Shown here: positions 1-64,000 of the stretch, in pieces
Position numbering within the stretch: position 1 is the stretch's first letter
Layout of the letters: each line of letters opens with the position of its first letter
Source of the DNA: Flavobacterium sp. 11
GTDB taxonomy: Bacteria > Bacteroidota > Bacteroidia > Flavobacteriales > Flavobacteriaceae
NCBI RefSeq assembly: GCF_002754315.1
Contig: NZ_PEFE01000001.1
Coordinates: 3,286,001 to 3,350,000 of the forward strand
Length of the DNA stretch: 64,000 bases
Reading direction: 5' to 3'
Position numbers and translations under genes: made by a program
The notes under the pieces: generated by a model
Told to the model about the DNA's origin: nothing
Database searches by the model: none
Seen by the model: the letters and a program-made list of their open reading frames with translations, nothing else

Positions 1-3000
1 TTTGTTCACCGTTTATCAATTCTTTATACATAATTGGCCTAGTTACAAGTTCCTCATCTGTATATAAATCTGTTAAGTTTTTGGTACACAATTCCTCTTT
101 TGTATATCCAAGCATAATACAGGCACTTTCGTTAACATCAAGCAAATTCCCTGAAATATCATTAATAAAAATAGCATCTGAGGCTTGTTCTATAAGACTT
201 TTATATTTTTCTTCGCTATTAACTAATTGCTCTTTGATGTTTTTTAATTCTGTGATTTCTGTTAATGCTCCATTCAAACGAATTGCTTTTCCATATTCAT
301 CTCTGGATATAAATCCTCTATCGTAAAATATACCATAACTGCCATCACTTTTCATAAAACGAAACTCGTCAGACCATAAATTTGTGGAACCTGAATAATA
401 ATCCTCTAATTTTTTAATAACTCTATCTCTATCATCTGGATGAAGTTTAGATCGCCATAAAATCATGTTGTCAACCCCATTAGGTTCGATGCTCCCAAAA
501 CCTAAAAGGTCAATAAATGCCTTATTATTCCAACTTTCTCCGGTCAATAAATTAACTTCAAAAACAGCATCATTAGTCGCTGCAGAAATCATTTCAAATC
601 GTTCATTAGCAATCCTGATTTTTTCTTCTGCCTTTTTTATTTCAGAAAGATCCAATCCCATTCCCAGCAAACATTTTTTTCCTTTGTACTCAATTGCATG
701 AGAATTAATATAATACGGAATTTTATTTTTGCTCTTTGTAAATAATTCGACTTCTATTCCTGGTGATTTTTTTTCAAATACAGTCTTTATCCTTGTTCTT
801 ATTTTTTCTTTAAAATCGTCGTCATAAAAATCAACTGGTTGCATTTGAGCAATTTCTTCTGTAGTATAGCCACTAACTATCTCGAAATTTCTGTTCCATT
901 TTACAAAACTTCCTGATTCTTCATAAAGATAAAAAACACCCGGAAGATTGTTGATTATTGTTTCCGATAGTTGTTTCTCTTTCAAAATTGCATCTTCAGC
1001 GACCTTACGTTCCGTGATATCGGTTATAGTACCAATATACCCTACAATTTCATTTCTGGTATTCTTTTCAGGAATAGCCTGACCCATAACCCAGGCAATT
1101 GAACCGTCAGGCCGAACAAATCGGTATTCTGACAATGATGTTTCTTTATTGGTTGATGCACGTTCCCATCCCGAAATCAACGTTTTTTTATCTTCTTCAT
1201 GAACTGCATTAAACCAACCGTTCCCTATTGCTTCCTCAAATGATAATCCGGAAATTTGGCTCCAGTATGGATTAACATACGTAGTATAACCTGTTGCGTC
1301 CGTACGAAAGATTCCTACGGGAGAAACTTCTGTAAGTGTGTGATATCTTTGCTCACTTTCAAATATATCCTCCTCCGCTTTTTTGCGCAAAGCTTCTTTT
1401 TCAAAAATTTCTAATGCAAAAGCCACATCACCGGTAGCTTCCTCCAATAAAGCAATTTCCTCTTCGTCAAAAAAGTTTTTTTCATTTGCATAAAAAGAAA
1501 AAGCACCTATAACCTTTCCGAATTTTTTTATTGGAACTGACATTGAAGAAAAAAAGCCACGCATTAAAGCTTCTTTCCTCCAAGGCTGCATTATAGAATC
1601 GTTTTCTATATCATTACAAATGACTGATCTGCCTTCTCTCATTGCTACACCTGTCGGGCCTCTTCCTTCCGGTTTATCCTCTATTGAAATCGTTTTAATT
1701 TTAGAAAAATAACCATTATCATCTCCTGCAATCATAGCTGGTAATACATTATGAGTACTTTCGTCTATTAATCCTATCCATGCCATTCTAAACTTTCCTA
1801 AATCAACAGCAATAGTACATGCTTCTCTAAACAAGGTTTCTTGATCAGTAGTGCGAACAATCATCTGGTTTATCTGACTGATAAATAAATAAAGTCGATT
1901 GGCTTTAATAATTTTCTGTTCTGCCAAAATTCTTTCGGTAACATCTGTAATAATTCCATGGCAAATTACTGTTCCTTCCGGCTCAATCACGGGCAAAGAA
2001 TTTACTTCATGCCAAACCATTCCTTTTTTTGGATGAAAATAACGGTATTCGCTTTTGAGCGGAATTAATTTTGATTTAGTTATGACAATACTTTTCATGA
2101 CAAAATCTATATCCTCCGGATGAATGAGTTTAAAAATTTTATCTGCATCATTCTCAATCTCTTCAAAACCAAAACCAAATATTTCCTCAACAGCATTACT
2201 GGCATAAGGGTAACATAAGCTACCATCTTTATTTTGACGCATGGAATAGATTAATCCAGGCGAGGTTTCAGCGATTTTAGAAAACTTATCTCTTTCGGAT
2301 TTAAGTAGTTCTTGTGCCTTTTTAGTCTCAGTAACGTCTCGCATATTTGTTACAATGCCTCCTACTTCAGGATCATGCAACAAATTATTAACAAACCCTT
2401 CCATCCAAATATAATGTCCCTTTTTATGCTTTACCTGAAGTGAAATAGGAAAAGGAACACCTGGAGTAGCAATAGCTTGCTCCATAAATCTATGTACATT
2501 TTCTATATGGTCCGGATGAACAAAATCGATTGCTGATGTTATTTGAAACTCATCATGAGACCAACCGGTAATTCTCTTTGCTGATTCGCTTCGAAAAAGA
2601 ACATTTAACTTTTCGTCCACTAATGACACAATATCCTGATTGTTTTCTAATAAGGCTCTAAAACGTCTTTCATTTTGTGCAATTTTTTCTTCTGAATTTT
2701 TCTTTTCAGTTATATTTTTAACAAATCCAAGAAATCTGTTTTCAGAAAGTTTTACTGCATCAACAAAACACCATATCGCTTCTCCGCTCTTATGACGAAT
2801 TTTTATTTCTCCTTTAATAATTCCTGTCGTTTGGAGCAATTGGAATTTATAAATTGTTTGCTCAACTTGGTCATTTAAAGATAAATCTCCAAATTTCATT
2901 TTTAAAAGCTCCTCTTCGGAATAACCGGTTAACTGAACTGCCGCTTCATTGACTTCTATATAATTTCTCTGTCCATCAATTACAAAAACTCCATCAGGAG

Positions 3001-3928
3001 CATTTTCTATATAATTCTTAAATTTAGCATTACTTTCTTCTTCAATCAATTGCAACTTATAATCTATTACTGCGGCTTCTTGATCTTTTATAGATTCCTC
3101 AATTTGTTTTTTTAGAGTGATATCTTGCGTATTTCCTCTTAATGCAAAAACATTTCCATTATTGTCAATCAATGGAATTACAATAGCATATATCCATTTT
3201 TTTCTATTATTTGATAAAATGACACTTTGTTCTACTTCAAATTGCTTTTTATCTGTAATGGATTGATCAATTTTATTTAGAAAAAATGCCACATCTTCTT
3301 TAGAAAAAAGATTTAAAAATTCTTGAAACAAATTTTGGTCAGGTTTCATTTCAATTTCATAGATCGAATACAATTCCTTAGACCAAATCATTTTTTTAGT
3401 TATTAAATTAAATTCCCAACTCCCCATCTTGGCAATTTTTTGGGCTTCATTTAATAATTTTTCATTCGTAATTAAATGCTCTTGATTTTTTTTTATTTCC
3501 GAAATATCTCTACCTATTCCATAAACAAATTCTTGTGTAGGAGATACCGTAATTGTCCATTGTATGGTTACAACATCCATGTTTTTGTTTACGTATCGGT
3601 TTTCAAAATTAACCGATGATTGCGATTGAGATAACAATACGACTTCCTGATTTGTTTTCTCAATATCATCCGGATGAATAAATGTTAAGATAGGATTAGT
3701 CAGTAACTCTTCCTCAGAATATCCTAATATTTTTATAAAAGCGGGATTAATCTCTTTAAAGAAACCATCAAAACCAGCAATACAGACTAAATCCTGAGAT
3801 CCTTTCAGGTAGAAATCAAAATTACTATTGGATTTTTCTTTTTTTAGTAAGCGATTTATTTCTGACTCTTGGTATTGAATTTTATTGAGTAAATCGTCAT
3901 AGGAAAGTTTATCTTTATTCATACTCAT
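1..3928 (-). CDS. Multi-PAS/GAF sensory protein, probable hybrid or histidine kinase (partial, N-terminal part)
   Basis: The minus strand is open for 1309 codons from the ATG at 3928 (a second ATG lies at 3922) and runs off the left edge, so the C-terminus is missing. The translation shows repeated PAS/PAC modules, each closed by a DITERK-like linker, at about residues 137, 270, 403, 530, 660, 970, 1092 and 1223. A GAF domain lies at about 670-830. About eight complete PAS modules plus a ninth cut by the edge can be counted. PAS-GAF strings of this kind normally feed a HisKA/HATPase_c kinase in Bacteroidetes, but that part is outside the window, so kinase activity is inferred. No signal peptide or membrane segment is seen at the N-terminus, which suggests a cytoplasmic sensor. 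Confidence 0.85.
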   Translation of the reverse strand, partial: MSMNKDKLSYDDLLNKIQYQESEINRLLKKEKSNSNFDFYLKGSQDLVCIAGFDGFFKEINPAFIKILGYSEEELLTNPILTFIHPDDIEKTNQEVVLLSQSQSSVNFENRYVNKNMDVVTIQWTITVSPTQEFVYGIGRDISEIKKNQEHLITNEKLLNEAQKIAKMGSWEFNLITKKMIWSKELYSIYEIEMKPDQNLFQEFLNLFSKEDVAFFLNKIDQSITDKKQFEVEQSVILSNNRKKWIYAIVIPLIDNNGNVFALRGNTQDITLKKQIEESIKDQEAAVIDYKLQLIEEESNAKFKNYIENAPDGVFVIDGQRNYIEVNEAAVQLTGYSEEELLKMKFGDLSLNDQVEQTIYKFQLLQTTGIIKGEIKIRHKSGEAIWCFVDAVKLSENRFLGFVKNITEKKNSEEKIAQNERRFRALLENNQDIVSLVDEKLNVLFRSESAKRITGWSHDEFQITSAIDFVHPDHIENVHRFMEQAIATPGVPFPISLQVKHKKGHYIWMEGFVNNLLHDPEVGGIVTNMRDVTETKKAQELLKSERDKFSKIAETSPGLIYSMRQNKDGSLCYPYASNAVEEIFGFGFEEIENDADKIFKLIHPEDIDFVMKSIVITKSKLIPLKSEYRYFHPKKGMVWHEVNSLPVIEPEGTVICHGIITDVTERILAEQKIIKANRLYLFISQINQMIVRTTDQETLFREACTIAVDLGKFRMAWIGLIDESTHNVLPAMIAGDDNGYFSKIKTISIEDKPEGRGPTGVAMREGRSVICNDIENDSIMQPWRKEALMRGFFSSMSVPIKKFGKVIGAFSFYANEKNFFDEEEIALLEEATGDVAFALEIFEKEALRKKAEEDIFESEQRYHTLTEVSPVGIFRTDATGYTTYVNPYWSQISGLSFEEAIGNGWFNAVHEEDKKTLISGWERASTNKETSLSEYRFVRPDGSIAWVMGQAIPEKNTRNEIVGYIGTITDITERKVAEDAILKEKQLSETIINNLPGVFYLYEESGSFVKWNRNFEIVSGYTTEEIAQMQPVDFYDDDFKEKIRTRIKTVFEKKSPGIEVELFTKSKNKIPYYINSHAIEYKGKKCLLGMGLDLSEIKKAEEKIRIANERFEMISAATNDAVFEVNLLTGESWNNKAFIDLLGFGSIEPNGVDNMILWRSKLHPDDRDRVIKKLEDYYSGSTNLWSDEFRFMKSDGSYGIFYDRGFISRDEYGKAIRLNGALTEITELKNIKEQLVNSEEKYKSLIEQASDAIFINDISGNLLDVNESACIMLGYTKEELCTKNLTDLYTDEELVTRPIMYKELINGEQ

Positions 3929-4262
3929 TAATTTCAAATAAGTGTTAAATATAACAAATTTTAATTATAAACAAAAAGGCTTTGCTTTTAAAAAATCACT
4001 CAAATGCATTCAGTACTATTGTTTTAATATAAATTATACTTTCAATTTTATTTTTCCATGATTATTTAAAAAATCTAATTGTTTCAAAATCATTACTGAA
4101 AAAATTAAAATAAATATTACCTCTAAAAAGATTAGACACAAGTAAATTTCGGCTTAATTTTTGGTGACTATTTATTCCGAATCAAGAAACTGATTTTTAT
4201 TTTTTGCCCAAAAACAGTTCTTAAACATCTCGTAAAATTTATTTAACAAAAAAATAACTCAC
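3929..4262. other. AT-rich divergent intergenic region
   Basis: This gap separates the minus-strand PAS sensor from the plus-strand marR gene. It is strongly AT-rich. I see no ORF, no convincing hairpin and no consensus promoter for the sensor gene. The marR promoter and its palindromes begin at 4263. Confidence 0.5.
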
Positions 4263-4308
4263 ATTTGTATATACAAATAAAAAATGTGTTACATTTGTAC
4301 CAACAAAT
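4263..4308. promoter_or_regulatory. Two 16-bp palindromes overlapping the marR promoter (candidate MarR operators)
   Basis: 4263-4278 is a perfect palindrome, ATTTGTATATACAAAT. 4293-4308 has the same arms, ATTTGT and ACAAAT, around a 4-bp centre. Their centres are 30 bp apart, about three helical turns, and each covers one promoter box. A further half site, ATACAAAT, abuts the ATG. This fits negative autoregulation by the downstream MarR dimer; the binding itself is inferred. Confidence 0.6.
4264..4297 (+). promoter_or_regulatory. Bacteroidetes-type promoter of the marR operon
   Basis: TTTG at 4264-4267 and TACATTTG at 4290-4297 match the Bacteroidetes -33/-7 pattern (TTTG, TAnnTTTG) with a 22-bp spacer. 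The marR ATG follows 26 nt after the -7 box. Both boxes lie within palindromes that are probably the regulator's operators. Confidence 0.65.
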
Positions 4309-4323
4309 TACATATATACAAAT

Positions 4324-4779
4324 ATGAAAATTGAGGAAATAATAAAATCAACTGTACCTATGGATAATTCGAAAAAAATTATTCTGAACGTTCTGTATAC
4401 GCAAAACGTGATAACAGATAATTTTAATGAATTATTAAAGCCTTATGACCTATCCGGAGAACAATATAATGTTTTGCGCATATTAAGAGGCCAAAAAGGA
4501 AACCCGGCAAACATGTGCGTAATTCAAGAACGAATGTTGGCCAAGACGAGTAACACAACTCGATTAGTAGATAAATTACTGCTGAAAGATTTTGTAACTC
4601 GAAAAGTCTGCCCAGAAAACAGACGAAAAATAGAAGTTCTGATTACACAAAAAGGACTGGATGTTTTAAAAGAATTAGATCCAAAAGTAATTGCACACGA
4701 AGAGTTTTTTTCAAAAAACTTAAATGCTGAAGAAATAGATCAATTAAATCAATTATTAGAAAAATATAGAAATCAATAA
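4324..4779 (+). CDS. MarR family transcriptional regulator
   Basis: The 151-residue protein has the MarR winged-helix layout: an N-terminal dimerisation helix, a helix-turn-helix at about 43-90 (LSGEQYNVLRILRG, then TSNTTRLVDKLL) and a wing at about 92-105 (CPENRRKIEV). Length is normal for the family. It is first in a run with a nitroreductase (12-bp gap) and a YceI protein. MarR proteins of this setting usually repress redox or xenobiotic-response genes and release DNA on oxidation or ligand binding. Cys65 and Cys96 could be redox-active, but this is speculation. Paired palindromes over its promoter suggest autoregulation. Confidence 0.9.
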   Translation: MKIEEIIKSTVPMDNSKKIILNVLYTQNVITDNFNELLKPYDLSGEQYNVLRILRGQKGNPANMCVIQERMLAKTSNTTRLVDKLLLKDFVTRKVCPENRRKIEVLITQKGLDVLKELDPKVIAHEEFFSKNLNAEEIDQLNQLLEKYRNQ

Positions 4780-4791
4780 ATAAAACACATT

Positions 4792-5424
4792 ATGAGTACT
4801 TTCCTAGAAAATCAAAATTGGAGATATGCAACAAAGAAATTTGATGCAACAAAAAAAATAACTACAGAAGATTTAAATACTTTAAAAGAAGCCATTCGTT
4901 TGAGTTCTTCATCTTATGGATTACAACCGTATAAAGTTATTATCGTTGAAAATCCAGAATTAAGAGCAAATCTTCAACCGGCGGCATGGGGACAATCTCA
5001 AATTGTAGAAGCATCACACTTGATCATTTTTGCAAATGAAACTAAACTTGATGAGGTAGCTATAGATGAGTATATTAAAAACATAAGCCTTACCAGAAAT
5101 ACTCCAATTGAAGCATTAGCAGGTTATGGTGACTTTATGAAGTCTAAAATCATTTCTCTTACAGAGGAAGAAAAAAATATTTGGACAGCAAAACAAACTT
5201 ATTTAGCTTTGGGAAATCTATTGAATATAGCAGCAGAACTTAAGATTGATGCTACTCCAATGGAAGGTTTTGTGCCTGCTCAGGTTAATGAAATACTAGG
5301 GCTTGACAAGTTAGGATTGAACGCAACTCTAATCGCAACTCTAGGGTACAGACATGATGAAGACGCTACACAACATTATAAAAAAGTCAGAAAATCAAAC
5401 GAAGACTTATTCATTACATTATAA
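4792..5424 (+). CDS. NAD(P)H-dependent nitroreductase family oxidoreductase
   Basis: The 210-residue protein is of usual length for an NfsB-type FMN-dependent nitroreductase. The N-terminal RYATKKFD and the SSSSYGLQPYKVIIVE segment are typical FMN-phosphate and isoalloxazine contacts. ATPMEGF and the LGYRHDEDATQHYKKVRK tail form the rest of the cofactor site. Members reduce nitro groups or quinones with NAD(P)H in the cytoplasm; the physiological substrate is unknown. It lies between marR and a YceI gene, so it is probably controlled by that MarR and induced by electrophile or oxidant stress (inferred). Confidence 0.9.
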   Translation: MSTFLENQNWRYATKKFDATKKITTEDLNTLKEAIRLSSSSYGLQPYKVIIVENPELRANLQPAAWGQSQIVEASHLIIFANETKLDEVAIDEYIKNISLTRNTPIEALAGYGDFMKSKIISLTEEEKNIWTAKQTYLALGNLLNIAAELKIDATPMEGFVPAQVNEILGLDKLGLNATLIATLGYRHDEDATQHYKKVRKSNEDLFITL

Positions 5425-5465
5425 ATAACTAATTCAAATATTAATCTAAATTCAAATTCAAACAC

Positions 5466-6035
5466 ATGAAAAATTTAAAAACAATCGCATTGGCATTAGT
5501 AGTAGTTTTATCTACTTTATCAGTAACAGCACAAACTAAAAAAGTTGATGCTACAAAAAGTTCTATCAACTGGACTGGGAAAAAAGTAACTGGACAACAT
5601 GAAGGTACAATCAATCTTAAAGATGGTGCATTAGTTTTCAAAGGAAAAAAATTAGTTGGTGGTACATTCAATGTAGACATGAATTCAATTGTAGTTACTG
5701 ACTTAAAAGCAGGTCAAGGTAAAGAAAAACTAGAAGGTCACTTGAAAGCTGATGACTTTTTTGGAACTGACAAATTTGCAACAGCAACTTTAGTTTTCAA
5801 AAAATTAGTTACTAAAGCCCCTAATGCATACACTGTAACTGGAGATTTAACAATTAAAGGAATAACTAAACCAGTTACTTTTGATTTAACTACAACTGCT
5901 AATACAGCTACAACTAATGTAAAAATTGACAGAACAAAATACGATATTAAATATGGTTCTGGAAGTTTCTTTGACAGCTTAGGAGACAAAGCAATCAATG
6001 ATGATTTCAATTTAGCTGTAGACTTGAAATTCTAA
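5466..6035 (+). CDS. YceI family periplasmic lipid-binding-like protein
   Basis: The 189-residue protein has a signal peptide (about 1-22, cleavage near TAQ/TKK) and a YceI lipocalin-like beta-barrel: WTGKKVTGQHEGTINL, then VTGDLTIKGITKPVTFDL, then FDSLGDKAINDDFNLAVDLKF. YceI proteins bind polyisoprenoid-type lipids in the periplasm; the ligand here is not evident. It is the third gene of the marR-nitroreductase unit (41-bp gap). Two strong hairpins follow its stop codon. Confidence 0.92.
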   Translation: MKNLKTIALALVVVLSTLSVTAQTKKVDATKSSINWTGKKVTGQHEGTINLKDGALVFKGKKLVGGTFNVDMNSIVVTDLKAGQGKEKLEGHLKADDFFGTDKFATATLVFKKLVTKAPNAYTVTGDLTIKGITKPVTFDLTTTANTATTNVKIDRTKYDIKYGSGSFFDSLGDKAINDDFNLAVDLKF

Positions 6036-6059
6036 TTTCATCTCAGAAAAAATATCTTA

Positions 6060-6127
6060 AAACCCTAACAAGCAATTGTTGGGGTTTAATTAAAATCAAG
6101 CCCTTGTGTAAAACAAGGGCTTTTTTT
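6060..6127 (+). terminator. Tandem terminator hairpins after the YceI gene
   Basis: The first stem pairs 6060-6070 with 6077-6087 (11 bp, one G-T pair). The second pairs AAGCCCTTG (6098-6106) with CAAGGGCTT (6114-6122) and runs into a T tract at 6121-6127. The second is a canonical intrinsic terminator; the first may be a back-up or a 3'-end stabiliser. Confidence 0.8.
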
Positions 6128-6406
6128 ATTTAAAAATCTAACCTAAAAAACAGAATGAATTTGGTTTAGAAATAATAGAATTTTAGATTTTAACTCTTGA
6201 TTTAGCAGTGATATCAAAATTACATAATAGATTCTATAGTAACATATCGTTAATATTCAATGATTATTCAGTTAACACGTACTGCCTATTTTTGAAAAAT
6301 AAAAGATGCAACTTTATAATGAATACTATGTTTTTGTTCACCAAAAAACATAATGTAAATCCCAATAAACAAATATCCTTCAATATTTCATTGATAAAAT
6401 TTAATT
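6128..6406. other. Intergenic region upstream of the secreted beta-helix gene
   Basis: This AT-rich gap contains a -7-like TATTTTTG at 6287-6294 without a convincing -33 partner. No ORF or hairpin of note is seen. Confidence 0.35.
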
Positions 6407-7684
6407 ATGAAAAGAACATTACTTATTTCTATAATCTGCTTGCTAAATGGCATAACTATAAATGCCCAACAAATAAAAGGGATTATCGGGGACGCCAATT
6501 GGATGGGAAACTGGACTAATTTTAGACCTACTGCCGCAGAATATCCAGAGACTACAAACATTTTGACCGGCATTATTGATAGTGACCTAACACTGTATAA
6601 AAAAAATACTTACCGATTAATTGGGGTTGTATACATAACAAACAATGCTGTATTAACCATTGAGCCCGGAACTGTTATACGTGGTGATGTAGAAACATGC
6701 GGTACACTGGTTATATCTAAAGGTTCAAAAATAATGGCCGAAGGTGAACAAACAGATCCCATTGTTTTTACTTCTAATAGAGAAATTTCAGCCAGAAAAC
6801 CAGGAGATTGGGGCGGCATTATTATAATGGGAGAAGCTCCAATAAATAGAATTGGCGGAGTCGGATTTTTGGAATTTAATTTAGATCCAATGGTAAATCA
6901 TTACGGTGGACAAAATCAGGACAGCAATTCCGGTATATTAAAATATGTACGCATCGAATTCTCAGGAAGAAAACTCAATGCTCTCAAAGAGCTTAATGGG
7001 TTGTCCTTAGCAGGTGTTGGTCGAAAAACTAAATTTAATTTTATTCAAATCAGTTATTCGAATGATGATTCTTATGAATGTTATGGCGGAGATGTAAATT
7101 TTGATAATATCATTTCATTTAGGGCAACTGACGATGATTTTGATTTTACACAAGGCGCACAATGCAATATTAGCAATAGTCTCGCAATTCGTTATCCGTA
7201 TTCATCCGATATTTCTGGTTCCAGATGTATTGAAATAGACTCTTTTGATAAAATTGAAAACACAGATATAAGTAAAAAACTAACCAAAATAACTGCTACA
7301 AATATTACTTTGGCAAATTTAGAAGAAAACAATCAAGGCTTGGTTCGGGAAGCTATTTACATTAAAGATAAAAGTTATTTTAGTTTAAATAACAGTGTCG
7401 TTTCAGGATTTAAAAGCTGTATTTTATTAGAAGGTAAAATAGCTAATCTCTCAGCTAATTTGTCTAAAATTAATTTACAAACTGTACTAATTAATAATTG
7501 CGATGGAGGGATTCAGAGCGAAATACCTGCTTATGATGCCGAAATAAAAAATTGGTACAGCAATAAATCCTTTTCTATTGAATATTCTAAAACAAGTCAT
7601 TTGGCACTATTTAAAGAGTCCAATCCTAAAAAAACGTTTGATTTTAGAACAAAAGCAGAACCCATACTAGTCAGTGATAATTAA
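6407..7684 (+). CDS. Secreted right-handed beta-helix-like protein of unknown function
   Basis: The 425-residue protein begins with a signal peptide (about 1-20, ITINAQ/Q). It continues with short hydrophobic repeats characteristic of parallel beta-helix surface proteins: YRLIGVVYITNNAVLTIEPG, then GTLVISKGSKIMAEG, then PGDWGGIIIMGEAPIN. Proteins with this arrangement are frequent in Bacteroidetes and sometimes carry T9SS C-terminal signals; no clear one is visible here. It stands alone between the YceI terminator and the trp leader. The enzymatic or adhesive role cannot be told from sequence alone. Confidence 0.7.
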   Translation: MKRTLLISIICLLNGITINAQQIKGIIGDANWMGNWTNFRPTAAEYPETTNILTGIIDSDLTLYKKNTYRLIGVVYITNNAVLTIEPGTVIRGDVETCGTLVISKGSKIMAEGEQTDPIVFTSNREISARKPGDWGGIIIMGEAPINRIGGVGFLEFNLDPMVNHYGGQNQDSNSGILKYVRIEFSGRKLNALKELNGLSLAGVGRKTKFNFIQISYSNDDSYECYGGDVNFDNIISFRATDDDFDFTQGAQCNISNSLAIRYPYSSDISGSRCIEIDSFDKIENTDISKKLTKITATNITLANLEENNQGLVREAIYIKDKSYFSLNNSVVSGFKSCILLEGKIANLSANLSKINLQTVLINNCDGGIQSEIPAYDAEIKNWYSNKSFSIEYSKTSHLALFKESNPKKTFDFRTKAEPILVSDN

Positions 7685-7869
7685 AGTCTAACGTGCAATC
7701 AATTTTTGAATGGTCAAATTATCATAATTTCAATAATCCTGAGATGAAGCATCCCTTTTTTCAATAAGCTTAATATGATTTTTTTGGCATTTGATTTTTC
7801 ATAAATTACAACCTATAAATTTATTTAACAAAAAATCTTTAATTTTTAAGTTTTTTAACGCGTTATATT
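7685..7869. other. Spacer before the trp promoter
   Basis: This AT-rich spacer follows the beta-helix gene. I see no ORF, no terminator of good quality and no repeat. The trp promoter begins at 7870. Confidence 0.35.
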
Positions 7870-7900
7870 TTTGAATAATCGAAATTCATTTCTACATTTG
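7870..7900 (+). promoter_or_regulatory. trp operon promoter
   Basis: TTTG at 7870-7873, a 19-bp spacer and TACATTTG at 7893-7900 match the Bacteroidetes consensus exactly. The trp leader-peptide ATG starts 17 nt downstream of the -7 box. This is the best promoter match in the window. Confidence 0.8.
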
Positions 7901-7917
7901 TTGCAACAAAATAAAAC

Positions 7918-7974
7918 ATGAAAACAATTTTAAACAATACTTGGTGGTGGAACAATTTACGTCAGTCGTCGTGA
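7918..7974 (+). CDS. trpL: trp operon leader peptide with three consecutive Trp codons
   Basis: An 18-codon ORF, MKTILNNTWWWNNLRQSS, starts 17 nt after a consensus promoter and precedes trpE by 113 bp. The three adjacent TGG codons (7942-7950) are the hallmark of ribosome-mediated attenuation. A Rho-independent terminator hairpin follows at 8011-8043. The stop codon (7972-7974) lies inside a segment able to pair with the terminator's 5' arm and loop, so ribosome position can choose between the two structures. It is too short for normal gene calling, but the context makes it very likely real. Confidence 0.9.
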   Translation: MKTILNNTWWWNNLRQSS

Positions 7975-8043
7975 ACAAAGCTTCCTATAGTATTATTAAA
8001 CTATAAATATAAAAGGCTTGTCATCACGACAAGCCTTTTTTTT
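7968..8043 (+). promoter_or_regulatory. trp transcription attenuator (terminator and competing antiterminator)
   Basis: Terminator: 8011-8022 pairs with 8028-8039 (12-bp stem AAAAGGCTTGTC / GACAAGCCTTTT, loop ATCAC), followed by T residues. Antiterminator: GTCGTGA (7968-7974) pairs with TCACGAC (8024-8030), and ACAA (7975-7978) pairs with TTGT (8018-8021), with a 2-nt bulge. The two structures share 8018-8030 and cannot coexist. A ribosome stalled at the Trp codons (7942-7950) would leave 7968 onward free (antitermination). One at the stop codon would cover it (termination). The pairings are read from sequence; the mechanism follows the E. coli trp model. Confidence 0.85.
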
Positions 8044-8087
8044 ATGCTTCATTTATTCGCTATCCAATAATATTAAAAAATTATATT

Positions 8088-9488
8088 TTGAAACCATACT
8101 TACTAAATACAAATTACAAACAAATCCTTGCAGATACTATTACTCCTGTGAGTGTATATCTCAAAATTCGTGATAAATTTCCCAATAGTTTATTACTGGA
8201 AAGTAGTGATTATCATGGAAATGACAACAGTTTTTCATACATCTGTTGCAACCCGATTGCTTCCATAAAAATAGAAAACGAAACCATTCATAAGACTTTT
8301 CCCGACGGCAGTTTTGAAAAAATTACAATTGATTCTACTACTGATATTCCAGCAGTAATTCAAGAATTTTCAGGTCAATTTAAATCCGAGAAAAACGATT
8401 TCAAATTCATCAATAATGGACTTTTTGGATATATTTCATATGATGCCGTTCGTTATTTCGAAAAAGTGTCTATTGCCAAAAAAGAAAATAGCAATACCAT
8501 TCCCGATGTGTATTATGCTGTGTACCAAAATATAATTGCCATCAATCATTTCAAAAATCAAGCGTATATTTTCTGTCACAGTTTGGATGGAAAAAATAAC
8601 ATTTCAGAAATCGAACAATTATTACAATCCCGAAATATTGCTTCTTATAAATTCTTTAAAGAAGGTGAAGGTTTTTCGAATCTAACTGACGAAGAATTCA
8701 AACATAATGTGGCTTTGGCCAAAAAGCATTGCTTTAGAGGTGATGTGTTCCAATTGGTTTTATCCAGAAGGTTTACCCAAGGCTTCAAAGGCGATGAGTT
8801 TAATGTGTACAGAGCGTTGAGAAGCATCAATCCATCTCCTTACCTATTCTTTTTTGATTACGGGGATTTTAAAATATTTGGTTCTTCACCCGAAGCCCAA
8901 ATTATTGTCAAAAACCGTAAAGCCGAAATTCATCCTATTGCAGGGACTTTCAAACGAACGGGTGATGATGAAAAAGACGCCATTCTTGCCAAGCAATTAT
9001 CTGAGGATAAAAAAGAAAACAGTGAGCACGTGATGTTAGTAGATTTAGCCCGAAATGATTTGAGTAGAAACGGTCATAATGTCAATGTGGAGAAATATCG
9101 AGAAGTACAGTTTTTCTCGCACGTAATTCACTTGGTTTCAAAAGTTACCGGACATTTACATGAAAAAGCCTCTACAATGCAGGTTGTAGCCGATACTTTT
9201 CCAGCGGGAACATTGAGCGGTGCGCCAAAACACAGAGCAATGCAACTGATTGAAGAGTATGAAAAAACCAATAGGAATTTCTATGGTGGTGCTATCGGTT
9301 TTATGGATTTTGAAGGTAATTTTAATCACGCCATTATGATTCGAACTTTTCTGAGTAAAAATCACCAATTGCATTCTCAAGCGGGAGCCGGGATTGTTGC
9401 CAGTTCCGATGAAGAAAGCGAAATGCAGGAAGTATACAATAAGTTAAGAGCTTTGAATGCAGCTTTAGATTTAGCGGAAACAATTTAG
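8088..9488 (+). CDS. trpE: Anthranilate synthase component I
   Basis: The 466-residue enzyme makes anthranilate from chorismate, using ammonia supplied by TrpG. The LLLESSD segment (35-41) corresponds to the Trp feedback-site motif. The chorismate-binding domain shows GSSPEAQIIV, HPIAGTFKRTGDDEKD, EHVMLVDLARNDLSRNG, TFPAGTLSGAPKHRA and QAGAGIVASSDEESE in family order. The start is a TTG at 8088 and gives the expected N-terminus; no in-frame ATG fits. It is the first structural gene of the trp operon, 22 bp before trpG, and is controlled by the attenuator just upstream. Confidence 0.97.
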   Translation: MKPYLLNTNYKQILADTITPVSVYLKIRDKFPNSLLLESSDYHGNDNSFSYICCNPIASIKIENETIHKTFPDGSFEKITIDSTTDIPAVIQEFSGQFKSEKNDFKFINNGLFGYISYDAVRYFEKVSIAKKENSNTIPDVYYAVYQNIIAINHFKNQAYIFCHSLDGKNNISEIEQLLQSRNIASYKFFKEGEGFSNLTDEEFKHNVALAKKHCFRGDVFQLVLSRRFTQGFKGDEFNVYRALRSINPSPYLFFFDYGDFKIFGSSPEAQIIVKNRKAEIHPIAGTFKRTGDDEKDAILAKQLSEDKKENSEHVMLVDLARNDLSRNGHNVNVEKYREVQFFSHVIHLVSKVTGHLHEKASTMQVVADTFPAGTLSGAPKHRAMQLIEEYEKTNRNFYGGAIGFMDFEGNFNHAIMIRTFLSKNHQLHSQAGAGIVASSDEESEMQEVYNKLRALNAALDLAETI

Positions 9489-9510
9489 AAAAATACTAAA
9501 GATAAAGAAC

Positions 9511-10077
9511 ATGAAAAAAATACTAGTCATAGACAATTACGATAGTTTCACTTATAATTTGGTGCATTATCTTGAAGATTTAGATTGCGAAGTAACCGTT
9601 TACAGAAACGATGAATTTGACATTGACGAAATAGCAATCTTCGACAAAATTCTTCTTTCTCCGGGACCTGGAATTCCGGATGAAGCAGGATTACTGAAAG
9701 AGGTAATCCGAAAATATGGGCCTACCAAAAGTATTTTTGGAGTATGTCTGGGACAACAAGCTATAGGCGAAGTATATGGAGGAACGCTTTCAAACTTAGA
9801 TAAAGTATATCATGGTGTTGCCACCAATGTAAAAACAGCAGTAAATGATGAGCTTTTATTCGAAGGGTTAGGAAGTGAGTTTGAAGTAGGTCGTTACCAT
9901 TCTTGGGTGGTAGACACCAATTTACCAGATGTTCTTGAAGCGACTTCATTCGACGAAAACGGACAGGTAATGTCGTTACGCCACAAAACGTATGATGTGC
10001 GCGGTGTACAATTTCATCCTGAAAGTGTGTTAACTCCAAACGGGAAAAAGATATTAGAAAATTGGGTGAAAAATTAG
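9511..10077 (+). CDS. trpG: Anthranilate synthase component II (glutamine amidotransferase)
   Basis: The 188-residue class-I glutamine amidotransferase provides ammonia to TrpE. It has the DNYDSFTYNLV start, LSPGPGIPDE, nucleophile Cys79 in GVCLGQQAIGE, and the His169/Glu171 pair in VQFHPES. Length is typical for a stand-alone TrpG. A 74-bp spacer rich in AAAGTC/ACTTTAAA-type short repeats separates it from trpD. Confidence 0.96.
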   Translation: MKKILVIDNYDSFTYNLVHYLEDLDCEVTVYRNDEFDIDEIAIFDKILLSPGPGIPDEAGLLKEVIRKYGPTKSIFGVCLGQQAIGEVYGGTLSNLDKVYHGVATNVKTAVNDELLFEGLGSEFEVGRYHSWVVDTNLPDVLEATSFDENGQVMSLRHKTYDVRGVQFHPESVLTPNGKKILENWVKN

Positions 10078-10151
10078 TCATAAAGTCAAATGTCATAATG
10101 TCGAAAGACTTTTAAGACCTTCAACTTTAAACTTTAAGACATATTATAAAA

Positions 10152-11144
10152 ATGAAAAATATATTAAACAGATTAATCAATCACGAAATGCTTTCGGCGG
10201 CAGAAGCAAAAGAGGTATTGGTTAATATATCAAACGGGAGTTACAACACGAGCCAAATTGCTTCTTTTCTGACCGTTTATATGATGCGCAGCATAAGCAT
10301 AGATGAACTTTCGGGTTTTCGTGAAGCCTTGTTAGAATTGTGCATCCGAGTTGATTTATCAGCTTACAATACTATTGATTTGTGCGGAACCGGTGGTGAT
10401 GGAAAAGATACTTTCAATATCTCAACTTTGGCTTCATTTGTAGCTGCCGGAGCTGGAATAAAAGTAGCTAAACACGGAAATTACGGAGTATCTTCAATTT
10501 CTGGATCAAGTAATGTAATGGAGAAACTAGGAATCAAGTTCAGTAATGATACTGATTTCTTGGAAAAATGCATGGACAAAGCAGGAATTTGTGTTTTACA
10601 CGCGCCATTATTTCACCCCGCTATGAAAAATGTGGGACCAATTAGAAAAGAATTGGCAGTAAAAACCTTTTTCAATATGTTGGGACCAATGGTAAATCCA
10701 TCATTTCCACAAAATCAGTTGGTTGGTGTTTTCAACTTAGAACTGGCCAGAATGTATGCGTATTTGTATCAAAACACAAATACTAATTTCACTATCCTAC
10801 ATTCGCTTGACGGTTATGACGAAGTTTCCTTGACGGGTCCTACAAAAACAATTACCAGTTCCATGGAAGGAATGCTTCATCCGGAAGATTTTGGTGTTCG
10901 TCTTTTGCTGCAAAGCGAAATCGAAGGAGGAACAACCATCGAAGAATCGGCTCAAATGTTTACCGACATTATTTCAGGAAAAGGAAATGAAGCCCAGAAT
11001 AATGTGGTTTGTGCCAATGCTGCAATGGCAATTGCTACCGTTACAAAATGTTCTCCTTTAGAAGGATTTCAAATAGCGAAAGAAAGTTTATTATCCGGAA
11101 AAGGACTTGTAGCTTTGAACAAATTGAAAGATTTAAGTAAATAA
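10152..11144 (+). CDS. trpD: Anthranilate phosphoribosyltransferase
   Basis: This 330-residue enzyme transfers phosphoribose from PRPP to anthranilate. It shows the PRPP loop CGTGGDGKDTFNIST (GTGGD at 79-83), KHGNYGVSSISGSSNVMEKLG (from 107) and GPMVNPSFPQNQLVGVF. Length and domain order (small helical N-terminal domain, then alpha/beta domain) are normal. It lies fourth in the leader-E-G-D-C-F-B order. The spacer to trpC contains an 11-bp inverted repeat. Confidence 0.96.
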   Translation: MKNILNRLINHEMLSAAEAKEVLVNISNGSYNTSQIASFLTVYMMRSISIDELSGFREALLELCIRVDLSAYNTIDLCGTGGDGKDTFNISTLASFVAAGAGIKVAKHGNYGVSSISGSSNVMEKLGIKFSNDTDFLEKCMDKAGICVLHAPLFHPAMKNVGPIRKELAVKTFFNMLGPMVNPSFPQNQLVGVFNLELARMYAYLYQNTNTNFTILHSLDGYDEVSLTGPTKTITSSMEGMLHPEDFGVRLLLQSEIEGGTTIEESAQMFTDIISGKGNEAQNNVVCANAAMAIATVTKCSPLEGFQIAKESLLSGKGLVALNKLKDLSK

Positions 11145-11165
11145 AAATAGTTTAAAGTTCAAGGC

Positions 11166-11196
11166 TTAAAGTTGTTGGAATTTCGAACAACTTTAA
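11166..11196. repeat. Inverted repeat in the trpD-trpC spacer
   Basis: TTAAAGTTGTT (11166-11176) pairs perfectly with AACAACTTTAA (11186-11196) around a 9-nt loop. The hairpin is followed by A-rich, not T-rich, sequence, so it is not a plus-strand terminator. Short AAAGTT/AACTTT words recur on both sides. It could be an mRNA processing or stability element between cistrons. Confidence 0.6.
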
Positions 11197-11231
11197 ACTT
11201 GAAACAAAGAAAACTTGAAACAAAAAAATAA

Positions 11232-12011
11232 ATGAATATTTTAGACAAAATCATAGTTGACAAAAAAAGAGAAGTGATTCTCAAGAAATCAATCATTCCG
11301 GTTTCACAATTGGAAGCTTCTGTTTTCTTTGAGAAAAAGACTATTTCTTTGAGTGATAATTTAAGAAACAGCACATCAGGAATTATTGCGGAACACAAAC
11401 GCCGTTCGCCTTCTAAAGCAGAAATCAATTACAGCTTTACGGTAGAAGAAGTTACTAAAGGATATGAAAATGCTGGTGCTTGTGGAATTTCGGTTTTGAC
11501 AGATGGAAAATATTTTGGTGGTTCATTAGACGACTTGCTTTTGGCAAGAGCCACTGTAAACATTCCATTATTGAGAAAGGAATTCATTGTCGATGAATAC
11601 CAAATATTAGAAGCAAAAGCCCATGGAGCCGATTTAATTTTACTAATTGCAGCGGTTTTAACGAGAGAAGAAATCAAATCATTATCTGAATTTGCCAAAA
11701 ATTTAGGCCTCGAAGTTTTACTGGAAGTGCACAATCAGGAAGAACTGGAAAAATCGATTATGCCCACATTAGACATGATTGGTGTGAACAATAGAAACCT
11801 AAAAACATTCGAAGTGAGTTTGGATTTCAGCAAGCAATTGGCAGCACAAATTCCAGATGATTTTGTAAAAGTTTCTGAAAGCGGAATTTCATCCATAGAA
11901 GCTATTAACGAATTAAAACCTTTTGGTTATAAAGGATTTTTAATTGGAGAAAACTTTATGAAAACGGATAATGCCGGTAAAGCAGCAACGGAATTTATAT
12001 CAAAATTATAA
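11232..12011 (+). CDS. trpC: Indole-3-glycerol-phosphate synthase
   Basis: The 259-residue TIM barrel converts CdRP to indole-3-glycerol phosphate. The signature IIAEHKRRSPSKAEIN (Lys56) is followed by LRKEFIVDEYQILEAKAHGADLILLIAAVL, VLLEVHNQEELEK, IGVNNRNLKTFEV and VSESGISSIEAINELKPFGYKGFLIGENFM. Length is standard for a monofunctional TrpC. The gene is separate from trpF, which starts 2 bp after its stop. Confidence 0.96.
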   Translation: MNILDKIIVDKKREVILKKSIIPVSQLEASVFFEKKTISLSDNLRNSTSGIIAEHKRRSPSKAEINYSFTVEEVTKGYENAGACGISVLTDGKYFGGSLDDLLLARATVNIPLLRKEFIVDEYQILEAKAHGADLILLIAAVLTREEIKSLSEFAKNLGLEVLLEVHNQEELEKSIMPTLDMIGVNNRNLKTFEVSLDFSKQLAAQIPDDFVKVSESGISSIEAINELKPFGYKGFLIGENFMKTDNAGKAATEFISKL

Positions 12012-12013
12012 AG

Positions 12014-12673
12014 ATGAAACTCAAGATCTGCGGTATGAAATATCCCGATAATATTCTCGAAGTGGGCGCGCTCCTACCCGATTATATGGGATTTATTTTC
12101 TGGGAGAAATCGTCTCGATATTTTGATGGTGTGATTCCAGATTTACCAAAATCAATTAAAAAAGTAGGCGTTTTTGTAAATGCAACACAAGAAGAAATTC
12201 TTGAAAAAATAGTAAAATACGATTTGCAAGCCGTTCAATTACACGGACAGGAATCGGTTGAATTTTGTTTGGATTTGAGAGAGAATCTGAAACAAGTCCA
12301 GATTGAAATTATCAAAGTATTCTCTGTTGATGACGCTTTTGATTTTGAAGTACTCAAACCGTTTGAAGCCGTTTGTGATTATTTCCTTTTTGATACCAAA
12401 GGAAAATTACCAGGCGGAAACGGAACCACATTTGACTGGAAAGTATTAGAAAAGTACCCGTCGAGCAAACCGTTTTTCTTGAGTGGAGGAATCGGAATGG
12501 AGGAAATGGAAGCGGTGAATGAAATTTTGAAAACAAATTTACCCCTTTATGCCATTGATGTAAACAGTAAATTTGAAATAGAACCAGGATTAAAAAACAT
12601 AGAATTATGTAGAGACGCACTGCAGTGCGTCTCTACAATGTGCATCTCTACAGATAACAAAATAAAAAAATAA
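12014..12673 (+). CDS. trpF: Phosphoribosylanthranilate isomerase with a repeat-derived C-terminal tail
   Basis: This beta/alpha barrel catalyses the Amadori rearrangement of PRA to CdRP. The N-terminal KICGMK motif carries the catalytic Cys6. [19 protein letters not shown] holds the general-acid Asp and phosphate contacts, and [15 protein letters not shown] and [15 protein letters not shown] complete the barrel. The usual fold ends near GLKNIELC. The last roughly 20 residues ([20 protein letters not shown]) are encoded by a 28-bp palindromic repeat and its degenerate continuation. The ORF stays open to a stop at 12673, 4 bp before trpB. The tail is probably tolerated rather than functional. 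Confidence 0.95.
12609..12636. repeat. 28-bp perfect palindrome inside the trpF 3' end
   Basis: The arms GTAGAGACGCACTG (12609-12622) and CAGTGCGTCTCTAC (12623-12636) are perfect reverse complements with no loop. A degenerate extra arm, TGCATCTCTAC, follows at 12641-12651. I recall this GAGACGCACTGCAGTGCGTCTC word as a dispersed repeat in flavobacterial genomes; that is recall, not a search. It is in frame within trpF and lacks a T tract. Confidence 0.85.
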
Positions 12674-12677
12674 AATT

Positions 12678-13859
12678 ATGTCATACAACGTTAACGAAAA
12701 AGGCTATTACGGAGAATTTGGAGGCGCCTACATTCCTGAAATGTTATATCCAAATGTGGAAGAATTACGTCAACAGTATTTAAAAATAACGGCCGAACCA
12801 GAATTTCAAGCTGAGTTTGATGCGTTGCTAAAAGATTATGTAGGTCGCCCAACACCTCTTTATTTTGCAAAACGTCTATCAGAACAATACAACACCAAAA
12901 TCTACTTAAAAAGAGAAGATTTATGCCACACTGGTGCGCACAAAGTCAACAACACGATTGGGCAAATTTTATTAGCCAAACGCTTGGGTAAAAAACGAAT
13001 CATTGCCGAAACCGGTGCGGGTCAACATGGCGTTGCTACAGCAACCGTTTGTGCGTTAATGGGACTGGAATGCATTGTGTATATGGGTGAAATCGACATC
13101 AAACGTCAAGCGCCAAATGTAGCCCGCATGAAAATGTTAGGTGCCGAAGTTCGTCCGGCAATGTCAGGTTCAAAGACCTTAAAAGATGCCACAAACGAAG
13201 CCATTCGCGACTGGATCAACAATCCCGTTGATACCTATTACATCATCGGTTCTGTAGTTGGTCCGCATCCTTATCCGGATATGGTGGCGCGTTTCCAAAG
13301 TGTTATTTCTAAGGAAATTAAAGAACAATTACTGGAAAAAGAAGGTCGTGAAAACCCTGATTATGTGATTGCTTGCGTAGGTGGTGGTAGCAATGCAGCC
13401 GGAGCTTATTATCATTTTTTGGATGAAAAAGACGTGAATATAATTGCAGTCGAAGCAGCGGGATTAGGAGTTGACTCTGGCGAAAGTGCCGCAACTTCTG
13501 CCTTAGGAAAAGTGGGTGTCATTCACGGTAGTAAAACCCTGTTGATGCAAACTACAGATGGTCAAATAACCGAGCCGTATTCTATCTCGGCAGGACTGGA
13601 TTATCCTGGAGTTGGCCCTATGCACGCTAATTTATATGCCACTGGAAGAGCGCAATTCATCTCGATTACTGATGAACAAGCCATGCAATGGGGATTAAAA
13701 TTATCTAAAATGGAAGGACTTATTCCCGCTATCGAAAGTGCGCACGCCTTTGCCGTTCTGGACGAAATGAAATTCAAACCAGAGGATATTGTAGTCATCA
13801 ATCTTTCCGGTCGCGGTGACAAAGATTTGAATACCTATATCGATTATTTTAAATTATAA
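12678..13859 (+). CDS. trpB: Tryptophan synthase beta chain
   Basis: The 393-residue PLP enzyme condenses indole with serine. The PLP Lys89 lies in [13 protein letters not shown]. Other family blocks are [17 protein letters not shown]-like [21 protein letters not shown] (phosphate loop) and the C-terminal [15 protein letters not shown]. Length is normal. It normally forms an alpha2-beta2 complex with TrpA. Here trpA is displaced by 525 bp because a repeat element and an AIG2-like gene sit between them. Confidence 0.98.
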
Positions 13860-13871
13860 CAGAAGAATAAT

Positions 13872-13976
13872 TTGGGCGTTACCCTCCCAAAAAAAGTCGG
13901 GTCGGGCTGTACACTATATCTTTTTTGTGGTAGAAAAAACCACAAAAAAGGATGCCGTTACTATGCCTAACGCAAA
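13872..13976. repeat. Structured intergenic element R1 (nested inverted repeats)
   Basis: The outer ends TTTGGGCGTTA (from 13871) and TAACGCAAA (to 13976) are inverted. The centre is a long hairpin, TTTTTTGTGGT (13921-13931) pairing with ACCACAAAAAA (13939-13949). Between them lie conserved-looking GGGTCGGGCTGTACACTATATC and GGATGCCGTTACTATGCC strings. The layout (pyrimidine/TATATC, T-run stem, A-run, GGAT) is shared with the elements at 39982 and 62316. It sits just after trpB. Function unknown. Confidence 0.7.
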
Positions 13977-14000
13977 TAAATAACGAGAAAAAATAATATT

Positions 14001-14318
14001 ATGGAAAATATATTCTCTTACGGAACATTACAATCTAAAGAAATTCAAATGCAGGTTTTTAACAAGCTATTGACTGGAACACTAGACCAACTCAAAGGCT
14101 ATAAACTAAAAGATCTAAAAATAGAAGAAGAATTTGGAATGGCAGATTATTTTGTAGCAACACCAAGCGAAAATCCTTCGGATGAAATAAATGGTATTGT
14201 TTTTACTGTTTCCAGTGAAGATCTAACTAAAGCAGATCAATTCGAATCTAATGCGTATAAAAGGGTTCAAATAACATTGAAATCTGGAATAGTTGCATGG
14301 ATTTATCTGGAAAATTAA
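14001..14318 (+). CDS. AIG2-like / gamma-glutamylcyclotransferase-fold protein inserted in the trp operon
   Basis: This 105-residue protein has the GGCT/AIG2 fold signature YGTLQ at 7-11, and Glu in DQFESNAYKRV occupies the position of the catalytic acid. Members act on gamma-glutamyl-amines or related compounds; the substrate is unknown. It has no known role in tryptophan synthesis. It sits between trpB and trpA, bracketed by element R1 and by a 27-bp palindromic repeat, which suggests later insertion. It would be co-transcribed with the operon. Confidence 0.8.
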   Translation: MENIFSYGTLQSKEIQMQVFNKLLTGTLDQLKGYKLKDLKIEEEFGMADYFVATPSENPSDEINGIVFTVSSEDLTKADQFESNAYKRVQITLKSGIVAWIYLEN

Positions 14319-14342
14319 TAATTGTAAATATAAAAACATACA

Positions 14343-14369
14343 CCTACAAGGTCTTGAAAACCTTGCAGG
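14343..14369. repeat. Palindromic repeat before trpA
   Basis: CCTACAAGGT (14343-14352) and ACCTTGCAGG (14360-14369) are inverted with one mismatch around CTTGAAA. No T tract follows, so it is not an intrinsic terminator. The word ACCTTGCAGG is one I associate with dispersed repeats in Bacteroidetes (recall only). It lies 15 bp before the trpA start. Confidence 0.65.
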
Positions 14370-14384
14370 ACAAAAAATAAAACA

Positions 14385-15146
14385 ATGAACAGAATAAATC
14401 AAAAATTACAAGAAGACAAAAAGATACTTTCCATCTATTTCTCTGCGGGATATCCTAACTTAAATGATACCGTACAAATCATTCAGGATTTAGAAAAAAG
14501 CGGTATTGATATGATAGAAATTGGATTGCCGTTCAGCGATCCATTGGCTGATGGACCAACGATTCAAGCCAGTTCAACCCAAGCGTTGCATAACGGAATG
14601 ACCACACAAGTTTTGTTTGACCAATTAAAAGACATTCGCAAAACGGTTGCTATTCCTTTAGTCATTATGGGATATTTCAACCCAATGTTGCAATACGGAA
14701 TAGAGAATTTCTGCCAGAAATGTGCCGAGATTGGCATTGATGGATTAATCATTCCTGATCTTCCGGTTGATGTATATGCCGATGAATACAAAGCCACTTT
14801 CGAAAAATATGGCTTGAAAAATATATTCTTGATTACGCCACAAACTTCTGACGAGCGTATTCGTTTTATTGACAGCGTATCTGATGGATTTATCTATATG
14901 GTAAGTTCCGCGAGTGTTACAGGATCACAAACTGGTTTTGGAAGCGTTCAAGAAGACTATTTCAAACGCATTGCCGCAATGAATCTAAAAAATCCTCAAG
15001 TAATTGGTTTTGGAATCAACAATGCTGAAACCTTCAATCAAGCTACACAATTTGCCAAAGGCGCGATTATAGGTAGTGCTTTCATTACGCATTTAACCGA
15101 AAATGGAACTGGGAAAATTGAAGAATTTGTAAAAGCGATTCGATAA
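14385..15146 (+). CDS. trpA: Tryptophan synthase alpha chain
   Basis: The 253-residue TIM barrel cleaves indole-3-glycerol phosphate to indole and G3P. Catalytic Glu45 and Asp56 lie in MIEIGLPFSDPLADGPTIQ. VIMGYFNPMLQYG, LIIPDLPVDVYADEY, FLITPQTSDERI, YMVSSASVTGSQTGFG and VIGFGINNAETF follow in family order. It is the last trp gene; a strong terminator lies 22 bp after its stop. Confidence 0.97.
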   Translation: MNRINQKLQEDKKILSIYFSAGYPNLNDTVQIIQDLEKSGIDMIEIGLPFSDPLADGPTIQASSTQALHNGMTTQVLFDQLKDIRKTVAIPLVIMGYFNPMLQYGIENFCQKCAEIGIDGLIIPDLPVDVYADEYKATFEKYGLKNIFLITPQTSDERIRFIDSVSDGFIYMVSSASVTGSQTGFGSVQEDYFKRIAAMNLKNPQVIGFGINNAETFNQATQFAKGAIIGSAFITHLTENGTGKIEEFVKAIR

Positions 15147-15168
15147 ACAACTTCTTTTATATAAAATC

Positions 15169-15205
15169 AAACGGCGTTTAAAGTTCATTTAAACGTCGTT
15201 TTTTT
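15169..15205 (+). terminator. Terminator of the trp operon
   Basis: AAACGGCGTTTAAA (15169-15182) pairs with TTTAAACGTCGTTT (15188-15201, one G-T pair) around a 5-nt loop and is followed by T residues. It ends the trp transcript. Confidence 0.8.
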
Positions 15206-15301
15206 GTGGTTTAAACAATTATAAGTTTAGTAATTTATAAGATTATTTTTATATATTAGCGCAACTAATAAGACTTATCTTTATCAAATTTATTTCTCTA
15301 T

Positions 15302-15350
15302 ACTTGGGGTGACAGGTCGAAAAATGTCAGACCTATAGACTAGTTGGCAG
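15302..15350. repeat. 5' element of an orphan gene, shared with 37040-37090
   Basis: The strings TTGGGGTGACAGGTC and TGTCAGACCTAT contain an AGGTC/GACCT inverted repeat (15314-15318, 15330-15334). A related arrangement (TTGGGTG..., TGTCAGACATAT, then AGCAG) lies upstream of the small membrane-protein gene at 37122. In both places an orphan, AT-rich gene follows within 50 bp. Confidence 0.5.
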
Positions 15351-15373
15351 ATATTTTAGAAAAAAATACGCAA

Positions 15374-16243
15374 ATGAATATTAACCAAGATAGATTTTCT
15401 GTTGACTTCGGAGAAACTAAAACAATCTGGAATTATGGAATTCCAATTATTGTTCCAGTAAATTTTTCAATTGAACAAGAAAAATACTTAAAAGCAGCTT
15501 TGACAACAATTCAATATGGAAATGTATCAGTTGATAATACCTTGAAGACTTATTTTAAAGACTTTGAAAAAAATGAAAAAATAAGATTTTCAAATTCAAA
15601 AGATAATATTAATTATAAGTATGATTCTTTAATTAATGAAATTTTAAAATTTCAAAAGCAGACATTTGAAAAAATGTCTCGAAAACTTTTAAAATATAAT
15701 TTTGTAGATGATTCAGAATCAATATCATTTTGTGGGTTAATTTTTAAACGATTAATAAGTAGTTTTGACGCTTCAAGAAATCTAATAAAACAAGGTTTTT
15801 ATTTTGAAACATATTCATTAATAAGACAAATGTTAGAACAAATTGCATTTGCATATAACATTTCAGGAAAAGACAATTTTGAAGAATTTATTTCACCAAC
15901 TAAATGTATTAGTTCATTAAAAGACTTTTATCCATATTCAGGAAAGTTTTATGGATTATTAAGTTCAAAAACTCATATTGATAAAAGCCAAATAGAAAGA
16001 TTTTTTTATGTGGACGAAAATGGAGAAGGGCAAATTATTTTGAGGTCACTTCAATATTCAATGGAAACCGCAGTAGATCTTCTAATTATTTTAGACTTAT
16101 ATTGTTGTGTATTTGAATATATTTTTAAAGATAAAATATCCAAATATCAATTTATAGAAAATGAAACTACATTAAATGAAAAAAGAATAACGAGAGTTTT
16201 TTACCATCAAATATTCGAAAAATATAGAACCATAAATAAATAG
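15374..16243 (+). CDS. Hypothetical protein (AT-rich orphan)
   Basis: About 289 residues from the ATG at 15374; a TTG at 15344 would add ten residues but lies next to the upstream repeat. The middle shows an all-helical core with SSFDASRNLIKQGFYFETYSLIRQMLEQIAFAYNIS, which resembles the arginine/leucine helices of DUF5677-like proteins. That resemblance is weak and given from memory. No signal peptide or membrane segment is seen. Codon use is unusually AT-rich even for this genome. It stands alone between a shared 5' element and an attC-like structure, as a mobile cassette would. Confidence 0.6.
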   Translation: MNINQDRFSVDFGETKTIWNYGIPIIVPVNFSIEQEKYLKAALTTIQYGNVSVDNTLKTYFKDFEKNEKIRFSNSKDNINYKYDSLINEILKFQKQTFEKMSRKLLKYNFVDDSESISFCGLIFKRLISSFDASRNLIKQGFYFETYSLIRQMLEQIAFAYNISGKDNFEEFISPTKCISSLKDFYPYSGKFYGLLSSKTHIDKSQIERFFYVDENGEGQIILRSLQYSMETAVDLLIILDLYCCVFEYIFKDKISKYQFIENETTLNEKRITRVFYHQIFEKYRTINK

Positions 16244-16254
16244 AAAAAACATCT

Positions 16255-16466
16255 GCTAACAGTTAGAGATTCGTTGCGTGCGCAGCACGAACAATGCCCC
16301 CCGCTTCGCAAAGTGTTCTTCTGAAAAATAAATTTCTCGTTAATGCTGCGCAAATGTCTCTGACTTTGCGCAATTTTAAGAACTTGCCATTAAAACAAAA
16401 CGCCATAAAGTCTCTGACTTTCATCAACTTAAATTAAAAAACCCGCTGTAGTACCAGAACGTTAGC
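16255..16466. repeat. attC-like inverted element, interrupted by REP unit A
   Basis: GCTAAC (16255-16260) and GTTAGC (16461-16466) are complementary ends. They resemble the RYYYAAC/GTTRRRY cores of integron attC sites. Removing REP unit A (16301-16441) would leave about 70 bp, within the attC size range. No integrase is present in the window, so the identity is inferential. Confidence 0.4.
16301..16441 (+). repeat. REP unit A (two-hairpin element)
   Basis: Hairpin 1 (16347-16372) pairs TGCGCAAA with TTTGCGCA around a bulged T and GTC-TCT-GAC tip. Hairpin 2 (16407-16421) pairs AAAGTC with GACTTT around TCT. They are 34 nt apart. The unit is nearly identical over about 140 bp to unit B at 18575, and its mirror image occurs twice at 19374-19580 beside a RAYT gene. 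Confidence 0.85.
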
Positions 16467-16513
16467 AACAAGCAAAAGAAACAACGTGTATAATCGAGAA
16501 GAAAAAATATTTT

Positions 16514-16529
16514 AACGAACGTTAGGTAA
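16514..16529. promoter_or_regulatory. Candidate TetR operator at the tetR promoter
   Basis: AACGAACGTTAGGTAA is an imperfect palindrome that overlaps the -33 region (TTAG at 16522-16525). A near copy, AACAAACGTTCGGTAA, lies at 17142-17157 directly before the next gene. The pairing with the intervening TetR gene suggests autoregulation plus separate control of the downstream pair. Confidence 0.6.
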
Positions 16530-16552
16530 TTAATAAATTTTACTTATATTTG
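16522..16552 (+). promoter_or_regulatory. Promoter of the tetR gene, predicted leaderless
   Basis: TATATTTG (16545-16552) is a perfect -7 box; TTAG 19 bp upstream is a 3/4 match to TTTG. Only 4 nt separate the box from the ATG at 16557. Transcription would therefore begin at or next to the start codon. Confidence 0.6.
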
Positions 16553-16556
16553 CACT

Positions 16557-17120
16557 ATGAGACCACAGAAAATTTTAGATACAGATATGATAGCCGGACT
16601 TACCAAAGTTTTTAGAGATAAAGGCTATGAAGGAACGAGTTTAAATGATTTAGCAAAAGTAACTGGATTAAAAAAAGCAAGCCTCTATCATCGATTTCCA
16701 AATGGAAAACAAGAGATGGCAGAATCTGTATTAAGAGATATAGATCAGTGGGTTGATGATAATATTTTCTTTCCTCTTTTGGACGAAAATAAATCAACAA
16801 AATTGAGATTAAAAGATTCTCTAAAAAATATTGAAATTCTTTATGATAGCGGAAAAGAAACGTGTGTTTTAAGAGCCTTTTCTATGCATAGCGGATTATC
16901 GCTATTTGAGCAACAGGTAAAATCTGGTATGGATAAATGGATTACCGCTTTTAATGCATTTGGTATTGCCTTAAAATTAACTTCCACACAATCTCAACAA
17001 AACGCTATTCAGACCTTAATAGAATTGCAAGGCAGTCTAATTGTAACAAAAGGGTTAGCTGATACAAGTATTTTTAAAAATACTTTAAAAAATATTGAAA
17101 AGCGATATTCAATAGAGTAA
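16557..17120 (+). CDS. TetR/AcrR family transcriptional regulator
   Basis: The 187-residue protein has an N-terminal TetR helix-turn-helix at about 10-55 (FRDKGYEGTSLNDLAKVTGLKKASLYHRF). An all-helical ligand-binding domain follows, of the kind seen in the LmrA/YxaF branch. It precedes a SnoaL/NTF2-like gene and an alpha/beta hydrolase. Matched palindromes before its own start and before the next gene suggest it represses both, with an electrophilic or aromatic small molecule as possible inducer (inferred). The whole cassette is flanked by direct copies of REP units A and B. Confidence 0.9.
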   Translation: MRPQKILDTDMIAGLTKVFRDKGYEGTSLNDLAKVTGLKKASLYHRFPNGKQEMAESVLRDIDQWVDDNIFFPLLDENKSTKLRLKDSLKNIEILYDSGKETCVLRAFSMHSGLSLFEQQVKSGMDKWITAFNAFGIALKLTSTQSQQNAIQTLIELQGSLIVTKGLADTSIFKNTLKNIEKRYSIE

Positions 17121-17141
17121 AAAAATTTGAATTAATAAATT

Positions 17142-17157
17142 AACAAACGTTCGGTAA
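17142..17157. promoter_or_regulatory. Second TetR operator, before the NTF2-like gene
   Basis: AACAAACGTTCGGTAA differs from the 16514-16529 site at two of 16 positions and ends 3 bp before the downstream ATG. A repressor bound here could block initiation or elongation into the NTF2-like/hydrolase pair. Confidence 0.6.
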
Positions 17158-17160
17158 ATT

Positions 17161-17571
17161 ATGATACAATTACATCCACTACCTCCTTTTAACAAAGAAA
17201 CAGCGATACAAAAAATTCAAAAGGCAGAAGATGCTTGGAACAGCAAAGACCCAATTCAAATTTCAAAAGCATATACACTTGATACAGAATGGCGTAATCG
17301 AAATCAATTCATTAATGGAAGAAAAGAAGTACAAGATTTTCTTGCTAACAAATGGAAAAATGAATTGGATTATAAACTAAAAAAACAACTTTGGACATTT
17401 AACGACAACCGTATTGCTGTACGATTTGAGTACGAATATCGAGATAAAAATGGTCAATGGTATAGAGCTTACGGAAACGAGAATTGGGAATTTGATGAAA
17501 ATGGATTAATGAAAAAAAGGTTCGCAAGCATAAATGACTTAAAAATTAAAGAAACAGAAAGAAGGTTATAA
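17161..17571 (+). CDS. NTF2-like (DUF1348-type) protein
   Basis: This 136-residue cone-fold protein is recognised by [44 protein letters not shown] and [32 protein letters not shown], the core of the DUF1348/SnoaL-related family. Many are small-molecule isomerases or cyclases, but this branch has no settled function. It lies 40 bp after tetR and 11 bp before the hydrolase, which suggests joint detoxification or catabolism of one substrate. Confidence 0.85.
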
Positions 17572-17582
17572 ACAATTAGAAT

Positions 17583-18551
17583 ATGAAAAAAATTATCCTA
17601 TTACAACTAATTATCCTATTCACATTATTTGGATGTAAAAGCAAAACAAGTAGTAAAACTATCGATAAATCAAAAAGTATGACACACAAACACCCCACAT
17701 TATTTAAAACCATCGAAATTGACGGAATTAATATTGCTTACAGAGAGGCAGGAAATCCCAAAAATCCTACAATAGTGCTATTACATGGTTTTCCTTCATC
17801 TTCACATCAATACCGAAAAGTTTTATCACAGTTATCTGATGACTTTCATTTGATTGCACCAGATTATCCCTCTTTTGGAAATAGCGATTTTCCATTGGCA
17901 AGTGAATATGAATACACTTTTGATAATATTGCAAAAACTATAGATGCCTTTCTAGAAAAGAAAAAAATTGAGTCTTATGCATTAATGATACAAGATTATG
18001 GAGCACCTATTGGCTTCAGAATAGCGACAGCTCACCCAGAAAGGGTTACGGCAATAATAAATCAAAACGGAAACGCATATTTAGAAGGTTTGGGTGGTGC
18101 TTGGGCTGGAATTAGAGCGCTTTGGAAAGACCGAAATCCTGAAACCGAAAAAGCAATACTACCAGCATTTTCATTAGACGGTTTGAAATGGCAATACACA
18201 CACGGAACAAGAAATGTTGAAACAATAAATCCCGACACTTGGCATTTAGATTATTTAAGAATTTCAAGACCAAATGCACATAAAGTCAATATGGATTTAT
18301 TTTACGATTATCAAAACAACTTAAAACTTTATCCAAAATGGCAGCAGTATTTAAGAGATAATCAGCCACCTTTATTAATAGTTTGGGGGAAAAATGATGA
18401 GTTTTTTCCTGAAAGCGGAGCAGTTGCTTTCAAAAAAGATGTAAAGGAAATCGACTATAATATTTATGATACTGGGCATTTTGCATTAGAAGAAAATGGA
18501 GAAGAAATAATAGAAAAAATTAGAATATTTATGACGAAAGTTGGGCGGTAA
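17583..18551 (+). CDS. Alpha/beta hydrolase lipoprotein, epoxide hydrolase/dehalogenase-like
   Basis: The 322-residue protein begins with a lipoprotein signal (LFGC, Cys18), so it is probably anchored in the envelope. The hydrolase fold shows the oxyanion loop HGFPSSS (68-74), a nucleophile elbow IQDYGAP with Asp138 in place of Ser, Asp272 in WGKNDEFF and His299 in DTGHFALEE. An Asp nucleophile points to epoxide hydrolase or haloalkane dehalogenase chemistry rather than an esterase. It ends 24 bp before REP unit B. Substrate unknown. Confidence 0.85.
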   Translation: MKKIILLQLIILFTLFGCKSKTSSKTIDKSKSMTHKHPTLFKTIEIDGINIAYREAGNPKNPTIVLLHGFPSSSHQYRKVLSQLSDDFHLIAPDYPSFGNSDFPLASEYEYTFDNIAKTIDAFLEKKKIESYALMIQDYGAPIGFRIATAHPERVTAIINQNGNAYLEGLGGAWAGIRALWKDRNPETEKAILPAFSLDGLKWQYTHGTRNVETINPDTWHLDYLRISRPNAHKVNMDLFYDYQNNLKLYPKWQQYLRDNQPPLLIVWGKNDEFFPESGAVAFKKDVKEIDYNIYDTGHFALEENGEEIIEKIRIFMTKVGR

Positions 18552-18574
18552 TTGCCAGCTCCGCAAAGTGTTCC

Positions 18575-18716
18575 CCGCTCCGCAAAGTGTTCTTCTGAAA
18601 AATAAATTTCTCGTTAATGCTGCGCAAATGTCTCTGACTTTGCGCAATTTTAGGAACTTGCCATTAAAACAAAACGCCATAAAGTCTCTGACTTTCATCG
18701 TCTTAAATTAAAAAAA
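18575..18716 (+). repeat. REP unit B, left flank of the RAYT gene
   Basis: Hairpin 1 lies at 18621-18646 and hairpin 2 at 18681-18695, with the same stems, bulge and TCT loops as unit A. The two units differ at only a few positions over about 140 bp. A 16-bp word, GCTCCGCAAAGTGTTC, is duplicated at its left edge (18558-18573 and 18577-18592). The unit ends 50 bp before the RAYT start. Confidence 0.88.
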
Positions 18717-18765
18717 CACAAACAAGTCATTAAAATCGTTATTTTTATAGTAAAAATACGTCAAA

Positions 18766-19365
18766 ATGAAAGAAGGCTATATAATTCGGGACCAAACTTT
18801 ACCATATTATATTACGGCAACTGTTGTCGATTGGATCGATATTTTTACCAGGCAAACTTACAGAGATAGTATAATAGAATCTTTGGATTACTGCATAAAA
18901 AACAAAGGAATGATTATGTATGGTTATGTTATTATGAGCAATCACATTCATTTAATTATTCAATCGGAGGACGGGAAATTATCAGATTTGATAAGAGATT
19001 TCAAAAAATTCACTGCGAAAAACATTTTGGATAAAATCCAAGCTGTACCAGAAAGCCGAAAAGAATGGATGCTAGAACGCTTCAAACTAGCAGCAGAAAA
19101 GCATACAAGAAACAAAAATTATCAATTTTGGCAATACGGTAATCATGCAGAAGAAATTTATACAAATAAATTTATGTGGTCTAAATTAGATTACATTCAT
19201 CTGAATCCAGTAAGAGCCGGTTTAGTTGAAAAGGCTTCACACTATATTTATTCCAGCGCAAGCAATTACATAAATGATTCCGGATTATTAAAAATAGAAA
19301 AAGCAGATAATCCTATAATTAATGTTTTAGATTCGAATGCTTTTGTAAAATACAATCAGCAATGA
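18766..19365 (+). CDS. REP-associated tyrosine transposase (RAYT, Y1/HUH family)
   Basis: The 199-residue single-strand transposase has the HUH metal motif His60-Ile-His62 in YVIMSNHIHLII. The candidate catalytic Tyr143 is in LDYIHLNPVRAGLVEKASHYIYSSASNY, a hallmark C-terminal block of RAYTs related to IS200/IS605 TnpA. Length and both motifs are intact, so it may be active. It is bracketed by REP units in opposite orientation: unit B on the left, and mirror-image units C and D on the right. That is the arrangement in which RAYTs mobilise REPs. REP hairpins are the likely DNA substrate. Confidence 0.93.
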   Translation: MKEGYIIRDQTLPYYITATVVDWIDIFTRQTYRDSIIESLDYCIKNKGMIMYGYVIMSNHIHLIIQSEDGKLSDLIRDFKKFTAKNILDKIQAVPESRKEWMLERFKLAAEKHTRNKNYQFWQYGNHAEEIYTNKFMWSKLDYIHLNPVRAGLVEKASHYIYSSASNYINDSGLLKIEKADNPIINVLDSNAFVKYNQQ

Positions 19366-19373
19366 AATAGTAC

Positions 19374-19450
19374 AAAAGTCAGAGACTTTTATGACACTAC
19401 CTAATTTAAACAGATGCTGAAAATTACGCAAAGTCAGAGACATTTGCGCA
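19374..19450 (-). repeat. REP unit C (mirror orientation)
   Basis: Hairpin 2 (19374-19390: AAAAGTC-AGA-GACTTTT) lies only 8 bp after the RAYT stop. Hairpin 1 (19425-19450) has one stem change, TACGCAAA instead of TGCGCAAA. Order and strand are the mirror image of unit B, so hairpin 2 is nearest the gene on both sides. Confidence 0.85.
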
Positions 19451-19504
19451 GCATACATAACAAACACTTCTGCTCTACAACATGTTCTTTTAAAAAAAGT
19501 ATTC

Positions 19505-19580
19505 AAAAGTCAGAGACTTTTATGACGCTACTAATTTAAACAGATGCTGAAAATTGCGCAAAGTCAGAGACATTTGCGCA
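19505..19580 (-). repeat. REP unit D (tandem copy of C)
   Basis: Hairpin 2 at 19505-19521 and a perfect hairpin 1 at 19555-19580 repeat unit C with a period of about 131 bp, including the flanking words AATTTAAACAGATGCTGA and CAAACACTTCTGCTC. C and D form a tandem pair of the same polarity. The stretch 19581-19720 holds no gene apart from a weak upstream extension of the GNAT frame. Confidence 0.85.
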
Positions 19581-19720
19581 GCATACACAACAAACACTTC
19601 TGCTCACAAAATAATCTTCTAAAAAATAAATACATTCTACAATGTGGATTGTGCAAAATTTAAAGTTTGTTTTGTACTTTTAAAACATACTCATTAACCG
19701 AAAAAACTCAAATTACAAGA

Positions 19721-20236
19721 ATGAATTATCACTTTAGAAAAGCGGAACTATCTGAAATAGCTCCAATATGGGAAATTTTACAACAAGCTATACAACGAAG
19801 AAAAGAAGACGGGAGCAATCAATGGCAAGACGGCTATCCAAATCCGGAAGTCATACAAAAAGATATTGAAAAAGGAGAAGGATTTGTTTTGGTTGATGGA
19901 GAAACTATCATCGGTTATAGTGCGGTACTAATCAATGACGAACCTGCCTATGAGAAAATTGAAGGAGAGTGGCTAACGAATGGTGATTTTGTAGTACTGC
20001 ACCGCGTTGCTATTTCTGAAAAGTACTTGGGTAAAGGCTTGGCAAAAATGATTCTCAAATACATAGAAGAATTTGCGGTAAGCAACAACATTTACAGCAT
20101 AAAAGCAGACACCAATTTTGACAATATCGCCATGATGAAAATTTTTGAAAGTTCGGGTTATACGTACTGTGGCGAAGTATATTTTAGAGGAAGTCCTAGA
20201 AAAGCATACGAAAAAGTCTTAGCGAAACTGGACTAA
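19721..20236 (+). CDS. GNAT family N-acetyltransferase
   Basis: 171 residues from the ATG at 19721 (MNYHFRKAELSE). An upstream TTG at 19667 stays in frame but adds an unlikely N-terminus. The acetyl-CoA fold shows EKYLGKGLAKMILKYIEEFA (the Q/RxxGxG/A pyrophosphate loop as KGLA) and YSIKADTNFDNIAMMKIFESSGY, ending in CGEVYFRGSPRKAYEK. The substrate is not evident. It is isolated between the REP tandem and a bidirectional hairpin. Confidence 0.88.
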   Translation: MNYHFRKAELSEIAPIWEILQQAIQRRKEDGSNQWQDGYPNPEVIQKDIEKGEGFVLVDGETIIGYSAVLINDEPAYEKIEGEWLTNGDFVVLHRVAISEKYLGKGLAKMILKYIEEFAVSNNIYSIKADTNFDNIAMMKIFESSGYTYCGEVYFRGSPRKAYEKVLAKLD

Positions 20237-20273
20237 TTGAAATTTTGAAAACTTAAGGTGACAATAAAAAAAA

Positions 20274-20340
20274 CCGCAAATTCGCAGATAAAAATAGTTG
20301 GTAACTGTTTCTATACTGTGCGAATTTGCGGTGTTTTTTT
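20274..20340. terminator. Bidirectional terminator-like palindrome
   Basis: CCGCAAATTCGCA (20274-20286) and TGCGAATTTGCGG (20319-20331) form a perfect 13-bp stem with a 32-nt loop. An A run before it and a T run after it allow use on both strands. It separates the convergent GNAT and DUF4494 genes. The word CCGCAAATTCGCA also looks like a dispersed repeat type. Confidence 0.7.
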
Positions 20341-20355
20341 TGATAACAACTTATC

Positions 20356-20913
20356 TTAAACTGCAACTTCTTCTTCTGGAACCGTTTCAAATTCCATGTG
20401 ATCCACAATTTCTACTGCTGCTTCCGGTTTAGAACCTTTAAGCGCATTGAATCGTTCTAATTGTTCCAGTTCCCCTTCTTCCCCACTGAAATAAGGAAAA
20501 ACATCCATAATAGGTGATTCCGAAATAGCAGGAATGGTATAATCGCCCATCGTGCCTTTCATTACACTAGTGGTGTTATCATAGGCCTCTTTTACATCAT
20601 TAGCCTGCACTAATAAATACATATTGGTCTTGCGCTCTTTACCGCTTTCTTCGTCATACGCCAATAATGAAACTTTAGATCTAAACCAACGATCCGCATT
20701 TTCGAAAGGATGAATCTCTGCATAATTGGCCACTTTTATATTCGTGATTTTGAATTCTTCACTGATATACGCCGACATTTCTTCATTGATTCTGCTTTCG
20801 GCTTCTGTGTAGGATAACGCGTCTACCAAATACGGTTCTGTCGTAATCTTTTGTCCGCCAGTTTCATCCGTTTTTCTATATTTTACCTTGCATTCGTACC
20901 AAATTGTGCTCAT
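20356..20913 (-). CDS. DUF4494 family protein
   Basis: The 185-residue protein matches the Bacteroidetes-specific DUF4494 pattern from its first residues: MSTIWYECKVKYRKTDETG, VDALSYTEAESRINEEM, NADRWFRSKVSLLAYDEESGKERK and a small acidic tail. No signal peptide or catalytic motif is visible. Function unknown; the strong conservation I recall across the phylum suggests a core role. Monocistronic, with a -7 box (TATCTTTG on the minus strand) at 20933-20940. Confidence 0.85.
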   Translation of the reverse strand: MSTIWYECKVKYRKTDETGGQKITTEPYLVDALSYTEAESRINEEMSAYISEEFKITNIKVANYAEIHPFENADRWFRSKVSLLAYDEESGKERKTNMYLLVQANDVKEAYDNTTSVMKGTMGDYTIPAISESPIMDVFPYFSGEEGELEQLERFNALKGSKPEAAVEIVDHMEFETVPEEEVAV

Positions 20914-20932
20914 CTCTTTTTTTTAAGGATGT

Positions 20933-20940
20933 CAAAGATA
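20933..20940 (-). promoter_or_regulatory. -7 box of the DUF4494 gene
   Basis: The minus strand reads TATCTTTG, a perfect TAnnTTTG, 19 nt before the ATG. No good -33 TTTG is seen. Confidence 0.45.
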
Positions 20941-21066
20941 GATTTTAGAGGTTAAAAAAAGTAGCATTCCTAAAATAGATATTCACAATTTCGGAAGAAG
21001 ATTAGTGTTGTTATAAACTTTATTCTGGCCCTATATAAAATGTTAAAACAATGTTAAATAAAAACT

Positions 21067-21102
21067 AAACAGTTGTTTAAATTAAACACTTGTTTAGTTT
21101 TG
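21067..21102 (+). promoter_or_regulatory. Promoter and tandem operators of the TetR-efflux operon
   Basis: AAACAGTTGTTT (21067-21078) and AAACACTTGTTT (21084-21095) are two AAACAnnTGTTT palindromes, centres 17 bp apart, inside a larger 33-bp inverted repeat (21065-21097). TAGTTTTG (21095-21102) is a perfect -7 box; GTTG 19 bp upstream is a weak -33. The operators lie over the promoter, which suits repression by the TetR protein encoded next. Confidence 0.65.
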
Positions 21103-21125
21103 TTTTTTGAAAAAATTAGATTCCA

Positions 21126-21752
21126 TTGAAAAGTAATTTTAACGACAAACAAATTCAAATTCTTGAGGTTGCAGAAACACTTTTTGCAGAGAAAGGATTT
21201 GACGGTACTTCCATCCGAAACATAGCAAAAGTGGCAAAAATCAACATTGCCATGGTTTCCTACTACTTTGGTTCCAAAGAGCGATTACTGGAATCGCTTA
21301 TAGTTTACAGAACTTCAGATCTTAAAAACCAATTAGACAATTTATTGCAGGAAGATCTGGAACCTATTGAAAAAATCAATAAGCTGATTGAACTGTACAT
21401 CAATAGAATCAATAGCAACCGAGGAATATATAGAATTTTACACTTCGAATTTACCTCCAAAAAGAGAGAACAAAATCTCCAAGCTTTTTCTGAATTAAAA
21501 AAAGGAAATTTAAAATCCCTTGAAACCATTATCGAGGAAGGCCAGAAAAAAGGCATTTTCAGAAAAGACGTTATTATTCCGCTTATCACACCTACCATTC
21601 TTGGGACTTTCTTTCATTTTCACATGAATAAACCTTTCTTCGAAAATTTATTAAACTTGAAAACCGAAGATTTATACAACAATTACATCAAAACCAATTT
21701 GACAAAGCACATTCAACAAACTATAAAAGCACTTCTGATTTATGAAAGTTAG
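21126..21752 (+). CDS. TetR/AcrR family regulator of the efflux operon
   Basis: The 208-residue protein starts at TTG 21126 (MKSNFNDKQIQILEVAETLF); no ATG fits better. The helix-turn-helix lies at about 9-55 (FAEKGFDGTSIRNIAKVAKINIAMVSYYFGSKERLL), with a helical effector domain after it. Its last 11 bp overlap the tolC-like gene, so it is co-transcribed with the pump it probably represses. Paired AAACAnnTGTTT palindromes over the promoter are its likely operators. Confidence 0.93.
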   Translation: MKSNFNDKQIQILEVAETLFAEKGFDGTSIRNIAKVAKINIAMVSYYFGSKERLLESLIVYRTSDLKNQLDNLLQEDLEPIEKINKLIELYINRINSNRGIYRILHFEFTSKKREQNLQAFSELKKGNLKSLETIIEEGQKKGIFRKDVIIPLITPTILGTFFHFHMNKPFFENLLNLKTEDLYNNYIKTNLTKHIQQTIKALLIYES

Positions 21753-23073
21753 TCAACTCATGCTCTTTGGGATTTTCTTTATTGGAATTTCATCCGTAGC
21801 AGCACAAGAAAAAACAAGTTTAACATTGAACGAAGCCATTAATTTGGCTTGGACCAAGAGCAATGAAGTTACTCTGGCCAATACAAAAGTGAAAACTAAA
21901 AAGTACGAGCTGCAATCCACAAAAAACAATCAATATCCTGATTTGAAACTATCTGGTCAATACCAAAGATTGGCGAATGCATCGGTAGATTTTAAAATAA
22001 ATCAAAATAATTCCGGTTCACAAGAACCGCTTCCTATAGTAAATCAATTGATGATTGGACAGTTGAACGCCAGTGTTCCTGTATTTTCTGGTTTTAAAAT
22101 CCAAAACAGTATCAAGGTTTATGAGAATCTTTATGAAGCTGAAATGGCAACAGCATCACAAACCAAAGAAGAAATCGCTTTGCGCGTAATTGATTATTAT
22201 GCTGGTTTGTACAAAGCGCAAAAAACAATTGAACTGCTGAAAGAAAATCAAAAAAGTGCACAACAACGTGTAACTGATTTTATTGAGCTCGAAAAAAATG
22301 GAATTATTCCTAAAAACGACCTTTTAAAATCACAATTACAAGCCTCTAAAATTCAATTGTCATTAGACGAGACGAATAATAATTTGAAAATTATCAACTT
22401 TTATTTGGTAACGCTTTTAAAATTAAATCCAGATACCAAACTAGAGATTCGTGAAAGTGATTTTGCCGATTTCCAAATGACGAATGTCCCAACAAATGAG
22501 TTGCCGGCATTAGAAAATCGTAAAGATTTAGAAGCAATTCGGTTTCAGGGAAAAGCAAGCGAAGCCAATATCAAAATAGCTAAAGGTTCCTATTATCCTG
22601 CAATTGCAATCATTGGCGGTTATACTACATTAGACTTAAGCAATGTCATCACCGTACAAAATGCGATGAATATTGGCGTGGGTATTTCCTATGACTTAAG
22701 CGCCATTCTTAAAAATGGAACATTGGTAAAACTGGCTGAAAATAAATTCCTTGAAGTACAAAATTCGGAAGCTATATTAACGGATTATATTAAAGTTCAG
22801 GTTCAAAAAGCAATTGAAGATTACGATTTGGCTTTGAAACAAAATGTAGTTTACGGACAAGCAGTAGAACAATCTTCGGAAAATTACCGAATCATAAAAG
22901 ACAAATATGACAACGGACTTTCGGATACGAATGATTTACTGGAAGCTGATGTAGAGCAACTAAGTTCAAAAATCAATAAAGCATTGGCGCAAGCAAATAC
23001 CATTCAAAAATACTACGAGTTACTGTCGGTAACTGGACAATTATCTCAAACCTTTACTATTTCAAAAAACTAA
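21742..23073 (+). CDS. TolC family outer-membrane efflux protein
   Basis: The 443-residue protein has a signal peptide (about 1-21, SSVAAQ) and the duplicated long-helix outer-membrane-efflux domain: LTLNEAINLAWTKSNEVTLANTKVK in the first half, ASEANIKIAKGSYYPAIAIIGGY in the second, plus coiled-coil stretches. It would form the trimeric outer-membrane exit duct for the EmrA/EmrB-like pair encoded downstream (11-bp gap). Confidence 0.93.
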   Translation: MKVSQLMLFGIFFIGISSVAAQEKTSLTLNEAINLAWTKSNEVTLANTKVKTKKYELQSTKNNQYPDLKLSGQYQRLANASVDFKINQNNSGSQEPLPIVNQLMIGQLNASVPVFSGFKIQNSIKVYENLYEAEMATASQTKEEIALRVIDYYAGLYKAQKTIELLKENQKSAQQRVTDFIELEKNGIIPKNDLLKSQLQASKIQLSLDETNNNLKIINFYLVTLLKLNPDTKLEIRESDFADFQMTNVPTNELPALENRKDLEAIRFQGKASEANIKIAKGSYYPAIAIIGGYTTLDLSNVITVQNAMNIGVGISYDLSAILKNGTLVKLAENKFLEVQNSEAILTDYIKVQVQKAIEDYDLALKQNVVYGQAVEQSSENYRIIKDKYDNGLSDTNDLLEADVEQLSSKINKALAQANTIQKYYELLSVTGQLSQTFTISKN

Positions 23074-23084
23074 TCATACCTACC

Positions 23085-24164
23085 ATGGAAAAGAAAAAAA
23101 CAAATACAAAATTTATTATTATCCTAGTGGCTTTGGTAGTTTTAGGTGGAACTTACGGAACTTATAAATACATGCATTCCTTGGCGCACGAAGAAACAGA
23201 CGATGCGCAAATTGAAAAAAATATGAATCCTATTATTCCAAGAGTTTCAGGATATGTGGATAAAGTGTACATCAAAGACAATGATTTTGTAAAGAAAGGC
23301 GATACCCTTTTTACTATCGATAAAAGAGATTACCAACTGAAAATTGAAGAAGCTAATGCTGCAATGGTTGGCGCTGAAGGCAGTTTTGAAGTTTCTAAAG
23401 CGGATATTGGAAGTGCTTTGGCTAACATTTCAGTTTCTGATGCTAATGTGCAATCAGCGGGTGGAAATATCGAATCGGCAAAAATCAGATTGGATCGTAT
23501 TACGAGTGATTACAACAGATATAACAATTTATACAAAAGTCATTCGATTACAAAACAACAATACGAGCAAGCTCTGGCTGCAAAATTGGAAGCAGAAAGC
23601 CAAGTACGCGTTTTACAACAACAACAAAGAGCGAGTGCTTTTCAAAAATCAGTAATTGTAGCTAAATCTAAAGTTTCAGACAAACAAACGGAAGTGGCTG
23701 CTGCCAATATCAAAAGAGCTAAAGCATTACTTGATGCAGCAAAATTAAATTTGACTTACACCGCTGTAACAGCTGCGATTGATGGTCAGGTTTCTAAAAT
23801 TGACATTCAACCGGGACAATTAGTGCAACCGGGACAATCGTTATTTTATATTATCAATAACAAAGAAGCTTGGGTAATTGCTAATTTCAAAGAAACGCAA
23901 TTGAACAAAATGGTAATTGGTCAAAAAGTTACCGTAAAAGTGGATGCGTATCCCGGTTACGATTTCCAGGGTTCAATCACTTCGTTCTCACCTGCTACAG
24001 GTTCTCGTTTTTCATTACTTCCTCCTGATAATGCTACAGGAAACTTTGTGAAAACAATCCAAAGATTGCCCGTTAAAATAAGTTTGAACACATCCAATGA
24101 TCCTGAGAAAATAAAATTACTTCGCCCGGGAATGAACGTGGATGTAGATGTACATTTAAAATAA
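23085..24164 (+). CDS. HlyD/EmrA-type membrane fusion protein
   Basis: The 359-residue periplasmic adaptor has one N-terminal membrane helix (about 10-30). A biotinyl/lipoyl-like half-motif follows (DDAQIEKNMNPIIPRVSGYVDKVYIKDNDFVKKGDTLFTID), then a coiled-coil hairpin (about 85-215) and the return half (TAVTAAIDGQVSKIDIQPGQLVQPGQSLFYII). It bridges the inner-membrane MFS pump and TolC. The middle position in the operon fits. Confidence 0.94.
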   Translation: MEKKKTNTKFIIILVALVVLGGTYGTYKYMHSLAHEETDDAQIEKNMNPIIPRVSGYVDKVYIKDNDFVKKGDTLFTIDKRDYQLKIEEANAAMVGAEGSFEVSKADIGSALANISVSDANVQSAGGNIESAKIRLDRITSDYNRYNNLYKSHSITKQQYEQALAAKLEAESQVRVLQQQQRASAFQKSVIVAKSKVSDKQTEVAAANIKRAKALLDAAKLNLTYTAVTAAIDGQVSKIDIQPGQLVQPGQSLFYIINNKEAWVIANFKETQLNKMVIGQKVTVKVDAYPGYDFQGSITSFSPATGSRFSLLPPDNATGNFVKTIQRLPVKISLNTSNDPEKIKLLRPGMNVDVDVHLK

Positions 24165-24243
24165 ATTCACCCTTTTGGTGATTTCCAAAATGGTAAAAAT
24201 GGCAATATTTTTAAGAAAATGATAGTTTACACTTTAGTATAAA

Positions 24244-25827
24244 ATGGTACAAACAGGAGAAGATGATTTAGTAGAATATGGCTTTAGAAGAGTCATAATT
24301 ACGATTACAGCCGTTCTTTGTGCTATGCTTGAAATTGTAGATACTACAATCGTAAATGTGGCATTAAACAATATGCGAGGCAGCCTTGGTGCGTCACTTA
24401 CTGATGTGGCCTGGGTAATCACAGCTTATGCTATTGCAAATGTGATTGTGATTCCTATGACGAGTTGGTTGTCACAACAATTTGGACGTCGGAATTATTT
24501 TGCGGTTTCCATCATTATTTTCACAGTCGCTTCCTTTTTATGTGGTAATGCCAATAATATTTGGGAATTAGTTGCTTTTAGATTCATTCAAGGATTAGGC
24601 GGTGGCGCTTTATTAGTAACTGCGCAAACCATAATTACCGAAAGTTATCCTGTTGCCAAAAGAGGAATGGCGCAAGCTATTTACGGAATGGGAGTTATTG
24701 TAGGACCTACTCTTGGACCGCCTTTGGGAGGTTATATTGTAGATCATTTTTCATGGCCGTATATCTTTTATATCAACATTCCTATCGGAATTATAGCTAC
24801 TTTATTGACTTTATCTTTTGTAAAAAGTCCTAAATATGGTGACAAACTAAAAGCCAGTCAGGTCGATTGGTGGGGAATCTTTCTCTTAACGGCTTTTATT
24901 GGGTCGTTACAATATGTTTTGGAACACGGTCAGCAAGACGATTGGTTCAATAATAGTACGATTGTATTGTTATCTGTTATTTCAGTTTTTGGTTTATTGC
25001 TCTTTATTTGGAGAGAACTCACTTATAAACATCCCATCGTAAACTTAAGGGTTTTAAAAGATACCAACTTGAGAATAGGAACCATTATGTGTTTTATTCT
25101 AGGTTTCGGATTGTACGGTTCTACCTTTATCATTCCTATTTACACCCAATCCGTTTTAGGTTGGAGTGCTTTGGATGCCGGTTTGTTGTTAATTCCAAGT
25201 TCCATTACGACCGGGATTATGATGCCATTCATTGGTAAAATGATTCAGCGTGGTGTACCGCAAGCGTATATGGTAGCTGCTGGGTTTTTGTTGTTTTTCT
25301 TTTTTACGTATTGGATGCAACAAGTTATCACACCAGATTCTGGAGAAGAACATTTATATTGGCCGTTGATATTAAGAGGAATTGGATTGGGATTGTTATT
25401 TGTTCCTATTTCTACACTTTCATTGTCCACTTTAAAAGGAAAAAGTATTGGTGAAGGAGCTGCTTTTACGGGAATGATGCGACAATTGGGTGGTTCTTTT
25501 GGTATTGCCATTATCACCACTTTTATTGCCCGATTCAATCAGGAACACCGTGTAAATCTTATTTCGCATCTTAATGTGACTTCTTATGAAGTACAAAAAA
25601 CGGTGCAACAACTGAAAATGGGATTCATGTCCAAAGGCTATTCTGAGAATGAAGCTTTGGCAAAAGCCTACAAAGCCATTGAATACAAAGTAATGGTACA
25701 AAGCTCTGTACTCTCTTATATGGACATCTTTTTATACTTAGGCGCGTTATTTTTATTTTGTATTCCTTTTATACTTTTGATAAAAAAAGGGAAAAACAAA
25801 ATCAATCCTGCCGATGCAATGCATTAA
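24244..25827 (+). CDS. DHA2 family MFS multidrug transporter (EmrB-like)
   Basis: The 527-residue protein has about 14 membrane segments, the DHA2 number. LEIVDTTIVNVALNNMRGSLGAS begins helix 1. Motif A-like LSQQFGRRNYF and motif C-like GMGVIVGPTLGPPLGGYIVDHFSWPYIFYINIPIG are clear. It is a proton-driven drug or fatty-acid exporter, forming a tripartite EmrAB-TolC pump with the two preceding genes. A strong terminator follows. Confidence 0.94.
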   Translation: MVQTGEDDLVEYGFRRVIITITAVLCAMLEIVDTTIVNVALNNMRGSLGASLTDVAWVITAYAIANVIVIPMTSWLSQQFGRRNYFAVSIIIFTVASFLCGNANNIWELVAFRFIQGLGGGALLVTAQTIITESYPVAKRGMAQAIYGMGVIVGPTLGPPLGGYIVDHFSWPYIFYINIPIGIIATLLTLSFVKSPKYGDKLKASQVDWWGIFLLTAFIGSLQYVLEHGQQDDWFNNSTIVLLSVISVFGLLLFIWRELTYKHPIVNLRVLKDTNLRIGTIMCFILGFGLYGSTFIIPIYTQSVLGWSALDAGLLLIPSSITTGIMMPFIGKMIQRGVPQAYMVAAGFLLFFFFTYWMQQVITPDSGEEHLYWPLILRGIGLGLLFVPISTLSLSTLKGKSIGEGAAFTGMMRQLGGSFGIAIITTFIARFNQEHRVNLISHLNVTSYEVQKTVQQLKMGFMSKGYSENEALAKAYKAIEYKVMVQSSVLSYMDIFLYLGALFLFCIPFILLIKKGKNKINPADAMH

Positions 25828-25841
25828 AATCCAAACATAAA

Positions 25842-25880
25842 AAAACGCCGTTATCATTATGAGAACGGCGTTTTTTTTTA
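25842..25880 (+). terminator. Terminator of the efflux operon
   Basis: AAAACGCCGTT (25842-25852) pairs perfectly with AACGGCGTTTT (25864-25874), followed by more T residues. It is usable in both directions and separates the convergent emrB-like and yaaA genes. Confidence 0.85.
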
Positions 25881-25894
25881 TTTGTTAAAATATA

Positions 25895-26653
25895 TTAGCG
25901 GGTAAAAACCAAATGATTTCCTTCCGATAAATTAGCGTCAAATTGATAGCCATCGTAATTGAAACCTTTTAAATCATCTATCGTTTGAGCGTTGGTATCA
26001 ATAATATAACGCACCATCATACCCCTCGCCTTTTTGGCAAAAAAACTGATTATTTTAAGTTTTCCATTTTTATAATCTTTGAACTCCGGAGTAATTACAG
26101 GAACTTTCAACGCCTTAACATCAATTGCCGAAAAATATTCATTACTCGCCAAATTGACAAATAACTCGCCCTTTTCAAGCTCTTTATTTAATGCTTTAGT
26201 AACAATTGGTTTCCAAAACTCATATAAGTTTTTGCTTTCGCCAATGGGTAATTTGGTTCCCATTTCCAGTCGATATGCTTGAATCAAGTCCAATGGTTTT
26301 AGCAAGCCATACAAACCGGATAATATTTTCAAACGATCTTGTAAAGCTTCTATCTTTTTTTCAGGAATCGAATACGCGTCTAATCCAATGTAGACATCAC
26401 CATCAAAAGCATACACTGCCGGACGTGCATTTGAAGTTGTAAAAGGTGTTTTCCAATCTTGATTTCGCTTCCAGTTCAAATCAGCCAGTTTATCTGAAAT
26501 ACTCATTAAATCCGATAAATCAGTAGGCTTTTTTTCTTTTAAAACTTTGTGAACTTGTCGCGATTCTTTTAAAAATAAAGGTTCGGTGTGCAATTGAGTG
26601 GGTAACTCTTTTTCAAAATTTAAAGACTTGGCTGGCGATATTACAATTTTCAT
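25895..26653 (-). CDS. yaaA: Peroxide stress protein YaaA
   Basis: 252 residues from the ATG at 26653 (MKIVISPAKSLNFE), preferred over a TTG two codons upstream. The DUF328 blocks are intact: FTTSNARPAVYAFDGDVYIGLD, LSGLYGLLKPLDLIQAYRLEMGTKL, FVNLASNEYFSAID and ISFFAKKARGMMVRYII. In E. coli YaaA lowers free iron and limits damage during peroxide stress, and a DNA-binding HhH-like fold is reported. Monocistronic, with its own -7 box at 26691. Confidence 0.94.
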   Translation of the reverse strand: MKIVISPAKSLNFEKELPTQLHTEPLFLKESRQVHKVLKEKKPTDLSDLMSISDKLADLNWKRNQDWKTPFTTSNARPAVYAFDGDVYIGLDAYSIPEKKIEALQDRLKILSGLYGLLKPLDLIQAYRLEMGTKLPIGESKNLYEFWKPIVTKALNKELEKGELFVNLASNEYFSAIDVKALKVPVITPEFKDYKNGKLKIISFFAKKARGMMVRYIIDTNAQTIDDLKGFNYDGYQFDANLSEGNHLVFTR

Positions 26654-26690
26654 ACACAATGCTCTTTCGAGCTCTTTTTATTAATTCTTT

Positions 26691-26721
26691 CAAAAGTACT
26701 AATTGAAATCAAGAAATCAAG
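26691..26721 (-). promoter_or_regulatory. Candidate yaaA promoter
   Basis: On the minus strand TACTTTTG is a perfect TAnnTTTG -7 box (26691-26698), with CTTG, a 3/4 -33 match, 19 bp away (26718-26721). The yaaA ATG follows 37 nt downstream. Confidence 0.5.
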
Positions 26722-26824
26722 AATCTTTAAATTGATTTGTTTAATAGTGCCATAGATAATGAAAATTGTTCCCTAATTTAATTATTTTTGAGTTGTAAAT
26801 AAACCAAACAACCTTTCTTTAGCT

Positions 26825-27346
26825 ATGAACCCAATTGAAATTAAAAAAGCAACATTATCCGATTTGGAAACAATTCAAAAGATAAGTATCCAAACTTTTA
26901 TAGAGACTTTTGCTGCTGTAAATACACCCGAAAATATTGCCAATTATATAAAAGACAGCTTAAATACGGAACAATTAACGGCTGAATTGAACAATGCTAA
27001 TTCTCAGTTTTATGTAGCGTATTCGAATACAGAAGCTGTTGGATATTTAAAAATAAACTTTGGTGATGCTCAAACTGAAACCATTAACAAAAATGCTTTA
27101 GAAGTACAACGGATTTATGTTTTGCAAACTTTTCATGGAAAAAACATTGGTCAGCTGTTGCTTGACGAAGTAAAAAATATTGCACAAAGTACTAACGTTG
27201 AATATATTTGGCTGGGTGTCTGGGAAGAAAATCACAGAGCACTTCGATTTTATGCTAAAAATGGATTTGTTGTATTTGACAAACACGTTTTTACATTAGG
27301 AAATGACGAACAAACCGACTTGTTGATGCAACTTTTAATCAAATAA
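26825..27346 (+). CDS. GNAT family N-acetyltransferase
   Basis: The 173-residue acetyltransferase shows IKKATLSDLETIQKISIQTFIETF at the N-terminus, VQRIYVLQTFHGKNIGQLLLDEVKNIA (acetyl-CoA loop) and IWLGVWEENHRALRFYAKNGFVVFDKHVFTLG. This layout is typical of small-amine or diamine acetyltransferases (PaiA/SpeG-like), but the substrate cannot be assigned. Its stop shares one base with the start of the following MFS gene, so the two are translationally coupled. Confidence 0.9.
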   Translation: MNPIEIKKATLSDLETIQKISIQTFIETFAAVNTPENIANYIKDSLNTEQLTAELNNANSQFYVAYSNTEAVGYLKINFGDAQTETINKNALEVQRIYVLQTFHGKNIGQLLLDEVKNIAQSTNVEYIWLGVWEENHRALRFYAKNGFVVFDKHVFTLGNDEQTDLLMQLLIK

Positions 27347-28626
27347 TGATGAGTACAACTTTATCCCCTGAAACTGAAAAGCCAGTCCGAATCCTGAATG
27401 CTGCAGTAATCGTGGCCGCACTGGGTTATTTTGTTGATATCTATGACTTATTGCTTTTTGGAATCGTTCGTACCGACAGTCTAAAAGATTTAGGAATAAC
27501 CGGTGATGCCATCAGGAATCAGGGAGAATTTTTGATTAGTATGCAAATGTTCGGGATGCTTTTTGGCGGTATTCTTTGGGGAATTTTAGGTGATAAAAAA
27601 GGACGAATTTCAGTTTTATTTGGTTCTATCTTAATTTATTCGGTGGCCAATATTGCTAACGGAATGGTGACCACCGTTGATGGATATGCGTTCTGGAGAT
27701 TGATAGCGGGAATTGGTCTTGCAGGAGAATTAGGCGCCGGAATTACTTTGGTAACAGAATCTTTGCCCAAAGAAAAACGAGGTTACGGAACTATGATTGT
27801 AGCATCTGTAGGTGTTTCGGGTGCGGTGGTAGCTTATTTAGTCTATCAGATTTTTCAGGATTGGCGTTTGTGTTATTACGCTGGTGGCGTTTTAGGTCTT
27901 CTTTTATTATTCTTACGAATTAGTATTTCTGAATCGGGTATGTTCAAAAAAGTACAGGAAAGCGACGAGAAAAAAGGCGACTTCCTTTCATTATTTACCG
28001 ATAAAAAACGTTTTTCAAAATACATCCAATGTATTCTTATCGGAATTCCGTTGTGGTTTTTAGTTGGCGTATTGATTACTTTCTCCCCAGAATTTGCCAA
28101 AGCATTAGGCGTTCAAGGCTTCGAAACGATTGCCGCAGGAAAAGCAATCGCTTGGTGTTACGGCGGATTGGTTTTTGGAGACATTGCCAGCGGATTATTA
28201 AGTCAGTGGCTGAAAAGTCGAAAAAAAGTAATGTACTTGTTTCTGACTTTTAATCTGATTATGGTTTTTATTTTCCTAAATGCTTTTGGAATTTCAGTAT
28301 CCACTTTTTATCTCCTTTGTTTTATAATGGGCTTCTCCGTAGGATATTGGGTCTTGTTTGTCACTATTGCAGCAGAGCAGTTTGGAACAAATATTCGTGC
28401 AACAGTAACTACAACGGTTCCAAATTTTGTTCGGGGTTCGTTGCCACTGATTATTATTATTTATGGCTTTTTCAGAGACACTGTTTTTGAAGGCGACATC
28501 TTAAAATCGGCAATGATTGTTGGAACACTATTATCGGTAATTTCAATTTTGGCACTTTGGAAACTAAAAGAAACCTTCCATACGGATTTAAATTATTCCG
28601 AAAACGAAACCCAACCTTTCGTGTAG
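27346..28626 (+). CDS. MFS transporter, metabolite:H+ symporter-like
   Basis: The 426-residue carrier has about 12 membrane segments. GYFVDIYDLLLFGIV opens helix 1. GDKKGRISVLFGSILIYS is motif A, and IAGIGLAGELGAGITLVTESLPKEKRG is typical of the sialate/shikimate-type MHS branch. The substrate is unknown. It overlaps the GNAT gene by one base; ATG codons at 27346 and 27349 are both possible. Confidence 0.9.
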   Translation: MMSTTLSPETEKPVRILNAAVIVAALGYFVDIYDLLLFGIVRTDSLKDLGITGDAIRNQGEFLISMQMFGMLFGGILWGILGDKKGRISVLFGSILIYSVANIANGMVTTVDGYAFWRLIAGIGLAGELGAGITLVTESLPKEKRGYGTMIVASVGVSGAVVAYLVYQIFQDWRLCYYAGGVLGLLLLFLRISISESGMFKKVQESDEKKGDFLSLFTDKKRFSKYIQCILIGIPLWFLVGVLITFSPEFAKALGVQGFETIAAGKAIAWCYGGLVFGDIASGLLSQWLKSRKKVMYLFLTFNLIMVFIFLNAFGISVSTFYLLCFIMGFSVGYWVLFVTIAAEQFGTNIRATVTTTVPNFVRGSLPLIIIIYGFFRDTVFEGDILKSAMIVGTLLSVISILALWKLKETFHTDLNYSENETQPFV

Positions 28627-28653
28627 CTTTCTTATTTTTAAATCTAAAATGAA

Positions 28654-29427
28654 ATGGAATATATCATCATTTGTCTTGCTGCATTAATAGGTTCCGGTTT
28701 GACATTATTTTCCGGATTTGGTCTTGGAACGCTACTTGTTCCAGTCTTTGGACTATTTTTTCCTATCGAAATGGCTATTTTACTTACTGCAATAGTACAT
28801 TTTCTAAACAATCTTTTTAAATTGTTTTTATTGGGTAAAAGTGCTAATCTAAATGTTGTTTTACGCTTTGGTATTCCTGCAATTATTTTTGCAATTCTTG
28901 GCGCTTATGTGCTTTCCTTATTGACAGATATGCAACCGCTAACGGATTATCAAATAGGAAATCACACTTTTGAAATTATGCCAATCAAACTGATTATTGG
29001 AATTGTGCTGCTGTTTTTCTCTCTATTTGAAGTCGTTCCTAGTTTGACCAACTTACAGTTTGACAAGAAATACCTTCCTATAGGAGGAATTTTGAGTGGT
29101 TTTTTTGGTGGTCTTTCCGGGAATCAAGGTGCTTTGAGAGCTGCTTTTTTAATAAGAGCCAATTTATCCAAACAATCCTTCATTGCAACCGGCGTAGTAA
29201 TCGCTTGTTTAGTGGACATTTCCAGACTAACCGTTTATTCCAAACAAATACTGAACAATCAAACTCAATTTGATTACACTTTACTGATTCTAGCAACACT
29301 TTCGGCATTTATTGGAGCATATTTTGGCAATAAATTACTAAAAAAAGTTACGCTAACAACCATTCAGAATATAGTGACTTTCATGCTTATCCTATTTGCC
29401 GTTTTGTTGATTATGGGAATTATCTAA
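28654..29427 (+). CDS. TauE/SafE family membrane permease
   Basis: This 257-residue, highly hydrophobic protein has about 8 predicted helices and the family glycine pattern GSGLTLFSGFGLGTLLVPVFGLFFP near the start, then GGILSGFFGGLSGNQGALRAAFL in the second half. TauE/SafE proteins export or import sulfite, sulfonates or organosulfur anions. It follows the MFS gene by 27 bp. Two genes later the opposite strand carries a SulP anion transporter, so an oxyanion theme is possible but unproven. Confidence 0.9.
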   Translation: MEYIIICLAALIGSGLTLFSGFGLGTLLVPVFGLFFPIEMAILLTAIVHFLNNLFKLFLLGKSANLNVVLRFGIPAIIFAILGAYVLSLLTDMQPLTDYQIGNHTFEIMPIKLIIGIVLLFFSLFEVVPSLTNLQFDKKYLPIGGILSGFFGGLSGNQGALRAAFLIRANLSKQSFIATGVVIACLVDISRLTVYSKQILNNQTQFDYTLLILATLSAFIGAYFGNKLLKKVTLTTIQNIVTFMLILFAVLLIMGII

Positions 29428-29490
29428 TCCTAAAAAATGATTTTTGCCAATCAATCCGTTTACTAATTTAAGAATGAAAATAAAATAGCT

Positions 29491-29880
29491 ATGACTAATT
29501 TCACTGACAATAATAAAGGTAATGCTGTTGACAACTATTTAATTAACTTACCCGAAGAACAAAGAGTTACTTTAGAAAACTTACGAAAAATCATTAAAAC
29601 AACAGCGCCAGAAGCGGAAGAATTCATTAGTTATAAAATGCCTGCTTATAAATTTCATGGCATGTTATGTAGCTTTGCGGCATTCAAAAATCATTGTAGT
29701 TTTTATCCTTGGAATGCAACCACTGTTGAACAATTTAAAGATGAATTAAAAGATTTCAGTTTAGCCAGCGGTACCATCCGTTTTACTACTGAAAAACCAA
29801 TTCCTGAAGCACTTTTAAAAAAAATCATTCAAGCGAGAATGAATGATAATTTAAACAAGTCTAAAAAAATAAAGGAATAA
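29491..29880 (+). CDS. DUF1801 (YdhG/frataxin-like fold) protein
   Basis: This 129-residue protein has the DUF1801 pattern: VDNYLINLPEEQRVTLENLRKIIKTTAPEAEEFISYKMPAYKFHGMLCSFAAFKNHCSFYPW, then GTIRFTTEKPIPEALLKKIIQARMNDN. Family members are described as iron-chaperone-like (Bacillus YdhG) because of a frataxin-like fold; the role here is not proven. Soluble, no signal peptide. Confidence 0.85.
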   Translation: MTNFTDNNKGNAVDNYLINLPEEQRVTLENLRKIIKTTAPEAEEFISYKMPAYKFHGMLCSFAAFKNHCSFYPWNATTVEQFKDELKDFSLASGTIRFTTEKPIPEALLKKIIQARMNDNLNKSKKIKE

Positions 29881-29896
29881 CAACAAATCTTAAAGA

Positions 29897-31429
29897 CTAA
29901 TCGGCAACAATTTTATAAGTAGGATCTTCTAGAATATTTACTTCAATTACGGTATCAGCATTTTTCAATAACGTTCTGCAATCAGCACTTAAATATCGTA
30001 AATGAACTGTTTTATTGAGCTTGGCATACCGTTCCGTAATTTTATTCACGGCATCAATCGCACTCATATCGGTAATTTTACTTTCTTTAAAATCAATAAT
30101 AACTTCATTTGGGTCATTTGCAACATCAAATTTTTCTAAAAAAGCAGTTGTCGATCCAAAAAATAAAGGACCATATATTTCATAATGCTTCACTCCTTTT
30201 TCATCCATATATTTCTTAGCCCGAATTCTTTTGGCACTTTCCCAAGCAAAAACCAAAGCAGAAATAATTACTCCAATTAAAACGGCTAAAGCCAAATTAT
30301 GCAATACAACAGTTATCAATGCAACCAATACTCCAACAAAAATATCGTGCTTTGGCATTTTATTGATGATTCTAAAACTCGCCCATTCAAATGTTCCAAT
30401 TGCCACCATGATCATCACGCCAACCAAAGCCGCCATAGGTAATTGCTCAATTATTGGAGCACCAAATAAAATAATTCCTAATATCGTCAACGCAGCAATA
30501 ATTCCCGACAATCGCGCTCTGGAACCAGCCGAAAGATTCACTAAAGTTTGAGCAATCATAGGACAACCGCCCATCCCGAAGAAAAAACCATTCAAAATAT
30601 TCGCACTTCCTTGTGCAATGCATTCTCGATTTCCGTTTCCTTTTGTCTCCGTAATTTCGTCCACAAGATTCAATGTCAATAAGCCTTCCGTTAATCCAAC
30701 GGAAGCCATGATTAAAGCGTACGGAAATATAATTTGCAGCGTTTCAAAATTTATTGGAATATTCGGAATATGAAATGGCGGAAAACCACCACTTACTGAA
30801 GCAATATCACGTACGGTTTTGGTCTCGATTCCAAAGAAAAAAACCAATGCAAAAACCACAATAATTGCCACTAATGACGCTGGAACTGCTTTGGTAACTT
30901 TTGGAAAAAAAAATACAATCCCTATTGTCAACGCAACTAAACCCAGCATAATCAACATGGGACTTCCAGAAAGCCACTCGCTTTTTCCGTTGACAATGGT
31001 TTTGAATTGTTCCAATTGTGACATAAAAATAACAACCGCTAATCCATTCACAAATCCAAACATTACGGGTTGCGGCACTAAACGGATGAATTTTCCGAGT
31101 TTAAAAACGCCCACTAAAATTTGTAAAATCCCCGCTAAAGCAACTGCTGCAAAAACATATTCTAACCCATTTGATTTCATTAAAGCGATTAAAACAATCA
31201 CGGTTGCTCCTGCTCCTCCAGAAACCATTCCGGGTCTACCTCCCAATATTGCGGTAACCAGCCCCATTATAAAAGCGGCATATAAACCTACTAATGGCGG
31301 AAATCCAGCCAATATCGCAAAAGAAAGCGACTCTGGAATCATAGTCATGGCGACAGTTAATCCTGCTAAGATTTCTGTTTTATAATCAACAACTTGCTTA
31401 AAATCAAATAATTTAAAATATTTTTTCAT
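29897..31429 (-). CDS. SulP family inorganic anion transporter with STAS domain
   Basis: The 510-residue protein has 10 or more membrane segments (EILAGLTVAMTMIPESLSFAILAGFPPLVGLYAAF is the SulP start), with the conserved NLSAGSRARLSGIIAALTILG loop. A C-terminal cytoplasmic STAS domain runs from about residue 420 (VIIDFKESKITDMSAIDAVNKI). It would move sulfate, bicarbonate or another small anion. It is short for the family because the loops are compact, but complete. Convergent with DUF1801. Confidence 0.93.
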   Translation of the reverse strand: MKKYFKLFDFKQVVDYKTEILAGLTVAMTMIPESLSFAILAGFPPLVGLYAAFIMGLVTAILGGRPGMVSGGAGATVIVLIALMKSNGLEYVFAAVALAGILQILVGVFKLGKFIRLVPQPVMFGFVNGLAVVIFMSQLEQFKTIVNGKSEWLSGSPMLIMLGLVALTIGIVFFFPKVTKAVPASLVAIIVVFALVFFFGIETKTVRDIASVSGGFPPFHIPNIPINFETLQIIFPYALIMASVGLTEGLLTLNLVDEITETKGNGNRECIAQGSANILNGFFFGMGGCPMIAQTLVNLSAGSRARLSGIIAALTILGIILFGAPIIEQLPMAALVGVMIMVAIGTFEWASFRIINKMPKHDIFVGVLVALITVVLHNLALAVLIGVIISALVFAWESAKRIRAKKYMDEKGVKHYEIYGPLFFGSTTAFLEKFDVANDPNEVIIDFKESKITDMSAIDAVNKITERYAKLNKTVHLRYLSADCRTLLKNADTVIEVNILEDPTYKIVAD

Positions 31430-31823
31430 GCTTTAGATAAGTGGGTAAATCAATAGTGGTATTGGAATTTCTAAAATAAAAATCCCGATAGAAGTCAATA
31501 AAAATAATACAAAACTGTATCAATAAATTGGTGCAATAGGATTAAATCCAAGTAGTATGACTAAGAAAAAAAATCAAACTCCTTTTTCAGAGAGTGGCAA
31601 AAATAAAACTTTTTATTCGATGTGTAAAATAGAAATCGGAATTGCGTAAATTTGGCAAAAATTTACCTTTACTTGAAATGTTCCTTAAAATTTATGATTT
31701 TGTACCCTAAATAAGTAGCATAAATTATAATAAATTGATTTTGAAACTCATACATTGGTTAAAAAATACTCACTTATTAATTGAAAGATTTAGCAAACCA
31801 CCCTTTCGATAAAAATTTAAAAC
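31430..31823. other. Divergent intergenic region between sulP and the adenosine deaminase gene
   Basis: This roughly 390-bp AT-rich region is where both flanking genes must start. TATTTTTG on the minus strand (31598-31605) is a perfect -7 match without a matching -33. No ORF, hairpin or riboswitch-like structure is apparent. Confidence 0.4.
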
Positions 31824-33242
31824 ATGAAATTAATATATATTTTCCTTTTTATAACAGTATTGAGTAGTGCTTATTCTCAAGCTCCAAATGACTATTTTGA
31901 AAAGATTAGAAACAACGAAGCGGAACTAACCGCTTTCTTTTCCCAAATGCCAAAAGGAGGTGATTTACACCACCATTATTCTGGTTCTATTTATGCCGAG
32001 CCGTTATTACAACACGCTATTGCTGATGATTTTTATCTCAATACCGAAACGATGGATGTTCTAAAAGAAAGACCTTCAAACGGAAACTGGGAACAATTTT
32101 CGACATTAAAAAGCAACGGAACATTAGACGCTTACAAACAAAAAATCATGCAAAAATGGTCTGTAAAAGACTATAATTATGTGGATTACCCATCCGATAA
32201 GTTGTTTTTTGAATCCTTTATGAAGTTTGAACCGGCCATCAAAGGGAATTTTGGACAAGGTTTATTGGAACTAAAAAACAGAGCAATTTCAGAAAATGTA
32301 AGTTATATTGAAACGCAATTATCTACGATTCCAACTACGATGATTACCGATGATTTGACACAATTCAATTCCAGATTGCGAAAATTGGCTTTGGCAAAAG
32401 ATGAAAAAGCCATTACTAAGTCGCTTGATTTGTTATACAATTCATTCCTGAAAAAAGATGCTGAGTCCTATGCCACAGCGTTCAACACAAATTTTGTAGC
32501 TAAGCTTCACAAAGACCTTAAAATTGATGATAAACAATTTACGATGCGGTATCAAAATTTTGTATTGCGATTCATGGAACCAGTAGATTTATTTAAAAAT
32601 CTGGTAATCGCATTCATTTCGGCCGATGAAAGTCCGCTGATGGCGGGAGTTAACATTGTTTCTCCGGAAGATGGTGAAACCTCGATGAAAGATTATTGGT
32701 TGCACATGATGATGTTTAAATACTGTCATTCCCGTTATCCAAATGTGAAATACACGATGCATGCTGGCGAGCTGACTCTTGGATTGGTGCAACCGGAAGA
32801 GCTGACGTGGCACATTGGCGCAGCCGTTTATACCGCAGGAGCTAACCGTATTGGTCACGGAGTAGCTATGGCGTACGAGAAAGATTCCTATAATTTATTG
32901 CGCTACATGGCGAAGAAAAGCATTCCTATCGAAATCAACTTAGTGAGTAACGAGTTCATTTTGAAAGTGAAAGAAAGCCGTCACCCGTTGACCTTGTATA
33001 AAGAATTTGGCGTTCCCATCGTAATCAGCACAGATGATGCGGGGATTTTGCGTACCAATATGACTGAGCAATATGTTTTGTTAGCCAAAAGATACAAAGA
33101 CGTTTCGTATACGGATATCAAGCAATTTGTTTACAACAGTATTAATTACAGTTTTATAAAAGAGACTTCCGTAAAAAAGCAATTGCTTAAAGATTTAGAC
33201 ATCCGATTTAAGGCTTTCGAAGCTAATTTTCCAATGAAATAA
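31824..33242 (+). CDS. Secreted adenosine deaminase family protein
   Basis: The 472-residue amidohydrolase deaminates adenosine or a related purine. A signal peptide (about 1-18, SSAYSQ) places it in the periplasm or outside, unlike the cytosolic Add. Zinc ligands are visible in GGDLHHHYSGS (His49/His51), TMHAGEL (His313, Glu316), NRIGHGVAM and ISTDDAGI (Asp404/Asp405). It is longer than cytosolic enzymes (about 340 aa), as in secreted ADGF-like forms. It probably helps nucleoside salvage from the surroundings. Confidence 0.92.
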   Translation: MKLIYIFLFITVLSSAYSQAPNDYFEKIRNNEAELTAFFSQMPKGGDLHHHYSGSIYAEPLLQHAIADDFYLNTETMDVLKERPSNGNWEQFSTLKSNGTLDAYKQKIMQKWSVKDYNYVDYPSDKLFFESFMKFEPAIKGNFGQGLLELKNRAISENVSYIETQLSTIPTTMITDDLTQFNSRLRKLALAKDEKAITKSLDLLYNSFLKKDAESYATAFNTNFVAKLHKDLKIDDKQFTMRYQNFVLRFMEPVDLFKNLVIAFISADESPLMAGVNIVSPEDGETSMKDYWLHMMMFKYCHSRYPNVKYTMHAGELTLGLVQPEELTWHIGAAVYTAGANRIGHGVAMAYEKDSYNLLRYMAKKSIPIEINLVSNEFILKVKESRHPLTLYKEFGVPIVISTDDAGILRTNMTEQYVLLAKRYKDVSYTDIKQFVYNSINYSFIKETSVKKQLLKDLDIRFKAFEANFPMK

Positions 33243-33282
33243 GTCATTTACAATGAACTGATTGAAATTTTTTCTTTCTAAA

Positions 33283-33309
33283 AAAAAGTCCCATATTGGG
33301 GCTTTTTTT
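33283..33309 (+). terminator. Terminator after the adenosine deaminase gene
   Basis: AAAAAGTCCC (33283-33292) pairs with GGGGCTTTTT (33298-33307), with one G-T pair and an ATATT loop, and runs into T residues. Confidence 0.75.
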
Positions 33310-33437
33310 ATGCTTTTGAATTATTTTTTTCTTATATTTGACACTACCTACTTGATTTACAAACTATTAAATGCAAAATGTTTGTAAATGGCATTTCTTT
33401 ATTTTAATTGTTTACTAACATGATAAATTATTGAAAA

Positions 33438-34226
33438 ATGAGTAGATCTTTAATCTGGTATTTCCGAAGACATCCCTTATTGTACAAAATACGGTTTAGT
33501 TTACTTTCTAAAAAAGTCACTTTTGATAGGATTGAAAGTTTTTGTTACAATAACTTAAACAAGACTACTGAAATTCCCGAAATTTATTTTGAACTAAATC
33601 CGTTAATTTTTGGGAAGAATGAAACTGCAATAAGCGATCTTGATAAAGCAAAACAAATAGCCGTTTGGTTGAGAAACTATATAAAAGGTGGTCCCGGATT
33701 AGGTAAATCCTCCGATTCAACCTTAAGAAAAATGATAAATGGCGAAGGTGGCGTTTGCAGTGATTTTTCTCAAGTCTATAATAACTTCTGTGTCATAAAC
33801 GATTTAAAAGTAAAAGAATGGGGATTAAAAATAGCGTCAGACGACCCATGTATTAAAGGTGGACATGCTTTTAATGAAATCTATTCCAAGGAATTAAAAA
33901 AATGGATTTTAATTGATGTTTCTAAATCAATACTTTTTTATTCCACAAATAAAACCGTTCCGCTCTCTGTTTTTGATCTTATCCATTTAAAAAAGGAAAA
34001 CCAAGAAATTTACTTTTCCAGTTTTAACGAAAAAAATATGATGGACAATAAAAGGATAACCAATTTATATCTTACATCTAATTCTTCTCCTTTTGTGATT
34101 ACAAATTATCACAATAAAACCTATGATTCTTATCTAAATACACTAAAATTCATGCCAGTAGCTTTCATTCATGGCTTGCTGTTTCTTATTGGAAAAAGTT
34201 ATTTTTTTGAGTTTCCTGTCCATTAA
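33438..34226 (+). CDS. Transglutaminase-like superfamily protein
   Basis: The 262-residue protein has the papain-like transglutaminase triad: Cys107 in GGVCSDFSQVYNNFC, His143 in KGGHAFNEIYSKELKKW and Asp160 in WILIDVSKS. The C-terminal stretch FMPVAFIHGLLFLIGKSYFF could be a membrane anchor. Bacterial members are often cysteine proteases or amidases of envelope or polysaccharide loci; the substrate is unknown. It is alone on the plus strand, ending just before a hairpin shared with the convergent metalloprotease gene. Confidence 0.8.
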   Translation: MSRSLIWYFRRHPLLYKIRFSLLSKKVTFDRIESFCYNNLNKTTEIPEIYFELNPLIFGKNETAISDLDKAKQIAVWLRNYIKGGPGLGKSSDSTLRKMINGEGGVCSDFSQVYNNFCVINDLKVKEWGLKIASDDPCIKGGHAFNEIYSKELKKWILIDVSKSILFYSTNKTVPLSVFDLIHLKKENQEIYFSSFNEKNMMDNKRITNLYLTSNSSPFVITNYHNKTYDSYLNTLKFMPVAFIHGLLFLIGKSYFFEFPVH

Positions 34227-34267
34227 TAAATATATTGCATCACTTATCTCAAGTTATAGCAATAAAA

Positions 34268-34292
34268 AATCCGCTCGAAAGCGGATTCTTCA
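34268..34292. terminator. Bidirectional hairpin between convergent genes
   Basis: AATCCGCT (34268-34275) pairs perfectly with AGCGGATT (34280-34287) around CGAA, a stable tetraloop. A-rich on the left, T-rich on the right, so it can end transcripts from both strands. Confidence 0.65.
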
Positions 34293-34315
34293 TTATAATA
34301 GGATACTAAATCGTA

Positions 34316-36784
34316 TTATTTTGGATTTAATATCAAGTCGATTCTTTTAATCGCATCTTCATAATGGTATTTCGTTTCTGCATTTACAGCTTTGGTTTTA
34401 GCAACTGATAAAGTAGCTTTTAAAGTTGTCAATTCGCCTCTAACCAATCCTCTCACATCTGATTGCGCCACATTATAATAGTCAGAAGGACGACCTGATT
34501 TAATTTCTTCTTTCATCAGGTAACTCATTCTTTCTATATAAGCACGCTGTAAATTTCTTCTGTAAATAGTCACATTCGAACCTAAACCGGCTTCTTTCCA
34601 AATTCCTCTTCGCATATCACCCAATAAATCCAACGCTTTATAATTAGCAGTACCCATTATTTCGGCATCCATCAATCGGCCAATGCGCTCAAAACTCATT
34701 ACACTATTCAAATGTCTGGCTTGTAAATTTCTAAAACGCTCTGTGTAACCGGAGTAATCAATATTTTTCAATGTGCTCACATTTACCAACCATGTTGGAG
34801 ATGCAAAAGCATTGGCCTGCAACCATTGCATTGCTTCTTGTTGCTTTGCTTTTGGTACAATATCGTAAATACTTCCTTTTTGGTTTGGCTTTTTAGTAGC
34901 TTCATAAACACCTCCAACATTGGTCACCACATGCCCTACATACCTGCTCCATACATCCATCATCTCTTTGTACAACTCATCTAAATCCTCGTAATTGTTA
35001 GTCACATCACTCGTCCATTCTGGTAAATGTGCCGCTACATATTGCAAGTTTTTAAGTCCGTAAGTACCCGCTTTCATTGAATTATTCCCAATATCTTCCG
35101 TTTGTGAAGACGGGTCAAAACTACTGCTTTGTTTCCCGAATTTGTAAATAGGATTTCCAGCTTTTTCCATAATCCATTTGTCTAATGTAGGCACTTCAAC
35201 TTCTGGTGAAGTCGCATTTGGAATAACTCTGTATCCCCAATTAGTAGCATAATGATCGTAAGGTCCCATTTGGCGTATAAAACGAACGTTTTTATCTCCA
35301 GGTTGTGCGATGTAATTAAAACGGGCATAATCCATCAAACTGGCTGCGATTCCGTTTTTCTGTGTAAAATCACCATTTCTATAATTTTCAGTGTCATAAG
35401 CGCAACTTGCACCCATATTATGAGGAAAACCAAGAGCATGACCTACTTCGTGAGCGATAACCATACGCATCATTTCACCCATTTCTTCATCACTTGTATT
35501 TAATGTTCTTGCTGTAGGATTTGCAGCTCCAGTTTCTAACAAATAGCGATTTCTGTACGAACGCAAATGGTTGTGGTACCAAATTACATCACTCTCGATA
35601 ATTTCTCCCGTTCTGGGATCAGAAACGCTGGGCCCAACGGCATTACGAGTCGTACTCGCCACATAACGAATTACGGAATAACGGATGTCTTCCGGGCTAA
35701 AATCAGGATCTTGTTCTTTCGTTGGTGCGTCTTTGGCGATAATTGCATTTTTAAAACCAGCAGTTTCAAAAGGCTTTTGCCAATCTTCAATTCCTTGTTT
35801 GATGTACTTGCGCAATTTTTCAGGCGTAGCAGGATCTAAATAATACACAATAGGTTTTATTGGTTCTACCAGTTCGCCTTTTGCGTAAGCGACAGGATCT
35901 TTAGGCTCCAATTTCCAACGACGGATATAAGTTTTGCTGTCTGATTTCAATTCGTTGCTTCCGTAATCGATTTGATTCATCGTAAACCATCCCACACGTG
36001 GATCAGCTAATCGAGGTTGCATTGGTTTTTCAGGCAATAAAATCATCGACTGATTCATTTGGATGCTTATCGTTTCTGAATCTTCCTGAACGGGTGGTTT
36101 AGAAGCGTTATAGGTGAAATCCTGAATCACTTCAATGTTCATGGGGAAACTTTTCATCGTATTGATAAAACTGCGGGAATCATCCATTCCTTTGACTTTG
36201 TAGGTTTCTCTCATTTCTGCCGATAAACCGCTGATGGCTCTCACATCAGTACCATAAAATTTAGTCACATCAATTACCGTATTTGCAGAATCTTTGCTGA
36301 ATGCCACGATATCAAAAGCAAATAATGTAGGCTCATAATTATTGGATTTCACCGAAATGCTGATAGGCAAACTGTCATTGGCAACCGCACTGAATGATTT
36401 TAACTTGATAAGGATTTTATCCTGAAAACGCTGCCAAACTATCAATTGCTCGTTGGTTTCGGAGCCAGCATTTACATATCCGCCACCTAAATTAGAAGGC
36501 AGTTTAGATAAACGGCTCACCAAAAGCATGTCTTTATCCAAGTATTTATTAGGGATTTCGAAGAAATATTTTTTATCTACTTTATGTACCGTAAACAATC
36601 CTTGGTCAGAAACGGCGTCTTTAGTAATTACCTTGCTGTATTCCTTGATAGTGGTTTCCGGTTTCTTTTCCGGAGGAGGAACGACAGCGGCATTTTTATC
36701 TTTTTTCTTTTTGGACTGTGCAAATTGCGTGGTGGGCACAAGCATCGCTGCAGCGATTGCGGTTAAAATGAAAAGTTTCTTCAT
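34316..36784 (-). CDS. Secreted zinc-dependent metalloprotease (DUF5117/DUF5118/DUF4953 type)
   Basis: The 822-residue exported protein has a signal peptide (about 1-22, TTQFAQ) and the extended zinc motif HEVGHALGFPH (His445-His455), with a downstream SLMDYARFNYIAQPGD Met-turn region. The N-terminal part matches the DUF5118/DUF5117 arrangement and the C-terminal part DUF4953, a combination common in Bacteroidetes metalloproteases. Substrate and final location (periplasm or surface) are unknown; no T9SS tail is seen. Monocistronic, with a -7 box at 36814. Confidence 0.9.
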   Translation of the reverse strand: MKKLFILTAIAAAMLVPTTQFAQSKKKKDKNAAVVPPPEKKPETTIKEYSKVITKDAVSDQGLFTVHKVDKKYFFEIPNKYLDKDMLLVSRLSKLPSNLGGGYVNAGSETNEQLIVWQRFQDKILIKLKSFSAVANDSLPISISVKSNNYEPTLFAFDIVAFSKDSANTVIDVTKFYGTDVRAISGLSAEMRETYKVKGMDDSRSFINTMKSFPMNIEVIQDFTYNASKPPVQEDSETISIQMNQSMILLPEKPMQPRLADPRVGWFTMNQIDYGSNELKSDSKTYIRRWKLEPKDPVAYAKGELVEPIKPIVYYLDPATPEKLRKYIKQGIEDWQKPFETAGFKNAIIAKDAPTKEQDPDFSPEDIRYSVIRYVASTTRNAVGPSVSDPRTGEIIESDVIWYHNHLRSYRNRYLLETGAANPTARTLNTSDEEMGEMMRMVIAHEVGHALGFPHNMGASCAYDTENYRNGDFTQKNGIAASLMDYARFNYIAQPGDKNVRFIRQMGPYDHYATNWGYRVIPNATSPEVEVPTLDKWIMEKAGNPIYKFGKQSSSFDPSSQTEDIGNNSMKAGTYGLKNLQYVAAHLPEWTSDVTNNYEDLDELYKEMMDVWSRYVGHVVTNVGGVYEATKKPNQKGSIYDIVPKAKQQEAMQWLQANAFASPTWLVNVSTLKNIDYSGYTERFRNLQARHLNSVMSFERIGRLMDAEIMGTANYKALDLLGDMRRGIWKEAGLGSNVTIYRRNLQRAYIERMSYLMKEEIKSGRPSDYYNVAQSDVRGLVRGELTTLKATLSVAKTKAVNAETKYHYEDAIKRIDLILNPK

Positions 36785-36813
36785 TTAGTGGTTTTTTAAT
36801 GGTTAATCAATAT

Positions 36814-36821
36814 CAAAAATA
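36814..36821 (-). promoter_or_regulatory. -7 box of the metalloprotease gene
   Basis: The minus strand reads TATTTTTG, 29 nt before the start codon. The -33 element is not convincing. Confidence 0.4.
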
Positions 36822-37121
36822 AATTTTAGTGCCAGTAAATTGAATAGTATTCATTGGTTTAACTTTTAATTAACAACCGTTCTATTTCTTGTTGTACATT
36901 TCATACTGGAATTAGTAGTAATGTTTTCCCTGAAATGATTTTACAGGACGGATTTAGTTTTAAGAAACAAATATATTTGTGAGAATAATTTGATTATATT
37001 TGAGAAATGAATACTGACGGTTATCAGATATAGTTACCAAATTTTGGGTGTATATGTCTAACAGTGTCAGACATATGAAAATTTAGCAGCAACCGCTTTA
37101 TAACCCCACAAATTGAAAAAC
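36822..37121. repeat. Intergenic region with the second copy of the orphan-gene 5' element
   Basis: ATATGTCT (37052-37059) and AGACATAT (37069-37076) form an 8-bp inverted repeat with a 9-nt loop. The surrounding strings TTTTGGGTG and TGTCAGACATAT match the element at 15302-15350. The rest (36822-37040) is AT-rich with nothing recognisable. Confidence 0.5.
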
Positions 37122-37400
37122 ATGAACAACTTCCTCAAAATACTAAAATGGGTGAATTACATTTCGATTCCGTTAGGGATATTGAGCTTTTTATACGTGG
37201 CAAATTACAAAATCTATATGGGAATGTTGATTCCTGCATATTTTTTTGTGTTTACATTTTTAAATTTGATTGTTATAACCATTGTTAATCGGATTTGTAA
37301 TAATTCGTCTGTAGATGTTTTTAAAGACTGGAAATGTTTTTTTGCATTGGTGCTTTCGTATTTTCTTATTACACTTACGCTAGCTATTTGGAGTTACTGA
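37122..37400 (+). CDS. Small hypothetical membrane protein
   Basis: 92 residues from the ATG at 37122; a TTG at 37113 would add three. Three hydrophobic stretches (about 12-30, 35-57 and 73-92) suggest three membrane helices. No family recognised. It sits between the shared 5' element and an attC-like hairpin, as the AT-rich orphan at 15374 does, and may be a mobile cassette gene. Confidence 0.6.
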   Translation: MNNFLKILKWVNYISIPLGILSFLYVANYKIYMGMLIPAYFFVFTFLNLIVITIVNRICNNSSVDVFKDWKCFFALVLSYFLITLTLAIWSY

Positions 37401-37424
37401 AAATACTCAACACGGCAGCTTCTA

Positions 37425-37487
37425 TAACGTATTTTGGTAATAGGCTTAATTTAATCCCAAACTGCTTGTAGCGAGAGAACGTTAGGC
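37425..37487. repeat. attC-like folded element downstream of the small membrane gene
   Basis: The outer arms TAACG (37425-37429) and CGTTA (37480-37484) and the inner arms TTTTGG (37432-37437) and CCAAA (37457-37461) form a nested stem. The right end reads GTTAGGC (37481-37487), which fits the GTTRRRY core of integron attC sites. Total length, about 63 bp, is in the attC range. No integrase is seen, so this is structural resemblance only. Confidence 0.4.
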
Positions 37488-37516
37488 GATATTTTAAAAA
37501 AAATAACATAATAAAA

Positions 37517-38116
37517 ATGATGAAAAAATTAAATTTTTTGGTTTTAGTATTTGTAACAAATATTAGTTTTAGTCAGAATGTTTTCAAAAATGAAAGTATT
37601 GGATTTAGTATTGAACAACCAAGCAAATGGATAAAAGCAAAAGAAGGGCAAACTATTGAAAATTTAAAAAGCAACGTAAAATTAGATGATAAAGTTCTCA
37701 TTAAATTATTAGAGCAAAATAAAGGAACAATTGAAGTTGTTAGTTTTTTCAAATATCCAATCGAAACAACAGTTGGAATTATACCAACTATTAAAGTTAA
37801 CTTAAGAAGTAATCCTCATAAAAATTTTGCAGATTTTAGAAAAAGTATTGAAGAAAGTTTAATTGGAATAAAAAAAGTATTCCCTGATTTTAAATATACA
37901 AGTGAACCTAATGAGAGCGTAGTCGATGGTAAAAAATGTTTAACTGCCTCTTGTATTTACACACTAACTGGTAAAGGAGGAAGTGCGAAAGTCAAAATTA
38001 TAGTATATGCCATTCCAGTAAAGGATCAATTTTATCAAGTTACATTAATGGATACCGAAGAAGACAATAACACAGAATTGTTTAAAAAAATTGTCAATAC
38101 AATAATAATTCAATAA
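37517..38116 (+). CDS. Exported hypothetical protein, PsbP/DcrB-like
   Basis: The 199-residue protein has a clear signal peptide (about 1-20, NISFSQ). The mature part begins NESIGFSIEQPSKWIKAKEG, a start often seen in PsbP/DcrB-fold periplasmic proteins, and ends with a strand-rich region VKIIVYAIPVKDQFYQVTLMDTEED. That assignment is tentative. It lies between an attC-like element and a REP relic (unit E), in the second small accessory island. Confidence 0.65.
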   Translation: MMKKLNFLVLVFVTNISFSQNVFKNESIGFSIEQPSKWIKAKEGQTIENLKSNVKLDDKVLIKLLEQNKGTIEVVSFFKYPIETTVGIIPTIKVNLRSNPHKNFADFRKSIEESLIGIKKVFPDFKYTSEPNESVVDGKKCLTASCIYTLTGKGGSAKVKIIVYAIPVKDQFYQVTLMDTEEDNNTELFKKIVNTIIIQ

Positions 38117-38130
38117 AAAAATCTCGCCCT

Positions 38131-38184
38131 AATCCGCAAAGTATTTCCTTCTATACGCTACGCAAATGTCTCTGACTTTACGCC
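38131..38184 (+). repeat. REP unit E (degenerate, hairpin 1 only)
   Basis: TCCGCAAAGTATTT, then a shortened spacer, then ACGCAAATGTCTCTGAC and TTTACGC (38160-38183), correspond to the start and hairpin 1 of units A and B, but with stem mismatches. Hairpin 2 is absent. This is a decayed member of the RAYT-linked family about 19 kb from the transposase. Confidence 0.7.
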
Positions 38185-38219
38185 CACAACAATAAGCAAA
38201 ACAAACATAAACCCACAAA

Positions 38220-38242
38220 AAAAGCCCCAATCCGGGGCTTTT
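38220..38242. terminator. Bidirectional terminator before rluD
   Basis: AAAAGCCCC (38220-38228) pairs with GGGGCTTTT (38234-38242) around AATCC. Being A-rich on one side and T-rich on the other, it can serve both the plus-strand hypothetical gene and the minus-strand rluD. Confidence 0.75.
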
Positions 38243-38249
38243 CATATTT

Positions 38250-39296
38250 TTATTCTTCTTCTTGATCAGTGCCATGGGATTTTGAATAGCCTCTCCATTT
38301 CTCAATACAATCCTGAAAATCCTGTGGAAGTTCCGTATCAAAACGCATCATCTCTTTGGTCGTAGGATGCACAAAACCTAATGTTTTGGCATGCAAAGCC
38401 TGTCTTGGCAAAGCTTTGAAACAGTTGTCAATAAACTGTTTGTATTTCGTAAATGTAGTTCCTTTCAAAATCAAATGACCGCCATAACGCTCGTCATTAA
38501 AAAGCGGATGACCTATGTGTTTCAAGTGCGCACGAATCTGGTGCGTTCTTCCAGTTTCCAATTGGCACGAAATCAACGTTACGTATCCAAAACGCTCCAA
38601 AACTTTATAATGCGTCACGGCAGGTTTCCCTATTTCCGGATCAGCAAAAACCGCCATTTGCATGCGATCTTTCAAGTGTCTTGCTAAGTTTCCTTCAATG
38701 GTCCCTTTCTCTTCGGCTACATTTCCCCAAACCAAAGCCACATACTCTCTTTCAGAAGTTTTGGCTTCAAATTGCTTGGCAAGATGCGTCATAGCCGCTT
38801 CGGTTTTGGCAATTACCAATAAACCCGAAGTGTCTTTATCAATTCGATGCACTAATCCGGGACGTTCACTGCTGTTCATGGGTAAATTCTCAAAATGAAA
38901 AGCCAACGCATTCACTAATGTTCCCGTATAATTCCCGTGACCGGGATGCACCACCAATCCTGGCGGTTTATTAATCAATAAAAGCGTAGCATCTTCATAG
39001 ACAATATCTAACGGAATATCTTCGGGATCTACCCTATTTTCAAAAGGAGGATGAGATAACATAACCCGAACCACATCATTGGCTTTGACCTTGTAATTCG
39101 ACTTTACCGTAGCGTCGTTTACAAAAATATTCCCTTCGGTAGCAGCGGTTTGTATTTTATTGCGAGTTGCATTTTGAATCAGGCTCATCAAGTATTTATC
39201 AATTCGCAAAGGCGTTTGGCCTTTAGGAACTTCAAACCTGAAATGTTCAAATAACTCGTCTTCTAAATCTATTGTATCTATATTATTGTTCATCAA
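38250..39296 (-). CDS. RluD-type 23S rRNA pseudouridine synthase
   Basis: The 348-residue enzyme has an N-terminal S4 RNA-binding domain (about 28-90, LRIDKYLMSLIQNATRNKIQ) and the RluA/RluD catalytic block GLVHRIDKDTSGLLVIAKT with Asp153 following HRI. PPGLVVHPGHGN and LETGRTHQIRAHLKHIGHPLFND are the other family motifs. By similarity it modifies helix 69 of 23S rRNA; exact sites are inferred. Its start overlaps the PASTA gene by 14 bp, so the two are co-transcribed. Confidence 0.93.
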   Translation of the reverse strand: MMNNNIDTIDLEDELFEHFRFEVPKGQTPLRIDKYLMSLIQNATRNKIQTAATEGNIFVNDATVKSNYKVKANDVVRVMLSHPPFENRVDPEDIPLDIVYEDATLLLINKPPGLVVHPGHGNYTGTLVNALAFHFENLPMNSSERPGLVHRIDKDTSGLLVIAKTEAAMTHLAKQFEAKTSEREYVALVWGNVAEEKGTIEGNLARHLKDRMQMAVFADPEIGKPAVTHYKVLERFGYVTLISCQLETGRTHQIRAHLKHIGHPLFNDERYGGHLILKGTTFTKYKQFIDNCFKALPRQALHAKTLGFVHPTTKEMMRFDTELPQDFQDCIEKWRGYSKSHGTDQEEE

Positions 39297-39906
39297 CTGG
39301 TGTTTCTTCTATTGGTGCAACCAGAGTATCCGCAGCACTTTCTTCTTCTTCATAACTCATTTTTCCGTCTCCTAAAACCAAATCAATTTTGGATGATTTC
39401 AAGACTCTGTCCCCTACTTTCAGGTTTCTTCCTTTAAAACGCATTTCCAACACCATATCTTTTCCAAGATTTGGAACATACGTAACCGTTCCTTCCTCAA
39501 GACCTAACGCTTTCAAGGTTGGCACCGCTTCACGATATGTTTTTTCTATCAAATCAGGAATTCGCACAGATGAAAATCCTGAAGTATTTATTTTGATATA
39601 TATTTTTCTACCAACTTTTACCTTCGTACCTGGCGTCGGATCTTGCTCAACCACGCTAAATTGCGGAAAATCACTTCTATAATCCACACTATCCAAAAGC
39701 ACATAATCTAAATCCAACTCATCCAGCTTTTCTTCTACTTGCTCTTCAGTCAATTTACTCAAATTTGGAACTGCAATTTCATGACCATGATCTGTTGTAA
39801 AAGTCAACCAATGCATAAACAAATAGCCCAAAGCGGCAATAATGGCAAGAGCAATTAATACTTGTACTAAAAAGACGCGGCTTGTAAGATACTTACGTAA
39901 ACTCAT
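39283..39906 (-). CDS. PASTA domain membrane protein
   Basis: 207 residues from the ATG at 39906 (MSLRKYLTSRVF). An upstream in-frame extension to 39951 is rejected because a perfect -7 box lies inside it. One membrane helix (about 12-32) is followed by two extracytoplasmic PASTA domains: HEIAVPNLSKLTEEQVEEKL to IYIKINTSG, and SSVRIPDLIEKTYREAVPTL to IDLVLGDG. A C-terminal acidic tail ends it. PASTA domains bind muropeptides or beta-lactams; here no kinase is attached. Proximity to divergent ddl fits a cell-wall link. Confidence 0.88.
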   Translation of the reverse strand: MSLRKYLTSRVFLVQVLIALAIIAALGYLFMHWLTFTTDHGHEIAVPNLSKLTEEQVEEKLDELDLDYVLLDSVDYRSDFPQFSVVEQDPTPGTKVKVGRKIYIKINTSGFSSVRIPDLIEKTYREAVPTLKALGLEEGTVTYVPNLGKDMVLEMRFKGRNLKVGDRVLKSSKIDLVLGDGKMSYEEEESAADTLVAPIEETPVDEQ

Positions 39907-39926
39907 AAATTTATTTTTATATGTGG

Positions 39927-39934
39927 CAAAGATA
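39927..39934 (-). promoter_or_regulatory. -7 box of the PASTA-rluD operon
   Basis: The minus strand reads TATCTTTG, 20 nt before the ATG at 39906. A good -33 is not seen. Its position supports 39906 as the start. Confidence 0.5.
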
Positions 39935-39981
39935 AAGCTATTTCGTTTCAAAAAAAATGATAATTTTGTTTAATGCTTTTT

Positions 39982-40078
39982 GAAGCTATTTCCCGCTATT
40001 CGTTATAACTTTTTATCCGCCAAAAAGGCTGATAAAAAGGATTTCTCCCGAAGATTCGGGACTATCGGGGCTAGAATC
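39982..40078. repeat. Structured intergenic element R2
   Basis: GAAGCTATTTCCCGCTATTCG, TTATAA, then CTTTTTATC (40009-40017) pairing with GATAAAAAG (40031-40039), then GATTTC, a CCCGAAGATTCGGG hairpin and TATCGGGGCTAG. The same blocks in the same order occur at 62316 (R3), and the hairpin/GGAT core resembles R1. It lies between the divergent PASTA and ddl genes. Function unknown. Confidence 0.7.
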
Positions 40079-40134
40079 TAGTGCTAAAAACACCTTATTA
40101 TTTATTCAAACAACTAAGATTAAAACGATACAAA

Positions 40135-41109
40135 ATGAAAAACATTGCCATCATCATGGGCGGATATTCCAGCGAGTATAAAATCTCACTTATCAGCGGA
40201 AACGTCGTATATCAATTTCTGGACAAAACGAAATACAAAGGATTCCGAATCCATATTTTCAAAGAAAAATGGGTCTATGTTGATGCTAATGACACTGAAT
40301 TTCCTATCGATAAAAATGATTTTTCAGTAACTGTTGATGGTAATAAAATCACTTTTGATTGCGTTTTCAATGCCATTCACGGAACTCCCGGCGAAGACGG
40401 ATTGATGCAGGCGTATTTCGAATTATTACATATTCCGCAAACTTCCTGCGATTATTACCAAGCGGCATTAACGTTCAACAAACGTGATTTATTATCTGTT
40501 TTAAAACCATACGGAATAAAAACCGCCACTTCCTATTACTTAAACAAAGGCGATGCTATCAATACTGACGAGATTGTCGCTAAAGTTGGTTTGCCTTGTT
40601 TTGTAAAACCAAATAAAGCAGGTTCCAGTTTTGGAATTTCCAAAGTAAAAACCATCGATGAATTGCCTATCGCCATAGAAGTTGCTTACAAAGAAGACAA
40701 CGAAATCATCATAGAAAGTTTCCTTGACGGCACCGAAGTTTCTGTAGGAGTTATCAATTACAAAGGAAAAGTAATCGTTTTGCCAATCACCGAAATCGTT
40801 TCTGACAATGATTTCTTCGATTATGAAGCTAAATATTTAGGTAAATCACAAGAAATCACACCGGCAAGAATCTCAGATGAAATGACCCAAAAAGTGAGCG
40901 AAATAGCCAAACGTGCTTATGAGGTACTCAAAATGAAAGGTTTCTCGAGAAGCGAATTTATATTGGTAAACGGAGAACCCCACATGTTGGAAATGAACAC
41001 CATTCCTGGATTAACAACGGAAAGTTTGATTCCGCAACAAGCCAAAGCTGCTGGAATTTCATTGGAAGATTTATTTACAAATGCGATAGAATTGGCTTTA
41101 AATAACTAA
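40135..41109 (+). CDS. ddl: D-alanine--D-alanine ligase
   Basis: 324 residues from the ATG at 40135 (MKNIAIIMGGYSSEYKISL); an upstream GTG at 40081 would translate part of the repeat and is rejected. The ATP-grasp enzyme joins two D-Ala for peptidoglycan. It shows AIHGTPGEDGLMQAYFEL, PCFVKPNKAGSSFGISKVKT, EIIIESFLDGTEVSVGV and EFILVNGEPHMLEMNTIPGLTTESLIPQQAKAAG. Length is normal. Next to a PASTA protein gene and DUF421. Confidence 0.95.
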   Translation: MKNIAIIMGGYSSEYKISLISGNVVYQFLDKTKYKGFRIHIFKEKWVYVDANDTEFPIDKNDFSVTVDGNKITFDCVFNAIHGTPGEDGLMQAYFELLHIPQTSCDYYQAALTFNKRDLLSVLKPYGIKTATSYYLNKGDAINTDEIVAKVGLPCFVKPNKAGSSFGISKVKTIDELPIAIEVAYKEDNEIIIESFLDGTEVSVGVINYKGKVIVLPITEIVSDNDFFDYEAKYLGKSQEITPARISDEMTQKVSEIAKRAYEVLKMKGFSRSEFILVNGEPHMLEMNTIPGLTTESLIPQQAKAAGISLEDLFTNAIELALNN

Positions 41110-41118
41110 CTTCCCATT

Positions 41119-41811
41119 ATGACCGAAATCTTTGAATGGAACCGATTATTATACAATGATTTACCAGAATCCTTTCTATTAGAGGTCATTTTCCGTTCTA
41201 CCATAATGTTTACAGTTTTATTGTTGACATTAAAAGTAGCTGGAAAACGTGGCGTGAAGCAATTATCTGTTTTTGAAACAGTCATCATTATTGCTTTAGG
41301 ATCTGCAGCGGGAGATCCCATGTTTTATGAAGAAGTTGGAATAATCCCTCCTATAACAGTATTTCTTGTCATTATACTTTTATACCGATTAGTAACGTGG
41401 CTGACAGGAAAAAGTAAACGGTTTGAAGAATTTATAGAAGGCAAAACCGAATGTATTATCAGCGAAGGGAAATTTTCAATTGCAACTTTCAAAAAGGAAA
41501 GTTTGGCACAAGATGAATTTTTTTCGGAACTCCGATTGAAATCGGTAGAGCATTTAGGACAGGTAAAAAATGCCTTTATGGAAACCAGTGGTGAAATCAG
41601 TGTTTTCTATTATGAAGACCATGAAGTTCAACCAGGATTGCCAATTCTGCCTTTTTTATTTAAACAAAAAAGTAAAACGATTCCAACAGAAGGTATTTAT
41701 TCCTGCACCTTTTGCGGAAATACTGAAAGCCACAAACCAGGAAATGCGGAGTGTAGAGTTTGTGAGAAATCTGAATGGGTCGAAGCAATACAAACACTTC
41801 GAAAAACCTAA
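41119..41811 (+). CDS. DUF421 (YetF-like) membrane protein with a C-terminal zinc-ribbon
   Basis: The 230-residue protein has three N-terminal membrane helices and the DUF421 core (VAGKRGVKQLSVFETVIIIALGSAAGDPMFYEEVGI), then a soluble YetF-type domain. Unusually, a four-cysteine cluster ends it: Cys196-x2-Cys199 and Cys212-x2-Cys215, a probable zinc-binding knuckle not part of the usual YetF. It starts 9 bp after ddl. Function unknown. Confidence 0.85.
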   Translation: MTEIFEWNRLLYNDLPESFLLEVIFRSTIMFTVLLLTLKVAGKRGVKQLSVFETVIIIALGSAAGDPMFYEEVGIIPPITVFLVIILLYRLVTWLTGKSKRFEEFIEGKTECIISEGKFSIATFKKESLAQDEFFSELRLKSVEHLGQVKNAFMETSGEISVFYYEDHEVQPGLPILPFLFKQKSKTIPTEGIYSCTFCGNTESHKPGNAECRVCEKSEWVEAIQTLRKT

Positions 41812-41823
41812 TTTAGTCTATTT

Positions 41824-42438
41824 ATGATGGTACTTATAGGAACAAGGGATTCAAAAATAAAAAACGGAAAAATTATAGCTGTTGAATGCCCAAAATGCGA
41901 ATCAAAAGCTTCAATTACGTATAACGTATATTCACGGTATACACATATTACTTTGATTCCAATATTTCCAGTTAGTAAAATTATAGATGTAGAATGTAAT
42001 AATTGTAAAGAAATATTTGGATATGAAAATTTATCTGAAGACATTAAAATAAAACTTCAAAGTGAAAAGGAAATCAATATACTAAAAACACCTATTTGGA
42101 TGTTTTCTGGACTTATCATTCTTGTGGGTTATATTACTTTTTGGATGTATACTAATATTCAAACAAACGATAAAACAAATGTCTTTATTCAAAATCCAAT
42201 ATTGGGAGATGTTTATAATTTAAAATTTACAAATGGCTATTATTCTACAATGCGTATTGATCAAGTAACTAAAGATAGTGTTTATGCGACCCAAAATGAT
42301 TACGATGCTTATTTGCAATATGAAGTTGATGAAATAGACAAACCTGAAAATTATACCAATCGAAAAGTAAAATATTCAAAAAAAGATTTAATAATTCTTC
42401 ATCTAGAAGACGAAATATTTTCAATAACAAGAAACTAA
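41824..42438 (+). CDS. Hypothetical membrane protein with N-terminal zinc-ribbon
   Basis: The 204-residue protein carries a CPKC...CNNC zinc-ribbon (Cys22, Cys25, Cys58, Cys61) around a hydrophobic segment. One membrane helix follows (about 91-110), then a soluble tail with YNLKFTNGYYSTMRIDQVTKDSVYATQND. No family recognised. The stop is immediately followed by the coaD start, so they are probably co-transcribed. Confidence 0.7.
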   Translation: MMVLIGTRDSKIKNGKIIAVECPKCESKASITYNVYSRYTHITLIPIFPVSKIIDVECNNCKEIFGYENLSEDIKIKLQSEKEINILKTPIWMFSGLIILVGYITFWMYTNIQTNDKTNVFIQNPILGDVYNLKFTNGYYSTMRIDQVTKDSVYATQNDYDAYLQYEVDEIDKPENYTNRKVKYSKKDLIILHLEDEIFSITRN

Positions 42439-42894
42439 ATGAGAAAAGCTATATTTCCGGGTTCTTTTGACCCAATAACATTAGGACATGAGGACATCAT
42501 CAAAAGAAGCATTTCGTTGTTTGATGAAATCGTAATCGCTATTGGTGTCAATGCCGAAAAAAAATACATGTTTTCTCTGGAAGACAGAAAACGTTTTATC
42601 GAAGAAACATTCAAAAACGAACCTAAAGTTTCGGTGATTACCTATGAAGGTTTAACTATTGATTTGTGTCATAAAATAAAAGCCGATTTTATCCTTCGTG
42701 GTTTGCGTAATCCTGCCGATTTCGAATTTGAAAAAGCAATTGCACACACCAATCGCCGTTTATCAAAAATAGAAACTGTCTTTTTATTGACTGCCGCAAG
42801 AACTTCATATATCAGTTCCAGTATTGTGAGAGATGTAATCCGCAACGGAGGGCAATATGAAATGCTGGTTCCAGATGCAGTGCGAGTAAAATAA
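42439..42894 (+). CDS. coaD: Phosphopantetheine adenylyltransferase
   Basis: The 151-residue nucleotidyltransferase catalyses the penultimate step of coenzyme A synthesis. FPGSFDPITLGHEDII holds the HxGH-like ATP site. ADFILRGLRNPADFEFEKAIAHTNRRL and TSYISSSIVRDVIRNGG complete the substrate and phosphate sites. Length is typical. It begins one base after the zinc-ribbon gene. Confidence 0.96.
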   Translation: MRKAIFPGSFDPITLGHEDIIKRSISLFDEIVIAIGVNAEKKYMFSLEDRKRFIEETFKNEPKVSVITYEGLTIDLCHKIKADFILRGLRNPADFEFEKAIAHTNRRLSKIETVFLLTAARTSYISSSIVRDVIRNGGQYEMLVPDAVRVK

Positions 42895-42974
42895 TACTTG
42901 CCATCAACCAAATATAAATTTGTGAAACGAGGCAATAAGCCATAATTTCGCCTAAAAATAAAAGCCATCAAACA

Positions 42975-43553
42975 ATGAGTATAGAAAGAGAATTAAGCAA
43001 GCGTAGCGGATCGAAATGTGAACTTTGTGGTGCAACCGAAAACTTAAAAGTATATCAAGTTTTACCAACCAAAAAAGGTGGACTTGATGAAAGTATTATG
43101 GCTTGCAGCACGTGTATCGACCAAATCGAAAATCCGGATAACGTAGATTTAAATCATTGGAGATGTTTGAATGACAGTATGTGGAGCGAACATACCGCGG
43201 TGCAAGTGGTTGCGTGGAGAATGTTAAGCCGCATGCGTGCTGCGGGATGGCCTCAAGAATTATTGGACCAAATGTATTTAGACGAGGATACTTTAGCTTG
43301 GGCGCAAGCAACAGGCGAAGGTGAAGACGATGAAAATAAAGTAATTCACCGCGATAGCAACGGCGTAATTTTGGAACACGGAGATTCAGTCGTTTTAATC
43401 AAAGATTTGAAAGTAAAAGGTTCAAGCATGGTGGCCAAACAAGGAACTGCAGTTCGTAACATCAGACTGGACCATGAAAATGCCGAATACATTGAAGGAA
43501 AAGTAGATGGTCAGCAGATTGTTATCATTACACAATACGTTAAGAAAATATAG
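42975..43553 (+). CDS. PhnA-like zinc-ribbon protein
   Basis: The 192-residue protein has an N-terminal four-cysteine zinc site (Cys15, Cys18, Cys44, Cys47). An extended middle (ARGWPQELLDQMYLD-like) follows, and the C-terminal PhnA domain HRDSNGVILEHGDSVVLIKDLKVKGSSMVAKQGTAVRNIRL. The family was named from the E. coli phn region, but phosphonate use is not supported here and the function is unknown. Confidence 0.88.
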   Translation: MSIERELSKRSGSKCELCGATENLKVYQVLPTKKGGLDESIMACSTCIDQIENPDNVDLNHWRCLNDSMWSEHTAVQVVAWRMLSRMRAAGWPQELLDQMYLDEDTLAWAQATGEGEDDENKVIHRDSNGVILEHGDSVVLIKDLKVKGSSMVAKQGTAVRNIRLDHENAEYIEGKVDGQQIVIITQYVKKI

Positions 43554-43556
43554 TCA

Positions 43557-43728
43557 TCAGTTTGCTGTGTTCAGTGATCAGTTAAAAAAATGGAGTGGTC
43601 AATGGTCAGTTTTTAGTCAGTTATAAAAAAACATTCCAACAATAAAAAATCGTTAGCAGTAAATTTACTGCTAACGATTTTTTTTTTAACTGAGAACTGC
43701 GACTGAACACTGCCAACTGATTACTCCT
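43557..43728. repeat. Nested inverted repeat around a 34-bp palindromic terminator
   Basis: The core (43647-43680) is a perfect 34-bp palindrome with arms AAATCGTTAGCAGTAAA and its complement, flanked by A and T tracts; it should terminate transcripts of both strands. Outside it, CAGTTTGCTGTGTTCAGTGATCAGTT (from about 43557) and the region ending TGAACACTGCCAACTGATTA (to about 43723) are imperfectly inverted. A related GTGTTCAGTCGC string occurs at 60986. Confidence 0.7.
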
Positions 43729-45067
43729 CCTCTTTCTTAATCACTTTTCTGGCCACTTCAATTTTAAACTTCTTGCCTTTCATTTTTTCGTCTTTAATGG
43801 CGTGCAATAAATCTTTTACTTTATTGAATTTCACGGCAGCAAACGAAATAAAATCTTTGACTTCAATTAAACCTAAATCACCTTTTTCTAATTTTCCTTT
43901 TTGGGAAAAGAAACCGACAATGTCAATTTTATTCAGTTTGTTTTTCTTTCCTCCACTGATATAAATGGTTTGAAATTCAGGTGGTTTTGGCAATGAAGTG
44001 GAATTTTCCACATTCAAAACGCTCATTCCGTAATCGATATAATCCATTTTTTTCTCACTTTCATGAGCAATAATATACGCCGTACCAGAAGCTAACATAC
44101 GTGCTGTACGTCCGTTTCTATGGGTAAATTCGTCTTCTTTAGATGGCAAATGATAATGGATTACGTGATTCATTTCGGGGATATCAAGACCACGGGCAGC
44201 CAAATCAGTAGTGATAAGATAGCTTACACTTCCGTTTCTGAACTGGATTAAAGCGCGTTCTCTTTCGTCCTGATCCATTCCGCCATGATAATACGTGGCG
44301 TAAATACCTTTTTCGTTCAAGGTATCGCTGATGCGTTCTGCAGCATCACGATGGTTACAAAAAACAATTGCCGACTGTGATTTCAACGAACAAATCAAGT
44401 TGAACAAACTTCCTATTTTGTCTTTTTCTTTTGAAACGACCATTTTCATGGAAAGATTCGTTTCGTCCACGTTTTCTGGAATGAAATCTAAAATAGTTGG
44501 ATTTACGACTCTTGTATATCTTGGAATCTCAATATCGGAAGTGGCCGAAACTAAAACGCGTTTGTTCAGTTTCGTTAATTTTCCAATGATAAATGACATT
44601 TGCTCATGGAAACCCAATTGCAATGATTTGTCAAATTCATCCAAAATCAAGGTTTGAATTTTATCCACACGAAAAGTTCCTCTGTCAATATGATCTGCAA
44701 TTCTTCCCGGAGTTCCCACTAAAACTGCTGGAGGATTGCTTAAATTCTTGATTTCAGTATCAATGGAATGTCCACCGTAGCACACATTTACTTTATAATC
44801 AGTTCCCATTTTTTTCCAAACCTGCTCAATCTGTAATCCTAATTCGCGTGATGGAACCAAAATCAAACATTGAACCGATTGGATTTCAGGTTGTAACATT
44901 TCTAAAATAGGCAACAAAAAAGCCAAAGTTTTTCCGGAACCAGTTGGCGAAAGCAATAAAACATTATTGTCATTCAGGATCGTATCTTGTGCTACTTCCT
45001 GCATTTCATTCAGGCTTTCGATGCCTAAATTCAAAAGTATATTGTTGGAATGGTGTTTCTTATTCAT
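43721..45067 (-). CDS. DEAD-box-type RNA helicase with DbpA RNA-binding domain (motif II is DEFD)
   Basis: The 448-residue helicase shows SPTGSGKT (40-47), PSRELGLQ, GTPGRI, SATSD, TTDLAARGLDIP and HRNGRTAR in order. The Walker B box reads DEFD (143-146) instead of DEAD. The C-terminal roughly 75 residues (TIYISGGKKNKLNKIDIVGFF to FKIEVARK) are the DbpA-type RRM that directs DbpA to 23S rRNA. A ribosome-assembly role is inferred. Monocistronic and predicted leaderless. Confidence 0.9.
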   Translation of the reverse strand: MNKKHHSNNILLNLGIESLNEMQEVAQDTILNDNNVLLLSPTGSGKTLAFLLPILEMLQPEIQSVQCLILVPSRELGLQIEQVWKKMGTDYKVNVCYGGHSIDTEIKNLSNPPAVLVGTPGRIADHIDRGTFRVDKIQTLILDEFDKSLQLGFHEQMSFIIGKLTKLNKRVLVSATSDIEIPRYTRVVNPTILDFIPENVDETNLSMKMVVSKEKDKIGSLFNLICSLKSQSAIVFCNHRDAAERISDTLNEKGIYATYYHGGMDQDERERALIQFRNGSVSYLITTDLAARGLDIPEMNHVIHYHLPSKEDEFTHRNGRTARMLASGTAYIIAHESEKKMDYIDYGMSVLNVENSTSLPKPPEFQTIYISGGKKNKLNKIDIVGFFSQKGKLEKGDLGLIEVKDFISFAAVKFNKVKDLLHAIKDEKMKGKKFKIEVARKVIKKEEE

Positions 45068-45071
45068 TTTG

Positions 45072-45079
45072 CAAAGGTA
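45072..45079 (-). promoter_or_regulatory. -7 box 4 nt before the helicase start codon
   Basis: The minus strand reads TACCTTTG, ending 4 nt before the ATG at 45067. As at 16545 and 47552, this spacing predicts transcription starting at the start codon. Confidence 0.5.
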
Positions 45080-45181
45080 ATTTTTAATTCTGAGTTATGA
45101 ATTTTGAATTCTAAATTTTCATTTTTTTAAATCGGGAGCTTCCTTTTCTTACTATCATTTCTATTCCTATCGAAAAAAAGC

Positions 45182-45189
45182 TACATTTG
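45182..45189 (+). promoter_or_regulatory. -7 box of the M14 peptidase gene
   Basis: TACATTTG is a perfect -7 box 23 nt before the ATG at 45213. The -33 region matches poorly. Confidence 0.45.
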
Positions 45190-45212
45190 AAATTCAATTT
45201 AAAAACCGAAAT

Positions 45213-46943
45213 ATGAGATTTTTCACATTCCTTTTTTTACTATTCTCCATCAACTCATTTGCACAAAAAACGAATAAATACGATACTTTTTTCGAAAAAG
45301 GAAATGGAAATCAATCCGCATCCTACCAGGAAACAATCGCTTATTATAAACTTCTGGCAGATGAATTCCCGACTATCGAAATGCAAAAAATGGGCTTGAC
45401 AGACAGCGGCGAACCATTGCATATGGTTGTTTTTAATCCTGAAAAGCAATTTAATTTTGAAATCATCAAAAAAAACAAAGCGGTAATTCTGCTTAATAAC
45501 GGTATCCACGCGGGAGAACCGGACGGAATTGATGCCAGTATGCAATTGTTTAGAGATTTGGCTTTGGGCAAAATAAAAGTACCAAAAAATACCGTTATCG
45601 TTTGTATTCCGGTGTATAATATTGGAGGTGCTTTAAACAGAAACTCCACTTCAAGAGCCAATCAGGATGGACCGGAAATCTATGGTTTTAGGGGTAATGC
45701 CAGAAACTACGATTTGAATCGCGATTTCATCAAGTCAGATACCCGAAACACCAAAAGTTTTGTGGACATTTTCCATAAAATAAATGCCGATGTTTTTATT
45801 GATAATCACGTTAGCAATGGCGCAGATTACCAATATAAACTTACCTACATTATGACCCAGCACAACAAATTAGGAACCGTTTTAGGTAATTTTTTAAATA
45901 CCGAAATGATGCCTGCTTTGGTCAAAGATTTACAAGAAAAAGACATTGAGACCACACCTTATGTCAATGCTTTTCAGGATACTCCGGATAAAGGTTTTGG
46001 TCAATTTTTTGAAAGCCCACGATTTGCTACGGGCTATACTTCATTGTTCAATACCATTGGGTTTGTGGTGGAAACACACATGCTGAAAAAATACGCTGAT
46101 CGTGTGAAAGTAACATACGAATACATGCGTTCCACAATTGATTTTACGGATGCAAATTATCAAAAAATCAAACAACTACGATTGAAAAATGAAGAGCAGT
46201 ATAAACCAAAAAAAGCGTACCCTATAAAATGGGAAATTGACAGTACAAAAACGATTCCTTTTTCGTTTTTAGGCTATGAAGCCAGTTATAAGAAAAGTGA
46301 TGTGACATCAGGAAATCGCTTGTTTTATGACCGTACAAAACCATACAAAAAAGATATTCCGTACAGCAAGGAATTCAAATCCGTAAAAGAGATAATCATT
46401 CCGGAAGCGTATATTATTCCAAGAGGATTTTGGCCGGTAATTGAATTATTAAAGAGCAATACTATCTCCTATCGCCAACTAAAAAATGATACTATAATTG
46501 AAGTGGAAAGCTATAAAATTGCCGACTTTAAAACAACAAGTTCAGCTTATGAAGGGCATTATTTACACCGAAACACTTCGGTAACCGCTAAAATGGAGAA
46601 AGTGGCTTTCGCCAAAGGAGATTACGTTATTCCTACTCAGCAAAAAGGAATCAAATATTTATTGGAAACACTGGAACCCGAAGCAATAGATTCTTTTTTC
46701 AACTGGAACTTTTTTGACACGATGTTACAGCAAAAAGAAGGCTATTCTGACTATGTTTTTGAAGATTCTGCTACACAGATTTTAAAAGAAAATCCAAAAC
46801 TAAAAGCCGAATTTGATTTGAAAAAACAAAGTGACGTAAACTTTATCAATAATCCGGAAGCGCAACTGGACTGGATTTACAAACATTCTGTTTATTATGA
46901 AAAGGCACATTTACAATATCCGGTATATCGTATTTTAAAATAA
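45213..46943 (+). CDS. Secreted M14 family zinc carboxypeptidase
   Basis: The 576-residue exported protein (signal peptide about 1-17, NSFAQ) has the M14 HxxE zinc motif, His99 and Glu102 in NNGIHAGEPDGID. A later ligand is FIDNHVSNGADYQY, and the catalytic Glu is probably in VVETHMLKKYADRV. A C-terminal accessory region of about 200 residues follows the peptidase domain. It probably trims peptides in the periplasm. A convergent terminator separates it from the NUDIX gene. Confidence 0.9.
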   Translation: MRFFTFLFLLFSINSFAQKTNKYDTFFEKGNGNQSASYQETIAYYKLLADEFPTIEMQKMGLTDSGEPLHMVVFNPEKQFNFEIIKKNKAVILLNNGIHAGEPDGIDASMQLFRDLALGKIKVPKNTVIVCIPVYNIGGALNRNSTSRANQDGPEIYGFRGNARNYDLNRDFIKSDTRNTKSFVDIFHKINADVFIDNHVSNGADYQYKLTYIMTQHNKLGTVLGNFLNTEMMPALVKDLQEKDIETTPYVNAFQDTPDKGFGQFFESPRFATGYTSLFNTIGFVVETHMLKKYADRVKVTYEYMRSTIDFTDANYQKIKQLRLKNEEQYKPKKAYPIKWEIDSTKTIPFSFLGYEASYKKSDVTSGNRLFYDRTKPYKKDIPYSKEFKSVKEIIIPEAYIIPRGFWPVIELLKSNTISYRQLKNDTIIEVESYKIADFKTTSSAYEGHYLHRNTSVTAKMEKVAFAKGDYVIPTQQKGIKYLLETLEPEAIDSFFNWNFFDTMLQQKEGYSDYVFEDSATQILKENPKLKAEFDLKKQSDVNFINNPEAQLDWIYKHSVYYEKAHLQYPVYRILK

Positions 46944-46945
46944 AA

Positions 46946-46972
46946 AAAAGCTCCTATTTCAGGAGCTTTTCT
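46946..46972. terminator. Terminator between convergent M14 and NUDIX genes
   Basis: AAAAGCTCCT (46946-46955) and AGGAGCTTTT (46961-46970) form a perfect 10-bp stem with an ATTTC loop. It overlaps the last codons of the NUDIX gene on the minus strand and can serve both. Confidence 0.75.
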
Positions 46973-47556
46973 TCTTCAAATAATAATTTTATGTTCTCGT
47001 AAGAGTTTTTTAACGCCTCTTTTATTTGTTCTGGATTCATCCAAGCTACCTTTTCGATTCCTTCTTCTAATTGCCCTTGTGGGGTTCCTTCAAAATCAGA
47101 TTGCATTTCGAACCAATGCGTTATTTTTAATTTATATTTTCCATTACGTCTAAAAACGTGATATGTTTTTTGAAGTTTATGAGATATTGTCAATCCATTT
47201 ACTCCAGTTTCTTCCTCTACTTCACGCATGGCAGTGGCATCAATTTCCTCCCCTTTTTCGATTCCGCCCTTTGGTAAATCCCATTTTCCATTTCTGAAAA
47301 TGAACAAAACCTCGCCTTTTTTATTGTAAACTAAACCGCCACCAGCTTTGGCAACAGGGATTTTTGCTTTCAAAGTCTTCAAAATAACGCTTTCATCAGG
47401 ATGATATAGGTAGGCTTTTTGAATTTTATTTTGAAAGATTTTTACTATAAGTTGCTCTATGTCAATACTTTCTAATAAAAACAATTGAAAATCCGTCTCC
47501 TTAGAGATGTGATTTGTCAAAAAAAGTGGTTTGTCGTTAACAAAAACTTTATACAT
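46954..47556 (-). CDS. NUDIX hydrolase
   Basis: The 200-residue protein has a complete NUDIX box (GGIEKGEEIDATAMREVEEETGV, about 97-119) in the second half, preceded by a roughly 70-residue N-terminal region (MYKVFVNDKPLFLTN) characteristic of a Bacteroidetes subfamily. It hydrolyses a nucleoside diphosphate linked to another moiety; substrate unknown. The start codon is only 7 bp from that of divergent pyrE, so each gene's promoter lies within the other's coding or leader region. Confidence 0.9.
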   Translation of the reverse strand: MYKVFVNDKPLFLTNHISKETDFQLFLLESIDIEQLIVKIFQNKIQKAYLYHPDESVILKTLKAKIPVAKAGGGLVYNKKGEVLFIFRNGKWDLPKGGIEKGEEIDATAMREVEEETGVNGLTISHKLQKTYHVFRRNGKYKLKITHWFEMQSDFEGTPQGQLEEGIEKVAWMNPEQIKEALKNSYENIKLLFEEEKLLK

Positions 47557-47559
47557 TTG
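47530..47559 (+). promoter_or_regulatory. pyrE promoter inside the NUDIX gene, predicted leaderless
   Basis: TTTG (47530-47533), an 18-bp spacer and TACATTTG (47552-47559) fit the consensus. The pyrE ATG is 4 nt further on. The whole promoter overlaps the first codons of the divergent NUDIX gene. Confidence 0.65.
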
Positions 47560-47563
47560 TACT

Positions 47564-48211
47564 ATGATTTTTAATAAAGATACAGCCGAAAAAACAGCCG
47601 AATTTCTTTTGCAAATAAATGCAATTAAATTGAATCCAAGAAATCCTTTTACATGGGCTTCTGGATGGAAATCGCCTATTTATTGTGATAACCGATTAAT
47701 CCTCTCATTTCCAGCCGTAAGGAATTACGTCCGGGATGAATTTTCCAAAAATATTGAGAAACAATTTGGTAAACCAGATGTTATTGCTGGTGTTGCCACT
47801 GGAGCAATAGGAATTGGAATGCTAGTAGCGGAAAGTTTGGGATTGCCATTTGTGTATGTTCGTCCAGAACCGAAGAAACACGGAAGACAAAATCAAGTGG
47901 AAGGTTTTTTACAAAAAGGACAAAATGTAGTTGTTGTAGAAGATTTAATCAGCACTGGAAGCAGCAGTTTACTTGCTGTAGAAGCTTTGCGCGAAGCTGG
48001 AGCTAATGTAAAAGGTATGGCCGCCATATTCACGTATGGTTTTGAAGTTGCTGAAGAAAACTTTAAAAACGCACATATCGATTTGTTTACATTGAGTAAT
48101 TATCAAAATTTATTAAATTTAGCTGTTGCCAAAAGGTATATTACTGAGGAAGAAGAGCAAACTTTAAGAGAATGGAATGTGAGTCCGTCCACTTGGACAA
48201 TTGAAGTTTAA
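47564..48211 (+). CDS. pyrE: Orotate phosphoribosyltransferase
   Basis: 215 residues from the ATG at 47564 (MIFNKDTAEKTAEFLLQ); an ORF extension to 47531 overlaps the promoter and is rejected. The type I PRTase converts orotate and PRPP to OMP in pyrimidine synthesis. It shows PFTWASGWKSPIYCDNR, DVIAGVATGAIGIGMLVAE and the PRPP motif VVVVEDLISTGSSSLLAVEAL. Followed 28 bp later by an SRPBCC gene. Confidence 0.95.
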   Translation: MIFNKDTAEKTAEFLLQINAIKLNPRNPFTWASGWKSPIYCDNRLILSFPAVRNYVRDEFSKNIEKQFGKPDVIAGVATGAIGIGMLVAESLGLPFVYVRPEPKKHGRQNQVEGFLQKGQNVVVVEDLISTGSSSLLAVEALREAGANVKGMAAIFTYGFEVAEENFKNAHIDLFTLSNYQNLLNLAVAKRYITEEEEQTLREWNVSPSTWTIEV

Positions 48212-48239
48212 AACAACCTAATAAATAAATACCACAAAG

Positions 48240-48632
48240 ATGAACTTAGAAAGTCCAAAAGTCAGTGTTCAAAAATCAGCTCAAGAATTATTTGACTTGT
48301 TGAGTGATGTCAAAAATTTTGAAAAATTAATGCCTGAAAACATTGCTAAATTTGAAGTTATAGGTGACGATGCTTTTATTTTTGGATTGAAAGGAATGCC
48401 AGAAATTAAGCTTAAAATGAAAGAAAAAGTAGCTCCAAACAAAATTGTTCTAGGAGCGGCAAGTGATAAACTTCCATTTACATTGATAGCAAACATAGAT
48501 TCGGTTTCGGACAATTCGAGTGATGTAAAACTTGATTTTGAAGGTGATTTTAATCCTATGATGGCAATGATGATAAAAGGACCAATTGGAAAATTTATCG
48601 AAACTTTAGCCGGAAATATGACTAAATTGTAA
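48240..48632 (+). CDS. SRPBCC (START-like) family protein
   Basis: The 130-residue protein has the helix-grip shape of the CoxG/polyketide-cyclase-like family: VQKSAQELFDLLSDVKNFEKLMPENIAKFEVIGDDAFIFGLKGMPEIKLKMKEKV, and a C-terminal amphipathic helix GPIGKFIETLAGNMTKL. Such proteins bind hydrophobic ligands; the ligand is unknown. Probably co-transcribed with pyrE. A terminator follows. Confidence 0.85.
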   Translation: MNLESPKVSVQKSAQELFDLLSDVKNFEKLMPENIAKFEVIGDDAFIFGLKGMPEIKLKMKEKVAPNKIVLGAASDKLPFTLIANIDSVSDNSSDVKLDFEGDFNPMMAMMIKGPIGKFIETLAGNMTKL

Positions 48633-48655
48633 AAACTACATTAAATAAATATAAG

Positions 48656-48692
48656 AAACCCTTTCAGTACAAACCTGAAAGGGTTTTTTATT
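48656..48692. terminator. Terminator between SRPBCC and birA
   Basis: AAACCCTTTCAG (48656-48667) pairs perfectly with CTGAAAGGGTTT (48675-48686) around a 7-nt loop, then T residues. It serves the plus-strand pyrE unit and possibly birA. Confidence 0.85.
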
Positions 48693-48711
48693 GAATTGCA
48701 ACAATAAGCCA

Positions 48712-49440
48712 TTAATATAACATTTGAATTTCTTTGATATCAAATTCAGCAATAGTGTCATCTTCCAGAAGAACCTGCAGTTTCCCAACTGAAGAAACTC
48801 CTTGAATAATTCCCATAAAATTTTGTTTCATTTGATTTGAAAAAGGCATTGGCAACCCTTTTTTATATAATTTATCACTATAAGCTGACCACAAAACGGC
48901 AGCATTGTGTTTGCATAGCTTCACATTTTTTTCTATTGCGTCACAAATGGAAAAAAGAAGTTCGTCTTTATCAAATTTAGCATCACAAATAACCGCCAAA
49001 GAAGAGGCTTTTGGTAAATTTTCGAAATTGGTTTGGTTCACATTAAGTCCTAAACCTACAATAGAAATAATGGTTCCGTCACTTTTGATACTGTTTTCAA
49101 TCAAAATGCCACCTATTTTTTTGTTGTATGACATTATGTCGTTAGGCCATTTTATACTAAGATTAGGAATCTTAAACGATTCCAAAACTTCAATTACAGC
49201 AAGTGAAACCGCAATATTCAGGTTGAAAATCTGACAAATATCCTCCAAAAAATCCTTGACCAAAATACTCATTATTAAGTTTTTACTCGTCTCAGAGGCC
49301 CAAACAGCACCCATTTGGCCTTTCCCCATAGTTTGATTCTCAGCAGTTACAACAGTAAAGTTTTCTAACTCTTGTTTATTCGATAACCCTTTAAGGAATT
49401 CGTTTGTAGAATCTATGGCATCGAGTTTGATTAGTTTCAT
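48712..49440 (-). CDS. birA: Biotin--[acetyl-CoA-carboxylase] ligase
   Basis: The 242-residue ligase adenylates biotin and attaches it to biotin-carboxyl-carrier proteins. MGKGQMGAVW (38-47) is the biotin/AMP loop and SIKWPNDIMSYNKKIGGILIE (Lys97) is the catalytic block. It lacks the N-terminal helix-turn-helix of E. coli BirA, so it is the non-regulatory (group I) type. Divergent from rsfS. Confidence 0.94.
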   Translation of the reverse strand: MKLIKLDAIDSTNEFLKGLSNKQELENFTVVTAENQTMGKGQMGAVWASETSKNLIMSILVKDFLEDICQIFNLNIAVSLAVIEVLESFKIPNLSIKWPNDIMSYNKKIGGILIENSIKSDGTIISIVGLGLNVNQTNFENLPKASSLAVICDAKFDKDELLFSICDAIEKNVKLCKHNAAVLWSAYSDKLYKKGLPMPFSNQMKQNFMGIIQGVSSVGKLQVLLEDDTIAEFDIKEIQMLY

Positions 49441-49483
49441 ATACAGTTTTTTGTGAAACAGAATTTAATATTGTGTTAAGGTT

Positions 49484-49517
49484 CAAAAATAATCACAAAA
49501 AATGGTAACTTTACAAA
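49484..49517 (-). promoter_or_regulatory. birA promoter
   Basis: On the minus strand TATTTTTG (49484-49491) and TTTG (49514-49517) lie 22 bp apart. The leader to the ATG at 49440 is about 40 nt. Confidence 0.5.
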
Positions 49518-49537
49518 CTTATATATAAAAATAATTC

Positions 49538-49909
49538 ATGGCGAAAAAGACTATAAATAATGACGTTCTATTGGCGAACATCATTAAGGGGATAGAAGAG
49601 GTAAAAGGAAATGATATTGATATTCTTGATTTAAGAGAGATAGACACCGCAGTTTGCGACTATTTCATCATCTGCAATGGTAATTCAAATACACAAGTTA
49701 ACGCTATAGTCAACTCCATTCAAAAAACAGTATCCAAAGAATTAAAAGACAAGCCTTGGCATGTTGAAGGAACTGATAATGCAGAATGGGTACTAATGGA
49801 TTATGTAAATATTGTAGTTCATGTATTTCAAAAACACATCCGTGAATACTACAACATCGAAAGTTTATGGGGCGATGCAAAAATAACTACCATTGAAAAC
49901 AAATACTAA
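49538..49909 (+). CDS. rsfS: Ribosome silencing factor RsfS
   Basis: The 123-residue protein is of normal length for RsfS (Iojap family), which binds ribosomal protein L14 and blocks subunit joining in starvation. Family blocks: IIKGIEEVKGNDIDILDLREIDTAVCDYFIICNGNSNTQVNAIVNSI, KPWHVEGTDNAEWVLMDYVNIVVHVF and YYNIESLWGDA. It precedes ftsH by 19 bp; this pair is often co-transcribed. Confidence 0.95.
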   Translation: MAKKTINNDVLLANIIKGIEEVKGNDIDILDLREIDTAVCDYFIICNGNSNTQVNAIVNSIQKTVSKELKDKPWHVEGTDNAEWVLMDYVNIVVHVFQKHIREYYNIESLWGDAKITTIENKY

Positions 49910-49928
49910 AGAAACATAACTCCTAGTA

Positions 49929-51857
49929 ATGGCTAAAGATAATAATCCAAATTCGAATAAGTTTAAAATAAGCCCTTGGTTAATTTACACTGCAATATTA
50001 TTAATTTTCTTGTTTATAAGTTTTATAACTGGCGGTTCTAGTTTAAACGAACCAGGTCAATTAACTTCTTCTAAATTTAACGATTATTTAGAAAAAGGCC
50101 AGATCGAGAAAGTTATAGTTTATAATAAAACAGAAGCTGAAGTTTTTCTTAATGCTACAGCATTGAAAGATGCAGCCCACAAAAAAGTTTCTAAAGACGT
50201 TTTTGACAGACCTAACAAAGGTCCTCATTATACTTTTGACATTGGTAACGATCAGATTTTCCAAAACAAACTGGAAAAAGCTGTTGCTGAAGGTAAATTG
50301 AAAGATTTTAACTTCTTACCAAAAAACAACTGGTCGGATATTTTAATCAGTTTATTGCCAATCATCATTATTATAGCTGTTTGGATATTCATCATGCGAA
50401 AAATGTCTGGTGGTGGCGCTGGTGGCGGTGGCGGACAGATTTTTAACATTGGGAAATCAAAAGCTAAACTTTTTGACGAAAAAACAGATATCAAAACTAC
50501 TTTTAAAGATGTAGCTGGTTTAGAAGGAGCAAAAGAAGAGATTCAAGAAATTGTTGAATTCTTAAAAAATCCTGAAAAATACACTAATCTGGGTGGTAAA
50601 ATACCAAAAGGAGCTTTACTTGTAGGGCCTCCAGGAACTGGAAAAACCTTATTGGCAAAAGCCGTAGCTGGTGAAGCGCAAGTACCGTTTTTCTCTTTAT
50701 CAGGATCTGATTTTGTTGAAATGTTCGTAGGTGTGGGAGCTTCCCGTGTACGTGATTTATTCAAACAAGCCAAAGAAAAATCTCCAGCGATTATATTTAT
50801 TGATGAAATTGACGCAGTAGGTAGAGCCAGAGGAAAAAGCAATATGTCCGGTGGAAATGACGAACGTGAGAATACGTTAAACCAATTACTGACAGAGATG
50901 GACGGTTTTGGTACTAATTCTAATGTAATTGTTTTAGCTGCGACAAACAGAGCTGATGTACTGGACAAAGCCTTAATGCGTGCAGGTCGTTTTGACAGAC
51001 AAATTTTTGTAGACTTACCAGACATTCGTGAACGTGCTGAAATTTTCAAAGTACACCTTGCACCTTTGAAAAAAATTGAAGGATTGGATACTGACTTTTT
51101 AGCCAAACAAACTCCTGGTTTCTCAGGTGCTGATATTGCAAACGTATGTAATGAAGCTGCTTTGATTGCCGCAAGAAACAACAAAACTGCAGTTGACAAA
51201 CAAGATTTCCTTGATGCTGTAGATAGAATTGTAGGCGGTCTTGAAAAGAAAAATAAAATTGTAACTCCTGATGAGAAGAAAGCAATTGCTATCCATGAAG
51301 CAGGACACGCAACCGTTAGTTGGATGTTGGAACATGCTGCTCCATTAATTAAAGTAACCATTGTTCCTAGAGGACAAAGTTTAGGAGCCGCTTGGTACTT
51401 ACCAGAAGAACGTTTAATTGTTCGTCCTGATCAAATGCTAGACGAAATGTGTGCAACTATGGGTGGAAGAGCTGCTGAAAAAGTAACTTTTAACAGAATT
51501 TCTACCGGTGCTTTAAGTGACTTAGAAAAAGTTACAAAACAAGCCCGAGCTATGGTAACTGTTTATGGTTTGAATGAAAAAATTGGTAATGTTACCTATT
51601 ACGATTCAACAGGACAAAGCGAATACAATTTCTCTAAGCCTTATTCAGAAGAAACAGCCAGAGTTATTGATGAAGAAATTTCATTACTGATTGAAGGTCA
51701 ATACCAAAGAGCGATTCAAATATTAGAAGAGAATAAAGATAAACTAGATCAACTGGCAAATATCTTAATCGAGAAAGAAGTCATTTTTAAAGATGACTTA
51801 GAAGCTATTTTCGGAAAAAGAACATTTGATAAAAATCTTGAGGAAGTAGTATCTTAG
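49929..51857 (+). CDS. ftsH: ATP-dependent zinc metalloprotease FtsH
   Basis: The 642-residue membrane AAA+ protease degrades membrane and misassembled proteins. Two membrane helices (about 17-35 and 138-156) enclose a periplasmic domain. A glycine-rich linker (GGGAGGGGGQ) follows. Walker A is GPPGTGKT (232-239), Walker B IIFIDEIDAVG, the SRH ATNRADVLDKALMRAGRFDRQ, and the zinc site HEAGH (456-460). All catalytic elements are present. It lies between rsfS and the LUD gene, with a strong terminator after it. Confidence 0.98.
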   Translation: MAKDNNPNSNKFKISPWLIYTAILLIFLFISFITGGSSLNEPGQLTSSKFNDYLEKGQIEKVIVYNKTEAEVFLNATALKDAAHKKVSKDVFDRPNKGPHYTFDIGNDQIFQNKLEKAVAEGKLKDFNFLPKNNWSDILISLLPIIIIIAVWIFIMRKMSGGGAGGGGGQIFNIGKSKAKLFDEKTDIKTTFKDVAGLEGAKEEIQEIVEFLKNPEKYTNLGGKIPKGALLVGPPGTGKTLLAKAVAGEAQVPFFSLSGSDFVEMFVGVGASRVRDLFKQAKEKSPAIIFIDEIDAVGRARGKSNMSGGNDERENTLNQLLTEMDGFGTNSNVIVLAATNRADVLDKALMRAGRFDRQIFVDLPDIRERAEIFKVHLAPLKKIEGLDTDFLAKQTPGFSGADIANVCNEAALIAARNNKTAVDKQDFLDAVDRIVGGLEKKNKIVTPDEKKAIAIHEAGHATVSWMLEHAAPLIKVTIVPRGQSLGAAWYLPEERLIVRPDQMLDEMCATMGGRAAEKVTFNRISTGALSDLEKVTKQARAMVTVYGLNEKIGNVTYYDSTGQSEYNFSKPYSEETARVIDEEISLLIEGQYQRAIQILEENKDKLDQLANILIEKEVIFKDDLEAIFGKRTFDKNLEEVVS

Positions 51858-51886
51858 AAAACATATAAAATATTTAATTATTTTTA

Positions 51887-51927
51887 AAATCTTAATTCAA
51901 AAACTACTTTTGAATTAAGATTTTTTT
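51887..51927 (+). terminator. Terminator after ftsH
   Basis: AAATCTTAATTCAAAA and TTTTGAATTAAGATTT form a long AT-rich stem (about 51887-51923) with a short CTAC loop, continued by T residues. A new -7 box starts right after it. Confidence 0.8.
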
Positions 51928-51934
51928 ATCTTTG
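51927..51934 (+). promoter_or_regulatory. -7 box of the LUD-cdsA-psd unit
   Basis: TATCTTTG is a perfect -7 box at the end of the ftsH terminator, 39 nt before the LUD ATG. The -33 match is poor. Confidence 0.45.
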
Positions 51935-51973
51935 GACGTTTTCAAATAACAAATTATAGTATTTTACAAAAAT

Positions 51974-52576
51974 ATGAGTCTTTTTAGAAAAATTTTTGGT
52001 TCTAGCAATCCGGCTTCTGATGAAGATCAAGAAAGTGAATTTAGTAAATCCCATACTGATAATACAACCTCTATAGATGAAAAATTTATCTACAATTTTA
52101 AAAAAAATGGTGGTAAATTTTTGTATTGCGAAAACTCTGAAGAAGTAAAAGAACAATTTGAAAACATATTAGAAGAAAATGATTGGTTTGAAAGCGAAGT
52201 TTTATGCTATGAACCAAATCTTTTTGGAATGCTTGATGATAACAAACTTACCTACGACAAACCTGTAAATCCTAAGTTTCTTCTTGCAAGCTGTGAAAAT
52301 TTGATTGCTGAGGAAGGTTCTATCCTTTTTTCATCAAAACAAATTAAACAAAACAAACCTAACGAATTACCTACCAATATTATCATTATAGCGAATACAA
52401 GTCAAATTCTTGCTGCAAAAAGCGATGGACTTAGTGCTATAAAAAAGAAATACGAAAGAGATTATCCTACCAATATTACTACAGTAAAATATTTCGAGAA
52501 AGCTAAAGAAGAAGATTTCACACAATACGGAAGTTCAGCAAAAAATCTATATTTATTGCTTTTAGAAGATCTTTAA
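51974..52576 (+). CDS. LUD domain (LutC/YkgG-like) protein
   Basis: The 200-residue protein carries a LUD domain: FLLASCENLIAEEGSILFSSKQIKQNKPNELPTNIIIIANTSQILAAKSDGLSAIKKKY. LUD domains occur in lactate-utilisation (LutB/LutC) proteins, but the iron-sulfur partners are not here. In Bacteroidetes this gene commonly precedes cdsA, as here (1-bp gap), and its role is unclear. Confidence 0.85.
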   Translation: MSLFRKIFGSSNPASDEDQESEFSKSHTDNTTSIDEKFIYNFKKNGGKFLYCENSEEVKEQFENILEENDWFESEVLCYEPNLFGMLDDNKLTYDKPVNPKFLLASCENLIAEEGSILFSSKQIKQNKPNELPTNIIIIANTSQILAAKSDGLSAIKKKYERDYPTNITTVKYFEKAKEEDFTQYGSSAKNLYLLLLEDL

Positions 52577-52577
52577 G

Positions 52578-53468
52578 ATGAATGAAACTCTAAAACGAGG
52601 TATATCAGGAGCTATTTATATTATACTATTACTCGCTTCTATTTTATATTCTACTGAAAGCTTTTTTATCCTTTTTGGTATATTTCTCATTATTGCAGTT
52701 TATGAATTTTGCAATTTAATCCAAATACATAAAGTATTTCCAATTCTTTTTGCAACGGCTCTATATACCATCGTAACTTTAGTAAGCCATTACAATAAAA
52801 TCACTACTGATACTATTAATCAGGTCTTCAACACCGATTTAGAAATAGCAATCAATATTCAACAACTAGATGTCGTTTTATTGGTTATTGCATTAGTAGT
52901 CTCTATAAAATGTATCCTTTTTTTATTTTATGATAACATTCAAAAAATAAGTACTTCATCAAAATACCTTTACTTACTGGGATATATTATACTCCCATTT
53001 GTATTTATCACAAAAATTTCATTTGGTATAAATGATTACAATCCAAAAATCATAATTGGATTATTTATCTTAATCTGGACAAATGACACCTTTGCCTATA
53101 TTGTAGGTAAATCTGTAGGTCGAACTAAATTATTTGAAAAGATATCTCCTAAAAAAACAATTGAAGGGTTCTTAGGCGGAATCGTTTTTGCAATTTTGGC
53201 GGGTTATTTAATATCTAAATACTACATAAAGGCTAATCCTGAATTCAGCGACAGATCAATCCTGATTTGGACTTCTATAGCCGTTATTGTTGGAATCGCA
53301 GGTACTATTGGAGACTTAATTGAATCCAAATTTAAGCGTATAGCGGGCGTAAAAGACAGCGGAAGTATAATGCCTGGTCATGGAGGTATACTAGATCGAC
53401 TAGATAGTGTTATATTTGTAGCACCAATAATATTTTTATTTTATCAATTTTTAAACTATGTTTCATAA
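52578..53468 (+). CDS. cdsA: Phosphatidate cytidylyltransferase
   Basis: The 296-residue integral membrane enzyme makes CDP-diacylglycerol from phosphatidate and CTP. It has about eight membrane helices and the C-terminal signature SPKKTIEGFLGG...KRIAGVKDSGSIMPGHGGILDRLDSVIF. It begins 1 bp after LUD and overlaps psd by 11 bp; the two enzymes act in the same phospholipid route to phosphatidylethanolamine. Confidence 0.95.
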   Translation: MNETLKRGISGAIYIILLLASILYSTESFFILFGIFLIIAVYEFCNLIQIHKVFPILFATALYTIVTLVSHYNKITTDTINQVFNTDLEIAINIQQLDVVLLVIALVVSIKCILFLFYDNIQKISTSSKYLYLLGYIILPFVFITKISFGINDYNPKIIIGLFILIWTNDTFAYIVGKSVGRTKLFEKISPKKTIEGFLGGIVFAILAGYLISKYYIKANPEFSDRSILIWTSIAVIVGIAGTIGDLIESKFKRIAGVKDSGSIMPGHGGILDRLDSVIFVAPIIFLFYQFLNYVS

Positions 53469-54108
53469 AGAAGGAACCCAATCTATTTTATTAGGCACTA
53501 TTTTCACGGCTGTTGTCCTTTTATTGTCTGATAATTTCATTGATACCAACTGGATCAAAATGGCTATACAAATAGCTACTTTGTTACTTTTGATTATCAT
53601 TCTGCAATTTTTCAGAAATCCAAAAAGAACAGTGGTAATCAATGAAAATCATATTCTTGCTCCTGTAGACGGGAAAGTTGTGGTTATTGAAGAAGTGTTT
53701 GAAAGCGAATATTTTAAAGATAAACGTTTGCAAATCTCCATTTTTATGTCTCCAATAAACGTACATGTTACGCGTTATGGATTAAGTGGAATTGTAAAGT
53801 TCAGTAAATATCATCCCGGAAAATTCTTGGTAGCATGGCATCCTAAAGCAAGTGAAGAAAACGAAAGAACTACGGTTGTCATCGAAAACAAAACATTTGG
53901 TGAGATTTTATACCGTCAAATTGCTGGAGCTTTGGCACGAAGAATCGTAAATTACGCCGAAGAGGGAATGCAAGTAATTCAGGGAACTGACGCTGGTTTC
54001 ATAAAATTTGGTTCAAGAGTCGATATCTTTTTGCCACTAGGAACACAAGTAAATGTTGTACTGAATCAAAAAGCAATCGGAGGAAAAACTATTATTGCTA
54101 CAAAATAA
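53458..54108 (+). CDS. psd: Phosphatidylserine decarboxylase (short, archaeal-type)
   Basis: The 216-residue proenzyme decarboxylates phosphatidylserine to PE. One or two N-terminal membrane helices anchor it. The self-cleavage site is Gly185-Ser186 in IKFGSRVDIFLPLG, giving the pyruvoyl group on the C-terminal fragment. HVTRYGLSGIVKFSKYHPGKFLVAWHPKASEENERT is the catalytic His block. Short forms of this type are usual in Bacteroidetes. Overlaps cdsA and precedes ACBP by 2 bp. Confidence 0.95.
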   Translation: MFHKEGTQSILLGTIFTAVVLLLSDNFIDTNWIKMAIQIATLLLLIIILQFFRNPKRTVVINENHILAPVDGKVVVIEEVFESEYFKDKRLQISIFMSPINVHVTRYGLSGIVKFSKYHPGKFLVAWHPKASEENERTTVVIENKTFGEILYRQIAGALARRIVNYAEEGMQVIQGTDAGFIKFGSRVDIFLPLGTQVNVVLNQKAIGGKTIIATK

Positions 54109-54110
54109 GC

Positions 54111-54380
54111 ATGATTGAAAAAGATTTAGATACTCGATTTTTAGAAGCAGTAGAAATAGCTTCTGAAATGACGCAGGCATCTTTACCTCAAGATGTCCAA
54201 TTGCGGCTTTATGCTTTTTATAAACAAGCAACTTTTGGGACTTTAGATTTAAAACAAACATCATCATACCATTTGAGAGATGCTTTTAAAACCAATGCCT
54301 GGATGCAAATTAGTCATCTAACTCCTGATCAAGCCAAAGAACAATACATAGAAATAATTAACACACTGATCAAAAAATAA
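54111..54380 (+). CDS. Acyl-CoA-binding protein (ACBP)
   Basis: The 89-residue four-helix protein matches ACBP: DTRFLEAVEIASEMTQASLPQDVQLRLYAFYKQATFGTLDL with the acyl-CoA Tyr/Lys block YKQAT, then NAWMQISHLTPDQAKEQYIEIINTLI. It buffers long-chain acyl-CoA. Its place after cdsA and psd points to phospholipid supply. ACBP is unusual among bacteria outside a few phyla. Confidence 0.93.
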   Translation: MIEKDLDTRFLEAVEIASEMTQASLPQDVQLRLYAFYKQATFGTLDLKQTSSYHLRDAFKTNAWMQISHLTPDQAKEQYIEIINTLIKK

Positions 54381-54469
54381 TACAAATTATGAAATCGCCT
54401 TGATTCCAAATCACAAACAGGGATGAAGAATGGCGATACCATATTATGCTAAAAAAATATTGTCTTCAT

Positions 54470-55243
54470 ATGAAAAAGCTAAATTTTTTAATTTCTGTTT
54501 TATTTTTATTTATCACTTTACTTTCTTGCAACAATAAGAAATTAACTGAAGTTGTTGAAGTCCCTTTACCTACAACCGAACAAACAGTTGCCATCATGGG
54601 ATCTCCCGATGACATAAAAGCAGATGAAGGCTCTTTTCAGCTTGAAAAATTGCCTTACGCTTACAATGCTTTGGCACCAAGTATATCAGCTACGACTTTA
54701 GAAATGCATTATTCCAAGCATTACCTTACCTATACCAATAATTTGAATAAAGCAGTGTTAGGAACGCCTTTAGAAAATTTGACAATCGAAGAAGTATTGA
54801 CAAAATTAGATCCTAACGATGCTGTGCTTCGTAACAATGCCGGTGGATTTTACAATCATTCCTTATATTGGAAATGTATGGCTCCAAAAGCAGGAGGCGA
54901 ACCAACAAATGCACTAGCTGAAGCAATTAGTAAAGATTTTGGTTCATTTGAAAACTTTGTTACCTTATTCAAAGAGGAAGCTACAAAACAATTTGGTTCC
55001 GGTTGGGCTTGGCTTATTGTAGACAGATCTGGAAAACTTCAGGTGACCGGTACTTCAAATCAGGACAATCCTTTGATGCGAAATGCACTTATTCCGGGAA
55101 CTCCAATATTAGCTTTAGATGTATGGGAACATGCTTATTATTTGGATTATCAGTACCGCAGAAAAAATTATATCGATGCATTTTTCAATGTAATCAATTG
55201 GAAAAAAGTAGAAGAAAATTACGATGCTACTTTGATCAAATAA
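54470..55243 (+). CDS. Exported superoxide dismutase, Mn-type, lipoprotein
   Basis: 257 residues from the ATG at 54470 (MKKLNFLISVLFLF); an ATG at 54446 is less likely. A lipobox (TLLSC, Cys20) indicates anchoring in the envelope, unlike cytosolic SodA/B. Ligands are in LEMHYSKHYLTYTNNL, NNAGGFYNHSLYW and LDVWEHAYYLDY. Gly in NNAGGFYNH together with Gln in SNQDNPLM is the Mn-type pattern. It protects the periplasm from superoxide. Confidence 0.9.
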   Translation: MKKLNFLISVLFLFITLLSCNNKKLTEVVEVPLPTTEQTVAIMGSPDDIKADEGSFQLEKLPYAYNALAPSISATTLEMHYSKHYLTYTNNLNKAVLGTPLENLTIEEVLTKLDPNDAVLRNNAGGFYNHSLYWKCMAPKAGGEPTNALAEAISKDFGSFENFVTLFKEEATKQFGSGWAWLIVDRSGKLQVTGTSNQDNPLMRNALIPGTPILALDVWEHAYYLDYQYRRKNYIDAFFNVINWKKVEENYDATLIK

Positions 55244-55266
55244 CTCACTAAATTCAAACTAAAAAA

Positions 55267-55297
55267 AATGCTGATATAATTTATATCAGCATTTTTT
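55267..55297 (+). terminator. Terminator after the SOD gene
   Basis: ATGCTGATATA (55267-55277) pairs perfectly with TATATCAGCAT (55281-55291), followed by T residues. Usable on both strands between convergent genes. Confidence 0.8.
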
Positions 55298-55361
55298 TAT
55301 ACAATAAACTATTCTTTTAGACTTCCTATTTTAACTGAGTCTTACTAAATATTTCAGACAA

Positions 55362-57170
55362 TTAACGAATACTATTGCTCAGCACAACAATATCCATAGG
55401 TTTTATAGTCAACTTTTTGATTCCTTTTTTAGTAAAAACATCTTTGTATTTACCTTTATTCAAAATAGGATTCGTGAAGTTAACATTTTTATCACTTCGA
55501 TTAATGATTACAATTACTTCTTCATCACCCAGTTTACGACTAAATGCATATATTTTTTCGGCATCATTTGTTGCAATCGTTGTGTAATTCCCCACTTTAA
55601 TAGCTTTGTACTGATTGTGTAAACTAATGATTTTTTTATACCAATTAAACAAATCCGTATCGAAGTTTACTACATCTGCTTCGTGTTTACTTTGGTCGGG
55701 ATTGAATATTTCCGGGTTATACTTTTTGTCATTCCATACCATCGGTTTACGACAATCAGGGTCATTACCACCCCACATACCTGCTTCATCACCATAATAA
55801 ATCATTGGCGAACCTAAATATAATATTTGAAATGCAGCTATAAGTTTTTGCTTTTTCAATTGTTGTACAGTGGGTTTTCGAGCAATATAATTAGTATTAT
55901 TACTTTTCTGGCTCCAATTAAAATACGCTCCCCAGTCACTAAATTTCTTCCCATCTGGGTTTGCAACCGCACTACCTATTCTAGTAGCATCATGGCTTCC
56001 AACCAGATTTTGCATATTCATTGCAACTCCTTCTCCAAATCCTTCACGCAATTCCTTCAATTGAGTATCAAATTGGGTAACAGAAATCCCTTTTGCATCT
56101 TGCACAAAAAAATCATGTACTAGGAAAGAAAAATTATAATTCATCGTAGCGTCAAATTCGTCACCGCTTAAATAAGGTTTTGTTTTTTCAATAGGATCAA
56201 CTAATTCCGCCGTCAAATAAGCTTCGCTGTTAATTGATTTTACCAATTTTCGCCAATCTTTCCAAAAAGGATGTGCAATACAATACGCTACATCTAATCG
56301 CCAACCGTCAATTCCGTATTGAGCTCCTTTGTTCATAGGATTCATCCATCGTTTTGTAGCGTCAAAAATATATTGTTTTGGCCCCGAAACAATTCCTGTG
56401 TTATCCTCTTTAAACTCTGGTAACGTTTTTATACCAAACCATCCTTGGTATTCAAACTTGGTACCTTTTACAGCATCTTTCCAACTGTCAACCATGAACC
56501 AATCTTTGTAGGCTGATTTTTCTTGTTTTTCCTCCACATCACGAAAAGCAAAACTGTTTACTCCCAAATGATTGAAAACGCCATCAAAAATGATAAACAT
56601 TTTACGTTTATGCACTTCATCAATAAGTTTTAGCGCCAGTAAATCTGCTTTTGTCCAAACCCATTTTTCTGGATTTAAAGGGTCTTCATTTGCAATTAAT
56701 TTTTTATCACCTTCAGGATCTGGTCCAAATGATGGATCAATATGATGGTAGCACAATGCATCATACTTATGAGAAGAAGGCGCCCAAAAAACAGGATTCA
56801 TATAAATAGCATTAATGCCTAATGATTGCAGGTAGTCCAACTTATCAATAACTCCTTGCAAATCTCCACCATAGCGTCTGCGTTGAAGATTGTAATAAAT
56901 ATCTTTACCATTTTTCTTTTCGTAAGGCTGCAATTCATACCAATCGCTTGTCCAGGGATGAATTTGAAAATCAGAAGTTATATCAAAAGGATATGCACCA
57001 TCTTGATCATTCACTTTTGGATCGTTTGAAGGATCTCCATTATGAAACCGATCCGGGAATATTTGATACCAAACTACTCCTTTACTCCAATTAGGCGTAA
57101 AATCTTTTTGTGCAAAGGTTACCAAGGAAATTAAAAACAGTAAACAAATTGTGAATATTTTTGTCATCAA
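55362..57170 (-). CDS. Exported GH13 alpha-amylase family glycosidase (neopullulanase-like)
   Basis: The 602-residue enzyme has a signal peptide (about 1-20, LVTFAQ). The four GH13 regions are present: MFIIFDGVFNHLG, GIDGWRLDVAYC (nucleophile Asp), YLTAELVDP (acid/base Glu) and NLVGSHDATRIGS. Extra N-terminal and C-terminal beta domains flank the barrel. It would cleave alpha-glucans outside the cytoplasm. It lies 41 bp downstream of a second GH13 gene on the same strand, so they are one transcription unit. susC/susD-like genes are not in the window. Confidence 0.93.
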   Translation of the reverse strand: MMTKIFTICLLFLISLVTFAQKDFTPNWSKGVVWYQIFPDRFHNGDPSNDPKVNDQDGAYPFDITSDFQIHPWTSDWYELQPYEKKNGKDIYYNLQRRRYGGDLQGVIDKLDYLQSLGINAIYMNPVFWAPSSHKYDALCYHHIDPSFGPDPEGDKKLIANEDPLNPEKWVWTKADLLALKLIDEVHKRKMFIIFDGVFNHLGVNSFAFRDVEEKQEKSAYKDWFMVDSWKDAVKGTKFEYQGWFGIKTLPEFKEDNTGIVSGPKQYIFDATKRWMNPMNKGAQYGIDGWRLDVAYCIAHPFWKDWRKLVKSINSEAYLTAELVDPIEKTKPYLSGDEFDATMNYNFSFLVHDFFVQDAKGISVTQFDTQLKELREGFGEGVAMNMQNLVGSHDATRIGSAVANPDGKKFSDWGAYFNWSQKSNNTNYIARKPTVQQLKKQKLIAAFQILYLGSPMIYYGDEAGMWGGNDPDCRKPMVWNDKKYNPEIFNPDQSKHEADVVNFDTDLFNWYKKIISLHNQYKAIKVGNYTTIATNDAEKIYAFSRKLGDEEVIVIINRSDKNVNFTNPILNKGKYKDVFTKKGIKKLTIKPMDIVVLSNSIR

Positions 57171-57211
57171 AAATGAGTTTAAAGATTTAAAAATTAATTT
57201 TAAAGAATGTC

Positions 57212-59080
57212 TTACAATTGATAAATAAACGATTCCGAAGGTGCGATTGTAATTTGTACTTTTCCTTCACCATTCAAAACTTTCAGTTGAACGGAACTTT
57301 TATTGTATAACTGATCTGTTAATGTGTAATTTCCATCTTTCAAATTCCATTTTTGAATGATATCTGAAGGAATTTTCAATTCGAAATTGCTAGTGGTAAG
57401 CCAAGAAAAATTAGTAACAACGATTAGTTTTTGAGTATCAGACCAACGTGTGAAAGCATAAATTCCAGGATCGTAGCCTTGAGTAGTTTGGCGATTTAAT
57501 GTTTGAATTTCTTGGTATTTCCCCATCAAAGCCGGGCTGTTCAAAGAAAAATTCAATACTCTTTTGTAAAAATCACGCAACTCTTTTTCATCCTGCGATA
57601 ATTGACCGCCATCAAATTTCCCTCCATTCATCCAACGCTGATGATTCGGAACTCCAATATAATCAAAGATTGATGTTCTGGAATGAGTTCCAAATCCTGC
57701 ATTCTCATTTCCGGCCTCTCCTACTTCCTGACCAAAATAAACCATCGTAGGCGAAGTGCTTATGGTTGTTGAAACCACCATCAGAGGTTTTCCTTTTTGC
57801 GGTGTTCCCGCAAATTCCGGGCTAGCCAAACGCTGTTCATCATGATTGTCCAAAAAATGCAACATATGATGCTCAATATCTGCCATTCCGTTTTGTATGT
57901 CTGATAATCCATCAGGTAAAGATCTTCCTTGAATAATATCTTTTAATTTATCATAGGTTTCTACTTTATCATATAAATAATCCATTTTACCTAAATGAAT
58001 GTAATTTCTATATTCCTTAGGATTGTAGACTTCGGCTAATAAAAAAGCATCCGGATTATTTACTTTAATGGCTGAATTCATATAACTCCAAAATTCATAC
58101 GGAACCATTTCGGCCATATCAAATCTAAAACCGTCAACCCCTTTTGCGGTCCAATACAAAGCAATGTCTTTGAATTTATCCCAAGAATCCGGAACATCTT
58201 TTCCTTTCCAAAAATCGAAATGTTCCTGATACGATTTGGTATCAAAACCAGCCGGAAGTTCCGGGAAATCTTTAGAGCCATCCGGACGAATTCCGTAATT
58301 TACTTTTATGGTTTCGTACCAGTCATTCTTATCAGGTTTGGCTAAACGAGAACCGTTTCCAGTCCATTTTGCGGGACTTTCTTCAAATTTACCATCAATT
58401 AAAGGATTCTTTTCTCCATTTAACGGTTTATCCGTATCGGGAATTTCAAAGTGCGTATTTGGAATATAATAAAAGTTATTATCTCTTTTGTATTCAACAG
58501 TTGTATCATCATCAGCTCCAAAATCTCTAACACCTGCCGGATTACTTTTTCCTTCGTACTTACGTGCAATGTGATTCGGAACAATATCAATAATCACTTT
58601 TAATCCCGCTTTGTGAGTTCGCGCAATCAAAGCTTCAAATTCTTGCAAACGATTCGCAGGATTTACGGCTAAATCTGGATTTACATTGTAGTAATCTTTT
58701 ACGGCATAAGGAGAACCTGCACGCCCTTTTACCACTTCCGGGTCATCATTGGAAATCCCAATATCCGAATAATCCCGTATCAAAGCATGATGCGGAACTC
58801 CGGTATACCAAACATAAGTAACACCCAAATCCTTTATTTCCCGTAATGCTGTATCCGTAAAATCGTTGAACTTCCCTACTCCATTTTCTTCAATGGTTCC
58901 CCAAGGTTTATTGGTAGTATTTTTATTTCCGAATAATCGGGTAAAAACCTGATATACAACTTCTTTTTTATTCGAGACTGACTCTTTCTGTTCTGCATTC
59001 ATTTTTAAATCTTTTGTTTTACAAGCTGTTGCCAAAAGCATCACGCTTATCCCTGCAACAATAGTTATTTTTTTCATCAT
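57212..59080 (-). CDS. GH13 alpha-amylase lipoprotein
   Basis: The 622-residue enzyme has a lipobox (LATAC, Cys20), so it is surface or periplasmic membrane-anchored. GH13 regions: KVIIDIVPNHIAR, GVDGFRFDMAEMVP (nucleophile Asp), FLLAEVYNP and HFLDNHDEQRLAS. It carries a C-terminal all-beta domain ending SESFIYQL. Together with the next gene it resembles the alpha-amylase pair of Bacteroidetes starch/maltodextrin loci. Confidence 0.93.
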   Translation of the reverse strand: MMKKITIVAGISVMLLATACKTKDLKMNAEQKESVSNKKEVVYQVFTRLFGNKNTTNKPWGTIEENGVGKFNDFTDTALREIKDLGVTYVWYTGVPHHALIRDYSDIGISNDDPEVVKGRAGSPYAVKDYYNVNPDLAVNPANRLQEFEALIARTHKAGLKVIIDIVPNHIARKYEGKSNPAGVRDFGADDDTTVEYKRDNNFYYIPNTHFEIPDTDKPLNGEKNPLIDGKFEESPAKWTGNGSRLAKPDKNDWYETIKVNYGIRPDGSKDFPELPAGFDTKSYQEHFDFWKGKDVPDSWDKFKDIALYWTAKGVDGFRFDMAEMVPYEFWSYMNSAIKVNNPDAFLLAEVYNPKEYRNYIHLGKMDYLYDKVETYDKLKDIIQGRSLPDGLSDIQNGMADIEHHMLHFLDNHDEQRLASPEFAGTPQKGKPLMVVSTTISTSPTMVYFGQEVGEAGNENAGFGTHSRTSIFDYIGVPNHQRWMNGGKFDGGQLSQDEKELRDFYKRVLNFSLNSPALMGKYQEIQTLNRQTTQGYDPGIYAFTRWSDTQKLIVVTNFSWLTTSNFELKIPSDIIQKWNLKDGNYTLTDQLYNKSSVQLKVLNGEGKVQITIAPSESFIYQL

Positions 59081-59294
59081 ATAAAATTATATATCGATTT
59101 CAATTCTTTTGATAATAAAATGAGTATCAATTTTTAAATTTAATATTTTTTAAATAAAAGAAGTCTATATCGTTTGAAATTAAATAATTCTATGCACATA
59201 AGCAGAAACTACATCGAAGGAGTAAGGCCATTTGTTGATAACTTTAAAGAGAGACAAAAATAGCTTTTACCTCCTTTTTAACTAATTATAAATA

Positions 59295-59316
59295 AATCCT
59301 AATATAGATTAGGATT
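59295..59316. promoter_or_regulatory. Perfect inverted repeat before the ostA-like -7 box
   Basis: AATCCTAAT (59295-59303) and ATTAGGATT (59308-59316) around ATAG. It sits 14 bp before TAAATTTG, where the -33 element would be, so it may be an operator; it could instead be a weak terminator. Confidence 0.45.
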
Positions 59317-59329
59317 GTTTCCTTTTTCA

Positions 59330-59337
59330 TAAATTTG
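59330..59337 (+). promoter_or_regulatory. -7 box of the ostA-like gene
   Basis: TAAATTTG is a perfect TAnnTTTG, 16 nt before the TTG start at 59354. No good -33 is visible. Confidence 0.45.
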
Positions 59338-59353
59338 ACAAAAAATAAATCCA

Positions 59354-60985
59354 TTGAAGAAATCAATATTTTTCCTTCCTTATTGTTTGATACTGCTTGT
59401 TACTAATTTAGTTTTGGCGCAAGCCCCAAAAAAAATTATTGTAGAAAACTCTGATTTTGCTGATGTAAACCAGGTAGAAATTCCGGATGCATTATTACTT
59501 ATCGGAAACGTACGTGTCAATCATGATGGCGTAGTGATGACCTGTAATAAAGCGTATTATTTCCAAAAGGAGAACTACATCAAGGCTTTTGGAAATGTAC
59601 AGATGGTGCAAGGAGACACTTTATTTCTAAACAGTAAATACGCGGAATACAATGGAAATGTAAAAAAAGCATATGCTTCCGGTGGCGCAGTAATGAGCTC
59701 CCCAGATGCGACTTTAACCACAGAAATAATTAATTTTGACCGAAATACCCAAGAAGTATTTTACGATACGCCAGGGACAATTACCAATAAAGACAATACG
59801 CTAAAAAGTAATTCAGGAAGATATTATGTAAAACAAAAGAAATTCCAATTCCTGACTGCGGTTACCATCACAAATCCAACGTATGTAATCAAATCAAATC
59901 ACTTGGATTATTTTAGTAATTCAGGACATTCCTATCTTTTTGGACCATCAACAATTAACAGTAAAGCCAATTATATTTATACCGAAAAAGGGTTTTACGA
60001 CACCAAAAAAAATCTGGCGCATTTCCTGAATAAATCCTACATCCGATACGATGACCGGGTGATTAAAGGAGACAGTTTATATTATGACCGAAACCGTGAA
60101 TTTGCATCGGCAACACGCAATGTAAAAATAACGGATTCCATCAATCGCGGAATCGTAAAAGGACATTATGCCGAAGTGTATAAAAAACTGGATTCGATGT
60201 TTGTGACCAAAAGAGCCGTTGCGGTTAATTTTGTCGAAAATGACTCAGTTTACATCCACGGTAAAAAATTAATGGTTACCGGAAAAGAAGGAAACCGAAT
60301 TATCAGAGCGTTCAATAATGTCCGATTTTTTAAAACTGATATGAGTGGCAAATGTGATTCGATTCATTCGAGTTCCAAAAGAGCTTTGACAAAAATGATT
60401 GGAAATCCGATACTTTGGAACGCAGAAAACCAAATCACTGGAGATGTAATGCATCTTATAGGCAATAACACCACTCAAAAACTAGATTCACTCAAAGTGC
60501 TCAATAATACATTTATAGTCTCCAAAGACACGCTGGGAACCGGCTATAATCAGGTCAAGGGACAAAATCTCTATGGCAAATTTGAGGAAGGAAAACTTCA
60601 TGATGTCGATATTGTAAAAAATGCCGAAGTCATTTATTATATGCGGAATGAAGCACAAGAACTTATTGGTATCAACAAGAATGTAAGCAGTAAAATCAAT
60701 CTTATTTTAGAAAAAAATGAGATCGAAACCATTACCTTTTTTCAGCAAGTAGATGGCGAAATCTATCCTGAAAAAGAGTTGCCGGAGAACGCACGAAAAC
60801 TGCGAGGATTAGTCTGGCGAGGCGATGAACGAATAAAATCCAAAGACGATATTTTTCCGCCTGAAGAAAATGAAGACAATGATAAAATAGCGAAAGCAAC
60901 CGAGGCCGCTGAAGCCAAAGAAGATACTCCTATGAAAATCAGGAAAGAAACCCTGAATTACGATAAGAAGAAAGGGAAAAAATAG
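59354..60985 (+). CDS. OstA/LptA-like outer-membrane biogenesis protein
   Basis: The 543-residue exported protein (signal peptide about 1-22, NLVLAQ; TTG start) has repeated OstA/LptA-like beta-jellyroll segments: VEIPDALLLIGNVRVNHDGVVMTCNKAYYFQKENYIKAFGNVQMVQGDTLFLNSKYAEYN, then further similar units. The charged C-terminal tail is low-complexity. In Bacteroidetes this protein is thought to serve LPS transport in place of a short LptA. Start TTG is inferred from the signal peptide. Confidence 0.88.
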   Translation: MKKSIFFLPYCLILLVTNLVLAQAPKKIIVENSDFADVNQVEIPDALLLIGNVRVNHDGVVMTCNKAYYFQKENYIKAFGNVQMVQGDTLFLNSKYAEYNGNVKKAYASGGAVMSSPDATLTTEIINFDRNTQEVFYDTPGTITNKDNTLKSNSGRYYVKQKKFQFLTAVTITNPTYVIKSNHLDYFSNSGHSYLFGPSTINSKANYIYTEKGFYDTKKNLAHFLNKSYIRYDDRVIKGDSLYYDRNREFASATRNVKITDSINRGIVKGHYAEVYKKLDSMFVTKRAVAVNFVENDSVYIHGKKLMVTGKEGNRIIRAFNNVRFFKTDMSGKCDSIHSSSKRALTKMIGNPILWNAENQITGDVMHLIGNNTTQKLDSLKVLNNTFIVSKDTLGTGYNQVKGQNLYGKFEEGKLHDVDIVKNAEVIYYMRNEAQELIGINKNVSSKINLILEKNEIETITFFQQVDGEIYPEKELPENARKLRGLVWRGDERIKSKDDIFPPEENEDNDKIAKATEAAEAKEDTPMKIRKETLNYDKKKGKK

Positions 60986-61015
60986 TGTTCAGTCGCAATA
61001 TTCAGTTTTTCTGAA
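60986..61015. repeat. Copy of the TGTTCAGTCGC spacer repeat
   Basis: TGTTCAGTCGCAATATTCAG at 60986-61005 resembles the outer arms of the inverted repeat at 43557-43728. It is probably a dispersed short spacer sequence of this genome. Confidence 0.4.
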
Positions 61016-61051
61016 AACGACTAAACCAATAAACGATTAAACAAATAGATT

Positions 61052-62239
61052 TTGAATACCGATTTCTTAAAATACCAAGCGCAAACCTCACCGTATCCAT
61101 TGGGTATGGAAGTTTCACACGCTGTAGGTTCTTATATTTACGATACTAATTCTAAAAAATACTTGGATTTTGTGGCTGGAGTTTCCGCTTGTGCATTGGG
61201 ACACCAACATCCAAGAGTCAATCAAGCCATCAAAGATCAGCTGGACAAATATTCTCATGTCATGGTGTATGGGGAATATTCTCAAAGTCCTGCGGTTCAA
61301 TATTGCAAATTATTAGCCTCGCTCCTGCCCGCTACTTTAGACAAAACCTATTTGGTCAATTCAGGAACAGAAGCCATTGAAGGCGCGTTAAAACTCGCCA
61401 GACGTACCACAGGAAGAAGCCAATTGATTTCATGTCACAATGCATATCACGGTAATACTATGGGGTCTATGAGCGTCATGGGATTTGAAGAACGCAAACA
61501 AATCTTTCGTCCATTGATTCCTGATGTTGATTTTATCACGTTCAATAACGAAGATGATTTACAAAAAATAACGACTAAAACCGCAGGAATTATCCTGGAA
61601 ACCATTCAAGGTGGTGCCGGATTTATTCAACCACACAATGATTTCCTTAAAAAAGTGCGCGAGCGCTGTACCGAAGTTGGTGCGATGATGATTCTTGACG
61701 AAATCCAACCGGGTTTTGGGAGAACCGGAAAACTTTTCGGATTTCAAAATTACGATGTCGTTCCTGATATCGTGGTGATGGGAAAAGGAATGGGCGGCGG
61801 AATGCCTGTAGGTGCTTTTACGGCTTCATCAACAATAATGGATTTGCTAAGTCATGATCCAAAACTAGGACATATCACTACTTTTGGAGGTCACCCTGTC
61901 ATTGCGTCAGCCTGCTTGGCGACTTTGCAGGAAATAACTGAGACCAACCTTATGGCCGAAGCCATGGAGAAAGAAAAGCTATTCAGAACACTTTTGGTAC
62001 ATCCTTTGATAGAAGAAATAAGAGGAAAAGGATTGATGCTGGCAGCAATGACAAAAAGTGCCGATATAACAAACGAAGTGATTCTCAAATGTCAAGACAA
62101 AGGACTTATTTTATTCTGGTTACTGTTTGAAGGTTGCGCCATTAGAATAACACCTCCTCTAACCATTTCTGAAGAAGAAATACGAGAAGGTTGCAGCATC
62201 ATACTTGAAGTAATGGACGAAATGATGATTGAAGAATAA
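61052..62239 (+). CDS. Class-III PLP aminotransferase
   Basis: The 395-residue enzyme is of the acetylornithine/GABA-type group. YLVNSGTEAIEGALKLARRTTGR, the PLP Asp216 in MMILDEIQPGFGRTG and Lys245 in VVMGKGMGGGMPVGAF are present; HDPKLGHITTFGGHPVIASACLA completes the site. Substrate not assignable from sequence. TTG start at 61052 gives the usual N-terminus. It follows ostA-like by 66 bp, where a TGTTCAGTCGC repeat lies. Confidence 0.9.
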   Translation: MNTDFLKYQAQTSPYPLGMEVSHAVGSYIYDTNSKKYLDFVAGVSACALGHQHPRVNQAIKDQLDKYSHVMVYGEYSQSPAVQYCKLLASLLPATLDKTYLVNSGTEAIEGALKLARRTTGRSQLISCHNAYHGNTMGSMSVMGFEERKQIFRPLIPDVDFITFNNEDDLQKITTKTAGIILETIQGGAGFIQPHNDFLKKVRERCTEVGAMMILDEIQPGFGRTGKLFGFQNYDVVPDIVVMGKGMGGGMPVGAFTASSTIMDLLSHDPKLGHITTFGGHPVIASACLATLQEITETNLMAEAMEKEKLFRTLLVHPLIEEIRGKGLMLAAMTKSADITNEVILKCQDKGLILFWLLFEGCAIRITPPLTISEEEIREGCSIILEVMDEMMIEE

Positions 62240-62315
62240 TGATTAACAATTTTTGATTTCAGAGGTAGCAACACTGATTACATATCATATAAGTGTTTAA
62301 AACAATTATTAAAAT

Positions 62316-62440
62316 TGGGAGCTATTTACTTCGTCAGTTCGCTTCGCTCGTGTCCTGCTATCCGTTATAATCTTTTATTTTTTGGCAGCAAAAAGTAAAA
62401 GGATTTCCACTCTTATCAGGGCTAGGCATCCGTTTAAACC
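62316..62440. repeat. Structured intergenic element R3
   Basis: GGGAGCTATTT, an inserted GC-richer TTCGCTTCGCTCG string, GCTATCCGTTATAA, then a stem of CTTTTATTTTTT (62372-62383) with AAAAAGTAAAAG (62390-62401), GGATTTCCACTC, TATCAGGGCTAGGC. It matches R2 (39982) block by block, with a different hairpin sequence. It fills most of the 304-bp gap before the TPR gene. Confidence 0.7.
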
Positions 62441-62507
62441 AAAGCTTTTTTGTTAATTAAATTGTTCACAACAATTCTAACTTTCCCTCACAGTACACGC
62501 ACGATTA

Positions 62508-62523
62508 CCTAAATTTATTTAGG
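62508..62523. repeat. 16-bp palindrome before the TPR gene
   Basis: CCTAAATTTATTTAGG is a near-perfect palindrome (CCTAAAT / ATTTAGG around TT) 20 bp before the ATG at 62544. It could be an operator; no regulator is implied by neighbours. Confidence 0.4.
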
Positions 62524-62543
62524 CCAAATTAAAAACACACAGT

Positions 62544-63941
62544 ATGCAATTAAGCAACGAAGAAGAAGACTATAACTTATCCCTGTCTAAATTTGAGTCC
62601 ATGTTGAAAACCAACAAAGTACTCTTTTTTGACTCCGAAGAATTTGAAGAAATTATTCTTCATTATCTCGATATGGGTAAGGCCGCTTTGGCAAAAAAAG
62701 CTCTGAAACTGGCATTGGAACAACACCCAAAATCTACCGGACTAAAATTAGTTCAAGTGGAAATGCTAGTCTATGATGACAAACTCGAATTAGCCGAAAA
62801 GCTATTGAATGAGTTGTATGCCATTGAACCAACCAATGAAGAAATTTACATTCAAAAAGCCAATATCTGCTCTAAAAGAGACCAACACGAAAAGGCAGTT
62901 GAATTATTAAAAATAGCTTTAAAATATACAGATGATTATGCCGATGTCTATAATTTAATAGGCATGGAATATCTTTTTATGGACAATCTTGAAATGGCAA
63001 AAGAAAGCTTTATCAAGTGTTTAGAAGAAGATTTGGAAGACCAATCAGCGTTGTACAACGTTGTATATTGTTTTGAGTTTTTAGATCAAAACCAAGAAGC
63101 GATTACCTATTTGAAAAAATACATTGACAAGAACCCCTACAGTGAAATCGCCTGGCATCAACTGGGTCGTTTGCATTATGGAGTTAAAGAATATGAAAAT
63201 GCCATTCGTGCCTTTGATTATGCCACTTTAATTGATGATGAATTCCTTGGTGCTTTCATGGAAAAAGCAAAAGCTTTTGAGCGATTAAAAAAATACGATG
63301 AAGCCATTGAAAGCTACAGCAGAACCATCGAATTAGATGATGCGACTTCGTATGCTTTACTTCGAATGGGAAAATGTTATGAAAAACTGGGCAATAAAGC
63401 ATTAGCATTAAAATATTTCAATCAAACCGTGCATGAAGATCCACTTTTAGACAAAGGTTGGATTGCCATTACTGATTTTTACGTTCGTCAAAAAAATTAC
63501 CAAAAAGCTTTATTTTATGTCAACAAAGCATTAGCTATTGACAACCAAAATCGTTTGTATTGGAAGCGTTTTGCGACTATCAATAAACAAATGAACTTCT
63601 TTGAAGAAGCTGAATTTGGATACCGAAAAGCGGTTGAGTTTGGTGATTATGGCTTAGACACTTGGTTATTCTGGGTGGATATTCTTCAGTTTTTAGGAGA
63701 ATTTGAAAGCGCTATTCAAACTTTATTACAAGCTTCAGAGTATTTTCCGGAAGAGAATGAAATCGAGTACCGTTTGGCTGGATTGTATTTTATGTTAACT
63801 GATAATACAAAAGCAAAATTCCATTTGAGCAATGCCTTACGATTGAATTTTGACAATTATATTCTTTTAGAAGATTTATTTCCAGTAGTTTGGGCAAAAA
63901 AAATGGTGCAGAATTATATTGCAAAACATAAAAAACAATAA
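62544..63941 (+). CDS. Tetratricopeptide-repeat protein
   Basis: The 465-residue soluble protein consists of about 11-12 TPR motifs from residue 40 to the end, e.g. AWHQLGRLHYGVKEYENAIRAFDYATLID and ALLRMGKCYEKLGNKALALKYFNQTVHED. No signal peptide. TPRs mediate protein-protein binding; partner unknown. It overlaps the aroE start by one base (TAATG), so it is translationally coupled with aroE. Confidence 0.92.
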   Translation: MQLSNEEEDYNLSLSKFESMLKTNKVLFFDSEEFEEIILHYLDMGKAALAKKALKLALEQHPKSTGLKLVQVEMLVYDDKLELAEKLLNELYAIEPTNEEIYIQKANICSKRDQHEKAVELLKIALKYTDDYADVYNLIGMEYLFMDNLEMAKESFIKCLEEDLEDQSALYNVVYCFEFLDQNQEAITYLKKYIDKNPYSEIAWHQLGRLHYGVKEYENAIRAFDYATLIDDEFLGAFMEKAKAFERLKKYDEAIESYSRTIELDDATSYALLRMGKCYEKLGNKALALKYFNQTVHEDPLLDKGWIAITDFYVRQKNYQKALFYVNKALAIDNQNRLYWKRFATINKQMNFFEEAEFGYRKAVEFGDYGLDTWLFWVDILQFLGEFESAIQTLLQASEYFPEENEIEYRLAGLYFMLTDNTKAKFHLSNALRLNFDNYILLEDLFPVVWAKKMVQNYIAKHKKQ

Positions 63942-64000
63942 TGGTTGACATAGTTAGAAAACGCTTTGGATTATTAGGACGCAACATTAGTTATTCATTT
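63941..64000 (+). CDS. aroE: Shikimate dehydrogenase (partial, N-terminus)
   Basis: Twenty codons at the right edge read MVDIVRKRFGLLGRNISYSF. FGLLGRNISYSFS is the N-terminal substrate-site segment of Bacteroidetes AroE. It would reduce 3-dehydroshikimate with NADPH in the aromatic pathway. The rest is outside the window; the call rests on this short motif and is moderately sure. Confidence 0.75.
   Translation, partial: MVDIVRKRFGLLGRNISYSF

Follow-up and report, generated by a model that had tools for sequence, protein, structure and literature searches.

The window analysed here, a stretch of 64,000 nucleotides (positions 3286001-3350000) of the one-contig, 3.76-Mb genome of Flavobacterium sp. 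11, very probably harbours a REPtron, in which a RAYT gene coding for a single-tyrosine HUH endonuclease is accompanied by its own cognate mirrored repeats, which the RAYT would move. The first-pass annotation of this DNA had proposed as much, and two findings bear it out: the protein scores above the cut-off of the NCBIfam signature for REP-associated tyrosine transposases, and two inverted palindromic repeats flank its gene. The locus is of a kind already known, a little-described REPtron of the Bacteroidota. Its repeat, a two-hairpin unit with a GCT foot, and the deletion derivatives of such elements seem to be new.

The RAYT gene (18766-19365, + strand, in window coordinates) is an intact open reading frame coding for 199 residues, with the HUH motif N59-H60-I61-H62, W122-Q123, the candidate nucleophile Y143 in a YIHLNP motif, and S163-S164. 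The protein matches NCBIfam NF047646 (REP-associated tyrosine transposase) with 99.2 bits for a cut-off of 80 and PF01797 with 29.3 bits for a cut-off of 23. H60, H62, W122 and Y143 are invariant in 44 aligned RAYT rows, i.e. the window's and chosen stop-free rows from 80 named loci (the best 80 of 260 RAYT matches), confirming the HUH residues and the tyrosine singled out in the first-pass annotation. An AlphaFold model of the protein is of poor confidence (pLDDT 63); its best Foldseek match is 4er8, the E. coli RAYT in complex with a REP hairpin (E 6e-6), which a PDB profile search with the protein likewise found (E 0.008). In this low-confidence model, a helix (residues 96-111) precedes a strand (126-130), in the part of the protein where TnpAY1 subclass 2.6 (see below) has a short insertion between helix C and strand 4. 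The dN/dS ratio is 0.065-0.091 relative to the three nearest named species, F. rhamnosiphilum, F. sp. AED and F. gawalongense, and at the sequence level the gene is under purifying selection. The best named match, from F. rhamnosiphilum, is 97% identical, in a search that may omit the window's own or very near records. A second RAYT-like gene of the Flavobacterium sp. 11 genome (561060-561566, locus L182; 46% identity) is flanked by mirrored repeats whose sequence is unlike that of the window's. PADLOC returned no match for four proteins.

Each repeat unit comprises a 26-nt hairpin with a bulged T (hairpin 1) and a 15-17-nt hairpin (hairpin 2), as first described. Unit B (18573-18715, + strand), upstream of the gene, carries an outer box, CCCCGCTCCGCAAAGTGTTC, a GCT foot at 18619-18621, hairpin 1 at 18621-18646 and, after a gap of 34 nt, hairpin 2 at 18681-18695. 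Downstream, unit C (19373-19497, - strand) consists of hairpin 2 (19374-19390), hairpin 1 (19425-19450), a GCT foot (19450-19452) and a degenerate outer box, and in tandem with it unit D (19504-19626, - strand) has hairpin 2 at 19505-19521, hairpin 1 at 19555-19580 and its GCT foot at 19580-19582. Coordinates and strands agree with the mirrored arrangement claimed earlier for B relative to C and D, hairpin 2 being the gene-proximal hairpin on both sides. A solo copy, unit A (16299-16441, + strand; hairpin 1 at 16347-16372 and hairpin 2 at 16407-16421), is identical to unit B at 139 of 143 nt. The locus delimited in the first-pass annotation (18575-19580) is real, but its limits are slightly short on both sides, since the homology between units A and B begins at 18573, with CCCCGCT, and unit D reaches ~19626. 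Immediately left of unit B lies an extra partial outer box (18552-18572, + strand; box regular-expression match at 18558), which forms a direct repeat, and a solo hairpin 1 is found elsewhere in the window (38157-38186, + strand; 36.8 bits). Altogether, the window has nine matches to AAAGTCTCTGACTTT with at most two mismatches, against a mean of 0.25 and a maximum of 3 in shuffled sequences. DNA folding of the four units gave z-scores of -3.55 to -5.15, with unit D equalled by 1 of 200 shuffles.

The hairpin common to 30 close RAYT loci of the genus (see below) has a GCT foot, a stem of ~7 pairs in which one base, mostly T, may be bulged, and a GTC-TC[CT](N)-GAC tip. The classical 5' tetranucleotide, GTAG or GT[AG]G, is absent from the hairpins, most of which have GCT instead. 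One of our regular expressions demanded this foot; a second scan made no such demand and found 94 hairpins. An automatic rule assigned GCT to the foot in 63 of them, and 15 more have GCT inside the counted stem (78 together). Among the 16 hairpins without GCT, 13 resemble hairpin 2 and three are hairpin 1.

The aligned hairpin-1 stems covary across clades. Paired cells amount to 92.6%, compared with at most 49% for slid partners, and 33 cells are double-changed vs 11.7 in shuffles, a value reached by none of 500. The covariation score is 0.411 (0.220 in shuffles), and both this score and the number of paired cells were reached by 0 of 500 shuffles. Two of the five measures lend the structure no support, the pairs with a double change being equalled by 26 of 500 shuffles and the further pair types by 496 of 500. 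A separate parse, which took in 42 of 44 hairpins, found Watson-Crick pairs in 245 of 294 cells (mean 202 and maximum 221 in 2000 shuffles). In the window's own group there are no double changes, and hairpin 2 shows no variation there; its identification in this group therefore rests on conservation.

The upstream flank matched the reverse-complemented downstream flank better than all 20 shuffles at 29 of 30 close RAYT loci, the window's included (genus Flavobacterium, 66-100% identity, some copies broken). The sole failing locus, L023, has just 165 nt upstream. At least one GCT-foot hairpin is present at 77 of the 80 named loci; hairpins occur on both sides at 54 of the 80, with the nearest two oriented (+,-) in 50 of these 54. 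Sister RAYT loci (44-53% identity, L182 among them) also exceed their own flank shuffles in 19 of 20 cases, with hairpins that we judged by eye to be of other sequence, as are the second hairpins of L188, L189, L191 and L196 among them.

A maximum-likelihood RAYT tree was built from 81 rows, nine of which contain stops, kept as X, and one of which (L118) is a long branch. A label-shuffle test was performed on 78 rows, three being dropped for want of a parsable hairpin, and second hairpins resembling another hairpin 1 (stems CGAA, CGAG, TGAA and CAAA) were set aside. On this tree, second-hairpin type needs 3 changes, compared with at least 22 in 300 label shuffles; inner arm type needs 2 (at least 15) and the bulge 5 (at least 15). 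A second hairpin whose tip lies 36-42 nt past the hairpin-1 stem is found in 19 of 20 rows of the weakly supported window group (83/77). A clade with strong support (100/100) has one whose tip lies 11-12 nt past that stem in each of its 12 rows, and the stems of this second hairpin take several complementary forms (AAG/CTT, TCA/TGA, CG/CG). Over these rows, hairpin type follows the RAYT tree, and two groups are set apart by having a second hairpin. Hairpin 2 has the look of a weaker duplicate of the same recognition structure that certain groups have gained.

Repeats were counted with two covariance models, R1 for hairpin 1 and R2 for the two-hairpin unit; R1 was built from RAYT-flanking copies, many of them out of the same genomes as were searched. 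In the Flavobacterium sp. 11 genome, R1 found 13 hairpin-1 matches (E <=0.01; 150 candidates scored), short of the >100 copies per genome usual for classical REPs (Nunvar et al. 2010, PMC2817692). Such low dispersal over 3.76 Mb counts against the REPtron explanation. As to the presence of the unit elsewhere in the genome, the exact pattern TCTCTGAC-N(30-60)-TCTCTGAC occurs four times, always within 3.3 kb at the RAYT locus, whereas R2 has at least nine matches (E <=0.01), the five listed being units A-D and a weaker one at genome position 3486121. The exact-pattern search also caught a 21-bp tandem repeat with TCTCTGAC, unrelated to the REP unit, at G179:C1:748681-748772.

Among 199 genomes of the genus, a RAYT protein match was found in 104 and hairpin 1 (E <=0.05) in 140. 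The median hairpin-1 count is 10 in the 35 genomes with a close RAYT (chosen from the matches listed, at 58-100% identity, fragments and broken copies included), all of which have matches; it is 4 in the 69 with other RAYTs only, 53 of which have matches, and 1 in the 95 without a RAYT match. These and the other per-genome hairpin counts are lower bounds (candidates scored: 37 for R1 and 22 for R2 in the genus, 29 in the order). With stratification for genome size, the difference in hairpin-1 counts was reached by 0 of 5000 permutations, and by 38 of 5000 after four local copies had been subtracted per close-RAYT genome. R2 matches occur in 80 of the 199 genomes, with a median (again of lower bounds) of 8.5 in the eight genomes that have a RAYT match at >=80% identity (in G091 to a broken copy), vs 0 in the rest (p 5e-6); among genomes of >=4.4 Mb (7 vs 39), p = 0.06. 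Between 4 and 14 R2 matches, as lower bounds, are present in G054, G103, G108, G151, G154 and G187, which have no RAYT match.

In the order as a whole (246 genomes), hairpin 1 (E <=0.001) was found in 39 genomes, RAYT in 58, weak and distant matches included, and both in 31. The first-pass annotation would have been contradicted by repeats found equally often in genomes lacking the gene, and what we observed is hairpin 1 in 31 of 58 RAYT-positive vs 8 of 188 RAYT-negative genomes (Fisher p 2.5e-16, genomes treated as independent), including all eight genomes with a RAYT match of >=66% identity. Its idea that copy number tracks RAYT holds for these proportions and for the genus medians, but strict tracking does not, as hairpin 1 has at least one match in 52 of the 95 genus genomes without a RAYT match, which counts against the link between RAYT and repeat. 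The copy-number data indicate that the repeats go with the RAYT gene but persist after its loss or reach genomes that lack it.

The surroundings of the gene were compared between species. Between the direct units A and B lies a cassette of TetR, DUF1348 and hydrolase genes (16442-18572, + strand; open reading frames and Pfam), whose link to the element is uncertain. It has no match at the F. sp. AED locus (L073), which matches window positions 13565-15357 and the RAYT; this would fit an insertion as well as a loss through recombination between units. The right flank is common to the window, F. rhamnosiphilum, F. sp. AED and F. gawalongense, with DUF4494 in all three relatives and GNAT in two of them, indicating that the RAYT is old at this locus. 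The RAYT clade of this four-species group has 13 further rows, and comparison with them gave a single flanking-ORF match, of 31% and on opposite sides; among those 13 rows, a few pairs share one flank. At the F. rhamnosiphilum locus (L072, 1032-4846), RAYT and GNAT are each duplicated in tandem, with many units, and one RAYT copy has Ser at position 23, which is Trp in all 44 aligned rows. In L113, L104 and loci such as L139, L142 and L151, a left-flank ORF is ~80% alike across genera, which suggests that the RAYT has long kept its place in those lineages.

The following scheme is the most likely one for the REPtron. When the locus is single-stranded, e.g. on the lagging strand, hairpin 1 would fold, and the RAYT would bind its stem, its tip and its 5' GCT foot, the latter acting as a putative guide. 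H60 and H62 would hold a metal and Y143 would cut, making a 5'-phosphotyrosine link; the cut strand could then be transferred elsewhere, such that the RAYT would spread units or doublets at a low rate. Since the units are mirrored, a repeat in the correct orientation is available at one end of either strand.

Inverted REP doublets without a gene, the trait of REPINs, are present, with one in the Flavobacterium sp. 11 genome (hairpin 1 at genome positions 1494103+ and 1494187-) and 23 convergent pairs in 12 chosen genomes, in which, over 150 matches listed, neighbours <=400 nt apart were also divergent in 4 cases and in the same direction in 19. Their sequences suggest that flavobacterial doublets may descend from a whole RAYT-bearing element. 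On a reading to which we give even chances, and which adds to the REPtron explanation without replacing it, the whole element, from one outer box through hairpins, RAYT and mirrored hairpins to the other box, acts or once acted as an autonomous IS with inverted ends, and the RAYT-less doublets are its internally deleted miniatures. Consistent with this, G054 has four elements of ~314 bp with an inverted CCGCTCCGC box at either end; for copies 2/3 and 3/4 the alignments end at or a few bases from the boxes and the flanks differ, and for copy 4 the homology with G008 and G004 ends at the left box, beyond which those two genomes stay alike. G066 carries two copies, on two contigs, in which the RAYT leader runs directly into the last part of the gene (~codon 167 onwards), followed by the right unit. 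Five copies of ~273 nt in G365 (G365:C15:172600-176500, L214), 95-99% alike, fuse RAYT codons 1-10 (MKEGYIIRDQ) to the 3' end of the gene at one common junction, and an intact REPtron lies ~170 kb off on the same contig. However, the latter is 71-85% identical to the ends of the miniature copies, which are therefore not its direct offspring, and they form one 2.7-kb cluster, so that local duplication is possible. G339 likewise has an intact REPtron, along with two loci at which inverted hairpins enclose a RAYT remnant (residues 147-197), but over 1155 bp, which extend into the flank, these two loci are 99.3% identical and may represent a single segment that was duplicated. The nearly complete lack of shared flanks between the window's four-species group and the 13 other clade rows favours movement, whereas the right flank kept in four species, and the neighbours kept in several species of another clade, count against it. 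Outer boxes distinct from hairpin 1 were found upstream at 23 of the 80 named loci, downstream at 8 and on any side at 25, but on both sides at only 6, and dN/dS values of 0.05-0.09 fit upkeep by the host or by the element alike. No site empty on both flanks was found for G054 copy 4 or for the doublet at 1494103, which leaves transposition not proven and movement of the element plausible. The former candidate was rejected, as the left flank alone is shared with G008 and G004, and the latter is not clean, as G007 aligns with the left flank and the right-hairpin region, with ~375 bp missing between them. The stretch near this doublet (1494103-1494216, L165), which we take to be probably a tRNA gene, matches 59 of 60 genomes searched. 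L084 and L085 were rejected as two insertions, being largely the same sequence, and L218 had no match with L219 and L220.

A role of the units as ordinary terminators of transcription, or as stems that stabilise mRNA and flank the gene by chance, is highly improbable. They are intergenic, and T-rich tracts follow hairpin 1 in several relatives, but the two terminator-like sites in 16200-19800 compare with 2.1 expected and neither is at a hairpin, Rfam gave no match in 16000-20000, and the hairpins track the RAYT tree by type, are mirrored around the gene and form doublets without it. RAYTs have been described as domesticated, vertically inherited genes (PMC8049555), and full domestication of this one for a host task such as single-strand DNA processing, with the hairpins only as binding or regulatory sites, would agree with the purifying selection, the right flank common to four species and the low copy number of the repeats. 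It sits poorly with the patchy presence of RAYT (58 of 246 genomes of the order) and with the doublets and deletion derivatives of other genomes, and we consider it unlikely. We retain the REPtron as the best description of the locus.

IS200/IS605 elements have hairpins near their ends. The window RAYT shares the fold of their transposases, such as those of IS608 and ISDra2 (Foldseek), and the PF01797 signature; it differs in that its repeats are mirrored and that the NCBIfam model of the IS200 transposase yields 21.8 bits, below the cut-off of 55. Bacteroidetes RAYTs were classified by Quentin et al. (2018, PMC6006769) as TnpAY1 subclass 2.6, which a table of that paper equates with Bertels group 5, and atypical flanking structures without GT[AG]G were found there by manual inspection. 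The window RAYT resembles this subclass in its Bacteroidetes origin, its NH[LIV]H and WQ motifs, its SS tail, its atypical flanking structures and the presence of copies elsewhere, and its HuH-Y spacing of 83 residues (H60-Y143) or 81 (H62-Y143) compares with a published median of 82. Its Y motif, YIHLNP, does not match the published YIH[QN]NP, which is a MEME consensus, and we therefore call it closest to subclass 2.6, with no formal filing. The suggestion of the first-pass annotation that the system may be undescribed is thus not supported for the whole and seems right for the GCT foot and the two-hairpin unit, since the text consulted on subclass 2.6 (PMC6006769) mentions neither the sequence of a hairpin nor a foot motif, and neither a second hairpin nor deletion derivatives. 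The part of the RepRanger study (2025, PMC12306157) with palindrome counts for two Flavobacterium species mentions neither RAYT nor TnpA, and a search of one library for RAYT, REPIN, REPtron or TnpAREP in Bacteroidota or Flavobacterium found nothing more specific.

Gammaproteobacterial RAYT/REP systems, as presented by Nunvar et al. (2010, PMC2817692), likewise have two inverted REPs around the gene, co-evolution of the two partners, a repeat abundance tied to RAYT and, in some species, accumulation near the gene. They differ in their usual hundreds of copies, against the 13 hairpin-1 matches of Flavobacterium sp. 11, and from some flavobacterial groups in lacking a two-hairpin unit. Their foot, like that of the E. 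coli TnpAREP (4er8), is GTAG, and the flavobacterial one GCT. Three other TnpAREPs cut single strands, with a role for the GTAG motif (Corneloup et al. 2021, PMC8266576). REPINs were described as inverted REP doublets without a gene and proposed to derive from REPs flanking an ancestral autonomous element (Bertels and Rainey 2011, PMC3116915). Flavobacterial doublets are inverted, gene-less REP pairs as well; unlike REPINs as described there, some still hold pieces of the RAYT gene, and their copy numbers are low.

The GCT foot and the two-hairpin unit supply defined substrates for this RAYT group, for which we found no biochemistry in the literature searched. The joint presence of an intact element and derivatives in G365 and G339 makes the proposed descent of doublets (PMC3116915) testable. 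We tentatively suggest, with a little less than even confidence, that the REPtrons of flavobacteria move, or did so until recently, as whole elements bounded by inverted ends, that internal deletion of the RAYT has repeatedly turned them into miniatures that multiply, and that successive duplication of the terminal hairpin gave rise to the two-hairpin units. If so, the flavobacterial miniatures would supply the step that is missing between an autonomous element with a RAYT and REP doublets without one. Intact elements, their deletion derivatives and bare doublets all appear to occur in Flavobacteriales, and the origin of free-standing hairpin repeats may perhaps be visible in this order.
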